Shown here: positions 1-46,868 of the stretch, piece after piece | How the letters are laid out: the number at the start of each line of letters is the position of its first letter | Position numbering within the stretch: the first letter of the stretch is position 1 | Assembly: GCA_016178585.1 (NCBI GenBank) | Contig: JACOTA010000019.1 | Span: 1 to 46,868 of the forward strand | Source: Nitrospirota bacterium | GTDB lineage: Bacteria > Nitrospirota > Nitrospiria > JACQBW01 | DNA length: 46,868 nucleotides | Reading direction: 5' to 3' | Translations under genes and position numbers: made by a program | The notes under the pieces: generated by a model | What the model was told of the DNA's origin: nothing | What the model saw: the letters and a program-made list of their open reading frames with translations, nothing else | Databases searched by the model: none

Positions 1-162
1 AAAAAAACAGGAAGAAACAAGGGGGTAGGTCTCCACTACAGGGCAAGTGAGATAGGTCTATGTTGATTTTTCAATCAGTTACATAAAAAAGAGGCCTGAA
101 AAAACCTTAAAATCATCACGAAGTGAGAAAGTCGGGCTAGCCGCCTGGATACTCACACCATG

Positions 163-241
163 GATTGCCACGTTCCCGTTTGTCGCTCGCAATGACAAAC
201 AGGGTGTCATTGCGAGGAGGTTTTTTCGACGAAGCAATCTC
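163..241. repeat. REP-like core copy of repeat family A
   Basis: This is an inverted pair of the motif CTCGCAATGACA / TGTCATTGCGAG, flanked by GATTGCC and GAAGCAATCTC. The same core occurs inside the longer elements at 3624, 13959, 21878 and 26279 and alone at 42389. The terminal repeats of the longer elements are not visible here. It lies just past the stop of the lipoprotein gene and may act as an RNA hairpin. Bases 1-162 hold nothing I can recognise. Confidence 0.75.
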
Positions 242-246
242 TTGTC

Positions 247-1473
247 TTAATTCAGCGTGACTTTTTGAAAAAAGATCTGATAGTTTCCGCCCGTGACGGA
301 GTTATCATCCCAGACAAAATAGGCGGCCTTTCCCACAATCGCCATTCCCGGGGCATAAGAAAAACTATCCCCTCCGGAGGTATTCGAAATATTAAACGCC
401 CCGGAAAATGTTGACCCTGTATTTGTCGTTCGTGTTAAAAAAACATCATATTTTGTCTGTCCGCCCGGTATTGAAAAGAAGGCGACATAAACATACTGGC
501 TGGAATCCAACGCGATGGCAGGACCATACGAACTTCCATTATTGGAAAGGTTGACGGGAATCGAATTAAATGGAGAGTTGGTCTTTAGTGTATTGAAATA
601 GACATCGCTTCCGGACTGAGCCGGATTCCAGGAAACGTAGCTATTTCCACTGCTATCGACACCGAGCGCGGCGCTGGATGCTGTTGCCTGGCTCCCCGAT
701 ACATTTAGGGATGTTATTACCGGCGGAGTTGCCTTTGAAAGATATAGACCACTCGTTGAAATGGTCGATTGATACACCATATAAGGGATACCTCCAAAAA
801 CGGTAATTTTAGGGTATCCCAAAAATGCGCCCGTTGTATTATCGGTAACCTTTACCGGCGTTGAAACAGAAAGAGGATTGGTAATCGGTATCGAGGCATA
901 ATAAATATCGTTAATAGTAGAGTTCGCTTGGCAAGTACTGCACTGAGTCCACGAAACATAGAGGCTGTTACTGCCTGAATCGTAGGCAATGTCCGCCGGA
1001 GGAGCCGCTCCTCCTTGTCCACTTTGTGAAAATGGAACCGCTTGAGTTGAAACTTGAAGAGTAGTTTGAAAAGCTGAAGAAGTTGTATAATTTAATAATA
1101 TCCGGGTCCCTGATTGCCAGATCACATAGGCATTTCCGGTGCCATCAGTTTTTATGCGGGGGAAAACTCCTCCACTGGATCCGGGAATAGCAATTGGGGT
1201 TTGGAAACTACTGCCGTCATTGGTAGAAGACGAAAATAAGATATTACTATTTGTTTTATCTTCCCATACGACATAAATTCCTGAGGGATCAATTGCTATT
1301 TGAGGATTTCTGGAATTAATTGCTCCGGTGGCAGGGTTAGGAAGGATGATCGTTTGGGAAGAAATCGTGGCAAAATTAGGAGCGGTATTCGGTCCAGGGG
1401 GAAGCCCGCAGCCAGTGCTCCCTAAACTGAGAATGAGAAGAATGCCCGATATCGTTTTTTTAACACTAAACAT
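247..1473 (-). CDS. Exported lipoprotein with beta-propeller-like repeats
   Basis: The 408-residue product begins with a short basic N-terminus, a hydrophobic stretch and a lipobox (LGSTGC, Cys22), so it is probably a lipidated envelope protein. The rest is rich in Ser, Thr, Asn and Gly and has repeated blocks of the type IAIDPSG-x-YVVWED and STNDGSSFQTP, spaced about 50-60 residues apart. This pattern is typical of BNR/sialidase-like or other beta-propeller proteins, with Asp-box-like S-x-D-x-G-x-x-F elements. No catalytic residues can be assigned, so the function is unknown; binding of a polymer or a surface role is plausible. It is divergent from queC, with a 56-bp AT-rich gap between them that probably holds both promoters. 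Confidence 0.75.
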   Translation of the reverse strand: MFSVKKTISGILLILSLGSTGCGLPPGPNTAPNFATISSQTIILPNPATGAINSRNPQIAIDPSGIYVVWEDKTNSNILFSSSTNDGSSFQTPIAIPGSSGGVFPRIKTDGTGNAYVIWQSGTRILLNYTTSSAFQTTLQVSTQAVPFSQSGQGGAAPPADIAYDSGSNSLYVSWTQCSTCQANSTINDIYYASIPITNPLSVSTPVKVTDNTTGAFLGYPKITVFGGIPYMVYQSTISTSGLYLSKATPPVITSLNVSGSQATASSAALGVDSSGNSYVSWNPAQSGSDVYFNTLKTNSPFNSIPVNLSNNGSSYGPAIALDSSQYVYVAFFSIPGGQTKYDVFLTRTTNTGSTFSGAFNISNTSGGDSFSYAPGMAIVGKAAYFVWDDNSVTGGNYQIFFQKVTLN

Positions 1474-1529
1474 TATTTAATTATTTTATAATAAAAGATA
1501 TAATAAATCCATTAACTTAGAGTGTATAA

Positions 1530-2219
1530 ATGAATTTAAATAAAGTCGTTATTTTGGTCAGCGGAGGGTTAGATTCCACCACCGTTCTGGCGATTTCAAA
1601 AGAAAAGGGAGAGAAAATCCACGCCTTAAGCTTTGATTATGGCCAGAGACACGCCATTGAACTTGAGAGCGCAAAGAAAATCACGGCGTATTACAAAGTC
1701 TCCCATAAAATCATTACAATTGACTTGAGGCAGATCGGAGGATCTGCGCTGACCGATGATATTGCGGTTCCCAAGGACAGAAATGTCACCGAAATGTCTG
1801 CCGCCATCCCGATTACCTATGTCCCTGGACGGAATACGATCTTTCTTTCATTCGCCATGGCTTTTGCCGAGATAACGTCAAGTCAGGCTGTTTATATCGG
1901 GGCAAATGTTCTTGATTACAGCGGTTACCCCGATTGTAGACCTGACTATTTAAAAGCTTTTGAACAGATGGCAAACCTTGCTCTGGCCACCAAAGAAAAA
2001 AATATCCCTCCGCTTGAAATCCGGACGCCGCTTCTTTATATGACAAAAGGGGAAATTGTAAAAAAAGGGAAAGCATTAAATATCCCCTTTCATCTCACCC
2101 ATAGTTGTTATGATCCCTTGCCGACAGGGGAGAGTTGCGGAAGGTGCGATAGCTGTCTTTTAAGAAAAAAAGGTTTTTCTGAAGCGGGGATGTCAGACCC
2201 GGTTTCTTATGCAAATTAA
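1530..2219 (+). CDS. queC: 7-cyano-7-deazaguanine synthase QueC
   Basis: QueC converts 7-carboxy-7-deazaguanine to preQ0 using ATP and ammonia, in cytoplasmic queuosine biosynthesis. The 229-residue protein has the PP-loop ATP motif SGGLDSTT near residue 11 and the family motif YVPGRNTIFLSFA around residue 97. It ends with the zinc-binding cluster C-x10-C-x2-C-x2-C (CYDPLPTGESCGRCDSC). The length matches the family. The start is an ATG with only a weak ribosome site. No other que genes are in the window and no preQ1 riboswitch fits in the 56-bp upstream gap. Confidence 0.97.
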   Translation: MNLNKVVILVSGGLDSTTVLAISKEKGEKIHALSFDYGQRHAIELESAKKITAYYKVSHKIITIDLRQIGGSALTDDIAVPKDRNVTEMSAAIPITYVPGRNTIFLSFAMAFAEITSSQAVYIGANVLDYSGYPDCRPDYLKAFEQMANLALATKEKNIPPLEIRTPLLYMTKGEIVKKGKALNIPFHLTHSCYDPLPTGESCGRCDSCLLRKKGFSEAGMSDPVSYAN

Positions 2220-2271
2220 TTTTGATGATAAACAATTCCAATATTAAAAAATGCAGATGGATTTGATTTTA

Positions 2272-2295
2272 TCTTACAAATATGATAATGTAAGA
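2272..2295. promoter_or_regulatory. Inverted repeat upstream of the VapBC-type operon, candidate operator
   Basis: The arms TCTTACA (2272-2278) and TGTAAGA (2289-2295) are perfect inverted repeats separated by 10 bp. The spacer contains TATGAT, a possible -10 box, about 40 bp before the antitoxin start. AbrB-type antitoxins of VapBC pairs usually bind such palindromes to repress their own operon. The repeat is seen; the operator role is inferred. Confidence 0.45.
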
Positions 2296-2320
2296 CATAA
2301 CTCAACATGGAGGTTTAAAA

Positions 2321-2566
2321 TTGGAATCTGTTCATGTAACGAGCAAAGGGCAACTGGTCGTGCCATCCAGGCTCAGGAAAAAGTACGGCATTAAACCCGG
2401 AACAAAAGTCTGTTTTATTGAACGTGATAATGAAATCTTGTTTCAACCTGTCACCCCTGAATATATCCGGAGTGTATGTGGCATTTTAAAGAGCAATACT
2501 TCAGTGACGCAAGAGTTGCTTAAAGAACGGGCAAAAGATAAAGAAAAAGAGAAAGAAAAATATTGA
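2321..2566 (+). CDS. AbrB/MazE-type antitoxin (VapB-like)
   Basis: This 81-residue protein has an N-terminal SpoVT/AbrB swapped-hairpin domain (VTSKGQLVVPSRLRKKYGIKPG, residues about 6-27). Its tail is highly charged and ends in repeated Lys-Glu, as expected for a disordered toxin-neutralising segment. It starts at TTG, supported by a good GGAGG at 2309-2313 seven bases upstream. Its stop overlaps the TTG start of the downstream PIN gene by four bases (TTGA), indicating translational coupling. It is probably the antitoxin and autoregulator of the pair. Confidence 0.85.
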   Translation: MESVHVTSKGQLVVPSRLRKKYGIKPGTKVCFIERDNEILFQPVTPEYIRSVCGILKSNTSVTQELLKERAKDKEKEKEKY

Positions 2567-2967
2567 AAAAAACAGTTGTCGTCGTCGATAGCTATGCAAT
2601 CCTTGTTTTTTTATTCCAGCAAAATGGATATGAAAAAGTGATTGCGTTATTTGAAAAAGCCGCGGAAAAGGATATTCCCGTTTTAATGACTTCAATCAAC
2701 TGGGCTGAAGTACGCTATATGATTGAACGAAAATCGGGAACCGACAGGTGGAATGAAGTGCGGCCTAAACTCCTGGGACTTCCACTCGATATTATTTCAT
2801 GTGATCATTCTCTCGCCGAGTCTGCCGGTGAAATCAAAGCTTTTCATAAAATGTCCCTTGCGGATTGTTTTTGCGCGGCGCTGGCAAAACAGGAAGGCGC
2901 GGAAGTCTATACGGGCGATCCTGAGTTCAGATCCGTCGAGAAAGATATAAAGATTGTTTGGCTATAA
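2563..2967 (+). CDS. PIN-domain toxin (VapC-like ribonuclease)
   Basis: The 134-residue protein has the PIN-domain pattern of acidic residues: VVDSYAIL near residue 9, NWAEVRY near residue 45, and SLADCFCAALAK with a later TGDPEF near residues 98-121. These residues coordinate Mg2+ in VapC ribonucleases that cleave tRNA or rRNA. Together with the overlapping AbrB-type gene it forms a type II toxin-antitoxin module. The start is TTG inside the antitoxin stop. All expected acidic positions appear intact, so the toxin could be active. The RNA target cannot be deduced. Confidence 0.88.
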   Translation: MKKTVVVVDSYAILVFLFQQNGYEKVIALFEKAAEKDIPVLMTSINWAEVRYMIERKSGTDRWNEVRPKLLGLPLDIISCDHSLAESAGEIKAFHKMSLADCFCAALAKQEGAEVYTGDPEFRSVEKDIKIVWL

Positions 2968-2981
2968 ATTAAATTGAAAAA

Positions 2982-3605
2982 ATGATTGAATCTAAAACCT
3001 TATTAAAGCTGTTTGATCAGGCGATTCCGGAGCCTGAAATCGAATTGAAGCATTCTAATCCTCTCGAACTGTTAGTCGCGACGATTCTTTCGGCGCAATG
3101 CACCGATGAGCGGGTCAATAAAGTTACAGAGGTTCTTTTTAAAAAATATAAAACCGCCCAGGATTACGCAAAGGCTGATCCGGCCATTTTTGAAAAAGAG
3201 ATTCAATCTACCGGTTTTTATAAAAACAAGGCCAAAAATGTGATCGCGGCGGCCCAGGCGATGGTTAAACAGTACCAAGGAAATGTCCCCAACATCATGG
3301 AGGAATTGACAACATTGCCCGGAGTAGGGAGAAAAACCGCCAATGTGATTCTCGGAGGATGGTTTAAACAACCTGCCATTGTCGTGGATACTCATGTCAA
3401 AAGGGTTTCAAAAAGATTAGGTTTAACAGAATCGGAAGATCCAGAAGTCATAGAAAAGGATTTACAGAAATTGTTTCCAAGAGAAAAATGGACGAAAATC
3501 TCCCACCAGATTTTATTATTTGGCCGTTATTCTTGTAAAGCCAGGTCCCCAAAATGTGAAGGGTGTAAATTTTATCAAACTTGTATAAGCAAAGGAAAAT
3601 GGTGA
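2982..3605 (+). CDS. nth: Endonuclease III
   Basis: This DNA glycosylase and AP lyase removes oxidised pyrimidines in base excision repair. The 207-residue product has the helix-hairpin-helix LPGVGRKTANV with the catalytic Lys (about residue 118) and the catalytic Asp in VVDTHVKR (about residue 136). It ends in a [4Fe-4S] motif, C-x6-C-x2-C-x5-C, starting at CKARSPKCEGC. Length is normal. It starts 15 bp after the PIN gene with a poor ribosome site and may be co-transcribed, but it is functionally unrelated to it. Confidence 0.97.
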   Translation: MIESKTLLKLFDQAIPEPEIELKHSNPLELLVATILSAQCTDERVNKVTEVLFKKYKTAQDYAKADPAIFEKEIQSTGFYKNKAKNVIAAAQAMVKQYQGNVPNIMEELTTLPGVGRKTANVILGGWFKQPAIVVDTHVKRVSKRLGLTESEDPEVIEKDLQKLFPREKWTKISHQILLFGRYSCKARSPKCEGCKFYQTCISKGKW

Positions 3606-3623
3606 GATGGTTTCAAAATGAAT

Positions 3624-3762
3624 CCCTAGAACAGAGTTAGAAAGCTGTCATTGCAACAAAGTGAAGCAATCTCAAGACTTTACGATAAGATTGCCACGCA
3701 CCCTTCGGTGCTCGCAATGACATGATTAATAAGTGGGTGCGAAGTCTATCGCTGGTCTTGGG
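3624..3762. mobile_element. MITE-like element of repeat family A, copy 1
   Basis: This 139-bp element begins CCCTAGAACAGAGTTAGA and ends TCTATCGCTGGTCTTGGG, an imperfect terminal inverted repeat shared with the copies at 21878 and 26279. The inside holds the TGTCATTGC / GCAATGACA core. It is flanked by the 5-bp direct repeat TGAAT (3619-3623 and 3763-3767), which looks like a target-site duplication. There is no coding capacity, so it must rely on a transposase in trans. Confidence 0.75.
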
Positions 3763-3797
3763 TGAATTGTTAAATATTGGTTTTAATGGTTTTTTAT

Positions 3798-3820
3798 GTT
3801 AAAATCGTCTAAATTTTAAC
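3798..3820. promoter_or_regulatory. Perfect inverted repeat before the cytochrome c start
   Basis: The arms GTTAAAAT (3798-3805) and ATTTTAAC (3813-3820) pair perfectly around a 7-base spacer and end immediately before the AGAGGA ribosome site of the next gene. It could be a repressor or activator site or an mRNA hairpin controlling translation. A weak promoter (TTGGTT, 17 bp, TAAAAT) overlaps the left arm. Confidence 0.4.
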
Positions 3821-3829
3821 AGAGGATGG

Positions 3830-4279
3830 ATGATGAAAATTCAACCTATTATTTTTACAGCTATTTTATTATTTTGTTTCTCTTTTTCTAACGGTTATTC
3901 ATTAGCCGCTGAGCGGGATCCTTTGCTCCCGAGGGTTCCCAAAGACCTCTTGCCAAAGGTAAAAGAGATGAAAAACCCTTTTCCGGAAACTCCTGAAAAT
4001 ATTGCCAAAGGAAAAGAAATATTCGAAGGGAAGGGGACCTGTTATGTTTGCCATGGGAAGGAAGGAAAGGGTGATGGAACGGCCGCTTCGGGTCTCGAAC
4101 CCTCTCCAAGGAATTTTACCAATCCCGCTTTTCATGCCGCGAGAACCGATGGAGAGTTATATTGGGTGATTAAAAACGGAAGCCCCGGCACGGCGATGAT
4201 CCCAATGGTAGGAAGCACGATTGACGAAGAAGAGGCGTGGTACGTTTTATTATATGAACGGACTTTTAACAAGAAGTAA
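3830..4279 (+). CDS. Periplasmic mono-haem cytochrome c
   Basis: The 149-residue precursor has an N-terminal signal peptide ending near SLAAE (about residue 27), then one haem-binding CYVCH motif (about residues 64-68) in GKEIFEGKGTCYVCHGKEGKGDG. This is typical of class I cytochrome c in the cytochrome CBB3/c6-like family. A C-terminal Met in TAMIPMVG is the likely sixth haem ligand. It is a soluble electron carrier in the periplasm. Starts at 3830 and 3833 are both ATG; 3833 is better spaced from AGAGGA. It stands alone between two repeats, so its redox partner is unknown; the bc complex at 16-21 kb is one candidate. Confidence 0.88.
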   Translation: MMKIQPIIFTAILLFCFSFSNGYSLAAERDPLLPRVPKDLLPKVKEMKNPFPETPENIAKGKEIFEGKGTCYVCHGKEGKGDGTAASGLEPSPRNFTNPAFHAARTDGELYWVIKNGSPGTAMIPMVGSTIDEEEAWYVLLYERTFNKK

Positions 4280-4283
4280 AATA

Positions 4284-4372
4284 ATGGTCTCGCAGCAGGC
4301 TTCGCCTGAGCGAGACCCGGGGTTCGGGGGCATCGGAGGATTTCACGAAGTGAAACCGCACGGGCCCCTGAA
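4284..4372. repeat. Palindromic element of repeat family B, copy 1
   Basis: This is an 89-bp GC-rich element containing the long inverted repeat GGTCTCGC / GCGAGACC, an inner CAGGC-TTC-GCCTG hairpin, the family signature GGGGTTCGGGGGCAT, and the end GGGCCCCTGAA. It is flanked by the direct repeat TAAAATA (4277-4283 and 4373-4379), suggesting insertion with target duplication in AT-rich DNA. It lies directly upstream of the metK promoter. Confidence 0.7.
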
Positions 4373-4393
4373 TAAAATAGTTGAGTTATTGCC

Positions 4394-4422
4394 TTGACAA
4401 AATGGACGGGGTTCGATATTAT
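4394..4422 (+). promoter_or_regulatory. Sigma70-type promoter for the metK leader
   Basis: A perfect -35 TTGACA (4394-4399), a 17-bp spacer and a TATTAT -10 (4417-4422) predict transcription from about 4429. The transcript would enter the structured leader that ends at the terminator at 4594, giving an untranslated leader of about 165 bases before the terminator. Confidence 0.8.
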
Positions 4423-4428
4423 CCACCC

Positions 4429-4594
4429 CATCATTTTAAATGATCTCGAACTTATTTAAGATAAGAATTTTCTGGTTTTTCTTGGATTTTAAGTTTAAGG
4501 TGGAATGATTTAAGGTACAATTGCAACCACCAAAAAAAAGTGCTAATTAGTCCAGAGTTTAAAACCCTGTGCTTTTTGCATAGGGTTTTTTTTT
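4429..4594 (+). promoter_or_regulatory. Candidate divergent SAM-I (S-box-like) riboswitch leader of metK
   Basis: The segment 4523-4555 has, in order, GCAACC, a short A-rich loop, GTGCTAATT and TCCAG. These match the most conserved 3' part of the SAM-I riboswitch core (GCAACC...GGUGCUAAUUCC). AGGTGGA at 4498-4504 resembles the start of the core. A possible closing helix pairs 4484-4496 with about 4555-4567, and its 3' strand overlaps the 5' strand of the terminator stem, the usual anti-terminator arrangement. The 5' half of the core is not canonical: the GGACUGGCCC region is missing. The identification therefore rests on motif order, mutual exclusion with the terminator and position before metK. 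A different SAM-binding class or another leader is possible. Confidence 0.5.
4561..4594 (+). terminator. Intrinsic terminator in the metK leader
   Basis: A 12-bp stem with one G-U pair (4561-4572 with 4578-4589) has a TTTTT loop and runs into nine T residues. It lies between a strong promoter and metK, with no gene in between, so it is an attenuator rather than a gene-end terminator. Confidence 0.88.
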
Positions 4595-4613
4595 GAAATA
4601 AATAGAGATAAAA

Positions 4614-4720
4614 GTCTCGCAACAGGCTTTGCCTGGGCGAGGCTGGGGTTCGGGGGCATGAAAAACATAGCTTCGCTGCAGAAGCGCTTGCGAGCAAGCT
4701 TTGTGGCACAGGCCCCTGAG
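4614..4720. repeat. Composite palindromic element of repeat family B, copy 2
   Basis: This copy has GTCTCGC / GGCGAGGC arms, the GGGGTTCGGGGGCAT signature, an inner AGCTTCGCTGC...GCGAGCAAGCTTTGTGG segment also found at 28911 and 29549, and the end GGCCCCTGAG. The 5-bp direct repeat TAAAA (4609-4613 and 4721-4725) flanks it. It separates the leader terminator from metK and adds an in-frame but probably untranslated extension upstream of the metK start. Confidence 0.7.
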
Positions 4721-4742
4721 TAAAAAGCGAAGGAGCCAATTA

Positions 4743-5894
4743 ATGAGTAAAGAGAGTCATTTGTTCACCTCCGAATCGGTAACGGAAGGGCATCCCGATA
4801 AGATTGCTGACCAGATTTCCGATGCGGTTTTAGATGCGATTATTGCCCAGGATCCGACCTGCAGAGTCGCCTGTGAGACGATGTTAACGACAGGGTTAGC
4901 GTTTGTCGCAGGGGAGATTACCACATCCTGTTATGTTGAAATTCCCGATGTGGTCAGAGAAACGATTAAAAATATTGGTTATACGAGAGCCAAATACGGG
5001 TTTGATTATGAAACCTGCGGGGTCATGACCTCTATTCATAACCAGTCGCCTGATATTGCGATGGGAGTGGATACAGGGGGGGCTGGAGATCAAGGGCTTA
5101 TGTTTGGATACGCCACCAATGAAACGCCCGAACTGATGCCCATGCCGATTCTTTTAGCTCACCGTTTGACCAAGAAATTGACTGAATTGAGAAAAAATAA
5201 CAGTTTGGATTTTTTGAGACCGGATGGAAAATCGCAAGTCACTATTGAATATATCGACGGAAAGCCGAGATTTGTCAATACGGTTGTTATTTCCACTCAA
5301 CATGCTCCCGATGTAAAAATGAACGAGTTGCGTGAAGCGATTATTGAAAAAGTCATTAAACCGGTGATTCCGGCGGAACTTATTGATCCTAAAAAAATCA
5401 TCTACCATATTAACCCGACCGGCCGCTTTGTAACCGGAGGCCCGATGGGAGATACCGGTTTGACAGGGCGAAAAATCATTGTCGATACCTACGGCGGCAT
5501 GGGTCGGCATGGCGGAGGGGCCTTTTCAGGAAAAGATCCGTCGAAGGTCGACCGTTCGGCCTGCTATATGGCCCGTTATGTCGCCAAAAATTTAATCGCG
5601 GCGGGCATTGCTGAAAAGTGCGAAGTTCAGCTGGCCTATGCGATTGGGGTGGCCGATCCGATTTCGATTCTGGTGGATACGTTTAACACGTCTGACCTTC
5701 CCCATGACAAAATCACCAGGCTTGTTCGCGATCATTTCCCGTTAACGCCAAAGGGGATGATCGACCATTTAAGGTTAAGAAGACCGATATATAAAAAGAC
5801 GGCTGCTTATGGACATTTTGGAAGAACGGAGCCTGAATTTACCTGGGAAAGAACCGACCTGGCCGATACGATCAAAAAAGCCGCCGGGTTGTAA
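4743..5894 (+). CDS. metK: S-adenosylmethionine synthetase
   Basis: MetK makes SAM from methionine and ATP in the cytoplasm. The chosen ATG at 4743 gives 383 residues, the normal family length, and has AAGGAG at 4729-4734 eight bases upstream. An upstream in-frame start at 4701 lies in repeat DNA and is rejected. Diagnostic motifs are [18 protein letters not shown] near the N-terminus, [12 protein letters not shown] (around residue 115) and [16 protein letters not shown] (around residue 255, the phosphate loop). It is followed by ahcY, so the SAM synthesis and SAH recycling genes are adjacent. Expression is probably attenuated by the leader at 4429-4594. Confidence 0.98.
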
Positions 5895-5910
5895 CGGTCT
5901 TTGTGACGAA

Positions 5911-7238
<1,328 letters not shown>

Positions 7239-7240
<2 letters not shown>

Positions 7241-7337
7241 GAGGCCATCTGCCGCGTTCTCGTCGTTCGGCAATCCTCATGTACTGACTTTGTACACTCC
7301 GGTTGCCTCGCTCCTGCGGCCTTGCATATGGCCTCTT
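7239..7337. repeat. Long imperfect palindrome between ahcY and accD
   Basis: The perfect arms AAGAGGCCAT (7239-7248) and ATGGCCTCTT (7328-7337) enclose a second imperfect palindrome, GGCAA...GTAC / GTAC...TTGCC, forming a potential 99-base hairpin. It starts in the ahcY stop codon and ends about 30 bp before accD. It differs from repeat families A and B and only one copy is present here. It may be another dispersed element or a transcript-processing or termination structure. Confidence 0.6.
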
Positions 7338-7369
7338 CTCAACGATCGGATTGAAAGGTGTGGATATGT

Positions 7370-8212
7370 ATGGCGTGGTTTAAAAGGACGAACCGACTCG
7401 AACCCTCTGAAGGACGTCGGGTAAAAATCCCGGAAGGTCTCTGGGTTAAATGCAATAACTGCAGGGAGTTGGTTTATCGAAAAGAGCTGGAAAAAAACTT
7501 TCATGTTTGCCCGAAGTGCGATTATCATTTTCCGATTTCTGTTGAGGAACGGATTGCCCTGATTCTGGATGAGGGGAGTTTTAAGGAACGCGACGCCGCA
7601 ATGGAGCCGACCGACCCCCTGAATTTTAAAGACATTTTGAGATATAAAGACCGTCTGAAGGTTTATCAGGAGAAAACGGGGCAGAGGGACGCCTTCATTT
7701 ACGGGGATGGCCTGATTAACGGTCTGCCTGTGGTTTTTGGAGTTTTTAATTTTAGCTTCATGGGCGGGAGCATGGGGTGTGTGGTGGGAGAAAAAATCGT
7801 CCGTGCGGCCGAAAGGTCGGCTGAAACTCGTCACCCCCTTATTTTGGTCAGTTCTTCCGGCGGGGCCAGAATGCAGGAGGGGATTTTTTCTCTCATGCAG
7901 ATGGTAAAGACGTCCGCGGCCGTGGCCAGACTTCACGAAGCCGGCGTTCCTTTTATTTCTATTTTAACCGACCCGACCTTTGGAGGTGTCACCGCCAGTT
8001 TTTCAATGTTGGGTGACATTCATATAGCGGAACCGAAGGCGTTAATCGGTTTTACAGGTCCCCGGGTAATCGAACAGACCATTAAACAACAGCTTCCGGA
8101 AGGATTTCAAAGGTCTGAATTTCTAATGGAACACGGGATGCTGGATATGATCGTCGAAAGAAAGAAATTAAAAGAAACTTTAAGTCACCTGGCAGGCTTT
8201 TTTATTTCGTAA
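7370..8212 (+). CDS. accD: Acetyl-CoA carboxylase carboxyltransferase beta subunit
   Basis: AccD joins AccA to transfer the carboxyl group from biotin to acetyl-CoA, giving malonyl-CoA for fatty-acid synthesis. From the ATG at 7370 the protein has 280 residues. It begins with a four-Cys zinc ribbon, C-x2-C-x15-C-x2-C (CNNC...CPKC, residues about 24-46), followed by the crotonase-like carboxyltransferase core with [11 protein letters not shown] and [11 protein letters not shown]. An upstream GTG at 7358 is possible, but the ATG is better spaced from AAGGTG. accA is not in the window. folC follows, as it does in many bacteria. Confidence 0.97.
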
Positions 8213-8244
8213 ATCCAGCTTCAGACGGATTTCATCCCACATCG

Positions 8245-9540
8245 ATGACGTATCAGAAAACCCTCGAATATTTGTTCCTGTTGCAAAAGAACGGGATGAA
8301 GCTGGGTCTTTCCTCCATGTTCGAGTTGTTGTCAAATCTCAATAATCCCCATCAGAATCTGAAAACCATTCATGTCGGCGGGACGAATGGAAAAGGGTCC
8401 ACCTGCTCCACGCTGGCGGCCTGCCTCCAGGCTTCCGGATATAAAGTCGGGCTATATACGTCCCCTCATTTGATTGATTTCAGCGAACGCGTTGTTGTGA
8501 ACTCTATTCCGATCGCTCAAAAAGATGTCATACGACTGACCCGCTCGATTATGAATTCAATGAAGCATACCCCGACTTTTTTTGAATTCACGACGGCGAT
8601 GGCCTTTTTATATTTTTTGGAACAGCAGGCCGATATTGCCGTAATCGAAGTTGGGCTGGGCGGGAGATTGGATTCGACGAACGTTTTAACCCCGCTGGTT
8701 TCAGTGATTACCAATATCGACTATGATCATCAGGAATATCTGGGAAGCACCCTGTTTGAAATAGGCAACGAAAAGGCCGGGATTATTAAAAAAGGGGTTC
8801 CCGTGGTTTCAGGCGTTTCTCAACCTGGGGTCCGTGACCTGATCTCCCGGACGGCCGCTTCCCTGAATGCCCCGGTTTTTCGTTTAGGGAGCGATTTTTC
8901 ATTCAAATCCTTAACGTCTGCGCAATTTCAAAGTTTTTTTGACTACAAAGGGATCAATCGTTCTTTTTCCAATTTGTCGACCCCATTACTGGGGGAGCAT
9001 CAAAAAGCCAATGTTTCTCTTGCCCTGGCTGCGTTGGAGTTAATCCTGGAAAAAGGTTTCAAAGTCACGGAAGAACATCTAAGAGAAGGAATTCAAAAGG
9101 TTGACTGGCCCGGAAGAATTGAAATCATTAAGGAAAAACCTTTGATGATTTTAGACGGCGCCCATAACCCGGCAGGGGCCAGAGTGTTGGCTGAATTTTT
9201 ACGGGGATTGAATTCTTCGGGGAATAAATATTTAATTCTCGGTATTATGAAAGATAAAGATATTTACAAAATCGGCGAGGCCTTATTTCCCTGGGCGGAC
9301 GAAATCATTTTAACCCAACCGCATTTTCAGCGCGCGGCTCCGCCTCAAGACCTCCGCGAGGCTCTCCCCCCAACCTCTAAACCTGTTCATCTGATTGAAA
9401 CGATCAGTGAGACGCTCCGATTTTTAAGAACCAGGACCCTTCCCGATGACATCATTTGTTTCGCGGGGTCTCTTTATACCATCGGAGAGGTTAAGGCGGC
9501 CCTGGAAGGAATTCATATTACTGTACCCCTTCATGGATAA
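8245..9540 (+). CDS. folC: Folylpolyglutamate / dihydrofolate synthase
   Basis: This Mur-ligase-family enzyme adds glutamate to dihydropteroate and folates in the cytoplasm. The 431-residue protein carries the ATP loop GGTNGKGSTCSTLAACL (about residues 45-60), the TPHLIDFSERV-like segment SPHLIDFSERVVVN and EVGLGGRLDSTNV. The C-terminal domain has the motif LDGAHNPAGARVL. The start is an ATG 32 bp after accD. Its final codons overlap the lptD start by 8 bp (ATGGATAA), so the two are translationally coupled despite unrelated roles. Confidence 0.96.
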   Translation: MTYQKTLEYLFLLQKNGMKLGLSSMFELLSNLNNPHQNLKTIHVGGTNGKGSTCSTLAACLQASGYKVGLYTSPHLIDFSERVVVNSIPIAQKDVIRLTRSIMNSMKHTPTFFEFTTAMAFLYFLEQQADIAVIEVGLGGRLDSTNVLTPLVSVITNIDYDHQEYLGSTLFEIGNEKAGIIKKGVPVVSGVSQPGVRDLISRTAASLNAPVFRLGSDFSFKSLTSAQFQSFFDYKGINRSFSNLSTPLLGEHQKANVSLALAALELILEKGFKVTEEHLREGIQKVDWPGRIEIIKEKPLMILDGAHNPAGARVLAEFLRGLNSSGNKYLILGIMKDKDIYKIGEALFPWADEIILTQPHFQRAAPPQDLREALPPTSKPVHLIETISETLRFLRTRTLPDDIICFAGSLYTIGEVKAALEGIHITVPLHG

Positions 9541-11647
9541 GACCCGCCTCCTATTTTTTCCCTTCATCCTTTATTTTTTTATTATGATGACCTCTTTTCT
9601 TTTCTATTCCGCGCCGGCACAGGCTCAGGAACCGATAAAGGGTTTAAGCAAAGAGCCTATCCAGTTACAGGCCGATCATCTGGAATTTTTTCAGGAAACG
9701 CAAACCTATGTGGCGACAGGCCATATCAAAATGATTCAGGAAACGAAAGAAATGTCCGGGGATGTCGTCAATTTTAATCAGGGAACCGGCCAAATGGAAA
9801 TTTCGGGGCACGTCATCATTTCAGAAGGAGCCAATCAGATCAAGGCCGATAAAGTTGTTCTGAATGTAAAAAGTCAGACAGGGATTATTTACCAGGGTCA
9901 TATGATCTTTGGGCCTGATCACTATCATTTGGATGGGGAGATCATTGAAAAAGTCGACAGAAATGAGTACTTCGCCAGAAACGCCATGGTGACCACCTGC
10001 GAGTGCATTCAATACCAGGACCCTTCACCTCCGCTTCCCTGGAGAATTACCACAAGCGAACTTAAAGTGAGTCCAGACCACTATTTAACGGGAAAGAATG
10101 TTTTTTTTGAAATCAGGAATATTCCTGTTTTTTATTCGCCTTTTCTTTATTTGCCGATTATAAAAGAACGTCAGAGCGGGCTCCTCATTCCTAAATTGGA
10201 TTACAATAGTCAGGACGGTTTTAAAATTCTTCAGCCTTTTTATTGGGTGATTGCTAAAAACCAGGATGCGACTTTTTCGGTCGATTACAGATCCTTAAGA
10301 GGGCTGGGTGCGGAAATCGAGTATCGGTATGTTGTCAATTCTTCTTCCAGCGGGAGCTTATTTACCCATTTTTTTAAGGATACGCTGGTGGGGTTGGAAC
10401 GTTCGGAGGTGAGATATGGCCATTCACAGACCCTTTCTGAACATGTCAATGCCAGAATCTCGCTTAACTATGTGAGTGACCAGGATTTTTTTAAAGATTT
10501 AAGCGTATCCACGATTGATCGAAGCCAGCGAAGCCTGGAATCGAACGTTTATGTTTCAGGAATATGGGAAAACCAAACGGCTTATTTGTTGACGCGTTTT
10601 ACCCGAGATCTGACGACGGATAGCGATTTGACTCTTCAAAAGTTACCTGAAGTCGGATATTCGTTTCACACAGCGCCCATTTTTTCCTTTCCTTTGTATC
10701 TTGATTTTAATTCAACCGCGACCTATTTTTACCGGCAAACCGGTTTAAAAGCGGGACGTTCCGATACCTATGTCAGGTTGATTGATGAAATACCGCTTCC
10801 TCATTTTGGAATTTTGACCCCGCGGGCAGGTCTCCGGAAAACGATTTACACGAGAAGTATTTCAGAGGACCATAAATTCGAAAGAAATATTTCAGATCTG
10901 GGGGTGGGCCTGGATTCCAGCGTCAGCCGGGTTTATGGCGGTTCAGAAGCTTTAACGCATGTGATTGAATCCTCTCTCCTTTACGAATATGTCCCTCCGG
11001 TAGACCAATCAGATCTCCCCCAATTTGATAATCTCGATTTTATCCCGGATAAGAACCTTTTTACTTATTCGCTGACGAATCGTCTCCTGAAAAAAGAGGA
11101 GGTGTTTTATTTAAAATTAACCGATAGTTATCTGGTCAATCCAACGGAGGGGAGATTTTCAGATTTGAGATCGGAAATGATGATCCGTTCGGGAGAATTT
11201 AAGGTCAAGACCGACGGTTATTTTAATTTTTACAGCGGGTCCACTGATATTTTTAATGCCGATATTTTAATCGACTCTCCGGGTTTAGGTTTTTTTTCTG
11301 TTGGAGAAAGATTTTCCAGACAGGGTTCCATTCCGAAAAAGGGGGATATTTTTAACCCGCTCTCTTTGGGCCTTCTTCAAGATCAACCCTTCCCCATTCG
11401 CTTTTTAACCTCGACGGTTAGAATTTTTCTTCCCTATCGGTGGACCTTCGCGGCACAATATTATTTTGATTATCAAAATAATATTGTCGCCGAAGCGGAT
11501 TACGGCATTCGGTACATTGCAAATTGCTGGGGTTTTTCTGTGGGATATGTCCGTTTTCCGGAAAAAAGCCAGGTCACCTTCTTAATTAATTTAACGGGTC
11601 TGGCCGAGCAGGGTTCCGATAATTTAAAGAGCCTCTTTGGCAACTGA
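9533..11647 (+). CDS. lptD: LPS-assembly protein LptD
   Basis: LptD forms the outer-membrane pore that, with LptE, places lipopolysaccharide in the outer leaflet. From the ATG at 9533 the protein has 704 residues: a signal peptide ending near APAQAQ, an OstA/LptA-like periplasmic domain (IQLQADHLEFFQ through KADKVVLNVKS) and a long beta-strand-rich barrel. A short Cys pair (TTCECIQY) lies between them, in the area where the E. coli protein has disulfides. An upstream in-frame start at 9446 lies within folC and is rejected because it would bury the signal peptide. This gene completes the export end of the LPS pathway encoded at 26.5-46 kb. Confidence 0.93.
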   Translation: MDKTRLLFFPFILYFFIMMTSFLFYSAPAQAQEPIKGLSKEPIQLQADHLEFFQETQTYVATGHIKMIQETKEMSGDVVNFNQGTGQMEISGHVIISEGANQIKADKVVLNVKSQTGIIYQGHMIFGPDHYHLDGEIIEKVDRNEYFARNAMVTTCECIQYQDPSPPLPWRITTSELKVSPDHYLTGKNVFFEIRNIPVFYSPFLYLPIIKERQSGLLIPKLDYNSQDGFKILQPFYWVIAKNQDATFSVDYRSLRGLGAEIEYRYVVNSSSSGSLFTHFFKDTLVGLERSEVRYGHSQTLSEHVNARISLNYVSDQDFFKDLSVSTIDRSQRSLESNVYVSGIWENQTAYLLTRFTRDLTTDSDLTLQKLPEVGYSFHTAPIFSFPLYLDFNSTATYFYRQTGLKAGRSDTYVRLIDEIPLPHFGILTPRAGLRKTIYTRSISEDHKFERNISDLGVGLDSSVSRVYGGSEALTHVIESSLLYEYVPPVDQSDLPQFDNLDFIPDKNLFTYSLTNRLLKKEEVFYLKLTDSYLVNPTEGRFSDLRSEMMIRSGEFKVKTDGYFNFYSGSTDIFNADILIDSPGLGFFSVGERFSRQGSIPKKGDIFNPLSLGLLQDQPFPIRFLTSTVRIFLPYRWTFAAQYYFDYQNNIVAEADYGIRYIANCWGFSVGYVRFPEKSQVTFLINLTGLAEQGSDNLKSLFGN

Positions 11648-11653
11648 ATCGGC

Positions 11654-12463
11654 TCACCTTTTTAACGATTCCAGAGCGGTGTAAAAAGCGGTTGAGTGGA
11701 TGTCGACCCGTTCTTTTATTGTGAGGTGGACGGGCGTTTCGAAAGTTAAAGAATGAGACGTCCCTTTTGAGAAAAAATAAAAAGCCAGCGGCCAACCCGG
11801 GGTCTTTTGCAGAATTTCCTGGAAATTCGGAGACGGGGTTTGTTCATCTCTTCCGATGACCCCGTTTTTGGCAAAGAGACCTTCGATTTGTTCGCGGAGA
11901 TTAATGGGATATTGTTTTGAAACGGCTTTAATTATTTTTTCCCCCCACCTGGGGGTTCCGCTTTGGACCGTTTCATAAAGATAAAAGCCAGGCGTATCGA
12001 TATCCTCATGAAAATCAATATGCAGCCTGAACGGAATAGAATGAATAATTTCTTTAACAAAGAGCACCTCGCGAGGAGGGGAACAATGGTTGAATTGCCG
12101 GTTGAGGTCTATTCCCGACAGGTTTTCTCTTTGGTGATATTCATAACCGGAGGGATTGATGCAGGGAAAAACGATAAAATCGAACGATTGCAGATAAAGG
12201 TCCTGAAACGCCTTCGATTCGATGACCGAAAGAATCGCCTCCACGCCTCCCGGCTCATCCCCATGGATACCGGCAGAGAGACAAATATTTTTTTTAACGT
12301 ATTGAAACGGTTTTTTATTCTGTGATATATAAAGCACATAAAGAGGATATTCTTCTTGATCGTGCCGGATTTTTTCAGGGACACTGATTTTAATGCGGGA
12401 AGAACTTTGCCCTAATTTTTCAATTCTCCTGGCCAGGTTATAAAAGTTTCTTTTTTTCTCCAT
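11654..12463 (-). CDS. M14-family zinc carboxypeptidase-like protein
   Basis: The 269-residue protein has the zinc-ligand motif HGDEPGG (H-x2-E, about residues 69-75), the M14-like NPSGYEYHQRENLSGIDLNRQF segment, a third ligand in RLHIDFHED and a late Glu in SLTFETP that matches the catalytic Glu region. This arrangement fits the succinylglutamate desuccinylase / murein tripeptide amidase type of M14 enzyme. No signal peptide is evident, so it is likely cytoplasmic and may act on peptides or N-acyl amino acids. It is convergent with lptD, only 6 bp apart. Confidence 0.82.
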   Translation of the reverse strand: MEKKRNFYNLARRIEKLGQSSSRIKISVPEKIRHDQEEYPLYVLYISQNKKPFQYVKKNICLSAGIHGDEPGGVEAILSVIESKAFQDLYLQSFDFIVFPCINPSGYEYHQRENLSGIDLNRQFNHCSPPREVLFVKEIIHSIPFRLHIDFHEDIDTPGFYLYETVQSGTPRWGEKIIKAVSKQYPINLREQIEGLFAKNGVIGRDEQTPSPNFQEILQKTPGWPLAFYFFSKGTSHSLTFETPVHLTIKERVDIHSTAFYTALESLKR

Positions 12464-12846
12464 TTTTTTATTTTATCATATTTGTGATCAGTTCTTCAAA
12501 TGCGGGTATTCTTCCAGGAACAGAGATATGGACCCATCCCGTTTCGCAAGGATGTTTTTCAATTGAGGCGCAGAAGGAGCAGATTGCATTCATATATTCG
12601 GCCTTTGGTTGGAAGTTTTATTTGCTTCCTGGCCCCGATGGAATCCGCGCGCTCTCTCCTTATCAGAGATACGGCCTTTTTTGGCCCTTGTTCTTGTCAG
12701 GTTCTGAGAGCACCGGTCTGACCTGTCTTGCCATCTATTATTAAAAACAATCCCAGCAATCCTTGGCGGGGTTATCCTCCTTTTTTGTTCCCTGCAAACA
12801 TTTTTTCTTTTTTTTAGTTTATTTTTTTTATTTCGTCCTTTAAGTC
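12464..12846. other. Intergenic stretch with no recognised gene
   Basis: Short open frames exist on both strands (for example 12484-12744, plus strand), but they overlap each other, have no family resemblance I can see and lack convincing ribosome sites. The right part is T-rich. It may include the 3' flank of the IS110-family element, whose end cannot be placed from one copy. Confidence 0.5.
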
Positions 12847-13863
12847 CTAATCCGCTTTTCGATAGGCTTCTTCACTTGTCATTAAGGCCCAGACAATTCG
12901 AGCATTTTTGTTGGCCAGGGCCACTGCCGCAACGTTGGCGCCTCGCCGGTTCTTAATATTTCTGATCCATTGGCTTCGGGGATCTTTTTTATTGGAAGCC
13001 AGTTTGACCACGGATCGTCCCCCATGAATGAAAAGCGTTCGCAGATGCCGATCACCTCGTTTACTGATCCCCAGTAAGACGTTCTTTCCTCCGCTTGAGC
13101 GTTGGCGCGGAACCAAACCCATCCAGGCTGACATCTGTCGGCCATTCTTAAACATCTTCGCATCTCCCACCGAGGCCACCACCGCTGTGGCAGTCATAGG
13201 GCCTATCCCTTCGATCTTCCCAATCTTTTGACATATTGGATGAGCCTCAAACACCCGCTTGATCCTTTGGTCATATCCCGCTATCCTCTGATCAAAGGCC
13301 AAAAGCTGTTGATAAAGCTCATAAAATAACTCCCGGCTCATGCCGGTCAGTTCATTGTCCGTATCGGCTAAGATCGCCGGAAGACGCCGACGAACACTGG
13401 CCACTCCTTGGGGAATGACAATCCCATACTCCGCTAATAATCCTCGAATTTGATTCACAAGCGCCGTGCGATCTTTAATGATTAAATCCCGCATCCGATG
13501 AAGACTCTGGATGTCCTGTTGATCCACGCGCTTAATCGGCACAAATCGCATGTTCGGCCGGGTCAGGGCCTCACAGATCGCTTCCGCATCGTTAGAATCG
13601 TTTTTATTACTCTTCACGTACGGCTTTACAAACTGCGGGCTGATGAGTCTCACGGTATGTCCCATCTTCTCAAAAACCCGGGCCCAGTAATTGGCACCTC
13701 CACAGGCTTCTATCCCAATGACACAGGGAGGAAGATTCACAATGACTTCGGAAAGCTTCTTGCGACTGACTTGTTTCCTTAAGATCACTTTTCCTTTCTC
13801 ATTGATCCCATGAAGCTGAAACACTTGTTTTGCGATATCAATCCCTAATGTGGTAACGTTCAT
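12847..13863 (-). CDS. IS110-family transposase
   Basis: The 338-residue protein starts at an ATG behind GGAGGG. It has the N-terminal DEDD RuvC-like domain: GIDIAKQVF with Asp near residue 8, GIEACGGA with Glu near residue 49, and the NDSNDAEAI pair near residue 88. A C-terminal Tnp_20 domain contains IEGIGPMTATAVV and PRQRSSGGKNVLLGISKRGD, where the serine nucleophile of the family lies. It appears full length with no frameshift. IS110 elements usually lack terminal inverted repeats and use a structured bridge RNA from a flanking non-coding end. A family A repeat lies next to its upstream end. Confidence 0.95.
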   Translation of the reverse strand: MNVTTLGIDIAKQVFQLHGINEKGKVILRKQVSRKKLSEVIVNLPPCVIGIEACGGANYWARVFEKMGHTVRLISPQFVKPYVKSNKNDSNDAEAICEALTRPNMRFVPIKRVDQQDIQSLHRMRDLIIKDRTALVNQIRGLLAEYGIVIPQGVASVRRRLPAILADTDNELTGMSRELFYELYQQLLAFDQRIAGYDQRIKRVFEAHPICQKIGKIEGIGPMTATAVVASVGDAKMFKNGRQMSAWMGLVPRQRSSGGKNVLLGISKRGDRHLRTLFIHGGRSVVKLASNKKDPRSQWIRNIKNRRGANVAAVALANKNARIVWALMTSEEAYRKAD

Positions 13864-13961
13864 CTGGACCCTCCTTCTTTTATTGGATGAATGTTTCAAA
13901 CCTTATCAACATCCATCATGCCTTCTCTCAAGGCATTTTGAAAGAGGGATGGGTCCATCCC
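13864..13961 (-). ncRNA. Upstream non-coding end of the IS110-family element, possible bridge RNA region
   Basis: On the transposase strand this short end holds two perfect hairpins. One has arms GGGATGG / CCATCCC (13946-13961) and the other ATGCCTT / AAGGCAT (13918-13936, 5-base loop). IS110-group elements encode a bridge RNA upstream of the transposase, and IS1111-group elements downstream. The hairpins are seen; the RNA is inferred. The region is short for a complete bridge RNA unless it extends into the neighbouring repeat. Confidence 0.3.
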
Positions 13962-14098
13962 ATATATATATATAGGATTTGCAACTCCTTGTTTTGCCTG
14001 TCATCGCGAGCGCCCGCAGGGTGCGTGGCGATCTCGATTCACGATGGCGAGATTGCTTCGCTTCGCTCGCAATGACAACTTTCTATCTTTGTTCTTGG
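13959..14098. mobile_element. Degenerate MITE-like element of repeat family A, copy 2
   Basis: In the opposite orientation to the other full copies, this unit contains the internal segment AACTCCTTGTTTTGCCTGTC and the two inverted cores, and ends TTTCTATCTTTGTTCTTGG. The left terminal repeat is replaced by CCC plus a 13-base TA run, the same length as the normal CCCAAGAACAGCGATA. No matching direct repeats flank it. It abuts the IS110-family element, whose insertion or excision may have altered this end. Confidence 0.65.
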
Positions 14099-14134
14099 AT
14101 TCTCTTATTTAACGAACGGAAAAGAAATCAATTT

Positions 14135-14542
14135 ATGGAAATCAGTATCTTTTATGAAGACACAGACTGTGGAGGGGTGGTTTATTACGCCAATTATTTA
14201 AAATATTTCGAGCGGGCGAGAACTGAACTTTTAGAGACTTTGCAGCTCCCTCTTTTAAAACTCATGGAGGAGGGGTATGTCTTTACCGTGGTTCAATGTG
14301 TCATCTTTTATCGATCTCCGGCGCGGTATCGGGATATTCTTCGAATTGAAACGGAATTAACGGAGGTCACTCGAACCGTTTTAACCTTTACCTATCGTAT
14401 TTATGAGAAAAAAAGCGGGAGATTGGTGGTCGACGGGTTGACCAAATTGGTTTGTGTGGGATTAAACGGAAAAGTTAAACGACTGCCCCGGGAAACGGTT
14501 GACAAACTTGCTTCTGTCCAAACCCGGCCTTCGGAAGGGTAA
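14135..14542 (+). CDS. ybgC: YbgC-type acyl-CoA thioesterase
   Basis: The 135-residue hot-dog-fold protein carries the 4-hydroxybenzoyl-CoA thioesterase signature YEDTDCGGVVYYANYLKYFERARTE near its N-terminus, including the catalytic Asp of the DTDCGGVVY motif. Family members hydrolyse acyl-CoA or acyl-ACP thioesters and are often found with tol-pal genes, which are not present here. The ATG at 14135 is used because all upstream in-frame sequence lies in the family A repeat. The ribosome site is weak. Confidence 0.9.
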   Translation: MEISIFYEDTDCGGVVYYANYLKYFERARTELLETLQLPLLKLMEEGYVFTVVQCVIFYRSPARYRDILRIETELTEVTRTVLTFTYRIYEKKSGRLVVDGLTKLVCVGLNGKVKRLPRETVDKLASVQTRPSEG

Positions 14543-14546
14543 GGTT

Positions 14547-15413
14547 TTACCGGTTCTTTCCTTCTCCCCAGTGCAGCTTATTCCGTAAAACATCAAAATA
14601 ACTCAAACCGGGAGATCGGATGAGCTGGGTTTTCGCTTCACTTTTTTCAATATGAATTTGATCTTCCAGCCTTAATGAAAATCCAACCTGGCCGTCAAAC
14701 GTAACCATGGCTCCTTCTTCTTTTGATTTGAGGATGATTTCAAGTTTCATTTCGGAGGGGATGACAATAGGACGCTGGGTAAGCGTATGGGGACAGATTG
14801 GGGTTAAAATGAGAGCGTCAACAGACGGGTAGAGAATAGGGCCTCCGGCGGAAAGAGAGTAAGCCGTAGAGCCCGTTGGCGAGGAAACGATCAGGCCGTC
14901 GCCCCGTAGGGAAGAGAGGAAGTGTCCGTTGGAATAAATTTCGAGTTTAATCATTTTGGCCAGGGCGCCTTTGTTGATGATGACGTCATTAAGAACGTGG
15001 GAGTGGGCTATTTTTTTCCCCTGCCGGTCAACGCTGGTTTTTAACATGATCCTCTCATCAACGAGGAATTCATTTTGAAAGATCTTTTCCAGCGTGGGAT
15101 AAAGGTCTTCCATATTAATTTCAGTTAAAAAGCCCAGACCTCCGAGATTGACCCCAAGAATCGGAACATTATTTCCCTCAATCAACCGGGCGACAGACAA
15201 AAGAGTTCCGTCGCCTCCCAGGACAATGACCAGTTCCATTTGCTGAGGAATAAAAGGAATCTTGAAAAAATGCGGCCGGTCTGAAAAGCTTGCGGCCGTT
15301 TCGGGGTCCAGGTAAACCTCTTTCTCTTTTTCTTTCAACCAGAGCAGGAGTTCTTCGATAATTTTTTTGACTTCAGAACCAAAAGGTTTCGCGATTATTC
15401 CGATTTTTTTCAT
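14547..15413 (-). CDS. nadK: NAD kinase
   Basis: NadK phosphorylates NAD+ to NADP+ in the cytoplasm. The 288-residue protein has the catalytic GGDGTLL motif (about residues 66-72), GVNLGGLGFLTEI and the second signature SPTGSTAYSLSAGGPI (about residues 178-193). The family length is normal. It is convergent with the YbgC-like gene (4-bp gap). Its promoter should lie in the AT-rich 15414-15550 region, where I can identify no specific boxes. Confidence 0.97.
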   Translation of the reverse strand: MKKIGIIAKPFGSEVKKIIEELLLWLKEKEKEVYLDPETAASFSDRPHFFKIPFIPQQMELVIVLGGDGTLLSVARLIEGNNVPILGVNLGGLGFLTEINMEDLYPTLEKIFQNEFLVDERIMLKTSVDRQGKKIAHSHVLNDVIINKGALAKMIKLEIYSNGHFLSSLRGDGLIVSSPTGSTAYSLSAGGPILYPSVDALILTPICPHTLTQRPIVIPSEMKLEIILKSKEEGAMVTFDGQVGFSLRLEDQIHIEKSEAKTQLIRSPGLSYFDVLRNKLHWGEGKNR

Positions 15414-15559
15414 TTTTCCGATTTCTTGGTTTTTATTTGGTTTTGAACCTGTAAAACATGTTTTTTTAAGTAACTTGCCCGTAAGTGTACCACATCAAAC
15501 AGGTGAAAAACAAAAAGTTATACAGGATTTAACCTAAGGAAAAGGAACCAAAAAAGAAT

Positions 15560-15588
15560 TTGACATTAAAAAATACCTGTGTTATACC
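15560..15588 (+). promoter_or_regulatory. Promoter upstream of the bc-complex operon
   Basis: A perfect TTGACA (15560-15565), a 17-bp spacer and TATACC (15583-15588, four of six matches) lie about 115 bp before the first gene of the respiratory cluster. No other promoter of this quality is visible between nadK and the operon. The stretch 15414-15704 otherwise holds no gene. Confidence 0.6.
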
Positions 15589-15704
15589 AATAAAACTTTG
15601 TTTCATTTTTGAAAAAATCTAAACAATAATGGATTAAATGAAGTTAGAGTCAACTGACCTGCCAGGCCGCTCAAATAAATTAAAAAACGCGCCACTTTTA
15701 AAAA

Positions 15705-16214
15705 TTGTTGATTTCTAAAGTGTTTATTTTCCGTTTTGTTATTCAGTTATTTCTTTGTCTGTTTTTTATCGTTTGTTTAAATGTTTTTGGTAAAAACAAG
15801 GCCTTTGCCACCCACGAAACGGATCATCGGTTTACGGTTTATGGAACCGTTAAAGATTCCTCCGGCGCTCCTCAACCCAATGTTAAAGTGATGATTTCAG
15901 ACACCGTGACAGGGGAAGGAAATACGGTTTTTACAGATCAAAAGGGCCATTATGAGGTTTTACTTCATCTCCATAATAATAATTTAGGGGATGAAATCAG
16001 AATAATGGCCGGTAAAGAGATTAAAACGATCAAAGCTCTTTTTAATCCGGAGGATAAAAAAACCGAAAGGAAAACGGCGGTTGACGTTGAAATGGTCGAA
16101 TTCAGGGGAGCGAAGCAGGGTTACGGATGGAGTGTGGCTGCCGGGATTTTATTTGTGATGGGTTTTCTTTTTTTATTAAAAAGGTTATTTCAACAACGAA
16201 AAATGTTAAAATAA
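15705..16214 (+). CDS. Membrane-anchored protein with carboxypeptidase-regulatory-like domain
   Basis: The 169-residue protein has an N-terminal hydrophobic signal (residues about 6-30, ending near KAFATHE). A beta-sandwich segment follows (FTVYGTVKDSSGAPQPNVKVMISDT...TDQKGHYEV), typical of the carboxypeptidase-regulatory-like fold. A C-terminal membrane helix (WSVAAGILFVMGFLFLL) precedes a basic tail. It is probably held in the inner membrane with the fold in the periplasm. The start is uncertain: TTG at 15705 or GTG at 15720, neither with a clear ribosome site. It lies 28 bp upstream of the GltD-like gene and may be an accessory subunit or assembly factor of the bc complex; this is inferred from position only. 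Confidence 0.72.
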   Translation: MLISKVFIFRFVIQLFLCLFFIVCLNVFGKNKAFATHETDHRFTVYGTVKDSSGAPQPNVKVMISDTVTGEGNTVFTDQKGHYEVLLHLHNNNLGDEIRIMAGKEIKTIKALFNPEDKKTERKTAVDVEMVEFRGAKQGYGWSVAAGILFVMGFLFLLKRLFQQRKMLK

Positions 16215-16242
16215 ACATCCATGGTTTGATGGAGGTTTCCCG

Positions 16243-18072
16243 ATGAGTTCCACAAATAATCATCAATATAAGATTGATGTTCCCGGTCTTGAGTATTTTG
16301 CGAACGAAGTGGAATGCCGGGCAGCCTGTCCCGTGGGAACTGACGCGGGGGCCTACGTTCAAGCGATCGCCAATCGCGAATATGAAAAAGCCTACGCCAT
16401 CGCCAGGGGACCGAACCCCTTCGCGTCAATTTGCGGATGGGTCTGCAATGCGCCCTGTGAAACTGCTTGTAATAAGGGAAATGTCGACCGTCCAATTGCC
16501 ATTCGCGCCCTAAAACGCTTCGTTACAGAAAAATACGGGGTCGAAACTTTGAAAGATCCTTCAGGAACCCTGAAATACTCGACGGCTTCCGGCCGGCCTT
16601 ATGGAATCAATACCGGTGAAAAGGTTGCGATCATCGGTTCTGGAGCAGGAGGATTGACCGCCGCCCATGATCTTGCCCGTTTAGGGTACCGGGTGACGAT
16701 ATTTGAAGCGCAGCCTTTTCTCGGGGGAATGTTTTTCCTGGTCCCCGAATATCGTCTGCCGCGTCCCCTGATCAGAGCCGAAATAGATGCGATCATGAGC
16801 ATGGGGATCGAAGCCAGGTTGAAGACCAGGGTCGGAAAAGATATTTCCTTTGAGGAAATTCAAAAGGAATTTAAATCTGTTGTCGTTGCCGTGGGATGCT
16901 GGCTTCCTCGCACCCTCAATATTGAGGGACATACGCTTCCAGGGTTTATGGAGGGTTTGAATTTTCTACAAAAAGTTTATCTGGAACATGAAAAAGTCGA
17001 TCTTGGGAAAAAAGTGATCGTCATCGGCGGTGGAAACGTCGCAATGGATGTCTGCCGAACCGCTGTTCGGCTTTGTCCGGAAGTTCATGTGGTTTGCCTG
17101 GAATCATGGGATGAAATGCCGGCCGATCCGATGGAAATTGAAGACGCTGTGGATGAAGGCGTTATTTTCCATCCTGGAAACGGTCCAAAACGGGCTGTCG
17201 GTCAGAATGGAAAAGTGACCGGGCTGGAGTGTACGAAAGTAAAATCTCTTTTCGATGAACAGCGGAGATTTAGTCCGAAGTTTCATGACGGGAGTGAATG
17301 GATTCTGGAGGCGGATACGATTATTGCGTCGATCGGTCAGGCCTCGGATATTACGTTTTTAAATCAATCCCCCGGAATAAAGATCGGAAGAGGCGGGACC
17401 ATTTCCGTCAATTCCGATATGTCTACGAATGTGCCCGGGGTTTTTGCGGTCGGGGACGTTGTCACAGGACCGAGAATTTTTATCGAGGCGATTGCCGGAG
17501 GACAAAAAGCGGCAAAGGCGGTCCATTCTTATCTGACCGGAAAAAACATCGAGATTTTGAATAAAGGGGTCTCTACGTTAATCGGCGATGGCGTGAGAGA
17601 TCACGAAATGCCGGCGGATTGGACAAAAATCCCCAGACAAAACCCCGCTCTCTTGCTCCCTTCCCAACGAGCCTCCAATTTTGAACTGGCTGAATTATCG
17701 TTTCACGAAAAAACCGCAGTGAATGAAGGCACCCGTTGTCTAAAATGTCATATTAACCCGATTTTTAACGGAGACCTCTGTATTTTATGCGGAGGATGTG
17801 TTGATATTTGCCCCGAGTTTGCTTTGAAAATGATTCCCCTGGAGCAAATGGAGCAGACCCCGGCTATCCATAAAGCCATCGAAAATTATTATGAAATTTC
17901 TTTAGACTCGACTGATGGGCAGCCGGATGTCAAATTAAAAAAGTTGGGAACAGCCATGATATGGGATGGGAATGTCTGTATCCGTTGCGGTTATTGTGCG
18001 AAACGGTGTCCAACCCGGGCCATTACAATGGAACATCTTGAATATACCCAGGAGGTAAAAGTCCATGAGTAG
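16243..18072 (+). CDS. GltD-like flavoprotein with fused 2[4Fe-4S] ferredoxin domain
   Basis: The 609-residue cytoplasmic protein has three parts. The N-terminal Fe-S domain is of the dihydropyrimidine dehydrogenase / glutamate synthase small-subunit type (Cys25, 29, 64, 68, 72, 76). The central FAD and NAD(P) module has two nucleotide loops (IIGSGAGGL near 131 and [10 protein letters not shown] near 258) and the late motif [12 protein letters not shown]. The C-terminal part carries two CxxCxxCxxxCP ferredoxin motifs (around 513 and 578). It probably moves electrons between NAD(P)H, Fe-S clusters and a partner. It has a good GGAGG site and overlaps the Rieske gene by 8 bp, so it is likely a cytoplasmic arm of the bc complex. 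Anammox bacteria have comparable bc clusters with NAD(P) oxidoreductase subunits. The direction of electron flow is unknown. Confidence 0.9.
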
Positions 18073-18619
18073 CGAAGATAAAAATAAGCCAAACAAGTCC
18101 AGCGAAATGAGCCGCAGAAAATTTTTTAACTTGATTGGTTGGGGCGGCCTTTTGGCATCGGTCGGGGGTTCGGCTGTTGGCACCTATAAATTCATGTTTC
18201 CAACCGTTTTGTATGAACCTCCCACTGTTTTTAAAATTGGGAAGGCCGCTGATTTTGGAATGGGCGTTGACGAACGCCTTAAAAAAGAACGTCAAATCTG
18301 GGTCGTAAAAAACGACCGGGGTTTATATGTCCTGATTGCGATTTGCAGACATTTGGGCTGTACGCCGAACTGGTTTCCTGACCAGCAGCGTTTCAGATGT
18401 CCGTGTCACGGGAGTATTTACGATATCTACGGGAATGTAAGGGGAGGTCCTGCTCCAAGAACCCTCTGGAGAGCGGCGGTTTCGATCGATGCTGCCGACA
18501 ACCAGATTTCTGTAAATTTTCTGAACCGTCAGGATCCTGATCCGGAATCGACTGCAGAAGGGTTGACGGTTGAGGAACCCCCACGCGAAACAGCACCCTA
18601 TTTTGTTAAGAGCGCTTAA
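18065..18619 (+). CDS. Rieske iron-sulfur protein of a cytochrome bc complex
   Basis: The 184-residue protein starts with a twin-arginine type signal/anchor ([20 protein letters not shown]), as is usual for Rieske proteins. It carries the [2Fe-2S] motifs CRHLGC and CPCHGS (residues about 97-121), followed by the Pro loop GGPAPR. It accepts an electron from quinol at the periplasmic side and passes it to a c-type haem. The ATG overlaps the end of the flavoprotein gene (ATGAGTAG), and cytochrome b follows after 33 bp. All cluster ligands are present. Confidence 0.96.
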
Positions 18620-18652
18620 TTAAAAAACCAGCTTTGCGGGAGAAGAAAAAGA

Positions 18653-19423
18653 ATGGCCGACTGGATGGAAAACTTAAAAAACAAGATTGTCGAAACCCAG
18701 GTATGGAAATCCATTTTTCGCCATGGATACCCGGATACGGATACCAATCGCGCACTGGTGATGTTTTCCAATGTGTTGTTGCATCTACATCCTGTAAAGG
18801 TGAGAAAGAGCGCGCTTCGGATTCGATATACCTGGTGCCTGGGCGGACTAACCTTTTTCATGTTTATCCTCCTGACCATTACAGGCGTTTTCTTAATGTT
18901 TTATTATGTTCCGGACACCCGAAGCGCCTACCAGAACATTAAAGATTTACAGTATGCCATTTATTTCGGCAATCTCATGCGTGACCTCCATCGCTGGGGC
19001 GCTCATGCCATGGTCTTTTTGGTCTGGCTTCACATGACACGCGTCTTTTTAACGAGTTCTTACAAACCCCCAAGAGAGTTTAACTGGGTGGTTGGTGTTT
19101 TACTCCTGGTGCTAACGTTGTTATTAAGCTGGACAGGATATTTGCTGCCATGGGATCAATTAGCCCTTTGGGCGGTGACGGTGGGTTCAAAAATGGCCGA
19201 GGCCAGCCCTCTGATCGGATATTCCGGCCCATTTGGAAGAGAAATGGGGATGCGAGTCGATAACGATATCCGGTTTATGTTATTGGGAGGAACTGTCGTC
19301 GGCCAGAGCACTCTGTTAAGATTTTATGTTCTTCACTGTGTCGGCCTCCCGTTACTGGCGACCGTATTTCTGGCCGTTCATTTCTGGAGAATCAGAAAAG
19401 ACGGGTTTTCGGGACCGCTATAA
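18653..19423 (+). CDS. petB: Cytochrome b6-type subunit (N-terminal half of cytochrome b)
   Basis: The 256-residue integral membrane protein corresponds to the four-helix, haem-binding half of cytochrome b. The haem-ligand histidines fall in [20 protein letters not shown] (helix B) and in [20 protein letters not shown] (helix D). The quinol-site region [19 protein letters not shown] is conserved. A b6f-like split is clear, because the C-terminal half is a separate gene 41 bp downstream. The length suits a cytochrome b6 with an extra N-terminal extension of about 40 residues. Confidence 0.95.
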
Positions 19424-19464
19424 ATTAATATTAATTTTTATCCCTTAAAAATCGAGGCATCGCA

Positions 19465-20292
19465 ATGGCAATAGAGATCAAACATGAAATCTTTCCTAAA
19501 GATCCGAAAAAAAGTTACGGATTGGTCGAACTCGTAAAAGGAACGTCGCCTATTACGGAAAAAGAGCCTGAGACCACCGTGTTTTCCTGGCCGAATCTGC
19601 TTTTTATTGAACTGATTGCGATCTTGCTCTCCACCGCTATCCTCATTGTGCTGACGATGATTTCCGGGGCGCCGCTTGAAGAAATGGCGAGTCCGGATAC
19701 AACGCCTAATCCGATGAAGGCCCCATGGTATTTTTTAGGGCTGCAGGAACTTCTGGTCTTCTTTGATCCGTGGCTGGCAGGAGTTGTGTTGCCGAGTTTT
19801 ATTATCGTGGGGATGATTCTTCTTCCGTATATCGATGTGAATCCGAAAGGGGTGGGTCAATATAACTACTCTGACAGAAAGTTTGCCATTTGGACTTTTT
19901 CCTTTGGTTTGGCGTTGTGGTACATCATGATCGTCGTAGGCGTTTATTTTAGAGGTTTGGATTGGCAATGGTATTGGCCGTGGGATAACTGGGAACTTCA
20001 TAAACCTCCTTCCGGCGTGAGCTTAATCGACTATTCAGTCATCTTGACTTCGTGGGGAATCAGTAAATCTGCCGCCCAACTGATCGCTTATGCGACCGTT
20101 TTGGGGTATTTTGTCGTCGGGATGACCATTCCTTTTATATTTTTCAGAAATTTTTTTAAATCCCTGGGTTTTGCCCGTTATAATATTACAATGATGCTTT
20201 TTTTGCTGATGATGGGCGTTCCGATTAAGATTATACTCCGTCTGGTTTTTAATATTAAATATTTGCTGGTTACTCCGTTTTTTAAAATATAA
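19465..20292 (+). CDS. petD: Subunit IV-like protein (C-terminal half of cytochrome b)
   Basis: The 275-residue membrane protein has the PetD / cytochrome b C-terminal signature PDTTPNPMKAPWYFLGLQELLVFFDPW (in part) at residues about 75-100, then VVLPSFIIVGMILLPYID. It is longer than chloroplast subunit IV (about 160 residues). The extra C-terminal part has three or more predicted membrane helices (around 130-155, 190-225 and 235-260). The PEWY quinol motif of canonical bc complexes is replaced by PWYFLGLQE, as is common in some split forms. A family B repeat lies just past the stop. Confidence 0.92.
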   Translation: MAIEIKHEIFPKDPKKSYGLVELVKGTSPITEKEPETTVFSWPNLLFIELIAILLSTAILIVLTMISGAPLEEMASPDTTPNPMKAPWYFLGLQELLVFFDPWLAGVVLPSFIIVGMILLPYIDVNPKGVGQYNYSDRKFAIWTFSFGLALWYIMIVVGVYFRGLDWQWYWPWDNWELHKPPSGVSLIDYSVILTSWGISKSAAQLIAYATVLGYFVVGMTIPFIFFRNFFKSLGFARYNITMMLFLLMMGVPIKIILRLVFNIKYLLVTPFFKI

Positions 20293-20298
20293 AATAAA

Positions 20299-20360
20299 AC
20301 ACAGCTTCGCTGTGAAAGCGAACATATGGTTTTAATCATTTCTCCGATGGGCCCCTGAAT
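20299..20360. repeat. Short copy of repeat family B inside the bc operon
   Basis: The segment has a CACAGC-TTC-GCTGTG hairpin and ends with the family signature GGGCCCCTGAAT. It separates the subunit IV gene from the 38-residue membrane peptide gene. The central GGGGTTCGGGGGCAT motif is missing, so this copy is truncated or rearranged. Confidence 0.55.
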
Positions 20361-20377
20361 ATAATAGGAGGGAAATT

Positions 20378-20494
20378 ATGCAACGCTTCTGGATTGGAAT
20401 GTTTTTATTGGTGGGAACTATTTTAATCACCCTTCTTTTTGTTGGAATTCAAATCTGGCAGGAAAGAACCTTTAAAAAAAAGGGAGACCAGTAA
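20378..20494 (+). CDS. 38-residue single-span membrane peptide
   Basis: The peptide begins MQRFWIGMFLLVGTILITLL and ends in a charged tail with KKKGDQ, giving one strong membrane helix (residues about 5-26). The ATG has an excellent AGGAGGG site (20366-20372), and the gene ends 3 bp before the cytochrome c start, so it is very likely translated. By position it resembles the small one-helix subunits of b6f (PetG, PetL, PetN) or CcoQ-like peptides, but I see no specific homology. It is probably a structural subunit of the complex. Confidence 0.75.
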   Translation: MQRFWIGMFLLVGTILITLLFVGIQIWQERTFKKKGDQ

Positions 20495-20497
20495 ATC

Positions 20498-21454
20498 ATG
20501 TATCGAAATACCATTCTTTTTGCGGGCTTAAGTTTGCTGATTTTTGTTTTACTTGGATTTGCGACTTATAAAGAAGAACATCCTGAATGGAAAAAATATC
20601 AGCAGGAGTACAACGTGCTTTTAGCGGAAAAAGCCGGAGATCCGAAACTTGCCAATCTTCCTCTGACCATAAAGCAGAACTGGAATAACGTGCTCAACCG
20701 GATAGACCGATGTACGAGCTGTCACATGGGGATTTCAAACGCCAAGTTTTTTGCGGACGCCAAACAACCTTTTAAATCTCATCCCTTTTTAAATGAAGGG
20801 GAGTTTATGAGAAAGCATCCTTTTGAGAAATTTGGATGCACGATCTGCCACCAGGGGGATCCGCAGGGCAATTCAGTCGAAAAAACCCATGGGTTTGTTG
20901 AACATGTCGATCGACAGCTTTTAACAGGTATTTTTGTTTATTCGTCGTGCACTAAATGTCATATCAATGTTTACAGCGCCGACGTAAACTTTAAAGAAGC
21001 TCCTGTTTTAATGCAGGCGAAAGCCCTGGTGATGGCGAAAGGATGCGGGGCATGCCATACCATTAAACAGATGGGTTTCTCAGGAATTTTGGCTCCTGAA
21101 CTTTCTGCTTTTGGGACGAGAACGGAACTTTCTTTTCACCTGGTTCATGACTTTTCGCATGTTGAAAATCCGGTTAAATCGATTAAAAACTGGGAGTGGG
21201 AGCATTTTAAAGATCCCCAAAAAGTTACCCCCGGAAATCCTCAAGCTACTCCGCCTCAACCGCCAACCATTATGCCGAACTTTCATTTGACGGATGACGA
21301 GGCGACGGCGCTTACGGTTTTTGTGATGAGTTTTAAGGACAAAAAGGTGGAGAATATCCCGCTTGATTATCTTCCTCCCCCTTATCCTGCAACCCCGCCG
21401 CCGGCCCAGGCGGTTAAAGAAGCGCCTCCAAAGAAGGCCTCAAAGAAATCCTGA
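20498..21454 (+). CDS. Tetrahaem membrane-anchored cytochrome c of the bc complex
   Basis: The 318-residue protein has an uncleaved-looking N-terminal helix (residues 5-23) and four haem motifs: CTSCH (72-76), CTICH (114-118), CTKCH (151-155) and CGACH (183-187). The last lies in a mono-haem cytochrome c-like domain that ends with a possible Met ligand in PTIMPNFHLTDDEATAL. A Pro/Ala/Lys-rich tail follows. It probably accepts electrons from the Rieske protein and delivers them to periplasmic carriers. Having four haems in the bc cytochrome c subunit is more than the usual one or two. It ends the operon just before a strong terminator. Confidence 0.93.
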   Translation: MYRNTILFAGLSLLIFVLLGFATYKEEHPEWKKYQQEYNVLLAEKAGDPKLANLPLTIKQNWNNVLNRIDRCTSCHMGISNAKFFADAKQPFKSHPFLNEGEFMRKHPFEKFGCTICHQGDPQGNSVEKTHGFVEHVDRQLLTGIFVYSSCTKCHINVYSADVNFKEAPVLMQAKALVMAKGCGACHTIKQMGFSGILAPELSAFGTRTELSFHLVHDFSHVENPVKSIKNWEWEHFKDPQKVTPGNPQATPPQPPTIMPNFHLTDDEATALTVFVMSFKDKKVENIPLDYLPPPYPATPPPAQAVKEAPPKKASKKS

Positions 21455-21458
21455 CGGA

Positions 21459-21495
21459 CATAAAAAGGGAAACAAAAATTGTTTCCCTTTTTATG
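21459..21495. terminator. Bidirectional intrinsic terminator
   Basis: A perfect 17-bp stem (21459-21475 with 21479-21495) encloses a 3-base AAA loop. The stem contains AAAAAGGG / CCCTTTTT, so each strand ends in a T-rich tract. It lies exactly between the convergent cytochrome c and FmdB-like genes and should stop transcription from both sides. Confidence 0.9.
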
Positions 21496-21496
21496 T

Positions 21497-21826
21497 TTAT
21501 TTTTTACTTTCCCCCGGTTTTGTTGCCGGGACAGGGGGTGCAGCTTTTGCAGAAGTTTCTTTCGGGCTTTCTGATTTTTCTAAAGATTTGCTTTCTTTAC
21601 CGTCCCCCCCGGGCTTCTTTTTTTCGCCATCCGATTTATTTTTTAATTTATCTGAATAGTCAGTAACATACCATCCTGAGCCTTTGAAACTGATTCCAGA
21701 AGAAGAAATGAGCTTTTTTACGCTTCCTTTGCAGAGAGGGCACTCGTTGACAGGAAGGTCACTGAATTTCTGAATCAACTCGAATTGGTGTTTGCAGCTT
21801 TCGCATTCATATTCATAAATAGGCAC
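21497..21826 (-). CDS. FmdB-family zinc-ribbon protein
   Basis: The 109-residue protein begins with the FmdB-type regulatory-protein domain MPIYEYECESC, followed by CPLC and ISSSGISFKGSGWYVTDY. This is the standard pattern of C-x2-C...C-x2-C zinc ribbons in this family. The C-terminal half is a low-complexity Lys/Pro/Ser/Glu tail with no predicted structure. The role is not established for the family; some members are annotated as putative regulators. The start is an ATG with an AGGAGA-type site. Confidence 0.9.
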   Translation of the reverse strand: MPIYEYECESCKHQFELIQKFSDLPVNECPLCKGSVKKLISSSGISFKGSGWYVTDYSDKLKNKSDGEKKKPGGDGKESKSLEKSESPKETSAKAAPPVPATKPGESKK

Positions 21827-21877
21827 TTTTCTTTCATTCTCCTTTATTTATTTTCATTTTCCCACTCAACAGTTCAA

Positions 21878-22013
21878 CCCAAGAACAGCGATAGAAAGTT
21901 GTCATTGCGAGCGAAGCAATCTCGCCATCGTGAACCGAGATCGCCACGCACCCTGCGGGCGCTCGCGATGACAGGCAAAACAAGGAGTTACAAATCCTAT
22001 CGCTGTTCTTGGG
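21878..22013. mobile_element. MITE-like element of repeat family A, copy 3 (best preserved)
   Basis: This 136-bp element has perfect terminal inverted repeats, CCCAAGAACAGCGATAG and CTATCGCTGTTCTTGGG. Inside are the inverted cores GTCATTGCGAGC and GCTCGCGATGAC. The 5-bp sequence TTCAA flanks both sides (21873-21877 and 22014-22018), as expected for a target-site duplication. It lies between two minus-strand genes and has no open frame of its own. Confidence 0.82.
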
Positions 22014-22033
22014 TTCAACGTTCCACAACGCAA

Positions 22034-23227
22034 CTACTTTAACTTTAATAGCGCATTTTCGATCTGGTCAAGACCCGTCGTAATCTTATCCATTCCCGTC
22101 GCATAAGATAATCTAATGTAATGATCATTACCAAAAGGCTCGCCGGCCACTACGGCGACATGAGCTTCCTCCAGGAGATAATTGGCCATATCCATTGAAT
22201 TTTGAATCAATCCCATGGGCCCCCTTTTTCCATAATAAAAAGAAATGTTTGGAAAAGCATAAAAGGCTCCCGGGGGTAAGAAACATTTAATTCCAGGAAT
22301 TTTATTCAAGCGACCGACCATGTACCTTCTTCTTTTATCGAATTCAACGACCATTTGACGGGTAAACGGGTCTCCTTTTTCAAGAGCGACGATAGCGGCC
22401 TTTTGAGAAATCGAAGTTGGATTCGACGTGCTTTGACTTTGAATCACTTCCATCGCTTTTATAATTTCCGGCGGTCCCAATGTATAGCCGATCCGCCAGC
22501 CGGTCATCGCATAGGCCTTTGATACGCCATTGACGGTCAAGGTCTGGTTTTTTAACTCGGGGGCAAGAGAAGCGATAGTGACATGTTGATATTGGTCATA
22601 AACAATTTTTTCATAAATTTCGTCGTAAATCACGATTAGCTTGAACTTTAAAATAATTTCAGCAATGGATTCAAGATTTTTTCTCGGATAAGCGGCGCCG
22701 GTTGGATTAGAAGGGGAGTTTAGGATAAGGGCTTTCGTCTTTGACGTAACTAATTTTTCCAATTCCCTGGGGTCCAGCAGAAAACCCTCTTCTTCCCGGG
22801 TAGGAAGAATCACCGGCGTCCCTTCGTTGATCAGGACCTGATCGGGGTAAGAGACCCAAAACGGCGAGGGGATAATAACCTCGTCCCCTTTTTCAAATAA
22901 CGCCTGGGCAATATTGTAAAGCGAATGTTTTGCTCCGCACGAAATAATCACTTCATTTTTTTCATATGAAATGTTTTTTTCTTCTAATGTTTTTTTAAGG
23001 ATAGCCGTTTTTAAGGACTCGATTCCCGCCGGAGGCGTATATTTTGTGAACCCGCTTTCGATCGCTTCAATGGCTCCTTTCTTAATAACGTCTGGCGTAT
23101 CAAAATCCGGCTCACCGACGCCAAAATCGATAATCGGAATCCCTTTCGCCGTAAGGGTTTTGGCTTTTACCGTCATCGCAAGAGTTGCGGAAGGTTTAAT
23201 CGAAGAAACACGCTTTGCCAGCCTCAT
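22034..23227 (-). CDS. aspC: Class I/II pyridoxal-phosphate aminotransferase (aspartate-type)
   Basis: The 397-residue protein belongs to the fold-type I aminotransferases of the bacterial aspartate aminotransferase (Ib) subgroup. It starts MRLAKRVSSIKPSATLAM, followed by GVGEPDFDTP, NSPSNPTGAAY and the PLP-lysine motif VNGVSKAYAMTGWRIGY (Lys near 237). The phosphate-binding Arg is in the C-terminal RLSYATG. It likely interconverts aspartate and oxaloacetate, possibly also prephenate. The ATG overlaps the coaD stop by 4 bp, so it is translationally coupled to coaD. Confidence 0.94.
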   Translation of the reverse strand: MRLAKRVSSIKPSATLAMTVKAKTLTAKGIPIIDFGVGEPDFDTPDVIKKGAIEAIESGFTKYTPPAGIESLKTAILKKTLEEKNISYEKNEVIISCGAKHSLYNIAQALFEKGDEVIIPSPFWVSYPDQVLINEGTPVILPTREEEGFLLDPRELEKLVTSKTKALILNSPSNPTGAAYPRKNLESIAEIILKFKLIVIYDEIYEKIVYDQYQHVTIASLAPELKNQTLTVNGVSKAYAMTGWRIGYTLGPPEIIKAMEVIQSQSTSNPTSISQKAAIVALEKGDPFTRQMVVEFDKRRRYMVGRLNKIPGIKCFLPPGAFYAFPNISFYYGKRGPMGLIQNSMDMANYLLEEAHVAVVAGEPFGNDHYIRLSYATGMDKITTGLDQIENALLKLK

Positions 23228-23715
23228 ATTTTTTTCTTTCTCATATTTTTTTGAAGGTACTTCCAGACAACGGGAGGTACTAATTCTCTGACATCGCCGC
23301 CGTAACCCGCGACCCCTTTTATAATGCTGGATGTCAAATACGAATATTCTTCACTGGGCATTAAAAAGACCGTTTCAATATGAGCATCGAGTTTGCGGTT
23401 CATTAACGCCATTTGGAGCTCGTATTCAAAGTCTGACACGGCGCGAAGCCCTCTGATCACAGCGACTGCTTTTTTTTCACGAACATAATCAATCAACAAG
23501 CCGTCAAAAACTTCCACCTCGACTCTTGGAATATCCGCGACCGACGTTTTGATCATTTCAAGACGGTCTTCGACGTTAAAAAGGGGATGCTTATGCGGGC
23601 TGGGAGCGATGGCAACAATCACTTCTTCAAATAAGGCCAAACTTCTTTTGATTAAATCAATATGTCCGTTGGTGACGGGATCGAAGGTTCCCGGGTAGAC
23701 GCCTCTTTTCATCAT
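23224..23715 (-). CDS. coaD: Phosphopantetheine adenylyltransferase
   Basis: CoaD performs the penultimate step of coenzyme A synthesis, joining 4'-phosphopantetheine to AMP. The 163-residue protein has the nucleotidyltransferase motif GTFDPVTNGHIDLI at the N-terminus and the IRGLRAVSDFEYE segment in the middle. The C-terminal SSIIKGVAGYGGDVRELVP corresponds to the ISST-x-I/V-R region. Two adjacent ATG codons are possible; the second is nearer the typical start. rsmD lies 55 bp upstream, an arrangement seen in many bacteria. Confidence 0.96.
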   Translation of the reverse strand: MMKRGVYPGTFDPVTNGHIDLIKRSLALFEEVIVAIAPSPHKHPLFNVEDRLEMIKTSVADIPRVEVEVFDGLLIDYVREKKAVAVIRGLRAVSDFEYELQMALMNRKLDAHIETVFLMPSEEYSYLTSSIIKGVAGYGGDVRELVPPVVWKYLQKNMRKKKI

Positions 23716-23770
23716 TTTCCTTGTCTGAACGTTGATAAGGGGTCATTTGCAATGCTCAGTAAAGTTGAAA

Positions 23771-24394
23771 TTATCTATATTGGTAGACGGACAAAATCGT
23801 ATCACCGTACGGGTAGCGTTTCATCTGAGAAAAATGGCCATAGTCATCTTTAAGAGAGATTTTTTTAAAATGTTCGACGACCATGATACCGCTTTTCTGA
23901 ATCATATCACTCTCTCCCAGGACAGGCAATAATTTTTCCAAAAGACCCGCTAAATAGGGGGGATCAAGAAAAACGATATCAAATAAAACGTCTTTTTTAT
24001 ATTCAGGGGCCTGCTCGCTTCGCTCCCAATGCCCCCGAACCCCGCGTTCCGCACTGGCAGAGCCAGGTGCTTCACTTATTTTATATTTGAAAACATCCAG
24101 GCAGAGGAGAGTCGATTTGTGAGTGAACTGAAAAAGGTCGATATTTTTTTTTAAAAGTTTGAAATGATCTTTGTTTTTTTCGACGAAGGTAGAGTGATCT
24201 GCGCCCCGGCTAAGGGCTTCGATTCCTATGGCTCCTGTTCCCGCAAAGAGGTCCAGGAAATTGGAGTGAATAATTTTGTCTCCAAGAATGTTAAATAAAG
24301 CCTGTCTAACTTTGGCGCCCGTTGGGCGTAAATCGTGACCACCCAACACGGAAAGATGTTTTCCCTTTTCTAATCCGCCGGATATCTTAATCAT
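23771..24394 (-). CDS. rsmD: 16S rRNA (guanine-966-N2)-methyltransferase with in-frame repeat insertion
   Basis: RsmD methylates G966 of 16S rRNA. The 207-residue protein has the N-terminal RPTGAKVRQALFNIL motif, the SAM-binding FLDLFAGTGAIGIEALSRGA, and the catalytic DPPY in VFLDPPYLAGLLEKLLP. Between strand 4 (DVFKYK) and strand 5 (KDVLFDIVFLDPPY) lies a 28-residue segment, ISEAPGSASAERGVRGH and beyond, encoded by a family B repeat. Removing it gives 179 residues with normal family spacing. It falls in a surface loop, so the enzyme may still work. A rsmD-coaD-aminotransferase operon is likely. Confidence 0.92.
   Translation of the reverse strand: MIKISGGLEKGKHLSVLGGHDLRPTGAKVRQALFNILGDKIIHSNFLDLFAGTGAIGIEALSRGADHSTFVEKNKDHFKLLKKNIDLFQFTHKSTLLCLDVFKYKISEAPGSASAERGVRGHWERSEQAPEYKKDVLFDIVFLDPPYLAGLLEKLLPVLGESDMIQKSGIMVVEHFKKISLKDDYGHFSQMKRYPYGDTILSVYQYR
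24003..24078 (-). repeat. Family B palindromic element inserted in frame in rsmD
   Basis: The 76-bp element is flanked by an 8-bp direct repeat, TTTTATAT (23995-24002 and 24079-24086). Element plus one repeat is 84 bp, exactly 28 codons, so the reading frame is kept. In the rsmD direction it reads AAGTGAAGCACCTGGCTC, then the GGGGTTCGGGGGCAT signature, and ends CAGGCCCCTGA. It matches the element at the end of waaA nearly base for base in its first half. Confidence 0.85.
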
Positions 24395-24448
24395 TTAAGT
24401 CCAGAAATTTACTGTTAACCTTGATTGTAACATATCTTCTTGTTTATT

Positions 24449-24477
24449 TTGACATTCTTCGATAAAGAAAATATAAT
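24449..24477 (+). promoter_or_regulatory. Consensus sigma70 promoter for the 24522 lipoprotein gene
   Basis: A perfect TTGACA (24449-24454), a 17-bp spacer and a perfect TATAAT (24472-24477) predict a start near 24484, about 38 bp before the lipoprotein ATG. This is the strongest-looking promoter in the window and suggests high constitutive expression. Confidence 0.88.
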
Positions 24478-24521
24478 TTAAAAAATACCTTTTTAATTTA
24501 CAGGCAGAGGCAACATAAAAA

Positions 24522-25160
24522 ATGGACATGATAGGTCAAAAAACTAAATCCAGGGCGGCTGCGGCGGTTGTTTCTTTAATTCTTTTTAACGGAATATTTT
24601 TACAGGCCTGTTCCACCTCAGCTCCTTTTCTTGTTCCAGAAAAAGAGAGCGGCCAAAAGGAAAAGGAATTAGGAAGCGACAGAGTGGATATTCAAATTAG
24701 GCCGATAGACACCTCGGGATTTAAATCAAAAGATCTTGATTTTTATCATTTTGATTTTTCACAATTTTTCACGGCTATTGAAATCCGGGTTCACAATAGC
24801 ACCCAAAATCCAGTTCAATGGGATCCTTTTCAATCGATTTTAAAAAATGGTGAGGAAAAAGAGTTTCAGACTTTCAATGAAGATGGGGCAATTGATTATT
24901 ATAAACGTGGAGAGTTGCCGGGCGATTCAATCGTATTGCTGCAAAAGCCGTATGAGCAGCAAAAAGAGGATATAGAAAATATTAAACGGTTTATCGTGAA
25001 GCCTGCGTCGGTTCCTCCCGGACAGGAAGCTGAAGGCTTGCTTTTATTCAGGAAGGTTTCGCTGAATCACTGTGAAAATGTTTTACTTGTCGTTGCCGGA
25101 ATTCAGACCAACCATCAGGAAAGAAAGGTAAGTTTTCCTTTAAAATGTCCTAAAGAATAA
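24522..25160 (+). CDS. Hypothetical lipoprotein
   Basis: The 212-residue product has an N-terminal hydrophobic segment (residues about 13-28) and a lipobox-like LQAC (Cys30), so it is probably lipidated after export. The mature part contains a segment, FFTAIEIRVHNSTQNPVQWDP, that suggests a beta-sandwich domain of the kind found in intracellular-interaction or DUF-type lipoproteins. I do not recognise a family. Three Cys residues lie in the mature part, two of them late. It is monocistronic with a perfect promoter. The flanking genes give no functional hint. Confidence 0.72.
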   Translation: MDMIGQKTKSRAAAAVVSLILFNGIFLQACSTSAPFLVPEKESGQKEKELGSDRVDIQIRPIDTSGFKSKDLDFYHFDFSQFFTAIEIRVHNSTQNPVQWDPFQSILKNGEEKEFQTFNEDGAIDYYKRGELPGDSIVLLQKPYEQQKEDIENIKRFIVKPASVPPGQEAEGLLLFRKVSLNHCENVLLVVAGIQTNHQERKVSFPLKCPKE

Positions 25161-25164
25161 AGCC

Positions 25165-25353
25165 TTATTCCTCTTCCTTTGATGGCCCGACTGAGGCGAG
25201 CTCATTAATAAAAATATTGCTTTTTTTCCTGTTATTTAAGATGGTGCGATCCATAATGGCTCCGCAGTTGACGCATTTCCATGCATAAAAGGTGAGAAAA
25301 AAATCGGATAATCTCTCTAAAAACATTAACCCTTCACATTTTGGACATTTCAT
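25165..25353 (-). CDS. Small zinc-ribbon protein
   Basis: The 62-residue protein has two CxxC pairs, CPKC at the N-terminus and CVNC near residue 35, spaced as in a zinc ribbon. A short tail follows with MDRTILNNRKK. A good AAGGAGA site precedes the ATG. Small proteins of this pattern are frequent in Nitrospirota and related groups, and none has a defined role that I know of. It could bind nucleic acid or a protein partner. It is convergent with the lipoprotein gene (4-bp gap). Confidence 0.75.
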   Translation of the reverse strand: MKCPKCEGLMFLERLSDFFLTFYAWKCVNCGAIMDRTILNNRKKSNIFINELASVGPSKEEE

Positions 25354-25556
25354 GGAAGTCTCCTTAACTCGTTTAGGTTGATTAAAGACCTACTCGTTCT
25401 TGTGTGACAATATATGCAACAAATATACCGTTTTTTGTCAATATTCGTAACCTATTGAAAAAATAAGATTTATATAAAATAAAGATAGATTTAAAGAGTA
25501 TAAATTGCCCAATTCTGTCATATTTTGTCCAAAACTTGTCGGTGCGAGAAGAATAA

Positions 25557-26249
25557 ATGGAAAAATCAGGGATACCGTCCTGGCCGGAATTAGAGAGACC
25601 CCGCGAAAGGTTAATTGATCAGGGAGCAGAGGTTTTGTCTGATGCCCAGCTATTAGCAATCATGATTCGAATGGGGAAAAAAGGTCAAACCGCAATGGAT
25701 ATTGCGTTTAGACTGCTTGAACATTTTAATGGCTTAAAAGGTGTCGCCGGCGCGACGGTAGTGGAGCTGTGTCAGATTGGTGGAATCGGTCCGTCGAAGG
25801 CGGCACAAATCCTTGGAGCGATTGAAATCGGTAAAAGAGTCGTTTCAAATAAAAGATCAATGAAGGGAAAGTTTTTATCGAGTAAAGAAATTTACTCCTA
25901 TTTTTTTCCTGAATACTCTTCCTTGAAAGTGGAGATTTTTAAAGTCGTTTTGTTAAATACAAAAAACCAACTCATTCACGGGGTTGAAATTTCAAAAGGG
26001 AGTTTGAATCAAACGATTGTGCATCCGCGAGAGGTTTTTAATAAAGCCATTAAGAATTCCGCCGCGTCTCTTATTTTAATCCATAATCATCCCAGCGGGG
26101 ACCCGGCTCCAAGCCAGGAGGATATTGCGTTGACCCAAACCCTTGTAAAATCGGGTCAGTTATTGGGAATTCCTGTCCTGGACCATATCATCATCGGAAA
26201 TGGAGATTACTATAGTTTTGCCGACAACCAAGCTCTGATTGAAAAATAG
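25557..26249 (+). CDS. radC: RadC-family JAB-domain protein
   Basis: The 230-residue protein has the N-terminal helix-hairpin-helix region (MPSWPELERPRERL-like start, and IGGIGPSKAAQILGAIEIGKR) and the C-terminal RadC JAMM metalloprotease-like motif. This is seen as E in HGVEIS and as LILIHNHPSGDPAPSQEDI, with H-x-H-x10-D preserved. RadC is no longer regarded as a confirmed repair protein and its biochemical role is unclear. The ATG has a GAGAAGA upstream. It follows a 200-bp intergenic region (25354-25556) in which I see no clear promoter. Confidence 0.94.
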   Translation: MEKSGIPSWPELERPRERLIDQGAEVLSDAQLLAIMIRMGKKGQTAMDIAFRLLEHFNGLKGVAGATVVELCQIGGIGPSKAAQILGAIEIGKRVVSNKRSMKGKFLSSKEIYSYFFPEYSSLKVEIFKVVLLNTKNQLIHGVEISKGSLNQTIVHPREVFNKAIKNSAASLILIHNHPSGDPAPSQEDIALTQTLVKSGQLLGIPVLDHIIIGNGDYYSFADNQALIEK

Positions 26250-26278
26250 GAATCGGTTTGACGAATACCGTGCGGCCG

Positions 26279-26423
26279 CCCAAGACCAGCGATAGAAAGT
26301 TGTCATTGCGAGCGAAGCGAAGCAATCTCGCCATCGTGAACCGAGATCGCCACGCACCCTGCGGGCGCTCGCGATGACAGGCAAAACAAGGAGTTACAAA
26401 TCCTATCGCTATATGTTCCTGGG
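26279..26423. mobile_element. MITE-like element of repeat family A, copy 4
   Basis: This 145-bp copy starts CCCAAGACCAGCGATAG and ends CTATCGCTATATGTTCCTGGG. It contains the same internal sequence as the copy at 21878, with a small GCGAA duplication in the core and a short insertion near the right end. The flanking 5-bp direct repeat is GGCCG (26274-26278 and 26424-26428). It is the third copy with a clear 5-bp duplication. Confidence 0.82.
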
Positions 26424-26534
26424 GGCCGGAATTTTATTTACATTTTTTATAAAAAAATGGTAGGATATTTCGTTTATTACAATGACTAACGGAAAATTCA
26501 CTCTTTATTTTAATAACGGCTGGAGTTGTCATTT

Positions 26535-28832
26535 TTGGAAAAAACAAAATGGATTGGAATTTTCTTGTTTGGAATGATTTTCTTCTTAAACGGACACGTT
26601 CTGTTGGCTGTGGAGAAGGAAAACAGCCAGGAAACCCTCCCGCAAATTCACATAAAGGGAATTGAAATTAAGGGAAATAAAAAGATTGAGTCCTCGACCA
26701 TTCGTGGAAAATTAGATATTAACGAGGGAGATAAATATTCACCTGAGAAGATCAGAAATGAAATTAAAAACCTGTATCGCCTCGGGTTTTTCGAAGATAT
26801 CAAGTTTGAAACGGAGGGTTTTGAAGGAGGAATAAAACTTTTTATTATCGTCTCGGAAAAGCCGATCTTGAAAGATGTCTCTTATATCGGAAATGAGAAG
26901 ATAAAAAAGGAGACTTTAAAAGAAAAAGTTTACATCAAAAAAGATACTTTTATCGATCTTGCTCAAATTAAATCCTATCAGGAGAAGCTGATTCAATATT
27001 ATAAAGGTGAAGGTTACTATAACGTTGAAATCGTTCCGGTCATTGAAAAACTTGAAAATAATCAGACCAGCCTTGTTTTCTCAATTAAGGAGGGGACCAA
27101 AACTAAAATCAAGTCAGTTCAATTTGAGGGAAACCATGTTTTTAATGATAAAAAACTGAAAAGCATCATTGAATCGAAAGAATTTTTTTGGCTGACCTCA
27201 TGGCTGACCGATCGGGGAGTTTATAAAGCGGAGGAAGCCCAAAACGATTCAGAAAGGATTAAAGAACTTTATCTGAATAACGGATATCTCACCGTTCAGG
27301 CCGGAGCGCCGGAGTTGACGTTAACCCCGGATAAAAAATGGTTTAATTTAAAATTTATTATTTCTGAAGGTCCCCAATTTTCGATTCGAAAAATCAACTT
27401 CTCGGGAAATACGCTTTTTCCCTCGGAAGAATTATTAAAAAAAATAAATACCCGTGAGGGAGAAATTTTCAAAAGAGATGTCCTGCGCCAGGATATCAAT
27501 ACCTTAACCGATTTATATGGAGAGCGGGGGTATGCGTTTCTTAATATCACTCCTCAATTTGTGACAGATAACGCCTCAAAAACGGTAGAGTTGACGCTCG
27601 AAATTTCTGAAGGGAATCTGACGTATATCCGGAAAATTAACATCTCAGGAAATGAAAAAACGAGGGATAAAGTTATTCGAAGGGAAATCCGCCTGGATGA
27701 ACAGGGCCTTTTTAATACTAAATCTCTCAAAAGAAGTTATGAACGGATCAGAAATCTTAATTTTTATGAGAACATCGAAATTTCACCGGAACGGGTGAGT
27801 GAAAACCTAATGGATCTCAATGTCAAAGTGAAAGAAAAGTCGACAGGACAAATTAGTTTGGGGGGAGGATATAGTTCGGTAGACCATCTAATCGGAATGT
27901 TTGAAATTAACGAGGGAAATTTTCTGGGCAGAGGATATTTATTGAAAACAAAGGCTCAATTAGGTGGCCGAAGCACCATTTATGATATTACTTTTAGAGA
28001 TCCTTACATTAATGATCTGCCCATTTCAGGTTCCATTAATTTATTCAGGGTGGAACAAAATTTTGTCTCCTACAAAGAAAGAAAGGTCGGGGGAAATCTT
28101 GTTCTGGGAAAATCGTTTGGCGAATATACAAGCGGAAGTTTAAGCTATACACTTCAATATGTTGATTTTTTTGACGTTTTAACCACATCCTCTCAACGGA
28201 TTCAAGATATTTCCACTTCAGGGCAAACGGTGACCAGCAGTCTCGGTCTGGGTATTGCGCGAGATACCCGGGATTTTATTTTCGATCCTTCAAAAGGGAG
28301 CAGGAATTCACTCTCATTGACTTTTGCCGGCCCTGAACTGGGGGGAAACACGCAATTTTATAAAGTGGTTCTTGATAGCAGCCGGTATTTTCCCTTAATC
28401 TGGAATACCGTGTTTTCCCTTCATGGCGAGACCGGTTATATCCACGAGATTAAGGGCAGTGCCACTTTATTTGAGGGATTTATTGTCGGTGGATTGAATA
28501 CGCTCCGAGGGTTTGATTATGGAAAAGCGGGTCCCGTCGGACCGGCGGGAGAAATTATTCCAGCGTCAAAATTGCTGCTCTTTAATGCCGAACTGATGTT
28601 CCCATTGGTTACGGAGGCTAAAATTAAAGGGGTCTTCTTTTTTGACGGGGGAAGAGGTTTTGACCTCGGAGAAGTCGTGAGTGTGGATAAGCTGAGATAT
28701 GGGGCTGGTTTTGGTATTCGCTGGGTCATTCCACAACTTGGTCCGATTCGGTTTGAATGGAGCCGGAATTTGTTTCCCCGCGAAACAGAAGAGAGCTCGC
28801 GATTTGACTTTAGTATCGGATCGGTATTTTAA
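26535..28832 (+). CDS. bamA: Outer-membrane protein assembly factor BamA
   Basis: BamA inserts beta-barrel proteins into the outer membrane. The protein, about 765 residues, has a signal peptide (ending near LLAVEKEN) and five POTRA repeats up to about residue 425, each with an IKGIEIKGN or ISGNEKTRDKVIRREI type start. A C-terminal 16-strand barrel has the lid-loop motif LRGFDYG (the VRGF equivalent). The chain ends in Phe, as expected for an outer-membrane barrel. The TTG at 26535 is preferred because GGAG lies nine bases upstream; the TTG at 26526 is too close. It heads the envelope locus with skp next. Confidence 0.96.
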   Translation: MEKTKWIGIFLFGMIFFLNGHVLLAVEKENSQETLPQIHIKGIEIKGNKKIESSTIRGKLDINEGDKYSPEKIRNEIKNLYRLGFFEDIKFETEGFEGGIKLFIIVSEKPILKDVSYIGNEKIKKETLKEKVYIKKDTFIDLAQIKSYQEKLIQYYKGEGYYNVEIVPVIEKLENNQTSLVFSIKEGTKTKIKSVQFEGNHVFNDKKLKSIIESKEFFWLTSWLTDRGVYKAEEAQNDSERIKELYLNNGYLTVQAGAPELTLTPDKKWFNLKFIISEGPQFSIRKINFSGNTLFPSEELLKKINTREGEIFKRDVLRQDINTLTDLYGERGYAFLNITPQFVTDNASKTVELTLEISEGNLTYIRKINISGNEKTRDKVIRREIRLDEQGLFNTKSLKRSYERIRNLNFYENIEISPERVSENLMDLNVKVKEKSTGQISLGGGYSSVDHLIGMFEINEGNFLGRGYLLKTKAQLGGRSTIYDITFRDPYINDLPISGSINLFRVEQNFVSYKERKVGGNLVLGKSFGEYTSGSLSYTLQYVDFFDVLTTSSQRIQDISTSGQTVTSSLGLGIARDTRDFIFDPSKGSRNSLSLTFAGPELGGNTQFYKVVLDSSRYFPLIWNTVFSLHGETGYIHEIKGSATLFEGFIVGGLNTLRGFDYGKAGPVGPAGEIIPASKLLLFNAELMFPLVTEAKIKGVFFFDGGRGFDLGEVVSVDKLRYGAGFGIRWVIPQLGPIRFEWSRNLFPRETEESSRFDFSIGSVF

Positions 28833-28853
28833 GAGGACGACAATAATATAAAT

Positions 28854-28950
28854 GATAAGTGAAGCAACCGGTTTAGTGGGTGCAAAACATAGGATTTGGG
28901 ATATAAAATTATAGCTTCGCTGCGGGAACGCTCGCGAGCAAGCTTTGTGG
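28854..28950. repeat. Diverged family B repeat between bamA and skp
   Basis: The segment starts ATAAGTGAAGCAACCGG, as in the rsmD and waaA copies, then departs. It ends with the AGCTTCGCTGC...GCGAGCAAGCTTTGTGG unit also present in the copies at 4614 and 29549. It runs right up to the GGGAGG ribosome site of skp, so the element now forms part of the skp leader. Confidence 0.55.
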
Positions 28951-28960
28951 GAGGTTTTTC

Positions 28961-29494
28961 ATGAAATACGGGGTTATGTTTTTAATGTTAATTGCCGGAA
29001 TAGGATTTGGCATTCAGGAAACATTCGCGGCGGACTCGTTAAAAGTTGGATATATCAATGCGATTAAGATTTTTGATTCGACAAAAACGGGAAAGAAATC
29101 AAAAGCGATTTTAGAGGATTATATTAAAAGCCGTCAAAAAATCGTTGATCTGGAAGAAGATGAAATTAAAAAGCTTGAGGAAGAATTGAGCCGGCAGGGA
29201 TCGGTTTTAAGCAATGACGCCAAAAAAGAAAAAGAGGCTCTTTTTCAAAAAAAATTAGCTCAATATCAAAAAAAAGCAATGGATTTAAATAAAGAAATCC
29301 AGGAGAAAAAATCGGAAGTCCTTCACGAGTTTAATAAAAATCTTGAAGATATCGTCAAAAAGATCGCTGAAAAAGAGGGCTATCAGGTGGTCCTGGATAA
29401 AAACCCCGATATTGGCACTGTCGTTTATATGGCCAGTTCAATGGATATCAGCGATAAAGTCATTGAGGAAATGGACAAACTCAATAGCAAATAA
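28961..29494 (+). CDS. skp: Periplasmic chaperone Skp/OmpH
   Basis: The 177-residue precursor has a cleavable signal peptide (to about ETFAA, residue 24) and the OmpH-type domain beginning VGYINAIKIFDST. A long charged helical coiled-coil segment (residues about 50-125) follows, then the short SDKVIEEMDKL end. Skp binds unfolded outer-membrane proteins in the periplasm and hands them to BamA, whose gene is directly upstream. The ATG is preceded by GGGAGG. The length is close to the family norm of 160-180. Confidence 0.93.
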   Translation: MKYGVMFLMLIAGIGFGIQETFAADSLKVGYINAIKIFDSTKTGKKSKAILEDYIKSRQKIVDLEEDEIKKLEEELSRQGSVLSNDAKKEKEALFQKKLAQYQKKAMDLNKEIQEKKSEVLHEFNKNLEDIVKKIAEKEGYQVVLDKNPDIGTVVYMASSMDISDKVIEEMDKLNSK

Positions 29495-29548
29495 ATATTA
29501 ATCTCAAGCCTATCGTTCGAATATCGAGGCAATTAAAACAAAAACATT

Positions 29549-29590
29549 AGCTTCGCTGCGGAATCGCTCGCGAGCAAGCTTTGTGGCTCC
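29549..29590. repeat. AGCTTCGCTGC unit of repeat family B
   Basis: A 42-base unit, AGCTTCGCTGCGGAATCGCT followed by CGCGAGCAAGCTTTGTGGC, repeats the sequence in the copies at 4614 and 28911. It can fold through AGCTTCGCTGC / GCGAGCAAGCT. It lies between skp and lpxD in a 212-bp gap. No other feature is evident there, and no clear promoter is visible. Confidence 0.55.
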
Positions 29591-29706
29591 AGGCTCCGAA
29601 ATTTACCACTTATCTTAACAGACACTATGGAAGGGTAAACAAGTTTCGAAGAGGTCTCTGAAGAGGAACACATCCTCAATATTCTTTAGCCAAACAGTGT
29701 TAAATA

Positions 29707-30741
29707 ATGTATACCCTCGAACAGCTTGCACAACACGTAAACGGAAAGGTTCTTGGAAACCCTGAACAGACCATTCGCGGATTTGCCTCGGCAGATGAAG
29801 CCGGAGAGGGGGAAATCACGTTTCTGGCATTTCCAAAATATCTTCCCGCCGTTCTTTCGACAAAAGCAAGCTGTGTGATTGTTTCCAAACCTTATGAAGA
29901 GATCAAGAAAAATCAACTTCAGGTTTCCAATCCCTATTTTGCATTTATACAAATCATTCAGTTATTTCAGAAGAAATTTTTGCCTCCGCCCGGGATCAGT
30001 TCAAAGGCCGAAATTTTAAAAAATGTCAAGATCGGAGAAAACCCCTCGATCGCGTCTTTTGTTTTTATCGATGAAGATGTCATGATCGGAGCCCGGGTCG
30101 TCTTATTTCCGGGGGTTTATATTGGTAAAGGGACCTCGATTGGAGACGATGCGTTAATTTATTCAAATGTTTCCATCCGCGACAGGAGTAAAATCGGGCA
30201 TAGGGTGACCATTCATAGCGGGGCTGTCATTGGAAGCGATGGATTTGGATTTGTAACCGTCGAGGGAGTCCATCATAAAATTCCCCAGGTCGGAATCGCT
30301 GTCATCGAAGACGACGTGGAAATTGGAGCGAATGTAACGATCGATCGTGCGGCTCTGGGTGAAACCCGGATTAAAAAGGGTACAAAAATGGATGATCAGG
30401 TCCATGTCGGACACAATGTCATCATCGGAGAAAATGGTCTTTTTGCCGCGCAAACCGGAATATCGGGGAGTGTCAAAATCGGAGATTATGCGGTTACGGG
30501 CGGGCAAACCGGTTTTTCAGGACATGTTCGGGTTGGAAATCATGTCAAGATGGCGGGGAAATCTGGAATTACCCATGATATCGAGGACCACCAAACCGTC
30601 GCGGGATTTCCGGCCATTCCCCACGTTCAGTGGAAAAGATCCGTGATTCTTTTTAACCACCTTTCAAATTTGCAAAAGCAGATTCAAACACTCAAAGAAC
30701 AGATTGAGGCTTTAGAACAAAAGATACAGAAACTTGATTAG
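29707..30741 (+). CDS. lpxD: UDP-3-O-acylglucosamine N-acyltransferase
   Basis: LpxD adds the second acyl chain in lipid A synthesis. The 344-residue protein has an N-terminal uridine-binding domain (to about residue 100), then a left-handed beta-helix of hexapeptide repeats (for example VTIDRAALGETRIKKG), with the catalytic His in HVGHNVIIGENGLF (about residue 240). A C-terminal helical segment with heptad-like residues (LQKQIQTLKEQIEAL) forms the trimer extension. The start is an ATG with no strong ribosome site. fabZ is next, 40 bp on. Confidence 0.97.
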   Translation: MYTLEQLAQHVNGKVLGNPEQTIRGFASADEAGEGEITFLAFPKYLPAVLSTKASCVIVSKPYEEIKKNQLQVSNPYFAFIQIIQLFQKKFLPPPGISSKAEILKNVKIGENPSIASFVFIDEDVMIGARVVLFPGVYIGKGTSIGDDALIYSNVSIRDRSKIGHRVTIHSGAVIGSDGFGFVTVEGVHHKIPQVGIAVIEDDVEIGANVTIDRAALGETRIKKGTKMDDQVHVGHNVIIGENGLFAAQTGISGSVKIGDYAVTGGQTGFSGHVRVGNHVKMAGKSGITHDIEDHQTVAGFPAIPHVQWKRSVILFNHLSNLQKQIQTLKEQIEALEQKIQKLD

Positions 30742-30781
30742 GATTTCATTTAAATTTTCAGTAGATTAAGCCGGGAGGGTC

Positions 30782-31222
30782 ATGTTAAGTCAATCCGAGA
30801 TTCAAAAAATTCTTCCCCATCGATATCCTTTTTTATTAGTCGATCGGATCGTGGAAATGGAAATCGGGAAAAAAATCGTTGGTTTGAAAAATGTGACGAT
30901 CAATGAGCCCTTTTTTCAGGGACATTTTCCAGGATTTCCCATCATGCCGGGTGTTTTAATTATTGAGGCCCTTGCCCAGGTTGGAGGTGTTCTTGCCTTT
31001 AAGTCGGCCGAAAATGTCGAGGGAAGCCTCGTTTATTTTCTGAGTATTGACAAGGCAAAATTTCGAAAACCGGTTGTTCCCGGGGACCAGATCCTTCTTC
31101 AGGTGGAAGTCCTTCAGAGCCGCCCTCCTTATTGGAGATTGACGGGAAAAGCCTTTGTCAAGGAAGAGCTGGTGTGTGAAGCCGAATTAAAAGCGATGAT
31201 TTCGAAAGAAAAAGGAGCGTGA
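30782..31222 (+). CDS. fabZ: 3-hydroxyacyl-ACP dehydratase FabZ
   Basis: FabZ dehydrates beta-hydroxyacyl-ACP in fatty-acid elongation and uses the same hydroxyacyl-ACP pool as LpxA and LpxD. The 146-residue hot-dog protein has the catalytic His in LPHRYPFLLVDR (about residue 13) and the GHFPGFPIMPGVLIIEALAQ helix with the catalytic Glu. A good GGGAGG precedes the ATG. The stop overlaps a possible GTG of lpxA. Confidence 0.97.
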   Translation: MLSQSEIQKILPHRYPFLLVDRIVEMEIGKKIVGLKNVTINEPFFQGHFPGFPIMPGVLIIEALAQVGGVLAFKSAENVEGSLVYFLSIDKAKFRKPVVPGDQILLQVEVLQSRPPYWRLTGKAFVKEELVCEAELKAMISKEKGA

Positions 31223-31230
31223 AAAACTCC

Positions 31231-32004
31231 ATGAATAAGCATTCAACTGCGATTATCCACCCAAAGGCTGAGATCGAAGAGGGGGTCACCATCGGACCCT
31301 ATTCTATCATTGGGGAAAAAGTTCATATTGGAAAAGGATCCCAGATCGGTCCGCATTGCGTCATTGAAGGGAAAACCGAGATCGGCCCCGATTGCAAATT
31401 TTTTCCGTTTATTTCCGTCGGCGCGGCGCCCCAGGATCTTAAGTATAAAAATGAAGAGACGTCGGTGGTTATTGGAAAAAATAATACCTTTAGGGAATTC
31501 GTGACGGTCCACCGCGGTACAGGCAGTGGAAAAGGAAAAACGGTTATTGGAGATGATAATTTTTTCATGGCCTATGTTCATGTGGCGCATGATTGTATCA
31601 TCGGCCACCGGAGCATTTTAGCTAATGCCGCAACCCTTGGCGGACATGTTGAAGTGGGTAATGATTCGGTCGTCGGAGGATTATCGGGCATTCACCAATT
31701 TGTCCGAATTGGCGATTACGTGATGATCGGCGGCGCTTCTGCCGTTGCCCAGGATATACCGCATTTTGTCTGTGCAGCCGGAAACCGGACCTCCTTGTAT
31801 GGTCTTAATTTAATTGGCCTGAAAAGAAAGGGGTTTTCAAATGAACGGATTAGCGCTCTTAAGAAAGCCTATAAAATCATTTTTCGGTCCGGGACGACCT
31901 TTACTGAAGCCGTTAAGAAAATTAAAGAAGAACAGCTCAACCAGCCTGACGTTGATTACTTAATTCAATTTATCGAACAGTCCAAAAGGGGAATCTCCAG
32001 ATAA
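31231..32004 (+). CDS. lpxA: UDP-N-acetylglucosamine O-acyltransferase
   Basis: LpxA carries out the first step of lipid A synthesis, moving 3-hydroxyacyl from ACP to UDP-GlcNAc. The protein is 257 residues from the ATG at 31231; a GTG at 31219 is also possible but is only one base from the AAAGGAG site. Hexapeptide repeats fill residues 10-190. The catalytic His is in HVAHDCIIGHRS and the HQF motif in LSGIHQFVRIG. The acyl-ruler position (Gly173 of E. coli) appears to be Gly in MIGGASAVAQD, which would allow a longer acyl chain of about C14. This last point is inferred. Confidence 0.96.
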   Translation: MNKHSTAIIHPKAEIEEGVTIGPYSIIGEKVHIGKGSQIGPHCVIEGKTEIGPDCKFFPFISVGAAPQDLKYKNEETSVVIGKNNTFREFVTVHRGTGSGKGKTVIGDDNFFMAYVHVAHDCIIGHRSILANAATLGGHVEVGNDSVVGGLSGIHQFVRIGDYVMIGGASAVAQDIPHFVCAAGNRTSLYGLNLIGLKRKGFSNERISALKKAYKIIFRSGTTFTEAVKKIKEEQLNQPDVDYLIQFIEQSKRGISR

Positions 32005-32813
32005 TGGAGAAAATTGGCTTGATTGCCGGAAACGGCCGTTTTCCAATCATTTTCGCGAGTCAGATCAAATCCCAGGGAAAGCAAGTCATCGCCGTTGCTC
32101 ATTTAGGGGAAACGGAAAGGGATCTTGAAGCATTTGTTGATAAAATTTTCTGGATTAAAGTCGGACAACTGGGAAAACTCATAAAGATATTTAAGCACGA
32201 ACATGTTCAAAATATTGTCATGGCGGGGGGAATAAAAAAAACCCGGTTGTTTACAGATGTCCTTCCCGATTTGAGGGCTGTTCGTTTACTCTCCTCTTTA
32301 AAAGAAAAAAAAGACGATGCGATTTTACGGGCGATTGCTTCCGATTTGGAAAAAGAAGGGCTGCATATCAAGGATTCCAGTTACTATCTTTTTTCTCTTC
32401 TGGTGGAGGAAGGCCCGTTAACTTCCCGAAAACCGACCAAAAAAGAGTTTGAAGATATTGAATTTGGTTGGAAGATTGGAAAAGGTATCGGAAAGCTGGA
32501 TATTGGACAATCCATCGTGGTCAAGGATAAGGTTGTTTTGGCCGTCGAAGCCATTGAAGGGACCGACGAGGCCATTAAAAGAGGCGGGCGGCTTGGTGAA
32601 GAAAATGCGATCGTGGTTAAAATTTGCAAACCGGGACAGGATTTACGATTTGACCTGCCGGCGATAGGTCCCGGAACAATAAAATCCATGGTATCCGTAA
32701 AAGCGTCTATTTTGGCGGTTGAAGCGGGAAACACGCTTCTTTTGGACCGCGAAGAAACCCTGAAGGCAGCAGAAAAAGGAGGCATTGGAATTATTGGAGT
32801 CCGGTATGAATAG
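32004..32813 (+). CDS. lpxI: UDP-2,3-diacylglucosamine diphosphatase LpxI
   Basis: LpxI hydrolyses UDP-2,3-diacylglucosamine to lipid X and UMP, replacing the LpxH of E. coli. The 269-residue protein has the N-terminal KIGLIAGNGRFPIIFA and the middle motif VMAGGIKKTRLF. The C-terminal part has VAVEAIEGTDEAIKRGG and KPGQDLRFDLPAIGPGTI, all typical of the DUF1009/LpxI family. The ATG overlaps the lpxA stop by one base (TAATG). Presence of LpxI and not LpxH is usual in alphaproteobacteria, Geobacter-like organisms and Nitrospirota. Confidence 0.95.
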   Translation: MEKIGLIAGNGRFPIIFASQIKSQGKQVIAVAHLGETERDLEAFVDKIFWIKVGQLGKLIKIFKHEHVQNIVMAGGIKKTRLFTDVLPDLRAVRLLSSLKEKKDDAILRAIASDLEKEGLHIKDSSYYLFSLLVEEGPLTSRKPTKKEFEDIEFGWKIGKGIGKLDIGQSIVVKDKVVLAVEAIEGTDEAIKRGGRLGEENAIVVKICKPGQDLRFDLPAIGPGTIKSMVSVKASILAVEAGNTLLLDREETLKAAEKGGIGIIGVRYE

Positions 32814-33795
32814 AAAGGAAACCGTTAAAAATCCTGGCCGTTCAGAAGGGGTAAAAAAATTAAGAGTGGGGGTTGTCGGGGTAGGCCATTTAGGACAACA
32901 TCATGCGCGAATTTATTCACAAATGCCTGATGTCGACCTGGTGGGCGTTGCAGACACCCAGGAAGCCCGTGGTAAAGAAATCAGTGAAAAATATAAAACA
33001 AAATATTTTTCAAATTATCTTGATTTGATACCGAAGGTTGACGCGTTAAGTATTGCTGTCCCGACGCAGTTCCATTATGAAGTGACGCATCAATGTCTTC
33101 AAAACGGCATCGATGTCTTGTTGGAAAAACCCATTTCGGCGACGGTGGAAGAGGCGGAGTCGTTGATTTCGGAAGCTGGAAAAAATAAGATTATTTTCCA
33201 AATCGGTCATCTCGAACGATACAATCGGGCCTTCTTAAAAATTAAAGGATTGATTCGAAACCCCCGATTTATTGAAAACCACCGAATCGGGCCCTTTGCG
33301 GCAAGGGGAACGGATGTCAATGTGATCCTTGATTTGATGATTCATGATATTGATATTATTTTAAGTTTGACCGCGTCTCCTCTTACCGAAATTCGGGCGG
33401 TCGGAATTCCTGTCCTGTCCAGGGAAGTTGACATCGTCAATGCCCGGCTTGAATTTAAAAGTGGATGCATTGCGAATATGACGGCGAGCCGGGTTTCTCT
33501 GGAGAAAATGAGAAAGATAAGGATTTTTCAGCCAGAGGCCTATATTTCCCTCGATTATCAGAACCAGGAAGTGACCATAGCCAGAAAAGTCAAGGAAAAC
33601 GACACGACACGCATCGTCGTTGATCATCCGGTTGTTGAAAAAGAGGAGCCGCTGAAGCTTGAGCTTCATGATTTTGTTTTGAACTGTCTAAACCGGACGG
33701 CTCCTGAAATTTCGGGGGTTGAAGGAAAGGAAGCGCTGAGGGTGGCTGAGGAGATCGCTAAAATTGCCATACAACAATCCCGAAAGTTCCTGTAA
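32806..33795 (+). CDS. Gfo/Idh/MocA-family oxidoreductase in the lpx operon
   Basis: The 329-residue protein has an N-terminal Rossmann NAD(P) loop (GVVGVGHLGQHHARIY), followed by the EKPISA motif with the catalytic Lys (LLEKPISATVEEAE, near residue 112). The second domain is of the GFO_IDH_MocA_C type, with DLMIHDIDIIL containing the catalytic His. It overlaps lpxI by 8 bp (ATGAATAG) and lpxB starts 3 bp after it, so it belongs to the operon. In Acidithiobacillus, GnnA of this family oxidises UDP-GlcNAc for 3-amino lipid A, but its partner GnnB (an aminotransferase) is not here. The substrate is therefore open. Confidence 0.88.
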   Translation: MNRKETVKNPGRSEGVKKLRVGVVGVGHLGQHHARIYSQMPDVDLVGVADTQEARGKEISEKYKTKYFSNYLDLIPKVDALSIAVPTQFHYEVTHQCLQNGIDVLLEKPISATVEEAESLISEAGKNKIIFQIGHLERYNRAFLKIKGLIRNPRFIENHRIGPFAARGTDVNVILDLMIHDIDIILSLTASPLTEIRAVGIPVLSREVDIVNARLEFKSGCIANMTASRVSLEKMRKIRIFQPEAYISLDYQNQEVTIARKVKENDTTRIVVDHPVVEKEEPLKLELHDFVLNCLNRTAPEISGVEGKEALRVAEEIAKIAIQQSRKFL

Positions 33796-33798
33796 CGT

Positions 33799-34935
33799 AT
33801 GGCAAAAAACATCCTCATTGTAACGGGAGAGCCTTCCGGGGATTTACATGGAGGAAAACTGGTTCAAGCCCTTATCAAAAAAGATCCCACTCTTAAGATT
33901 TTCGCGGTTGGGGGTTCCGCCATTCAGGCCGCTGGCGGAGATTTAATTTTCAACATTGAATCCCTGGGCGTTGTCGGGTTATTTGAAGTCATCACGCATT
34001 TAAAAGTCATCAGGAAGGCGTTTCAAACCGTTCTTGAGACCCTCCGAAAAAATTCGATTGATCACCTCGTTTTAATTGATTATCCAGACTTTAATTTAAG
34101 AGTCGCGCGGCGGGCAAAGCAAATGGGGATTCCGGTTACCTATTATATCAGCCCCCAGATTTGGGCATGGCGGCATGGAAGAATTCACCTGATTAAGCAA
34201 CTCATCGACCAGATGCTGGTCATTCTCCCTTTTGAGGAGACGCTCTACCGCAAAGAGCGGATTCCAGTGGCGTTTGTCGGTCATCCATTACTGGAGGAGA
34301 TTAACCCGGTTTATCAGAAGGATCCCCTCTGCAAAAAATTTGGTTTAAATCCTTCCTATCCCATTGTTGGAATTTGCCCGGGAAGCCGGGAGAGCGAGTT
34401 AAAGCGCCTGCTTCCGGTGATGTTGGAAGCCTCTGAAAAAATCAGAACGGAAATTCCAAATGTGCAATTTATTCTTCCCATTGCCGCGCCTTTTTCGAAA
34501 GAGAAATTTTTAAAGCGATTGGGGTCTTACGCCGAAAAAATTAAAGCTGTAAAAGGGGATACCAGCGAGGTCATGGCGGTGTGTGATTTTCTGACCGTCG
34601 CTTCGGGGACGGCGACGCTTCAGGCGGCGATCATCGGAACCCCGATGATTATTGTCTATAAAGTGTCCCCTCTGACCTACTGGATAGGTAAAAAATTGTT
34701 AAAAATCAAAATGATTGGCCTTGTAAATATTATTCTGGGTGATAAAATCATTCCTGAACTCATTCAGCATGAAGCGACCGCGGAAAATATTAAATTAGAA
34801 ATCGTGAAATTATTTCAGAATAAAGAAAAAAACCGGATCATGAAAAGCAAATTGTCTCTGATTAAAGAAAAATTGACCGAAAAAAAGGCCAGTGAAAACG
34901 CCGCGGAAGCCATTTTGAGACTCCTTTATCGATGA
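33799..34935 (+). CDS. lpxB: Lipid-A-disaccharide synthase
   Basis: LpxB (GT19) joins lipid X to UDP-diacylglucosamine to make the lipid A disaccharide at the inner membrane. The 378-residue protein has the N-terminal VTGEPSGDLHGGKLVQAL, then YYISPQIWAWRHGR and ICPGSRESELKRLLPVM. The UDP-binding end has TVASGTATLQAAIIGTPMIIVYK. The length is that of the family. It ends with a 4-bp overlap with msbA, showing the operon arrangement. Confidence 0.97.
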   Translation: MAKNILIVTGEPSGDLHGGKLVQALIKKDPTLKIFAVGGSAIQAAGGDLIFNIESLGVVGLFEVITHLKVIRKAFQTVLETLRKNSIDHLVLIDYPDFNLRVARRAKQMGIPVTYYISPQIWAWRHGRIHLIKQLIDQMLVILPFEETLYRKERIPVAFVGHPLLEEINPVYQKDPLCKKFGLNPSYPIVGICPGSRESELKRLLPVMLEASEKIRTEIPNVQFILPIAAPFSKEKFLKRLGSYAEKIKAVKGDTSEVMAVCDFLTVASGTATLQAAIIGTPMIIVYKVSPLTYWIGKKLLKIKMIGLVNIILGDKIIPELIQHEATAENIKLEIVKLFQNKEKNRIMKSKLSLIKEKLTEKKASENAAEAILRLLYR

Positions 34936-36665
34936 AGATTTATCTAAGACTTTTAACCTATGTAAAGCCTTATTGGAAAAGGCTGGTCGTCGCGGCAATT
35001 TGCGCGGTTTTCGTATCTCTTTTAACAGCGCTTTACGCCTGGCTGGTCCGGCCGGTTCTGGACGGTATTTTCATTAAAAAGGACGCCACCCTTTTAATGG
35101 TGGTTCCGCTCGCGGTTTTGGCAACCTCTTTTTTTAAGGGGATTTTCTCCTACGGACAGTCCTACATGATGAACTATGTAGGCAACAAAGTCATCATGGA
35201 CCTGAGAGGCAAGGTTTATCATCATATTCTTCAGATGCCTCTTGGATTTCATAACCGAACAGCCTCCGGCCAGCTCATGTCAAATGTGATGAATGATGTT
35301 GGTTTAATGCAGAGCGCTCTTTCGATCGCGGTTAAAGATGTTTTTCAGCAGACCTTAACGATTATCGCACTGGCTGCAGTCATCCTTTATCAAAATTGGA
35401 AATTGGCCTTCTTTGCTTTTGTGGTTCTCCCTTTTGCCTATTATCCCTTGATTAAATTTGGGAAAAGACTCCGTCTTGTTTCAAGATCGGGTCAGGAAAA
35501 AATAGCCGATCTAACGACGTTCCTGCAGGAAACATTAAGCGGAATACGCCTGATTAAAGCCTTTGGAACGGAGGAAAAAGAGTATTTAAGATTTAATATA
35601 AAGAGTCTTCAATATTTCAGGAACATCATGAAGGGGATCCAAATTTCAGAAACCACATCCCCCTTAATGGAATTTATCGGCGGGATGGGCGTTGCGTTTA
35701 TTATCTGGTACGGGGGATTCCAGGTGATTCAGGGTGTTACGACGGCCGGGACTTTTTTTTCATTTATGACAGCTTGTCTGTTTATGTATACGCCAATTAG
35801 ACACCTTAGCCTGACCCATAATACGATTCAGCAGACTTTAGGCGCCGCCGAAAGGTTGTTCCAAATCTTAGACGCGCCAACGGAATACCAGCGGGAAACA
35901 GGAACGATTGAATTAAAAACGGTTCAAAAATCGGTTTCCTTTAAGAATGTCTCTTTTCAGTATGAAGGAATTGAAACATTGGCCCTGAACCGTATTAATA
36001 TCGATGCCCGAATAGGAGATGTGATTGCCCTGGTCGGTGAAAGCGGGAGTGGAAAAACGACGTTAATTAACTTAATCCCCCGATTTTATGAACCTCAAGA
36101 GGGTGAAATCACGATAGATGATCAAAATATCAAGAATATTACCCTGTCTTCCCTGAGAAATCAGATCGGAATTGTCAGCCAGGATATTGTTTTATTTGAT
36201 GAATCCGTTAAAGAAAATATTGCCTATGGGATGAAAAATGTGTCCGAGGGCGAAATTATCCAGGCGGCAAAATCAGCTCATGCCGATTCTTTTATCTCGA
36301 AACTCCCCAGGGGCTATGAGACATTGGTCGGGGAGCGGGGAATTAACCTTTCCGGAGGAGAAAGACAGCGGTTAGCTATCGCCAGAGCTTTGTTGAAAAA
36401 TCCGCCTATCCTTATTTTGGACGAGGCGACCTCGTCCCTTGATTCGGAATCCGAATATATGGTTCAGCAGGCCCTGCAAATATTAATGAAAAACCGTACG
36501 ACTTTTGTGATTGCTCACCGGCTTTCGACCATTCAAAACGCGAAAGTCATCCTTGTACTGGACAGGGGAAGGATTGTGGAATCGGGCGCCCATGCGGAGT
36601 TAATGGCCAGAAACGGGACTTATAAAAAGCTTTATGAAATCCAGTTCAAGGGCCGGTCAACATGA
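34932..36665 (+). CDS. msbA: Lipid A export ABC transporter MsbA
   Basis: MsbA flips core-lipid A across the inner membrane using ATP. The 577-residue half-transporter has a six-helix transmembrane domain (residues about 15-310) and a nucleotide-binding domain. The latter has Walker A GESGSGKTTL (near 373), signature LSGGERQRLAIARAL and Walker B PILILDEATSSLD. The position between lpxB and the acyltransferase supports MsbA over other ABCB-type exporters. It overlaps both neighbours by 4 bp. Confidence 0.95.
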   Translation: MKIYLRLLTYVKPYWKRLVVAAICAVFVSLLTALYAWLVRPVLDGIFIKKDATLLMVVPLAVLATSFFKGIFSYGQSYMMNYVGNKVIMDLRGKVYHHILQMPLGFHNRTASGQLMSNVMNDVGLMQSALSIAVKDVFQQTLTIIALAAVILYQNWKLAFFAFVVLPFAYYPLIKFGKRLRLVSRSGQEKIADLTTFLQETLSGIRLIKAFGTEEKEYLRFNIKSLQYFRNIMKGIQISETTSPLMEFIGGMGVAFIIWYGGFQVIQGVTTAGTFFSFMTACLFMYTPIRHLSLTHNTIQQTLGAAERLFQILDAPTEYQRETGTIELKTVQKSVSFKNVSFQYEGIETLALNRINIDARIGDVIALVGESGSGKTTLINLIPRFYEPQEGEITIDDQNIKNITLSSLRNQIGIVSQDIVLFDESVKENIAYGMKNVSEGEIIQAAKSAHADSFISKLPRGYETLVGERGINLSGGERQRLAIARALLKNPPILILDEATSSLDSESEYMVQQALQILMKNRTTFVIAHRLSTIQNAKVILVLDRGRIVESGAHAELMARNGTYKKLYEIQFKGRST

Positions 36666-37311
36666 AAAACAAACTTTTGCTAAAAATATTGCCTTTTTTC
36701 GGATTCCTGATTCTCGTCTTGCTCCGCCTGACAATGAAAATAAAAACAGTTGGAAAAGAGGTCGTTGAGGATTATTTTAAAAATGATAAACGTTTTATTC
36801 TGGCCTTTTGGCATGGAAGACAGCTTTTTATGCCCTATTCTTATCATGGAAAAAAAATTCATATTCTCATCAGCCAGCATGGGGACGGAGAAATTGTCAG
36901 CCGGGCAATGAGGTATTATGGTTTTGGTTCGATTCGGGGATCGTCTACACGGGGTGGTTTTAAGGCCTTTAGGGAAATGATAAAAATTTCACGGGAATCC
37001 GATCTTGCCATAACGCCGGACGGACCAAAAGGCCCGCCCTGCAAAGCCCAGGCAGGAGTTGTCGAACTGGCAAGATTGACCGGTCTTCCCATCATTCCGG
37101 TTACGTTCGGAGCGTCAAAAAAAAAACCCTTAAATCATGGGATCAATTTATCATCCCCTGTTTTTTTTCAAAGGGAGTCTTGATATGGGGAAACCCGATC
37201 TTTGTCGACAATCAACTCAATCGTGACCAGGTGGAAATGAAAAGACGGGAATTAGAAGACGCCTTAAATTCCATTACCCTGAAGGCTGACTCTTATGACT
37301 TTACTTCCTAA
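36662..37311 (+). CDS. DUF374 lysophospholipid acyltransferase-like protein with a frameshift at A10
   Basis: The first frame gives 173 residues (to 37183) with an N-terminal helix, the HGRQLFMPYSY motif and the TPDGPKGPPCKAQAGVVELA region of the DUF374 acyltransferase family, and then breaks off. After a run of ten A residues (37117-37126), the -1 frame continues to a stop at 37309-37311 with the expected family ending (SKGVLIWGNPIFVD, then an acidic helix). The repaired product would be about 216 residues, the family norm. This is either a real frameshift, a slippage site that makes the full protein, or a homopolymer sequencing error. DUF374 genes are often found in lipid A operons, possibly for acylation. 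Confidence 0.82.
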
Positions 37312-37370
37312 AAGCATTGGAATAAGCCGGTACGTCTTTGCGGTGAAAATCATGAAAATCAATTAAGTCA

Positions 37371-38747
37371 ATGGCCTCTTTTCTTTACAATTTCATACTC
37401 CTGTTACTCTCTCCACTCATTTTTGTTTGGTGGGGACTCAGTTTGTTTGTTCGAAAATACAGTGTCGGATGGAGCCAGCGGGTAGGTTTTCTTTCATCCG
37501 AAATGATAAATTCCTTAAAAAATCGTTCCGTTTTATGGGTGCACGCGGTCTCAGTAGGTGAAGTCCACGCGGCGATACCGATGATCCGGCTCTTAAAGGA
37601 AAGGTTTCCGGATAAAAAGCTTATTTTTTCGACCGTCACCGTAACCGGGCACAAGACCGTTGCCGCCAAGATAAAAGGAATCGACGGTCTGTTTTACTTC
37701 CCATTTGACATCCCGTGGATCATTAAAAGAGTCATTAGAATGCTCCATCCTTCGATTTTTATATTTTTTGAAACGGAAATCTGGCCTAATCTGCTGGGAA
37801 ATCTTAAAAAGAACGGCATTCCTTCGGTTTTGGTGAATGGCCGGATATCCAATCGCTCATTTTCCCGTTATCTTAAAATAAAATGGTTGATGAAGGAGTG
37901 GATCGGAAACATCTCTCTGGCTCTCATGCAAACAGAGGAAGACAGGTTTAAAATGTTAGAGCTAGGCGCGGACCCCTGTAGAATCATGACCACCGGGAAT
38001 ACGAAATATGATCAGTTAAAACAACCGGATAAAATTCCTTTTGGCCAAATTTCTGTTTTAGGCCAATGGGATTGGTGGGTTGCCGGCAGCACCCATCCGG
38101 GAGAGGAAGAGATGATTTTAAACGCTTATCTTCGTCTTAGAAACGAGTTTCCCAGGCTGGGTTTAATAATAGCCCCGCGGCATCCGGAAAGATTTTCAGA
38201 AGTTTCCGGTCTGATCGAACAGAAGGGGATTTTTTATTCCAGAAAGAGCCAGTTAAAAAATGAAACGGTCTGGAAAAGTCATTTTCCCCCGGTGATTTTA
38301 CTGGATACCATTGGGGAGCTTTCGGAATTTTATTATTGGGCCACGATAGCGTTTATAGGAGGCAGTCTGGTTCCCAAAGGAGGTCATAATATCCTGGAGG
38401 CGGTCATCTGGGGGAAAGCCCCTTTTTTTGGAAAATATTCTGAAAATTTCAAGGAGATGGTGCAAATTTTCAAAGAAAACAACGCGGGAATAGAGATTTC
38501 CAGCGAAGAAGAACTCGTTCCAAAAATCGGTTTGTATCTTAAAAACAAGAATCTTTTGGAGGAGAAAGGAAAGACCGCCTTAAAGACTCTCCATGAAAAT
38601 CAGGGCGCAACCGATAGAAATATGGACCTGATTGAAAAGCTGATAAGTGAAGCAACTGGCTCTGCCAGTGCGGAACGCGGGGTTCGGGGGCATCGGAGGA
38701 CGCGAAGCGCCGCACGGGCCCCTGAATCAGAGAGATATGAAAACTGA
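37371..38747 (+). CDS. waaA: 3-deoxy-D-manno-octulosonic-acid transferase with repeat-encoded tail
   Basis: WaaA (KdtA, GT30) adds Kdo to lipid A at the inner membrane. The 458-residue protein has an N-terminal anchor (residues about 3-24) and the active-site region WVHAVSVGEVHAAIPMI (Glu near 63). FETEIWPNLL and GGSLVPKGGHNILEAVIWGK also match the family. Family members have about 420-430 residues. Here the last 35 residues (from LISEATGSASAERGVRGH on) are encoded by a family B repeat, so the native end was about residue 423. It overlaps lpxK by 11 bp. Confidence 0.95.
   Translation: MASFLYNFILLLLSPLIFVWWGLSLFVRKYSVGWSQRVGFLSSEMINSLKNRSVLWVHAVSVGEVHAAIPMIRLLKERFPDKKLIFSTVTVTGHKTVAAKIKGIDGLFYFPFDIPWIIKRVIRMLHPSIFIFFETEIWPNLLGNLKKNGIPSVLVNGRISNRSFSRYLKIKWLMKEWIGNISLALMQTEEDRFKMLELGADPCRIMTTGNTKYDQLKQPDKIPFGQISVLGQWDWWVAGSTHPGEEEMILNAYLRLRNEFPRLGLIIAPRHPERFSEVSGLIEQKGIFYSRKSQLKNETVWKSHFPPVILLDTIGELSEFYYWATIAFIGGSLVPKGGHNILEAVIWGKAPFFGKYSENFKEMVQIFKENNAGIEISSEEELVPKIGLYLKNKNLLEEKGKTALKTLHENQGATDRNMDLIEKLISEATGSASAERGVRGHRRTRSAARAPESERYEN
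38642..38731 (+). repeat. Family B palindromic element at the 3' end of waaA
   Basis: The element reads ATAAGTGAAGCAACTGGCTC, then the GGGGTTCGGGGGCAT signature and the end GGGCCCCTGAAT. It is nearly identical in its first 50 bases to the copy in rsmD and is read in the same frame, giving ISEA(T/P)GSASAERGVRGH in both. It extends waaA and provides the leader of lpxK. I see no clear flanking direct repeat. Confidence 0.8.
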
Positions 38748-39846
38748 AACCTATACCTCCTCCCGCCAATGGTTCAATAAAATCATCAATACGACCCAAC
38801 CGGAAGGGGGGTGGAGAGTATTATTTTCATTTCTTTATCTGGTTTCGTTATTATATTTTTTTATCGTTAAGTCAAGAACGGTTTTATATTCCTGTAAAAT
38901 CTTAAAAACCTATACCCTTCCCAAAAGGGTAATCAGCGTTGGCAATATCACAGTGGGAGGAACCGGAAAAACGCCAACAGTTCTCGCTCTGGCCCGGTTC
39001 TTTAACGAGAACGGTAAAAAAGTTGCCATCTTAAGCCGGGGTTACGGAAGAACGAATGAAGGAGCCATTTTAATCGTTTCAGATGGAAACCAGATATTCT
39101 CCTCTCCGTCGTCGGCGGGAGAGGAGGCTTACTTTCTAGCGAAAGAATTAAAAGGTGTTATTGTCGCGGTTGGGAAAAATCGCTACAAAACGGGTCTGAA
39201 TCTCTTAACGAAATACAAGATTGATTTATTTATTTTAGACGATGGATATCAGCATTTAAAGTTGCATCGGGATACCAACATCCTTTTGCTGGATTCAGAC
39301 CATCCCTTTAGCAACGGTTCCCTTCTTCCGAGGGGAGGCCTTCGAGAACCCCTGTCGTCGATTAAACGGGCTTCGATGATTTTCCTAACCTCGAAGAATG
39401 GCAATCACAATAAAGCGGCAGCCATTTTAAAAGAGGAGCTTTTTGCCGGGATTCCGAAATACAATGTCCATTTTGCACCGAAGTGTTTTTTTAATGCGTT
39501 GACAGCGGAAACCTGCCCGATTAAAAAACTTTCTGGAAATACTTCGCTTATTTTTTCCGGGATAGCGAATCCCAGGTCTTTTAGAGCCATGGTTGACACG
39601 TGCCATATTCAAGTTGTCCGGGAACTTGTTTTCCCGGACCATCATCGGTATCAACCTCATGATATCGACGCGATTTATGATATTGCCCGGTCCAGAAAGG
39701 TCGATTTTATTATAACAACGGATAAAGATGCGGTAAAATTAACGCCATATTTAAGAAAAGAAGTGCCGCTCATTATTTTGAAACTTGAATTTAAAACCGA
39801 AGCTGATTTTCCATGGGAAACGTTAAAATCCGAAAAAGGCTCCTGA
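38737..39846 (+). CDS. lpxK: Tetraacyldisaccharide 4'-kinase
   Basis: LpxK phosphorylates the lipid A disaccharide at the 4' position, using ATP at the inner membrane. From the ATG at 38737 it has 369 residues. An N-terminal membrane helix (FSFLYLVSLLYFFIV) is followed by the P-loop SVGNITVGGTGKTPT (about residues 68-82), ILSRGYGR and the catalytic DDGYQHLKLHRD. An upstream in-frame ATG at 38647 lies in the family B repeat and is rejected. The ribosome site is weak (CAGAGAG), perhaps because the repeat displaced the native leader. Confidence 0.96.
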   Translation: MKTETYTSSRQWFNKIINTTQPEGGWRVLFSFLYLVSLLYFFIVKSRTVLYSCKILKTYTLPKRVISVGNITVGGTGKTPTVLALARFFNENGKKVAILSRGYGRTNEGAILIVSDGNQIFSSPSSAGEEAYFLAKELKGVIVAVGKNRYKTGLNLLTKYKIDLFILDDGYQHLKLHRDTNILLLDSDHPFSNGSLLPRGGLREPLSSIKRASMIFLTSKNGNHNKAAAILKEELFAGIPKYNVHFAPKCFFNALTAETCPIKKLSGNTSLIFSGIANPRSFRAMVDTCHIQVVRELVFPDHHRYQPHDIDAIYDIARSRKVDFIITTDKDAVKLTPYLRKEVPLIILKLEFKTEADFPWETLKSEKGS

Positions 39847-39851
39847 AGCAG

Positions 39852-40745
39852 ATGACTCCGATTATCCAATATCTCCAGTATCTTGTTTTTATTTTCATTG
39901 AGAAAGTATTTAACATTCTTCCCTGTCCATATGCCTTGCGATTGGGAAAGGGGTTGGGAACTCTTTTTTATTATTTGGACAAACGCCATCGAACGGTAGC
40001 TCTTGAAAACCTGGAGATGATATACGGAACCCGGAAAACTTCTGAAGAGATCAAAAAGATTTCGTTAAGTTGTTTTGAAAATTTAGGGATCTCAATCGCT
40101 GAAATGATTCGTTTAAAAAACATGAATGAGAAAGAGCTTTTGAAAAGCATTTCGGTCGAGGGGATGGAGCATTATCACGAGGCAATGAAAAAGGGGAGGG
40201 GCCTGGTTTTTATCGGAGCCCATTTCGGTAATTGGGAAATGCTGGCAATTGTTATTTCCCTGTTATTTCAAAAGGGCTATGTTGTCGCCAGGAAACTGGA
40301 CAATCCCTTCATTCATCAGAGAATTGAAAAAACAAGAACTTTTACAGGGAACCATTTTATCAATAAGAACGATGCCTTTTGGGAAATGATGAAGCTTTTA
40401 AAAAAAGGGGAACTGGTCGGTGTTTTAATGGATCAAAATGTCGCGAAGAGGGAAGGGGTTTTTGTTCCATTTTTTGGCCACCCGGCGTGTACCAATAAAG
40501 GGTTGGCGATGATCGTTCTAAAAACAAAAACTCCCATGATTCCGATTTTTATGATTCGTTTGCCGAACGGAACTCATCATGTCATTGTAAAACCGGAGCT
40601 TCCGCTTGTCCAGACCGGTCATTTAAAAAATGATGTGCGTCAAAATACGGCCCAGATTACGCTTGCGATTGAAGAGATGGTGAGCCAATGTCCCGAACAG
40701 TGGTTATGGATGCATCGGAGATGGAAAACCCAGAATGCCCCCTGA
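39852..40745 (+). CDS. lpxL: LpxL/HtrB-family lipid A acyltransferase
   Basis: This enzyme adds a secondary acyl chain to Kdo-lipid A. The protein has an N-terminal membrane segment (QYLQYLVFIFIEKVF) and the catalytic HFGNWE motif (H-x4-E) in FIGAHFGNWEMLA. The later motifs MDQNVAKREGVFVPFFG and PEQWLWMHRRWKT are also typical. The ATG at 39852 gives 297 residues; an alternative ATG at 39813 would overlap lpxK by 34 bp and give 310. Which acyl chain it adds, laurate-like or other, cannot be read from the sequence. It overlaps the next gene by 11 bp. Confidence 0.92.
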   Translation: MTPIIQYLQYLVFIFIEKVFNILPCPYALRLGKGLGTLFYYLDKRHRTVALENLEMIYGTRKTSEEIKKISLSCFENLGISIAEMIRLKNMNEKELLKSISVEGMEHYHEAMKKGRGLVFIGAHFGNWEMLAIVISLLFQKGYVVARKLDNPFIHQRIEKTRTFTGNHFINKNDAFWEMMKLLKKGELVGVLMDQNVAKREGVFVPFFGHPACTNKGLAMIVLKTKTPMIPIFMIRLPNGTHHVIVKPELPLVQTGHLKNDVRQNTAQITLAIEEMVSQCPEQWLWMHRRWKTQNAP

Positions 40746-42423
40746 ATTAGAATTCAAAGTTAAGCCTGAATGGATTAAAAGGATTTTAATTAGAACGCCT
40801 AATTGGATTGGAGATGCCGTTCTTTCAATCCCCGCGATGACTGCCGTTCGAAAACATTTTAGGAATTCAAAGATTTCTATCCTCGGTCCGGATTCCGTTA
40901 TTCAACTGTTGCTAGAAAATAAAATCGCCGACGACTTTATTTCTCTTGATAACAATTATCGGAGCGTTGGGGGTAAATTACGGTTAATTCAAAACCTGAA
41001 AAAGCAAAGGTTCGACCTTGCCATTCTTTTTCAAAACGCGTTTGAAGCCGCTCTCATTACCTTTTTATCTTCTATTCGGTACCGTTATGGATATAACAGG
41101 GATGGACGAGGTTTCCTGTTAACCGATCCGGTTCCTTTTTTTTCGAAATCTGAAAAGATCCATCAACTTCAATTCTATCTTAACCTGGTAAAGCCGTTAA
41201 TCGGGGTGGAACCGGTTTTTGAAAAACCCGTTCTGAAAATATCTGAAAGAGAAAAAGCCAGGGCCCGGATTTTGTTCGAAGAGGAAGGAATCCTGGAAAA
41301 TAAAAAAATGATCGGAATGAATCCTGGCGCGGCCTACGGATCGGCCAAAAGATGGCTTCCGGAAAGATTTTCACAGCTGGCGGATCGTTTCATCAGGGAA
41401 ACTCAAAGCCAGGTTGTTTTTTTTGGCTCATCTAGCGAAACGGCTCTTGTAAAAAAAATTCAAAGTCAAATGACCGAAAAATCATTTGCGTTAACCGGAA
41501 AGACAAATTTAAGAGAGCTGATTGCGGCGATTGCCCGTTGTTCCTGGTTTGTCACGAATGACTCCGGTCCGATGCATATTGCAAGTGCTTTAAATATTCC
41601 TACCCTCTCGATTTTTGGTCCAACAGATGATACAACCACATCGCCGGTGGGAGACGATTCCGTCATGATCAAAAAGAATGTTGAATGCTCCCCCTGTCTG
41701 ATGAGGGAATGTCCGATTGACCACCGTTGTATGACCTCGATAACGGTTGACGAGGTATTCAATCTTTTTCACACCTCCTGGTTATCCGGAAAAGAGTCTT
41801 CTTCTCCGGCTGTTTTTCTTGACCGGGATGGGACGATCAATGAAGATACCCATTATGTTTCATCAGAAGAACAATTTAAGATATTTCCAGAAACTTCGGA
41901 GGGAATCTTGTTGCTTAATCAGATACAGGTCCCGGTTTTTGTAGTTTCGAACCAATCCGGCGTTGAAAGAGGTTTTTTTACCGAGGCGTTGCTCTTAAAG
42001 CTTCATATGAAACTGGAGGCAGACCTTAACCGGGTTCAAGCCAAAATTTCAGGGTTTTATTATTGTCCGCACCGCCCTGAAACCGGATGTTTTTGCCGAA
42101 AACCAAAGGTCGGAATGATCAACAAGATTCTTGAAAAGTATCCGGTCAATTTAAAAAAGTCGTATTTTGTGGGAGATCAGCTTTCAGACCTTGAATTGGC
42201 CAATCGAATCGGAGCAAAAGGGATTTTGGTGCTGACCGGCAAAGGGAAGGAAACCCTGATGAAGTTAAAAGATCAACCCGATATTATTCCGGTATATGTT
42301 GCCGACAATATTCTTCATGCGGCTAGGTGGATACAAGAAGATTTTAAAAACGCCGATTCGGACCTAAAACAAACACATAAAAAACGCGTCATTGCGAGAA
42401 GTGAAACGACGAAGCAATCTTAG
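40735..42423 (+). CDS. Fusion of heptosyltransferase (WaaF-like, GT9) and heptose bisphosphate phosphatase (GmhB-like)
   Basis: The 562-residue protein has a GT9 domain in residues 1-345 (IRTPNWIGDAVLSIPAM, MNPGAAYGSAKRWLPERF, TNDSGPMHIASALNIP, GPTD, and a C-x2-C...C segment typical of WaaF). A HAD phosphatase domain spans about 358-545 (VFLDRDGTINEDTHYV, VVSNQSGVERGFF, the zinc motif CPHRPETGCFC, and YFVGDQLSDLELANRIGA). This joins two steps of heptose use: GmhB makes heptose-1-phosphate for ADP-heptose, and GT9 transfers heptose to the core. The last residues, VIARSETTKQS, are encoded by a family A core repeat, so the native C-terminus is replaced. Confidence 0.92.
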   Translation: MPPELEFKVKPEWIKRILIRTPNWIGDAVLSIPAMTAVRKHFRNSKISILGPDSVIQLLLENKIADDFISLDNNYRSVGGKLRLIQNLKKQRFDLAILFQNAFEAALITFLSSIRYRYGYNRDGRGFLLTDPVPFFSKSEKIHQLQFYLNLVKPLIGVEPVFEKPVLKISEREKARARILFEEEGILENKKMIGMNPGAAYGSAKRWLPERFSQLADRFIRETQSQVVFFGSSSETALVKKIQSQMTEKSFALTGKTNLRELIAAIARCSWFVTNDSGPMHIASALNIPTLSIFGPTDDTTTSPVGDDSVMIKKNVECSPCLMRECPIDHRCMTSITVDEVFNLFHTSWLSGKESSSPAVFLDRDGTINEDTHYVSSEEQFKIFPETSEGILLLNQIQVPVFVVSNQSGVERGFFTEALLLKLHMKLEADLNRVQAKISGFYYCPHRPETGCFCRKPKVGMINKILEKYPVNLKKSYFVGDQLSDLELANRIGAKGILVLTGKGKETLMKLKDQPDIIPVYVADNILHAARWIQEDFKNADSDLKQTHKKRVIARSETTKQS

Positions 42424-42455
42424 AGCCAGGGATTGCTTCGCTACGCTCGCAATGA
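42389..42455. repeat. REP-like core copy of family A at the 3' end of the waaF-gmhB gene
   Basis: TCATTGCGAGAAG and GATTGCTTCGCTACGCTCGCAATGA form an imperfect hairpin. The element spans the stop codon of the fusion gene and supplies its last codons. No 16-bp terminal repeats are visible, so it is a core-only copy like the one at 163. Confidence 0.75.
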
Positions 42456-42496
42456 AGTAGCAGCACTGAAATTGTCGCTATTCTGAAGGGAATGAA

Positions 42497-43213
42497 TTGT
42501 TGAACTTTCGTGTTAAGTGGGCGCATATCTATCGCTTTTATGAAGCGGTCGAACCTCATCTTAAAATGTCTCTTCCTCTGGAAGAGCTTCCCAAGGGAGA
42601 TAAGGTTTTGGTTCTTGCCCCTCATATTGATGACGAAACCATCGGTTGTGGAGGAACGCTTTTTAAACATTCTGCCGCGGGCCACACGGTCACTGTTCTT
42701 TTTCTGGCCGACTGTACCGAAGAAAGGCAAAAGGAGGGAGAGGCGGCTGGAAAGATATTAGGTGTGTCGAAGAGAATTTATTGGGAATACCAATCCAAAA
42801 CACTTAATCAATTTCCTGAAATCAGAGGACGGTTAATAGACCTCATTAAGGAAACCGATCCGGATGTGGTGTATCTTCCATCATTTATAGACCGTCATAA
42901 TGACCACGTCACCCTGAATTATTATTTTTTTCAAGCGCTGAAAAACTTAAAGAAAAACTTTATGATTTACAGCTATGAGGTCTGGACGACTCTGATCCCC
43001 AATGTGGTGGTCGATATTTCCGATCAGGTTGAAATCAAAAAACGGGCAATGGCCTGTTATCCCAGCCAGTTAGCCGGGCATAATTGGCTTGAAGGAACCC
43101 TTTCTCTCAACCGATACAGAGGTATGGTTTCAAATGCCAAAAGTCATGGAGAGGCTTTTTTTAGAATGAGCCCTGACAAATATATTAAGCTATGGGACAG
43201 CCTCTATGGATAA
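42497..43213 (+). CDS. PIG-L/LmbE-family deacetylase
   Basis: The 238-residue protein has the zinc-binding N-terminal motif APHIDDETIGCGG (the family's H-x-D-D, residues about 38-44) and the later HNDH (residues about 136-139). PIG-L enzymes remove the N-acetyl group from GlcNAc-type sugars. In this setting it may deacetylate a core or O-antigen sugar, or a lipid-linked precursor. The TTG at 42497 is preceded by GAAGGG. It overlaps the next glycosyltransferase by 8 bp. The substrate is unknown. Confidence 0.9.
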   Translation: MLNFRVKWAHIYRFYEAVEPHLKMSLPLEELPKGDKVLVLAPHIDDETIGCGGTLFKHSAAGHTVTVLFLADCTEERQKEGEAAGKILGVSKRIYWEYQSKTLNQFPEIRGRLIDLIKETDPDVVYLPSFIDRHNDHVTLNYYFFQALKNLKKNFMIYSYEVWTTLIPNVVVDISDQVEIKKRAMACYPSQLAGHNWLEGTLSLNRYRGMVSNAKSHGEAFFRMSPDKYIKLWDSLYG

Positions 43214-44336
43214 ATCTTTGCGGGTGATGAATTTGAATTTGGGTGATGGAAGGGCGGGTTCCGGAGTTTTTGCGACTGCTCTTTCTAAAAAATTAATGCA
43301 ATTAGGCCATTCTGTCATTCAGGGGTGTTCCGCAAGCAGTTTTACCCTGCGGGCCGCCGAAAAAGAAAAAATACCGACTCATCTGATTAATATTCAAAGT
43401 CTATATGAATTTGAAAAAGCAAAACAATTGGCAAAATTTGCCAATGACCATGAAATTCAGGTTATCAATGCCCACCACTCCGGTGAACGTTATCTCGCTA
43501 TCTTTGCTAAATTATTGTATAAATGTAAGGCCAAAATTGTAATTACGCGCCATGCGGTTTCCGGAACAGTTCCGTTTTTTGGCACAATGATTTATAATCT
43601 GGGCGCAGACATGAATATCGCTGTTAGCGATATCGTTTTTCAGAGTCTGAGAAGAGACTTTACCTTTAAAAAAAAAATAATTTACGGGGGAATTGATACA
43701 GACAGGTTTAAAACCCCCGATTTAAATAAAATAGAGAGGTTAAAAAAGGAGATTTTCAAAAAGGATTTACACTGGCCAATTATCGGAATGGTAGCGGATT
43801 TTGACCCGGAAGGAAAAAATACCCGTGGCCACGGAAAAGGTCATTCGGTTTTGTTTGATGCAATTCAATATCTCCGGGGCAAAGTGAGTTTACTTTTAAT
43901 CGGCCCTAATTCTGAAAACTGTGAGCCGCTATTAAGGATTGCCAAAACAAAGGGAATAGGGGAGGATCAGATCTTTATCATTCCCTTTCAGGAGGATATC
44001 GTTCCCTATTATTTTTTAATGGATATTCATGTTCTTCCGTCTTATTCAGAATCCCTGGGTTTGGTAACCTTAGAAGCGATGGCAGCCGGTGTGCCCTGTG
44101 TTGGGACAAACATCGGCGGAATTAACGAAATTATCCGCCATGCCAAAAATGGTCTTCTTTTTTCGAAGGGTGACTCCGTCGATTTATCCCGCCAAATCAA
44201 TCATTTATTAGACAATACCTTCTTAAGAAAAGATTTGGCTAAGGCAGGAAAAGACCGGGTGGAACAATTTTTCAATATGGACCGCGTTGGGCGGGAAACG
44301 GCAGATTTATTTCATCAATTAATTGAAAATGGATAA
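43206..44336 (+). CDS. GT4-family glycosyltransferase
   Basis: The 376-residue GT-B protein has an N-terminal glycosyltransferase-4-like domain (NLGDGRAGSGVFATALSKKL). The C-terminal domain has the pattern YGGIDTDRFK, then LPSYSESLGLVTLEAMAAGVPCVGTNIGGINEII with the E-x7-E motif. It retains the anomeric configuration when transferring from a nucleotide sugar. It probably extends the LPS core, acting after PIG-L in the pathway or on the same sugar. It overlaps the following GT9 gene by 8 bp (ATGGATAA). Confidence 0.92.
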   Translation: MDKSLRVMNLNLGDGRAGSGVFATALSKKLMQLGHSVIQGCSASSFTLRAAEKEKIPTHLINIQSLYEFEKAKQLAKFANDHEIQVINAHHSGERYLAIFAKLLYKCKAKIVITRHAVSGTVPFFGTMIYNLGADMNIAVSDIVFQSLRRDFTFKKKIIYGGIDTDRFKTPDLNKIERLKKEIFKKDLHWPIIGMVADFDPEGKNTRGHGKGHSVLFDAIQYLRGKVSLLLIGPNSENCEPLLRIAKTKGIGEDQIFIIPFQEDIVPYYFLMDIHVLPSYSESLGLVTLEAMAAGVPCVGTNIGGINEIIRHAKNGLLFSKGDSVDLSRQINHLLDNTFLRKDLAKAGKDRVEQFFNMDRVGRETADLFHQLIENG

Positions 44337-45387
44337 ATCGAAAAAGGAGGCTGTTCAAAACATCCTGATCATTAAATTAAGTTCCATGGGAGATATTATT
44401 CACAGTCTTCCAGTCTCTCAAGCGTTAAAAGCCCTTTATCCGGATGCAAGAATTTCTTTTTTAGTGAACCGGCAATATCAGGACATTCTAGCGGGGAATC
44501 CATTTATTGATGAAATTTTCTTATTTGACAGGAATATTTGGAATCAATTTCCAAAATCTATTTTTTCCATTGTGAAATTGGTCAATGAAATCCGGAAAAA
44601 AAGCTTTGATCTGGTGATTGACCTCCAGGGTCTGTTAAGAAGCGGCTTATTGGCCTGGGCGGCTAGCGGGAAAAAAGTCATTGGTTTTAATAATTCCAGA
44701 GAGGGAAGCCGTTTTTTTTATGATCAGCGGATTTCGGTTCCAAATGAAAATATTCACGCTGTTGACCGATATTTGCTCATTCCAAAGACAATGGGCTGGA
44801 AAGAAAAACCTCAATTTAATATTGAAATATGCGAAAAAGATAAAGTATTTATTGAAGATTTTATAAAAGCGGAAAAAGTAAAATCTTATTTGAAACTTAT
44901 CGGAATTCAGCCTGTTGCGAGATGGAAAACCAAAGAATGGTCAGGAGCGAATTTCGCTAAATTAGCCGATTTGATCCAGCAGAACCAGGAATGTCAGGTG
45001 GTTTTCTTTGGTTCAAGGGAAGAACTCCTTCAAGTCCAAAAGATCGTTCGTCAAATGACAAGTCTTCCCATTATCGCCACTGGAAAACTGACTTTGAAAC
45101 AATTGGCGGCATTGCTTAAGAGATGTGAAATGCTGATCACAAATGACTCGGGTCCGATGCACCTCGCTGCGGCACTGAATATTCCGGTCATTGCCTTATT
45201 TGGAGCTACCGATTTTCGAATGACCGGACCTTACGGGGATCAGCATCTTATCCTCCATAAGGGTGTTTTGTGCAGTCCATGTTTCAGCAGAAACTGTCTG
45301 AATAAAAATCGTCCAATGGAGTGTATGGAAACTATTACTCCGGAAGAGGTATTTGAAGCATTTAAAAAAATAGTGAAAATCAGTTGA
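44329..45387 (+). CDS. Heptosyltransferase-type GT9 glycosyltransferase
   Basis: The 352-residue protein is a GT9 member (LIIKLSSMGDIIHSLPVSQAL, VIDLQGLLRSGLLAWAA, IGIQPVARWKTKEWSG, TNDSGPMHLAAALNIPVIALFGATD). The C-terminal Cys segment CSPCFSRNCLNKNRPMECM is typical of WaaC/WaaF/WaaQ-like enzymes. It probably transfers heptose to Kdo or to the first heptose. Two GT9 domains in the locus, here and in the fusion protein, allow an inner core with at least two heptoses. Which is heptosyltransferase I and which is II is uncertain. Confidence 0.93.
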   Translation: MDKSKKEAVQNILIIKLSSMGDIIHSLPVSQALKALYPDARISFLVNRQYQDILAGNPFIDEIFLFDRNIWNQFPKSIFSIVKLVNEIRKKSFDLVIDLQGLLRSGLLAWAASGKKVIGFNNSREGSRFFYDQRISVPNENIHAVDRYLLIPKTMGWKEKPQFNIEICEKDKVFIEDFIKAEKVKSYLKLIGIQPVARWKTKEWSGANFAKLADLIQQNQECQVVFFGSREELLQVQKIVRQMTSLPIIATGKLTLKQLAALLKRCEMLITNDSGPMHLAAALNIPVIALFGATDFRMTGPYGDQHLILHKGVLCSPCFSRNCLNKNRPMECMETITPEEVFEAFKKIVKIS

Positions 45388-45401
45388 TGGAGTATGTTTA
45401 G

Positions 45402-45449
45402 GTGTTAAACTGTTGAGTTGGGATAAATAAAAGAGGACCAGTTTAACAC
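45402..45449. repeat. Inverted repeat and short TTCAACAATTAAACA unit before the Trm112-like gene
   Basis: The arms GTGTTAAACTG (45402-45412) and CAGTTTAACAC (45439-45449) are perfect, with a 26-base spacer. They are followed by TTCAACAATTAAACAATTCA, which resembles the repeat between metK and ahcY at 5911. It may form an RNA hairpin or mark a small dispersed element. Confidence 0.5.
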
Positions 45450-45491
45450 TTCAACAATTAAACAATTCAACATGTTTCGAAGGGGAAAAAT

Positions 45492-45659
45492 ATGCCGCTT
45501 GATAAAGAGCTATTGGAAATTCTTGCATGCCCGAAATGTAAAGGACCGATCTATTTGAATCAATCAAAAGACGGGTTAATTTGCGATCACTGCAGGTTGA
45601 AGTATCCGATTAAAGAGGATATCCCTATCATGCTCATTGATGAAGCCATTAAATTATGA
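45492..45659 (+). CDS. Trm112-family zinc protein
   Basis: The 55-residue protein reads MPLDKELLEILACPKCKGPI and so on, with Cys13, Cys16, Cys31 and Cys34 as a zinc ribbon. This is the pattern of the bacterial Trm112/YcaR (UPF0434) family. In eukaryotes Trm112 activates methyltransferases, while bacterial members are often encoded next to lpxK or kdsB. That fits this LPS locus, but the bacterial role is not established. An AAGGGG site precedes the ATG, and the frame is short but clearly conserved in pattern. Confidence 0.85.
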   Translation: MPLDKELLEILACPKCKGPIYLNQSKDGLICDHCRLKYPIKEDIPIMLIDEAIKL

Positions 45660-45693
45660 AAGAAACCTCCTCCGTTTTTATTCTGGACCTGGA

Positions 45694-46449
45694 ATGAACC
45701 GTTTATCAGTTGTTATTATAACGCTCAATGAAGAGAACAATATGGCGGCCTGTCTGGAAAGCGTTAAATGGGCGGATGAAATTATCGTGGTCGATTCTGG
45801 AAGCCACGATAAAACTATTGAAATTTGTAAACGATATAGTAACTTCGTTTATGAGGTTCCATGGCAGGGATTTGGGAAACAGAAAAATTCCGCGGTTGAC
45901 CTGGCCCACTTTGATTGGATATTGAGTGTTGACGCGGATGAGCGGGTGACTCCTGAATTAAAAGAGGAAATTCAAACACTTCTTAAGCAGGAAATTGATT
46001 TCTCGGGTTACTCCATTAGCCGTAAAAGTTACTTTGAAAAAAGGTTAATTCTCCATTGCGGCTGGTTCCCTGATTACAGTATCCGGATTTTTAATAAGAA
46101 GATGGGTCGATTTAATGATGTGCAGGTTCACGAATCGGTCCAGATTAAAGGAAAAACAGGCTATTTAAAACATTCATTAATCCATTACACCTATAAAAAT
46201 ATCTCTGATTTCTTAATCAGAATGAACCGTTATTCCACTCTTGCCGCAAATGATTTATTTGCTTCGAAAAAAAAAAGGACTGTTTTAAAAATGATTTTCA
46301 GACCGCCTGCAGCTTTTATAAAAATGTATTTAGTCAAAGGGGGCTATAAAGAAGGCTTTTTGGGGATTATTTTATGCGGGCTTTATGCTTTTTATACATT
46401 CGTAAAATATTCAAAGCTATGGGAACTCAATAAGAATGCAAAAACTTAA
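45694..46449 (+). CDS. GT2-family LPS core glycosyltransferase (WaaE/KdtX-like)
   Basis: The 251-residue inverting enzyme has the GT2 N-terminal motif VVIITLNEENNMAACLESV, then DEIIVVDSGSHDKT and the divalent-metal motif DADERV (about residues 83-88). A C-terminal hydrophobic segment (FLGIILCGLYAFYTFVKY) suggests membrane association. WaaE-like enzymes add glucose to heptose in the core, and that is the likely type here. The ATG at 45694 is chosen. An upstream in-frame start at 45637 overlaps the Trm112-like gene. Confidence 0.9.
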   Translation: MNRLSVVIITLNEENNMAACLESVKWADEIIVVDSGSHDKTIEICKRYSNFVYEVPWQGFGKQKNSAVDLAHFDWILSVDADERVTPELKEEIQTLLKQEIDFSGYSISRKSYFEKRLILHCGWFPDYSIRIFNKKMGRFNDVQVHESVQIKGKTGYLKHSLIHYTYKNISDFLIRMNRYSTLAANDLFASKKKRTVLKMIFRPPAAFIKMYLVKGGYKEGFLGIILCGLYAFYTFVKYSKLWELNKNAKT

Positions 46450-46520
46450 TCAACTACCGATGATGTATTACAGGACATTTTGCAGTTTAAGGTGAGTTAA
46501 TCAGGAAAGGGCAAGTCCCA

Positions 46521-46838
46521 TTGATTTCTATTGAGAAAGTAAAACAAATTGTACAAAATGAAAACTATGAGTATTACAATCATGCTATTACTGAGGCCAA
46601 AAAGGATGGAGTTGAGCCAGAGGACATTGTTTATGTGTTACTCACCGGGAAGATCATCGAGAGGTACCCGGCAAGACAGAGGATTTTAATCTATGGGATG
46701 ATGCTGAATGGATTGCCTTTGCATGTCGTTTGTGATTACTCAGATAAAGAGATGATGTATATTCCTACAGTGTATATTCCGACCGATGGGGAATGGATAA
46801 ACAATTATCAACGCCGGAGAAAGAGAGGAAAAAAGTAA
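46521..46838 (+). CDS. DUF4258-family protein (possible toxin)
   Basis: The 105-residue protein starts at TTG with AGGAAAGG at 46503-46510. It has the DUF4258 pattern: an early His in YNHAITEAKKDGV, then VYVLLTGKIIERYPARQRILIYGMM and HVVCDYSDKEMMYIPTVYIP. Small DUF4258 proteins resemble RelE/BrnT-type toxins in fold and are often found with a zinc-finger partner. Here the stop overlaps the start of such a gene (TAATG), suggesting a toxin-antitoxin pair. The activity is inferred from family and context only. Confidence 0.82.
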   Translation: MISIEKVKQIVQNENYEYYNHAITEAKKDGVEPEDIVYVLLTGKIIERYPARQRILIYGMMLNGLPLHVVCDYSDKEMMYIPTVYIPTDGEWINNYQRRRKRGKK

Positions 46839-46868
46839 TGTCTAAAGAAAGAATTTGCCCGGAGTGTA
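46838..46868 (+). CDS. Partial gene, probable YgiT-type zinc-finger antitoxin
   Basis: Only ten codons remain before the window ends (MSKERICPEC). The CPEC pair and the one-base overlap with the DUF4258 gene suggest a YgiT-type zinc-finger protein, the usual partner of DUF4258 genes. The sequence is too short for certainty. Confidence 0.5.
   Translation, partial: MSKERICPEC

Follow-up and report, generated by a model that had tools for sequence, protein, structure and literature searches.

The stretch of DNA analysed here (the window) covers 46,868 nucleotides of a contig from a Nitrospirota bacterium of the class Nitrospiria. The gene of interest, rsmD, is of the 16S rRNA methyltransferase type (Table 1). 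Its open frame has 207 codons, including an insert, and contains no internal stop. The match of this frame to PF03602 (E value of 3e-46) is split in two stretches. The methylases of PDB entries 2fhp and 2ift align with the sequences flanking the insert and leave a gap across it, and the solved structures of RsmD-type proteins align up to about residue 100 and again from about residue 132. The foreign stretch is 84 bp in length and corresponds to 28 codons, which precede the DPPY motif. Removal of these 84 bp gives a frame of 179 codons, in which ...DVFKYK is joined directly to KDVLFDIVFLDPPY..., in agreement with the in-frame insertion proposed in a preliminary description of this locus.

Table 1. 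Features of the rsmD gene and copies of the repeat family in the window.
Feature	Position	Strand	Observations
rsmD (16S rRNA methyltransferase type)	23771-24394	minus	Open frame; PF03602 in two stretches; PDB homologues
Inserted unit in rsmD	23994-24077	minus	84 bp: 75-bp two-hairpin core (24003-24077) and 9-bp AT-rich tail (23994-24002); encodes ISEAPGSASAERGVRGHWERSEQAPEYK; absent from rsmD of G001 and G002
Right-hand (gene-strand 3') copy of claimed duplication	23995-24002	minus	TTTTATAT; overlaps with ATATAAAA, the tail of the element itself
Left-hand (gene-strand 5') copy of claimed duplication	24079-24086	minus	TTTTATAT; native AT-rich rsmD sequence
Family copy	4283-4377	plus	R1 score 90.1 bits; about 4 nt past the stop of a c-type cytochrome-like ORF (3830-4279)
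Family copy with long apical module	4610-4725	plus	R1 score 55.5 bits; upstream of metK (start at 4743)
Family copy, waaA-lpxK junction	38643-38731	plus	R1 score 91.6 bits
Possible fragment, 3' end and tail only	20343-20367	plus	Direct repeat family D7
Possible degenerate copy, 5' part only	28853-28900	plus	Direct repeat family D10

The boundaries of the insert were set by the consensus of the repeat family described below, and are exact to about 1-2 nt. The covariance model of the family (R1) matches the insert with 89.6 bits at 23997-24079. The two copies of TTTTATAT, and the 76 bp between them (24003-24078), are present exactly where the preliminary description had placed them. A predicted tryptic peptide of the insert is ISEAPGSASAER.

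The insert is missing from rsmD in the two nearest relatives available, G001 (a Nitrospirae groundwater MAG, JACQBY01) and G002, which are members of other genera in the same family. The RsmD protein of G001 shares 68% and 67% identity with the two matched parts, and that of G002 61% and 61%. After removal of the 84 bp, the rsmD loop has the same length as that in G002 and is one residue shorter than that in G001. The preliminary description had taken occupation of the site in all relatives, or a homologous segment in RsmD of unrelated lineages, as grounds against an insertion. The site is empty in both relatives, and no stretch homologous to the insert was found in RsmD of other members of the class.

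The window also carries a second dispersed repeat family (TTGTCATTGCGAGCGAAGCGAAGCAATC...), at 13964-14098, 21876-22004, 26279-26414, and 42431-42455. Two of its copies are identical over 95 nt. The copy at 42431-42455 is read as the C-terminus (VIARSETTKQS) of the ORF at 40735-42423, and another adjoins an ORF for an IS110-type transposase (12847-13899, minus strand, assigned by eye).

Distribution and structure of the repeat family

The 15-mer core GGGGTTCGGGGGCAT has 80 exact copies in the 2.45-Mb source genome, compared to 0 for the reversed control, and three of these besides that in rsmD are located in the window. Together with the empty rsmD sites, this identifies the insert as a dispersed element. 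A search of the source genome with R1 finds about 141 family copies, and the statistics for this genome rest on the 135 that were located. The genomes are draft MAGs for which gene calls were made in-house, and the source genome is 96% complete. Six other genomes have 70, 20, 12, 29, 28, and 15 copies, and 27 of the 270 Nitrospiria genomes searched carry the family. In a sample of the phylum (396 genomes), the carriers are 13 members of Nitrospiria and one genome of another class. The latter, which is 70% complete, has a single good model match (G329:C100:7048-7135, L148; 66.7 bits), and this copy may be due either to transfer or to binning contamination.

No family element has a match in Rfam 15 at E values up to 1, and no family match was found in viral contigs, plasmids, and phages. 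None of the loci sampled showed a longer, autonomous form of the element with these ends. No published description of the family was found in the literature searched (mostly open-access papers), and this two-hairpin repeat of Nitrospiria is apparently undescribed so far.

The element folds into two hairpins, the first with the pattern C-N-GGC-UUN-GCC-N-G. The second has a longer stem (NNNGGGGGC...GCCCCNNN) with an exchangeable apical module. The GGGG between the two hairpins is near-invariant and located outside the predicted pairing. In an alignment of 91 copies from several genera (A2), 95.4% of the cells are paired, and two-sided changes are observed for 11 of the 14 pairs. The covariation score is 0.333, compared to 0.129 ± 0.007 for shuffled and at most 0.083 for slid controls; A2 was fitted to the model, which somewhat favours the structure, and the slid controls are still far below it. 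In copies from other families, UUCG/UGAA is replaced by UCUG/CAGA, UGUG/CACA, or UCCG/CGGA. The compensatory changes support one fold, and on this basis the family is probably a structured RNA. In a second alignment (A1), 67 of the 76 copies retain a G.U pair, and an RNA therefore appears more fitting than a DNA cruciform.

The preliminary description had called the element palindromic. It does form hairpins, but these are two separate ones, and neither a full palindrome nor terminal inverted repeats were seen in the aligned ends of the 76 copies. The ends of the element, AAGTGAAGC and CCCCTGAATATAA, are not inverted copies of each other. The core is 75-87 bp long in most copies, and 75-145 bp across the family.

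Many copies (L010, L013, L017, L088, L094, L101, L108, and others) have a 31-nt module, GACGGACTTGGGAATGGTCGTAGTTAGACCGA, between the hairpins, and L013 and L019 have two tandem copies of this module. The window contains a third repeat (TAGCTTCGCTGCGG...GCAAGCTTTGTGG) at 4661-4707, 28905-28951, and 29541-29587. This repeat occurs by itself and, in addition, nested in the second hairpin of the family as its apical module.

Copies between genes, beside tRNAs and within genes

Most copies are located in gaps between co-directional genes. Among 197 located copies in the three genomes of the bacterial family, 138 in such gaps are sense and 13 are antisense (P = 1.5e-27). The 3' end of the element is mostly 9-35 nt ahead of the next start codon, adjoining the ribosome-binding region. 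In 19 cases in the source genome, the stop codon of the upstream gene is within the first 8 nt of the element. The orthologous junctions in relatives are mostly empty, with gaps of 12, 14, 22, 29, and 32 nt as examples. A few junctions are occupied in common, tig-clpP with G002, and atpE-atpF, ribAB-ribH, and the tRNA-Pro/surE site with G001. The pth-pyrophosphatase junction is also occupied in a member of another family (G019).

In the window, the copy at the waaA-lpxK junction is read in frame as the final residues of the waaA ORF (SEATGSASAERGVRGHRRTRSAARAPE), and the ATG of lpxK follows within about 10 nt. Ahead of metK, a SAM-II riboswitch match (4494-4555, plus strand; 43.2 bits, compared to a gathering threshold of 44) is separated from the gene by the copy at 4610-4725.

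In 20 copies, the 3' end of the element is 5-17 nt away from the edge of a tRNA or tmRNA, with 12 of them at the 5' end (sense) and 8 at the 3' end (antisense). Within this range, the 3' end of the element always faces the tRNA. As both strands of the tRNA are used, it is probably the insertion target, and not a function as leader, that determines the orientation. One copy (in G036, L162:2474-2571) is directly ahead of a tmRNA gene, and one in G002 (L157) abuts the 3' end of tmRNA, antisense. Co-directional gene gaps and tRNA/tmRNA edges are thus the main habitat of the family, with a directional bias. The preliminary description had overlooked this habitat, as well as the covarying RNA-type structure spread across a class.

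In-frame copies are found in 11 genes of three genomes. A search for the family signature inside genes had been suggested at the outset, and the copies that it revealed in gyrB, cobB, apt, midA, uvrD, and other genes bear out the suggested likeness to the Rickettsia palindromic element. The hosts in the source genome are rsmD, gyrB, cobB, apt, a molybdopterin oxidoreductase, and an RND-type transporter, the copy in the last of these being weak and atypical. Those in G001 are midA, an ABC transporter ATPase (two copies), a histidine kinase, and the UvrD helicase, and that in G002 is a protein with an aminopeptidase N-domain (two copies). The gyrB copy is located after codon 5, the N-terminus of gyrB has no element in the four relatives compared, and a predicted tryptic peptide of the GyrB insert is KSEAPAKPGGAR. 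A mirror case is presented by midA, which is occupied in G001 (L116:3180-3274) and unoccupied in the source genome (L006) and the other genomes matched. The element apparently can enter essential genes without breaking the frame. With empty sites in relatives for rsmD, gyrB, and midA, the family is by function a putative in-frame protein-coding palindromic element.

The midA gene of the source genome has no element, although its sequence includes AAAGCGAAGCAACT, which corresponds to the initial 14 nt of the consensus of the element. This is part of a 38-nt stretch that is identical between the G001 and source genes, the proteins of which are about 65% identical. The AAAGCGAAGCAACT segment may be either a remnant or a target resembling the head of the element.

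The in-gene copies use all three sense frames, and 13 are sense compared to 2 antisense. Of 405 antisense frames, 241 are open, compared to 80 of 405 sense frames, a threefold difference, and stop codons therefore do not explain the sense bias.

The placement of the copies invites an explanation as cis-regulatory or RNA-processing leaders. In this case, an intercistronic hairpin and its AU-rich spacer would insulate, stabilise, or process operon mRNAs and pre-tRNAs before the ribosome-binding site. The element would have been amplified as useful, and the copies in rsmD and gyrB would be rare strays. The sense bias, the short distance to the start codons, the RNA-type covariation with its retained G.U pair, and the sites common to genera, with one in another family, are consistent with such leaders. 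However, most orthologous junctions are empty, the copy number varies from 141 down to 12 between genomes, and the genes downstream have no common theme. Moreover, the in-gene copies are also sense, and those adjoining a tRNA 3' end run opposite to the tRNA. This explanation is considered unlikely for the family, and a regulatory or processing role is possible at some of the conserved junctions.

The AT-rich tail and the mode of spread

The core is followed by a conserved tail, ATAWAAT, on the right flank. In 151 right flanks, the frequencies at positions 2, 3, 5, and 6 are 85% for T, 74% for A, 72% for A, and 85% for A, and the tail is present near and far from start codons alike. The left flanks have no conserved tail of this kind. 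A sigma-70 promoter in the TATAAT-like tail was considered and is unlikely as a general role, as the tail directly adjoins the 5' ends of mature tRNAs, leaving too little distance for a start site, and is also found antisense at tRNA 3' ends.

The preliminary description had interpreted the two copies of TTTTATAT as an 8-bp target duplication, such as a DDE transposase would produce in mobilising a classical MITE. The 8-bp repeat in rsmD is perfect, and there is a small excess of left-right flank similarity in a permutation test (mean of 2.30 compared to 1.67 for permuted flanks, with scores of at least 7 for five of 75 copies compared to 1.5 expected). However, the right-hand copy overlaps the 3' tail of the family, and 14 of 118 other copies (12%) have tails that match the left flank of rsmD equally well over 8 bp. 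In addition, the tail is conserved on one flank only, and the terminal inverted repeats of a MITE were not seen. The flank comparison suggests that the similarity excess is largely explained by the intrinsic tail. The permutation and flank-composition tests give no clear support for an 8-bp target duplication as a feature of the family or of the rsmD insertion, and a MITE is quite improbable. Based on the tail and the chance matches, the rsmD unit was defined as the 75-bp core with a 9-bp tail. Insertion at sites that resemble the junction between the tail and the head of the element finds weak support.

The RNA-type covariation with G.U pairs, and an in-gene sense bias that stop codons do not explain, could also be explained by a SINE-like RNA that re-enters the genome through reverse transcription. 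However, no match to RVT_1 (PF00078) was found in the source genome (G000), G001, or G002, so that the source genome and its family relatives offer no reverse transcriptase as the mobiliser, and the copies next to tRNA 3' ends are in antisense orientation to it. This origin is very improbable. Spread as an REP/BIME element, by means of a RAYT (Y1) transposase, is the least probable of all: the family does consist of small hairpin repeats with more than 100 copies, and intragenic REPs are known (PMC3733652), but six carriers (G002, G025, G036, G044, G046, and G050) have no Y1_Tnp match while many non-carriers have one, the element ends have no GTAG/CGTC tag (A1), and the copies are located before genes rather than after them.

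The best explanation, with a probability of about 75%, is that the rsmD insert is a copy of a small, non-autonomous, trans-mobilised mobile repeat family with two hairpins, distributed across the class and inserting directionally. The unit consists of a core of 75-145 bp and an AT-rich tail of about 8-9 nt, and would be spread by machinery that presumably acts in trans. The 3' tail would be placed beside a downstream ribosome-binding region or a tRNA/tmRNA edge, and such directional insertion would lead to the observed accumulation in co-directional gene gaps. The gaps between operon genes would also be where an insertion harms least. A gene entered by a copy would survive when the length of the copy is divisible by three and one of its sense frames has no stops, and would then gain an extra loop of about 25-32 residues. 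The enlarged RsmD is putatively still active. The orientation would reflect the targeting of insertion rather than a benefit to the host. Mobility is suggested by the presence and absence of copies between genera. A handful of junctions common to genera, and one common to families, count against a mobile repeat and also fit functional selection.

A more tentative proposal is that the family represents a new kind of mobile element. It would combine a covarying RNA-type fold, kept because mobility needs it, with directional insertion and an AT-rich 3' tail that abuts ribosome-binding regions and tRNA/tmRNA ends, and would have no inverted repeats, target duplication, reverse transcriptase, or Y1 transposase.

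Comparison with known repeats and significance

In their coding copies, the repeats resemble the Rickettsia palindromic elements (RPEs) and the protein-coding palindromes of Wolbachia (Ogata et al. 2000, 2002, 2005, reviewed in PMC2229807 and PMC10969869). These are also small hairpin repeats, found between genes and in frame in conserved genes, with a tolerated peptide. RPEs are 105-146 bp long and have terminal inverted repeats (PMC2229807). In comparison, the Nitrospiria family is without such repeats, is unrelated in sequence by the searches made, and belongs to free-living Nitrospirota. Its copies are mostly found in co-directional gaps, in one orientation, or beside tRNAs.

The enterobacterial ERIC/RU-1, RU-2, and RU-3 and the NEMIS/Correia elements of Neisseria are likewise small and non-autonomous, have open frames, and are located in genes and transcribed gaps. 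Their transcripts form long hairpins, and ERIC and Correia elements have inverted repeats and TA target duplications (PMC2759123, PMC2229807). Neither of these features was seen in the Nitrospiria family. The GTAG/CGTC REPs and REPINs share the hairpins in more than 100 copies per genome, the tandem clusters, and some intragenic copies. REPs have a length of 20-40 bp, a tetranucleotide tag, and a position mainly downstream of genes, and are RAYT-dependent (PMC3733652, PMC2817692), whereas the Nitrospiria copies are directly upstream of genes and their occurrence does not follow that of Y1 genes, so that mobilisation by RAYT is strongly disfavoured.

In-frame repeats in genes are thus documented for RPE, ERIC, the 107-bp NEMIS, and intragenic REPs (PMC2229807, PMC2759123, PMC3733652, PMC10969869). 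The preliminary description knew of no such elements outside the Rickettsia type of group, which does not hold in view of ERIC/RU, NEMIS, and the GTAG-REPs (PMC2759123, PMC2229807, PMC3733652). In its function, the Nitrospiria repeat would work like the RPE, ERIC, NEMIS, and REP insertions, and by the features tested it is a member of none of these families.

In their position between genes, the copies are similar to the mycobacterial interspersed repetitive units (MIRU). Both this family and MIRU are short repeats that separate the genes of operons and run in the same direction as transcription, beside the upstream stop and the downstream start codon. MIRU, reportedly described by Supply and colleagues in 1997, are said to be small coding units that bridge stop and start codons. 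Unlike MIRU, the Nitrospiria family has a conserved two-hairpin fold, and an AT-rich tail ahead of the ribosome-binding site.

The family extends protein-coding mobile repeats to free-living Nitrospirota. Its directional placement against ribosome-binding regions and tRNA ends is new for such elements in the literature compared. With more than 100 copies in one genome and many carrier genomes, the family lends itself to questions on the cause of the insertion orientation, on whether mobility or a part played in operon mRNAs has preserved the fold, and on the tolerance of enzymes such as GyrB and RsmD for an arbitrary loop of 28-32 residues.
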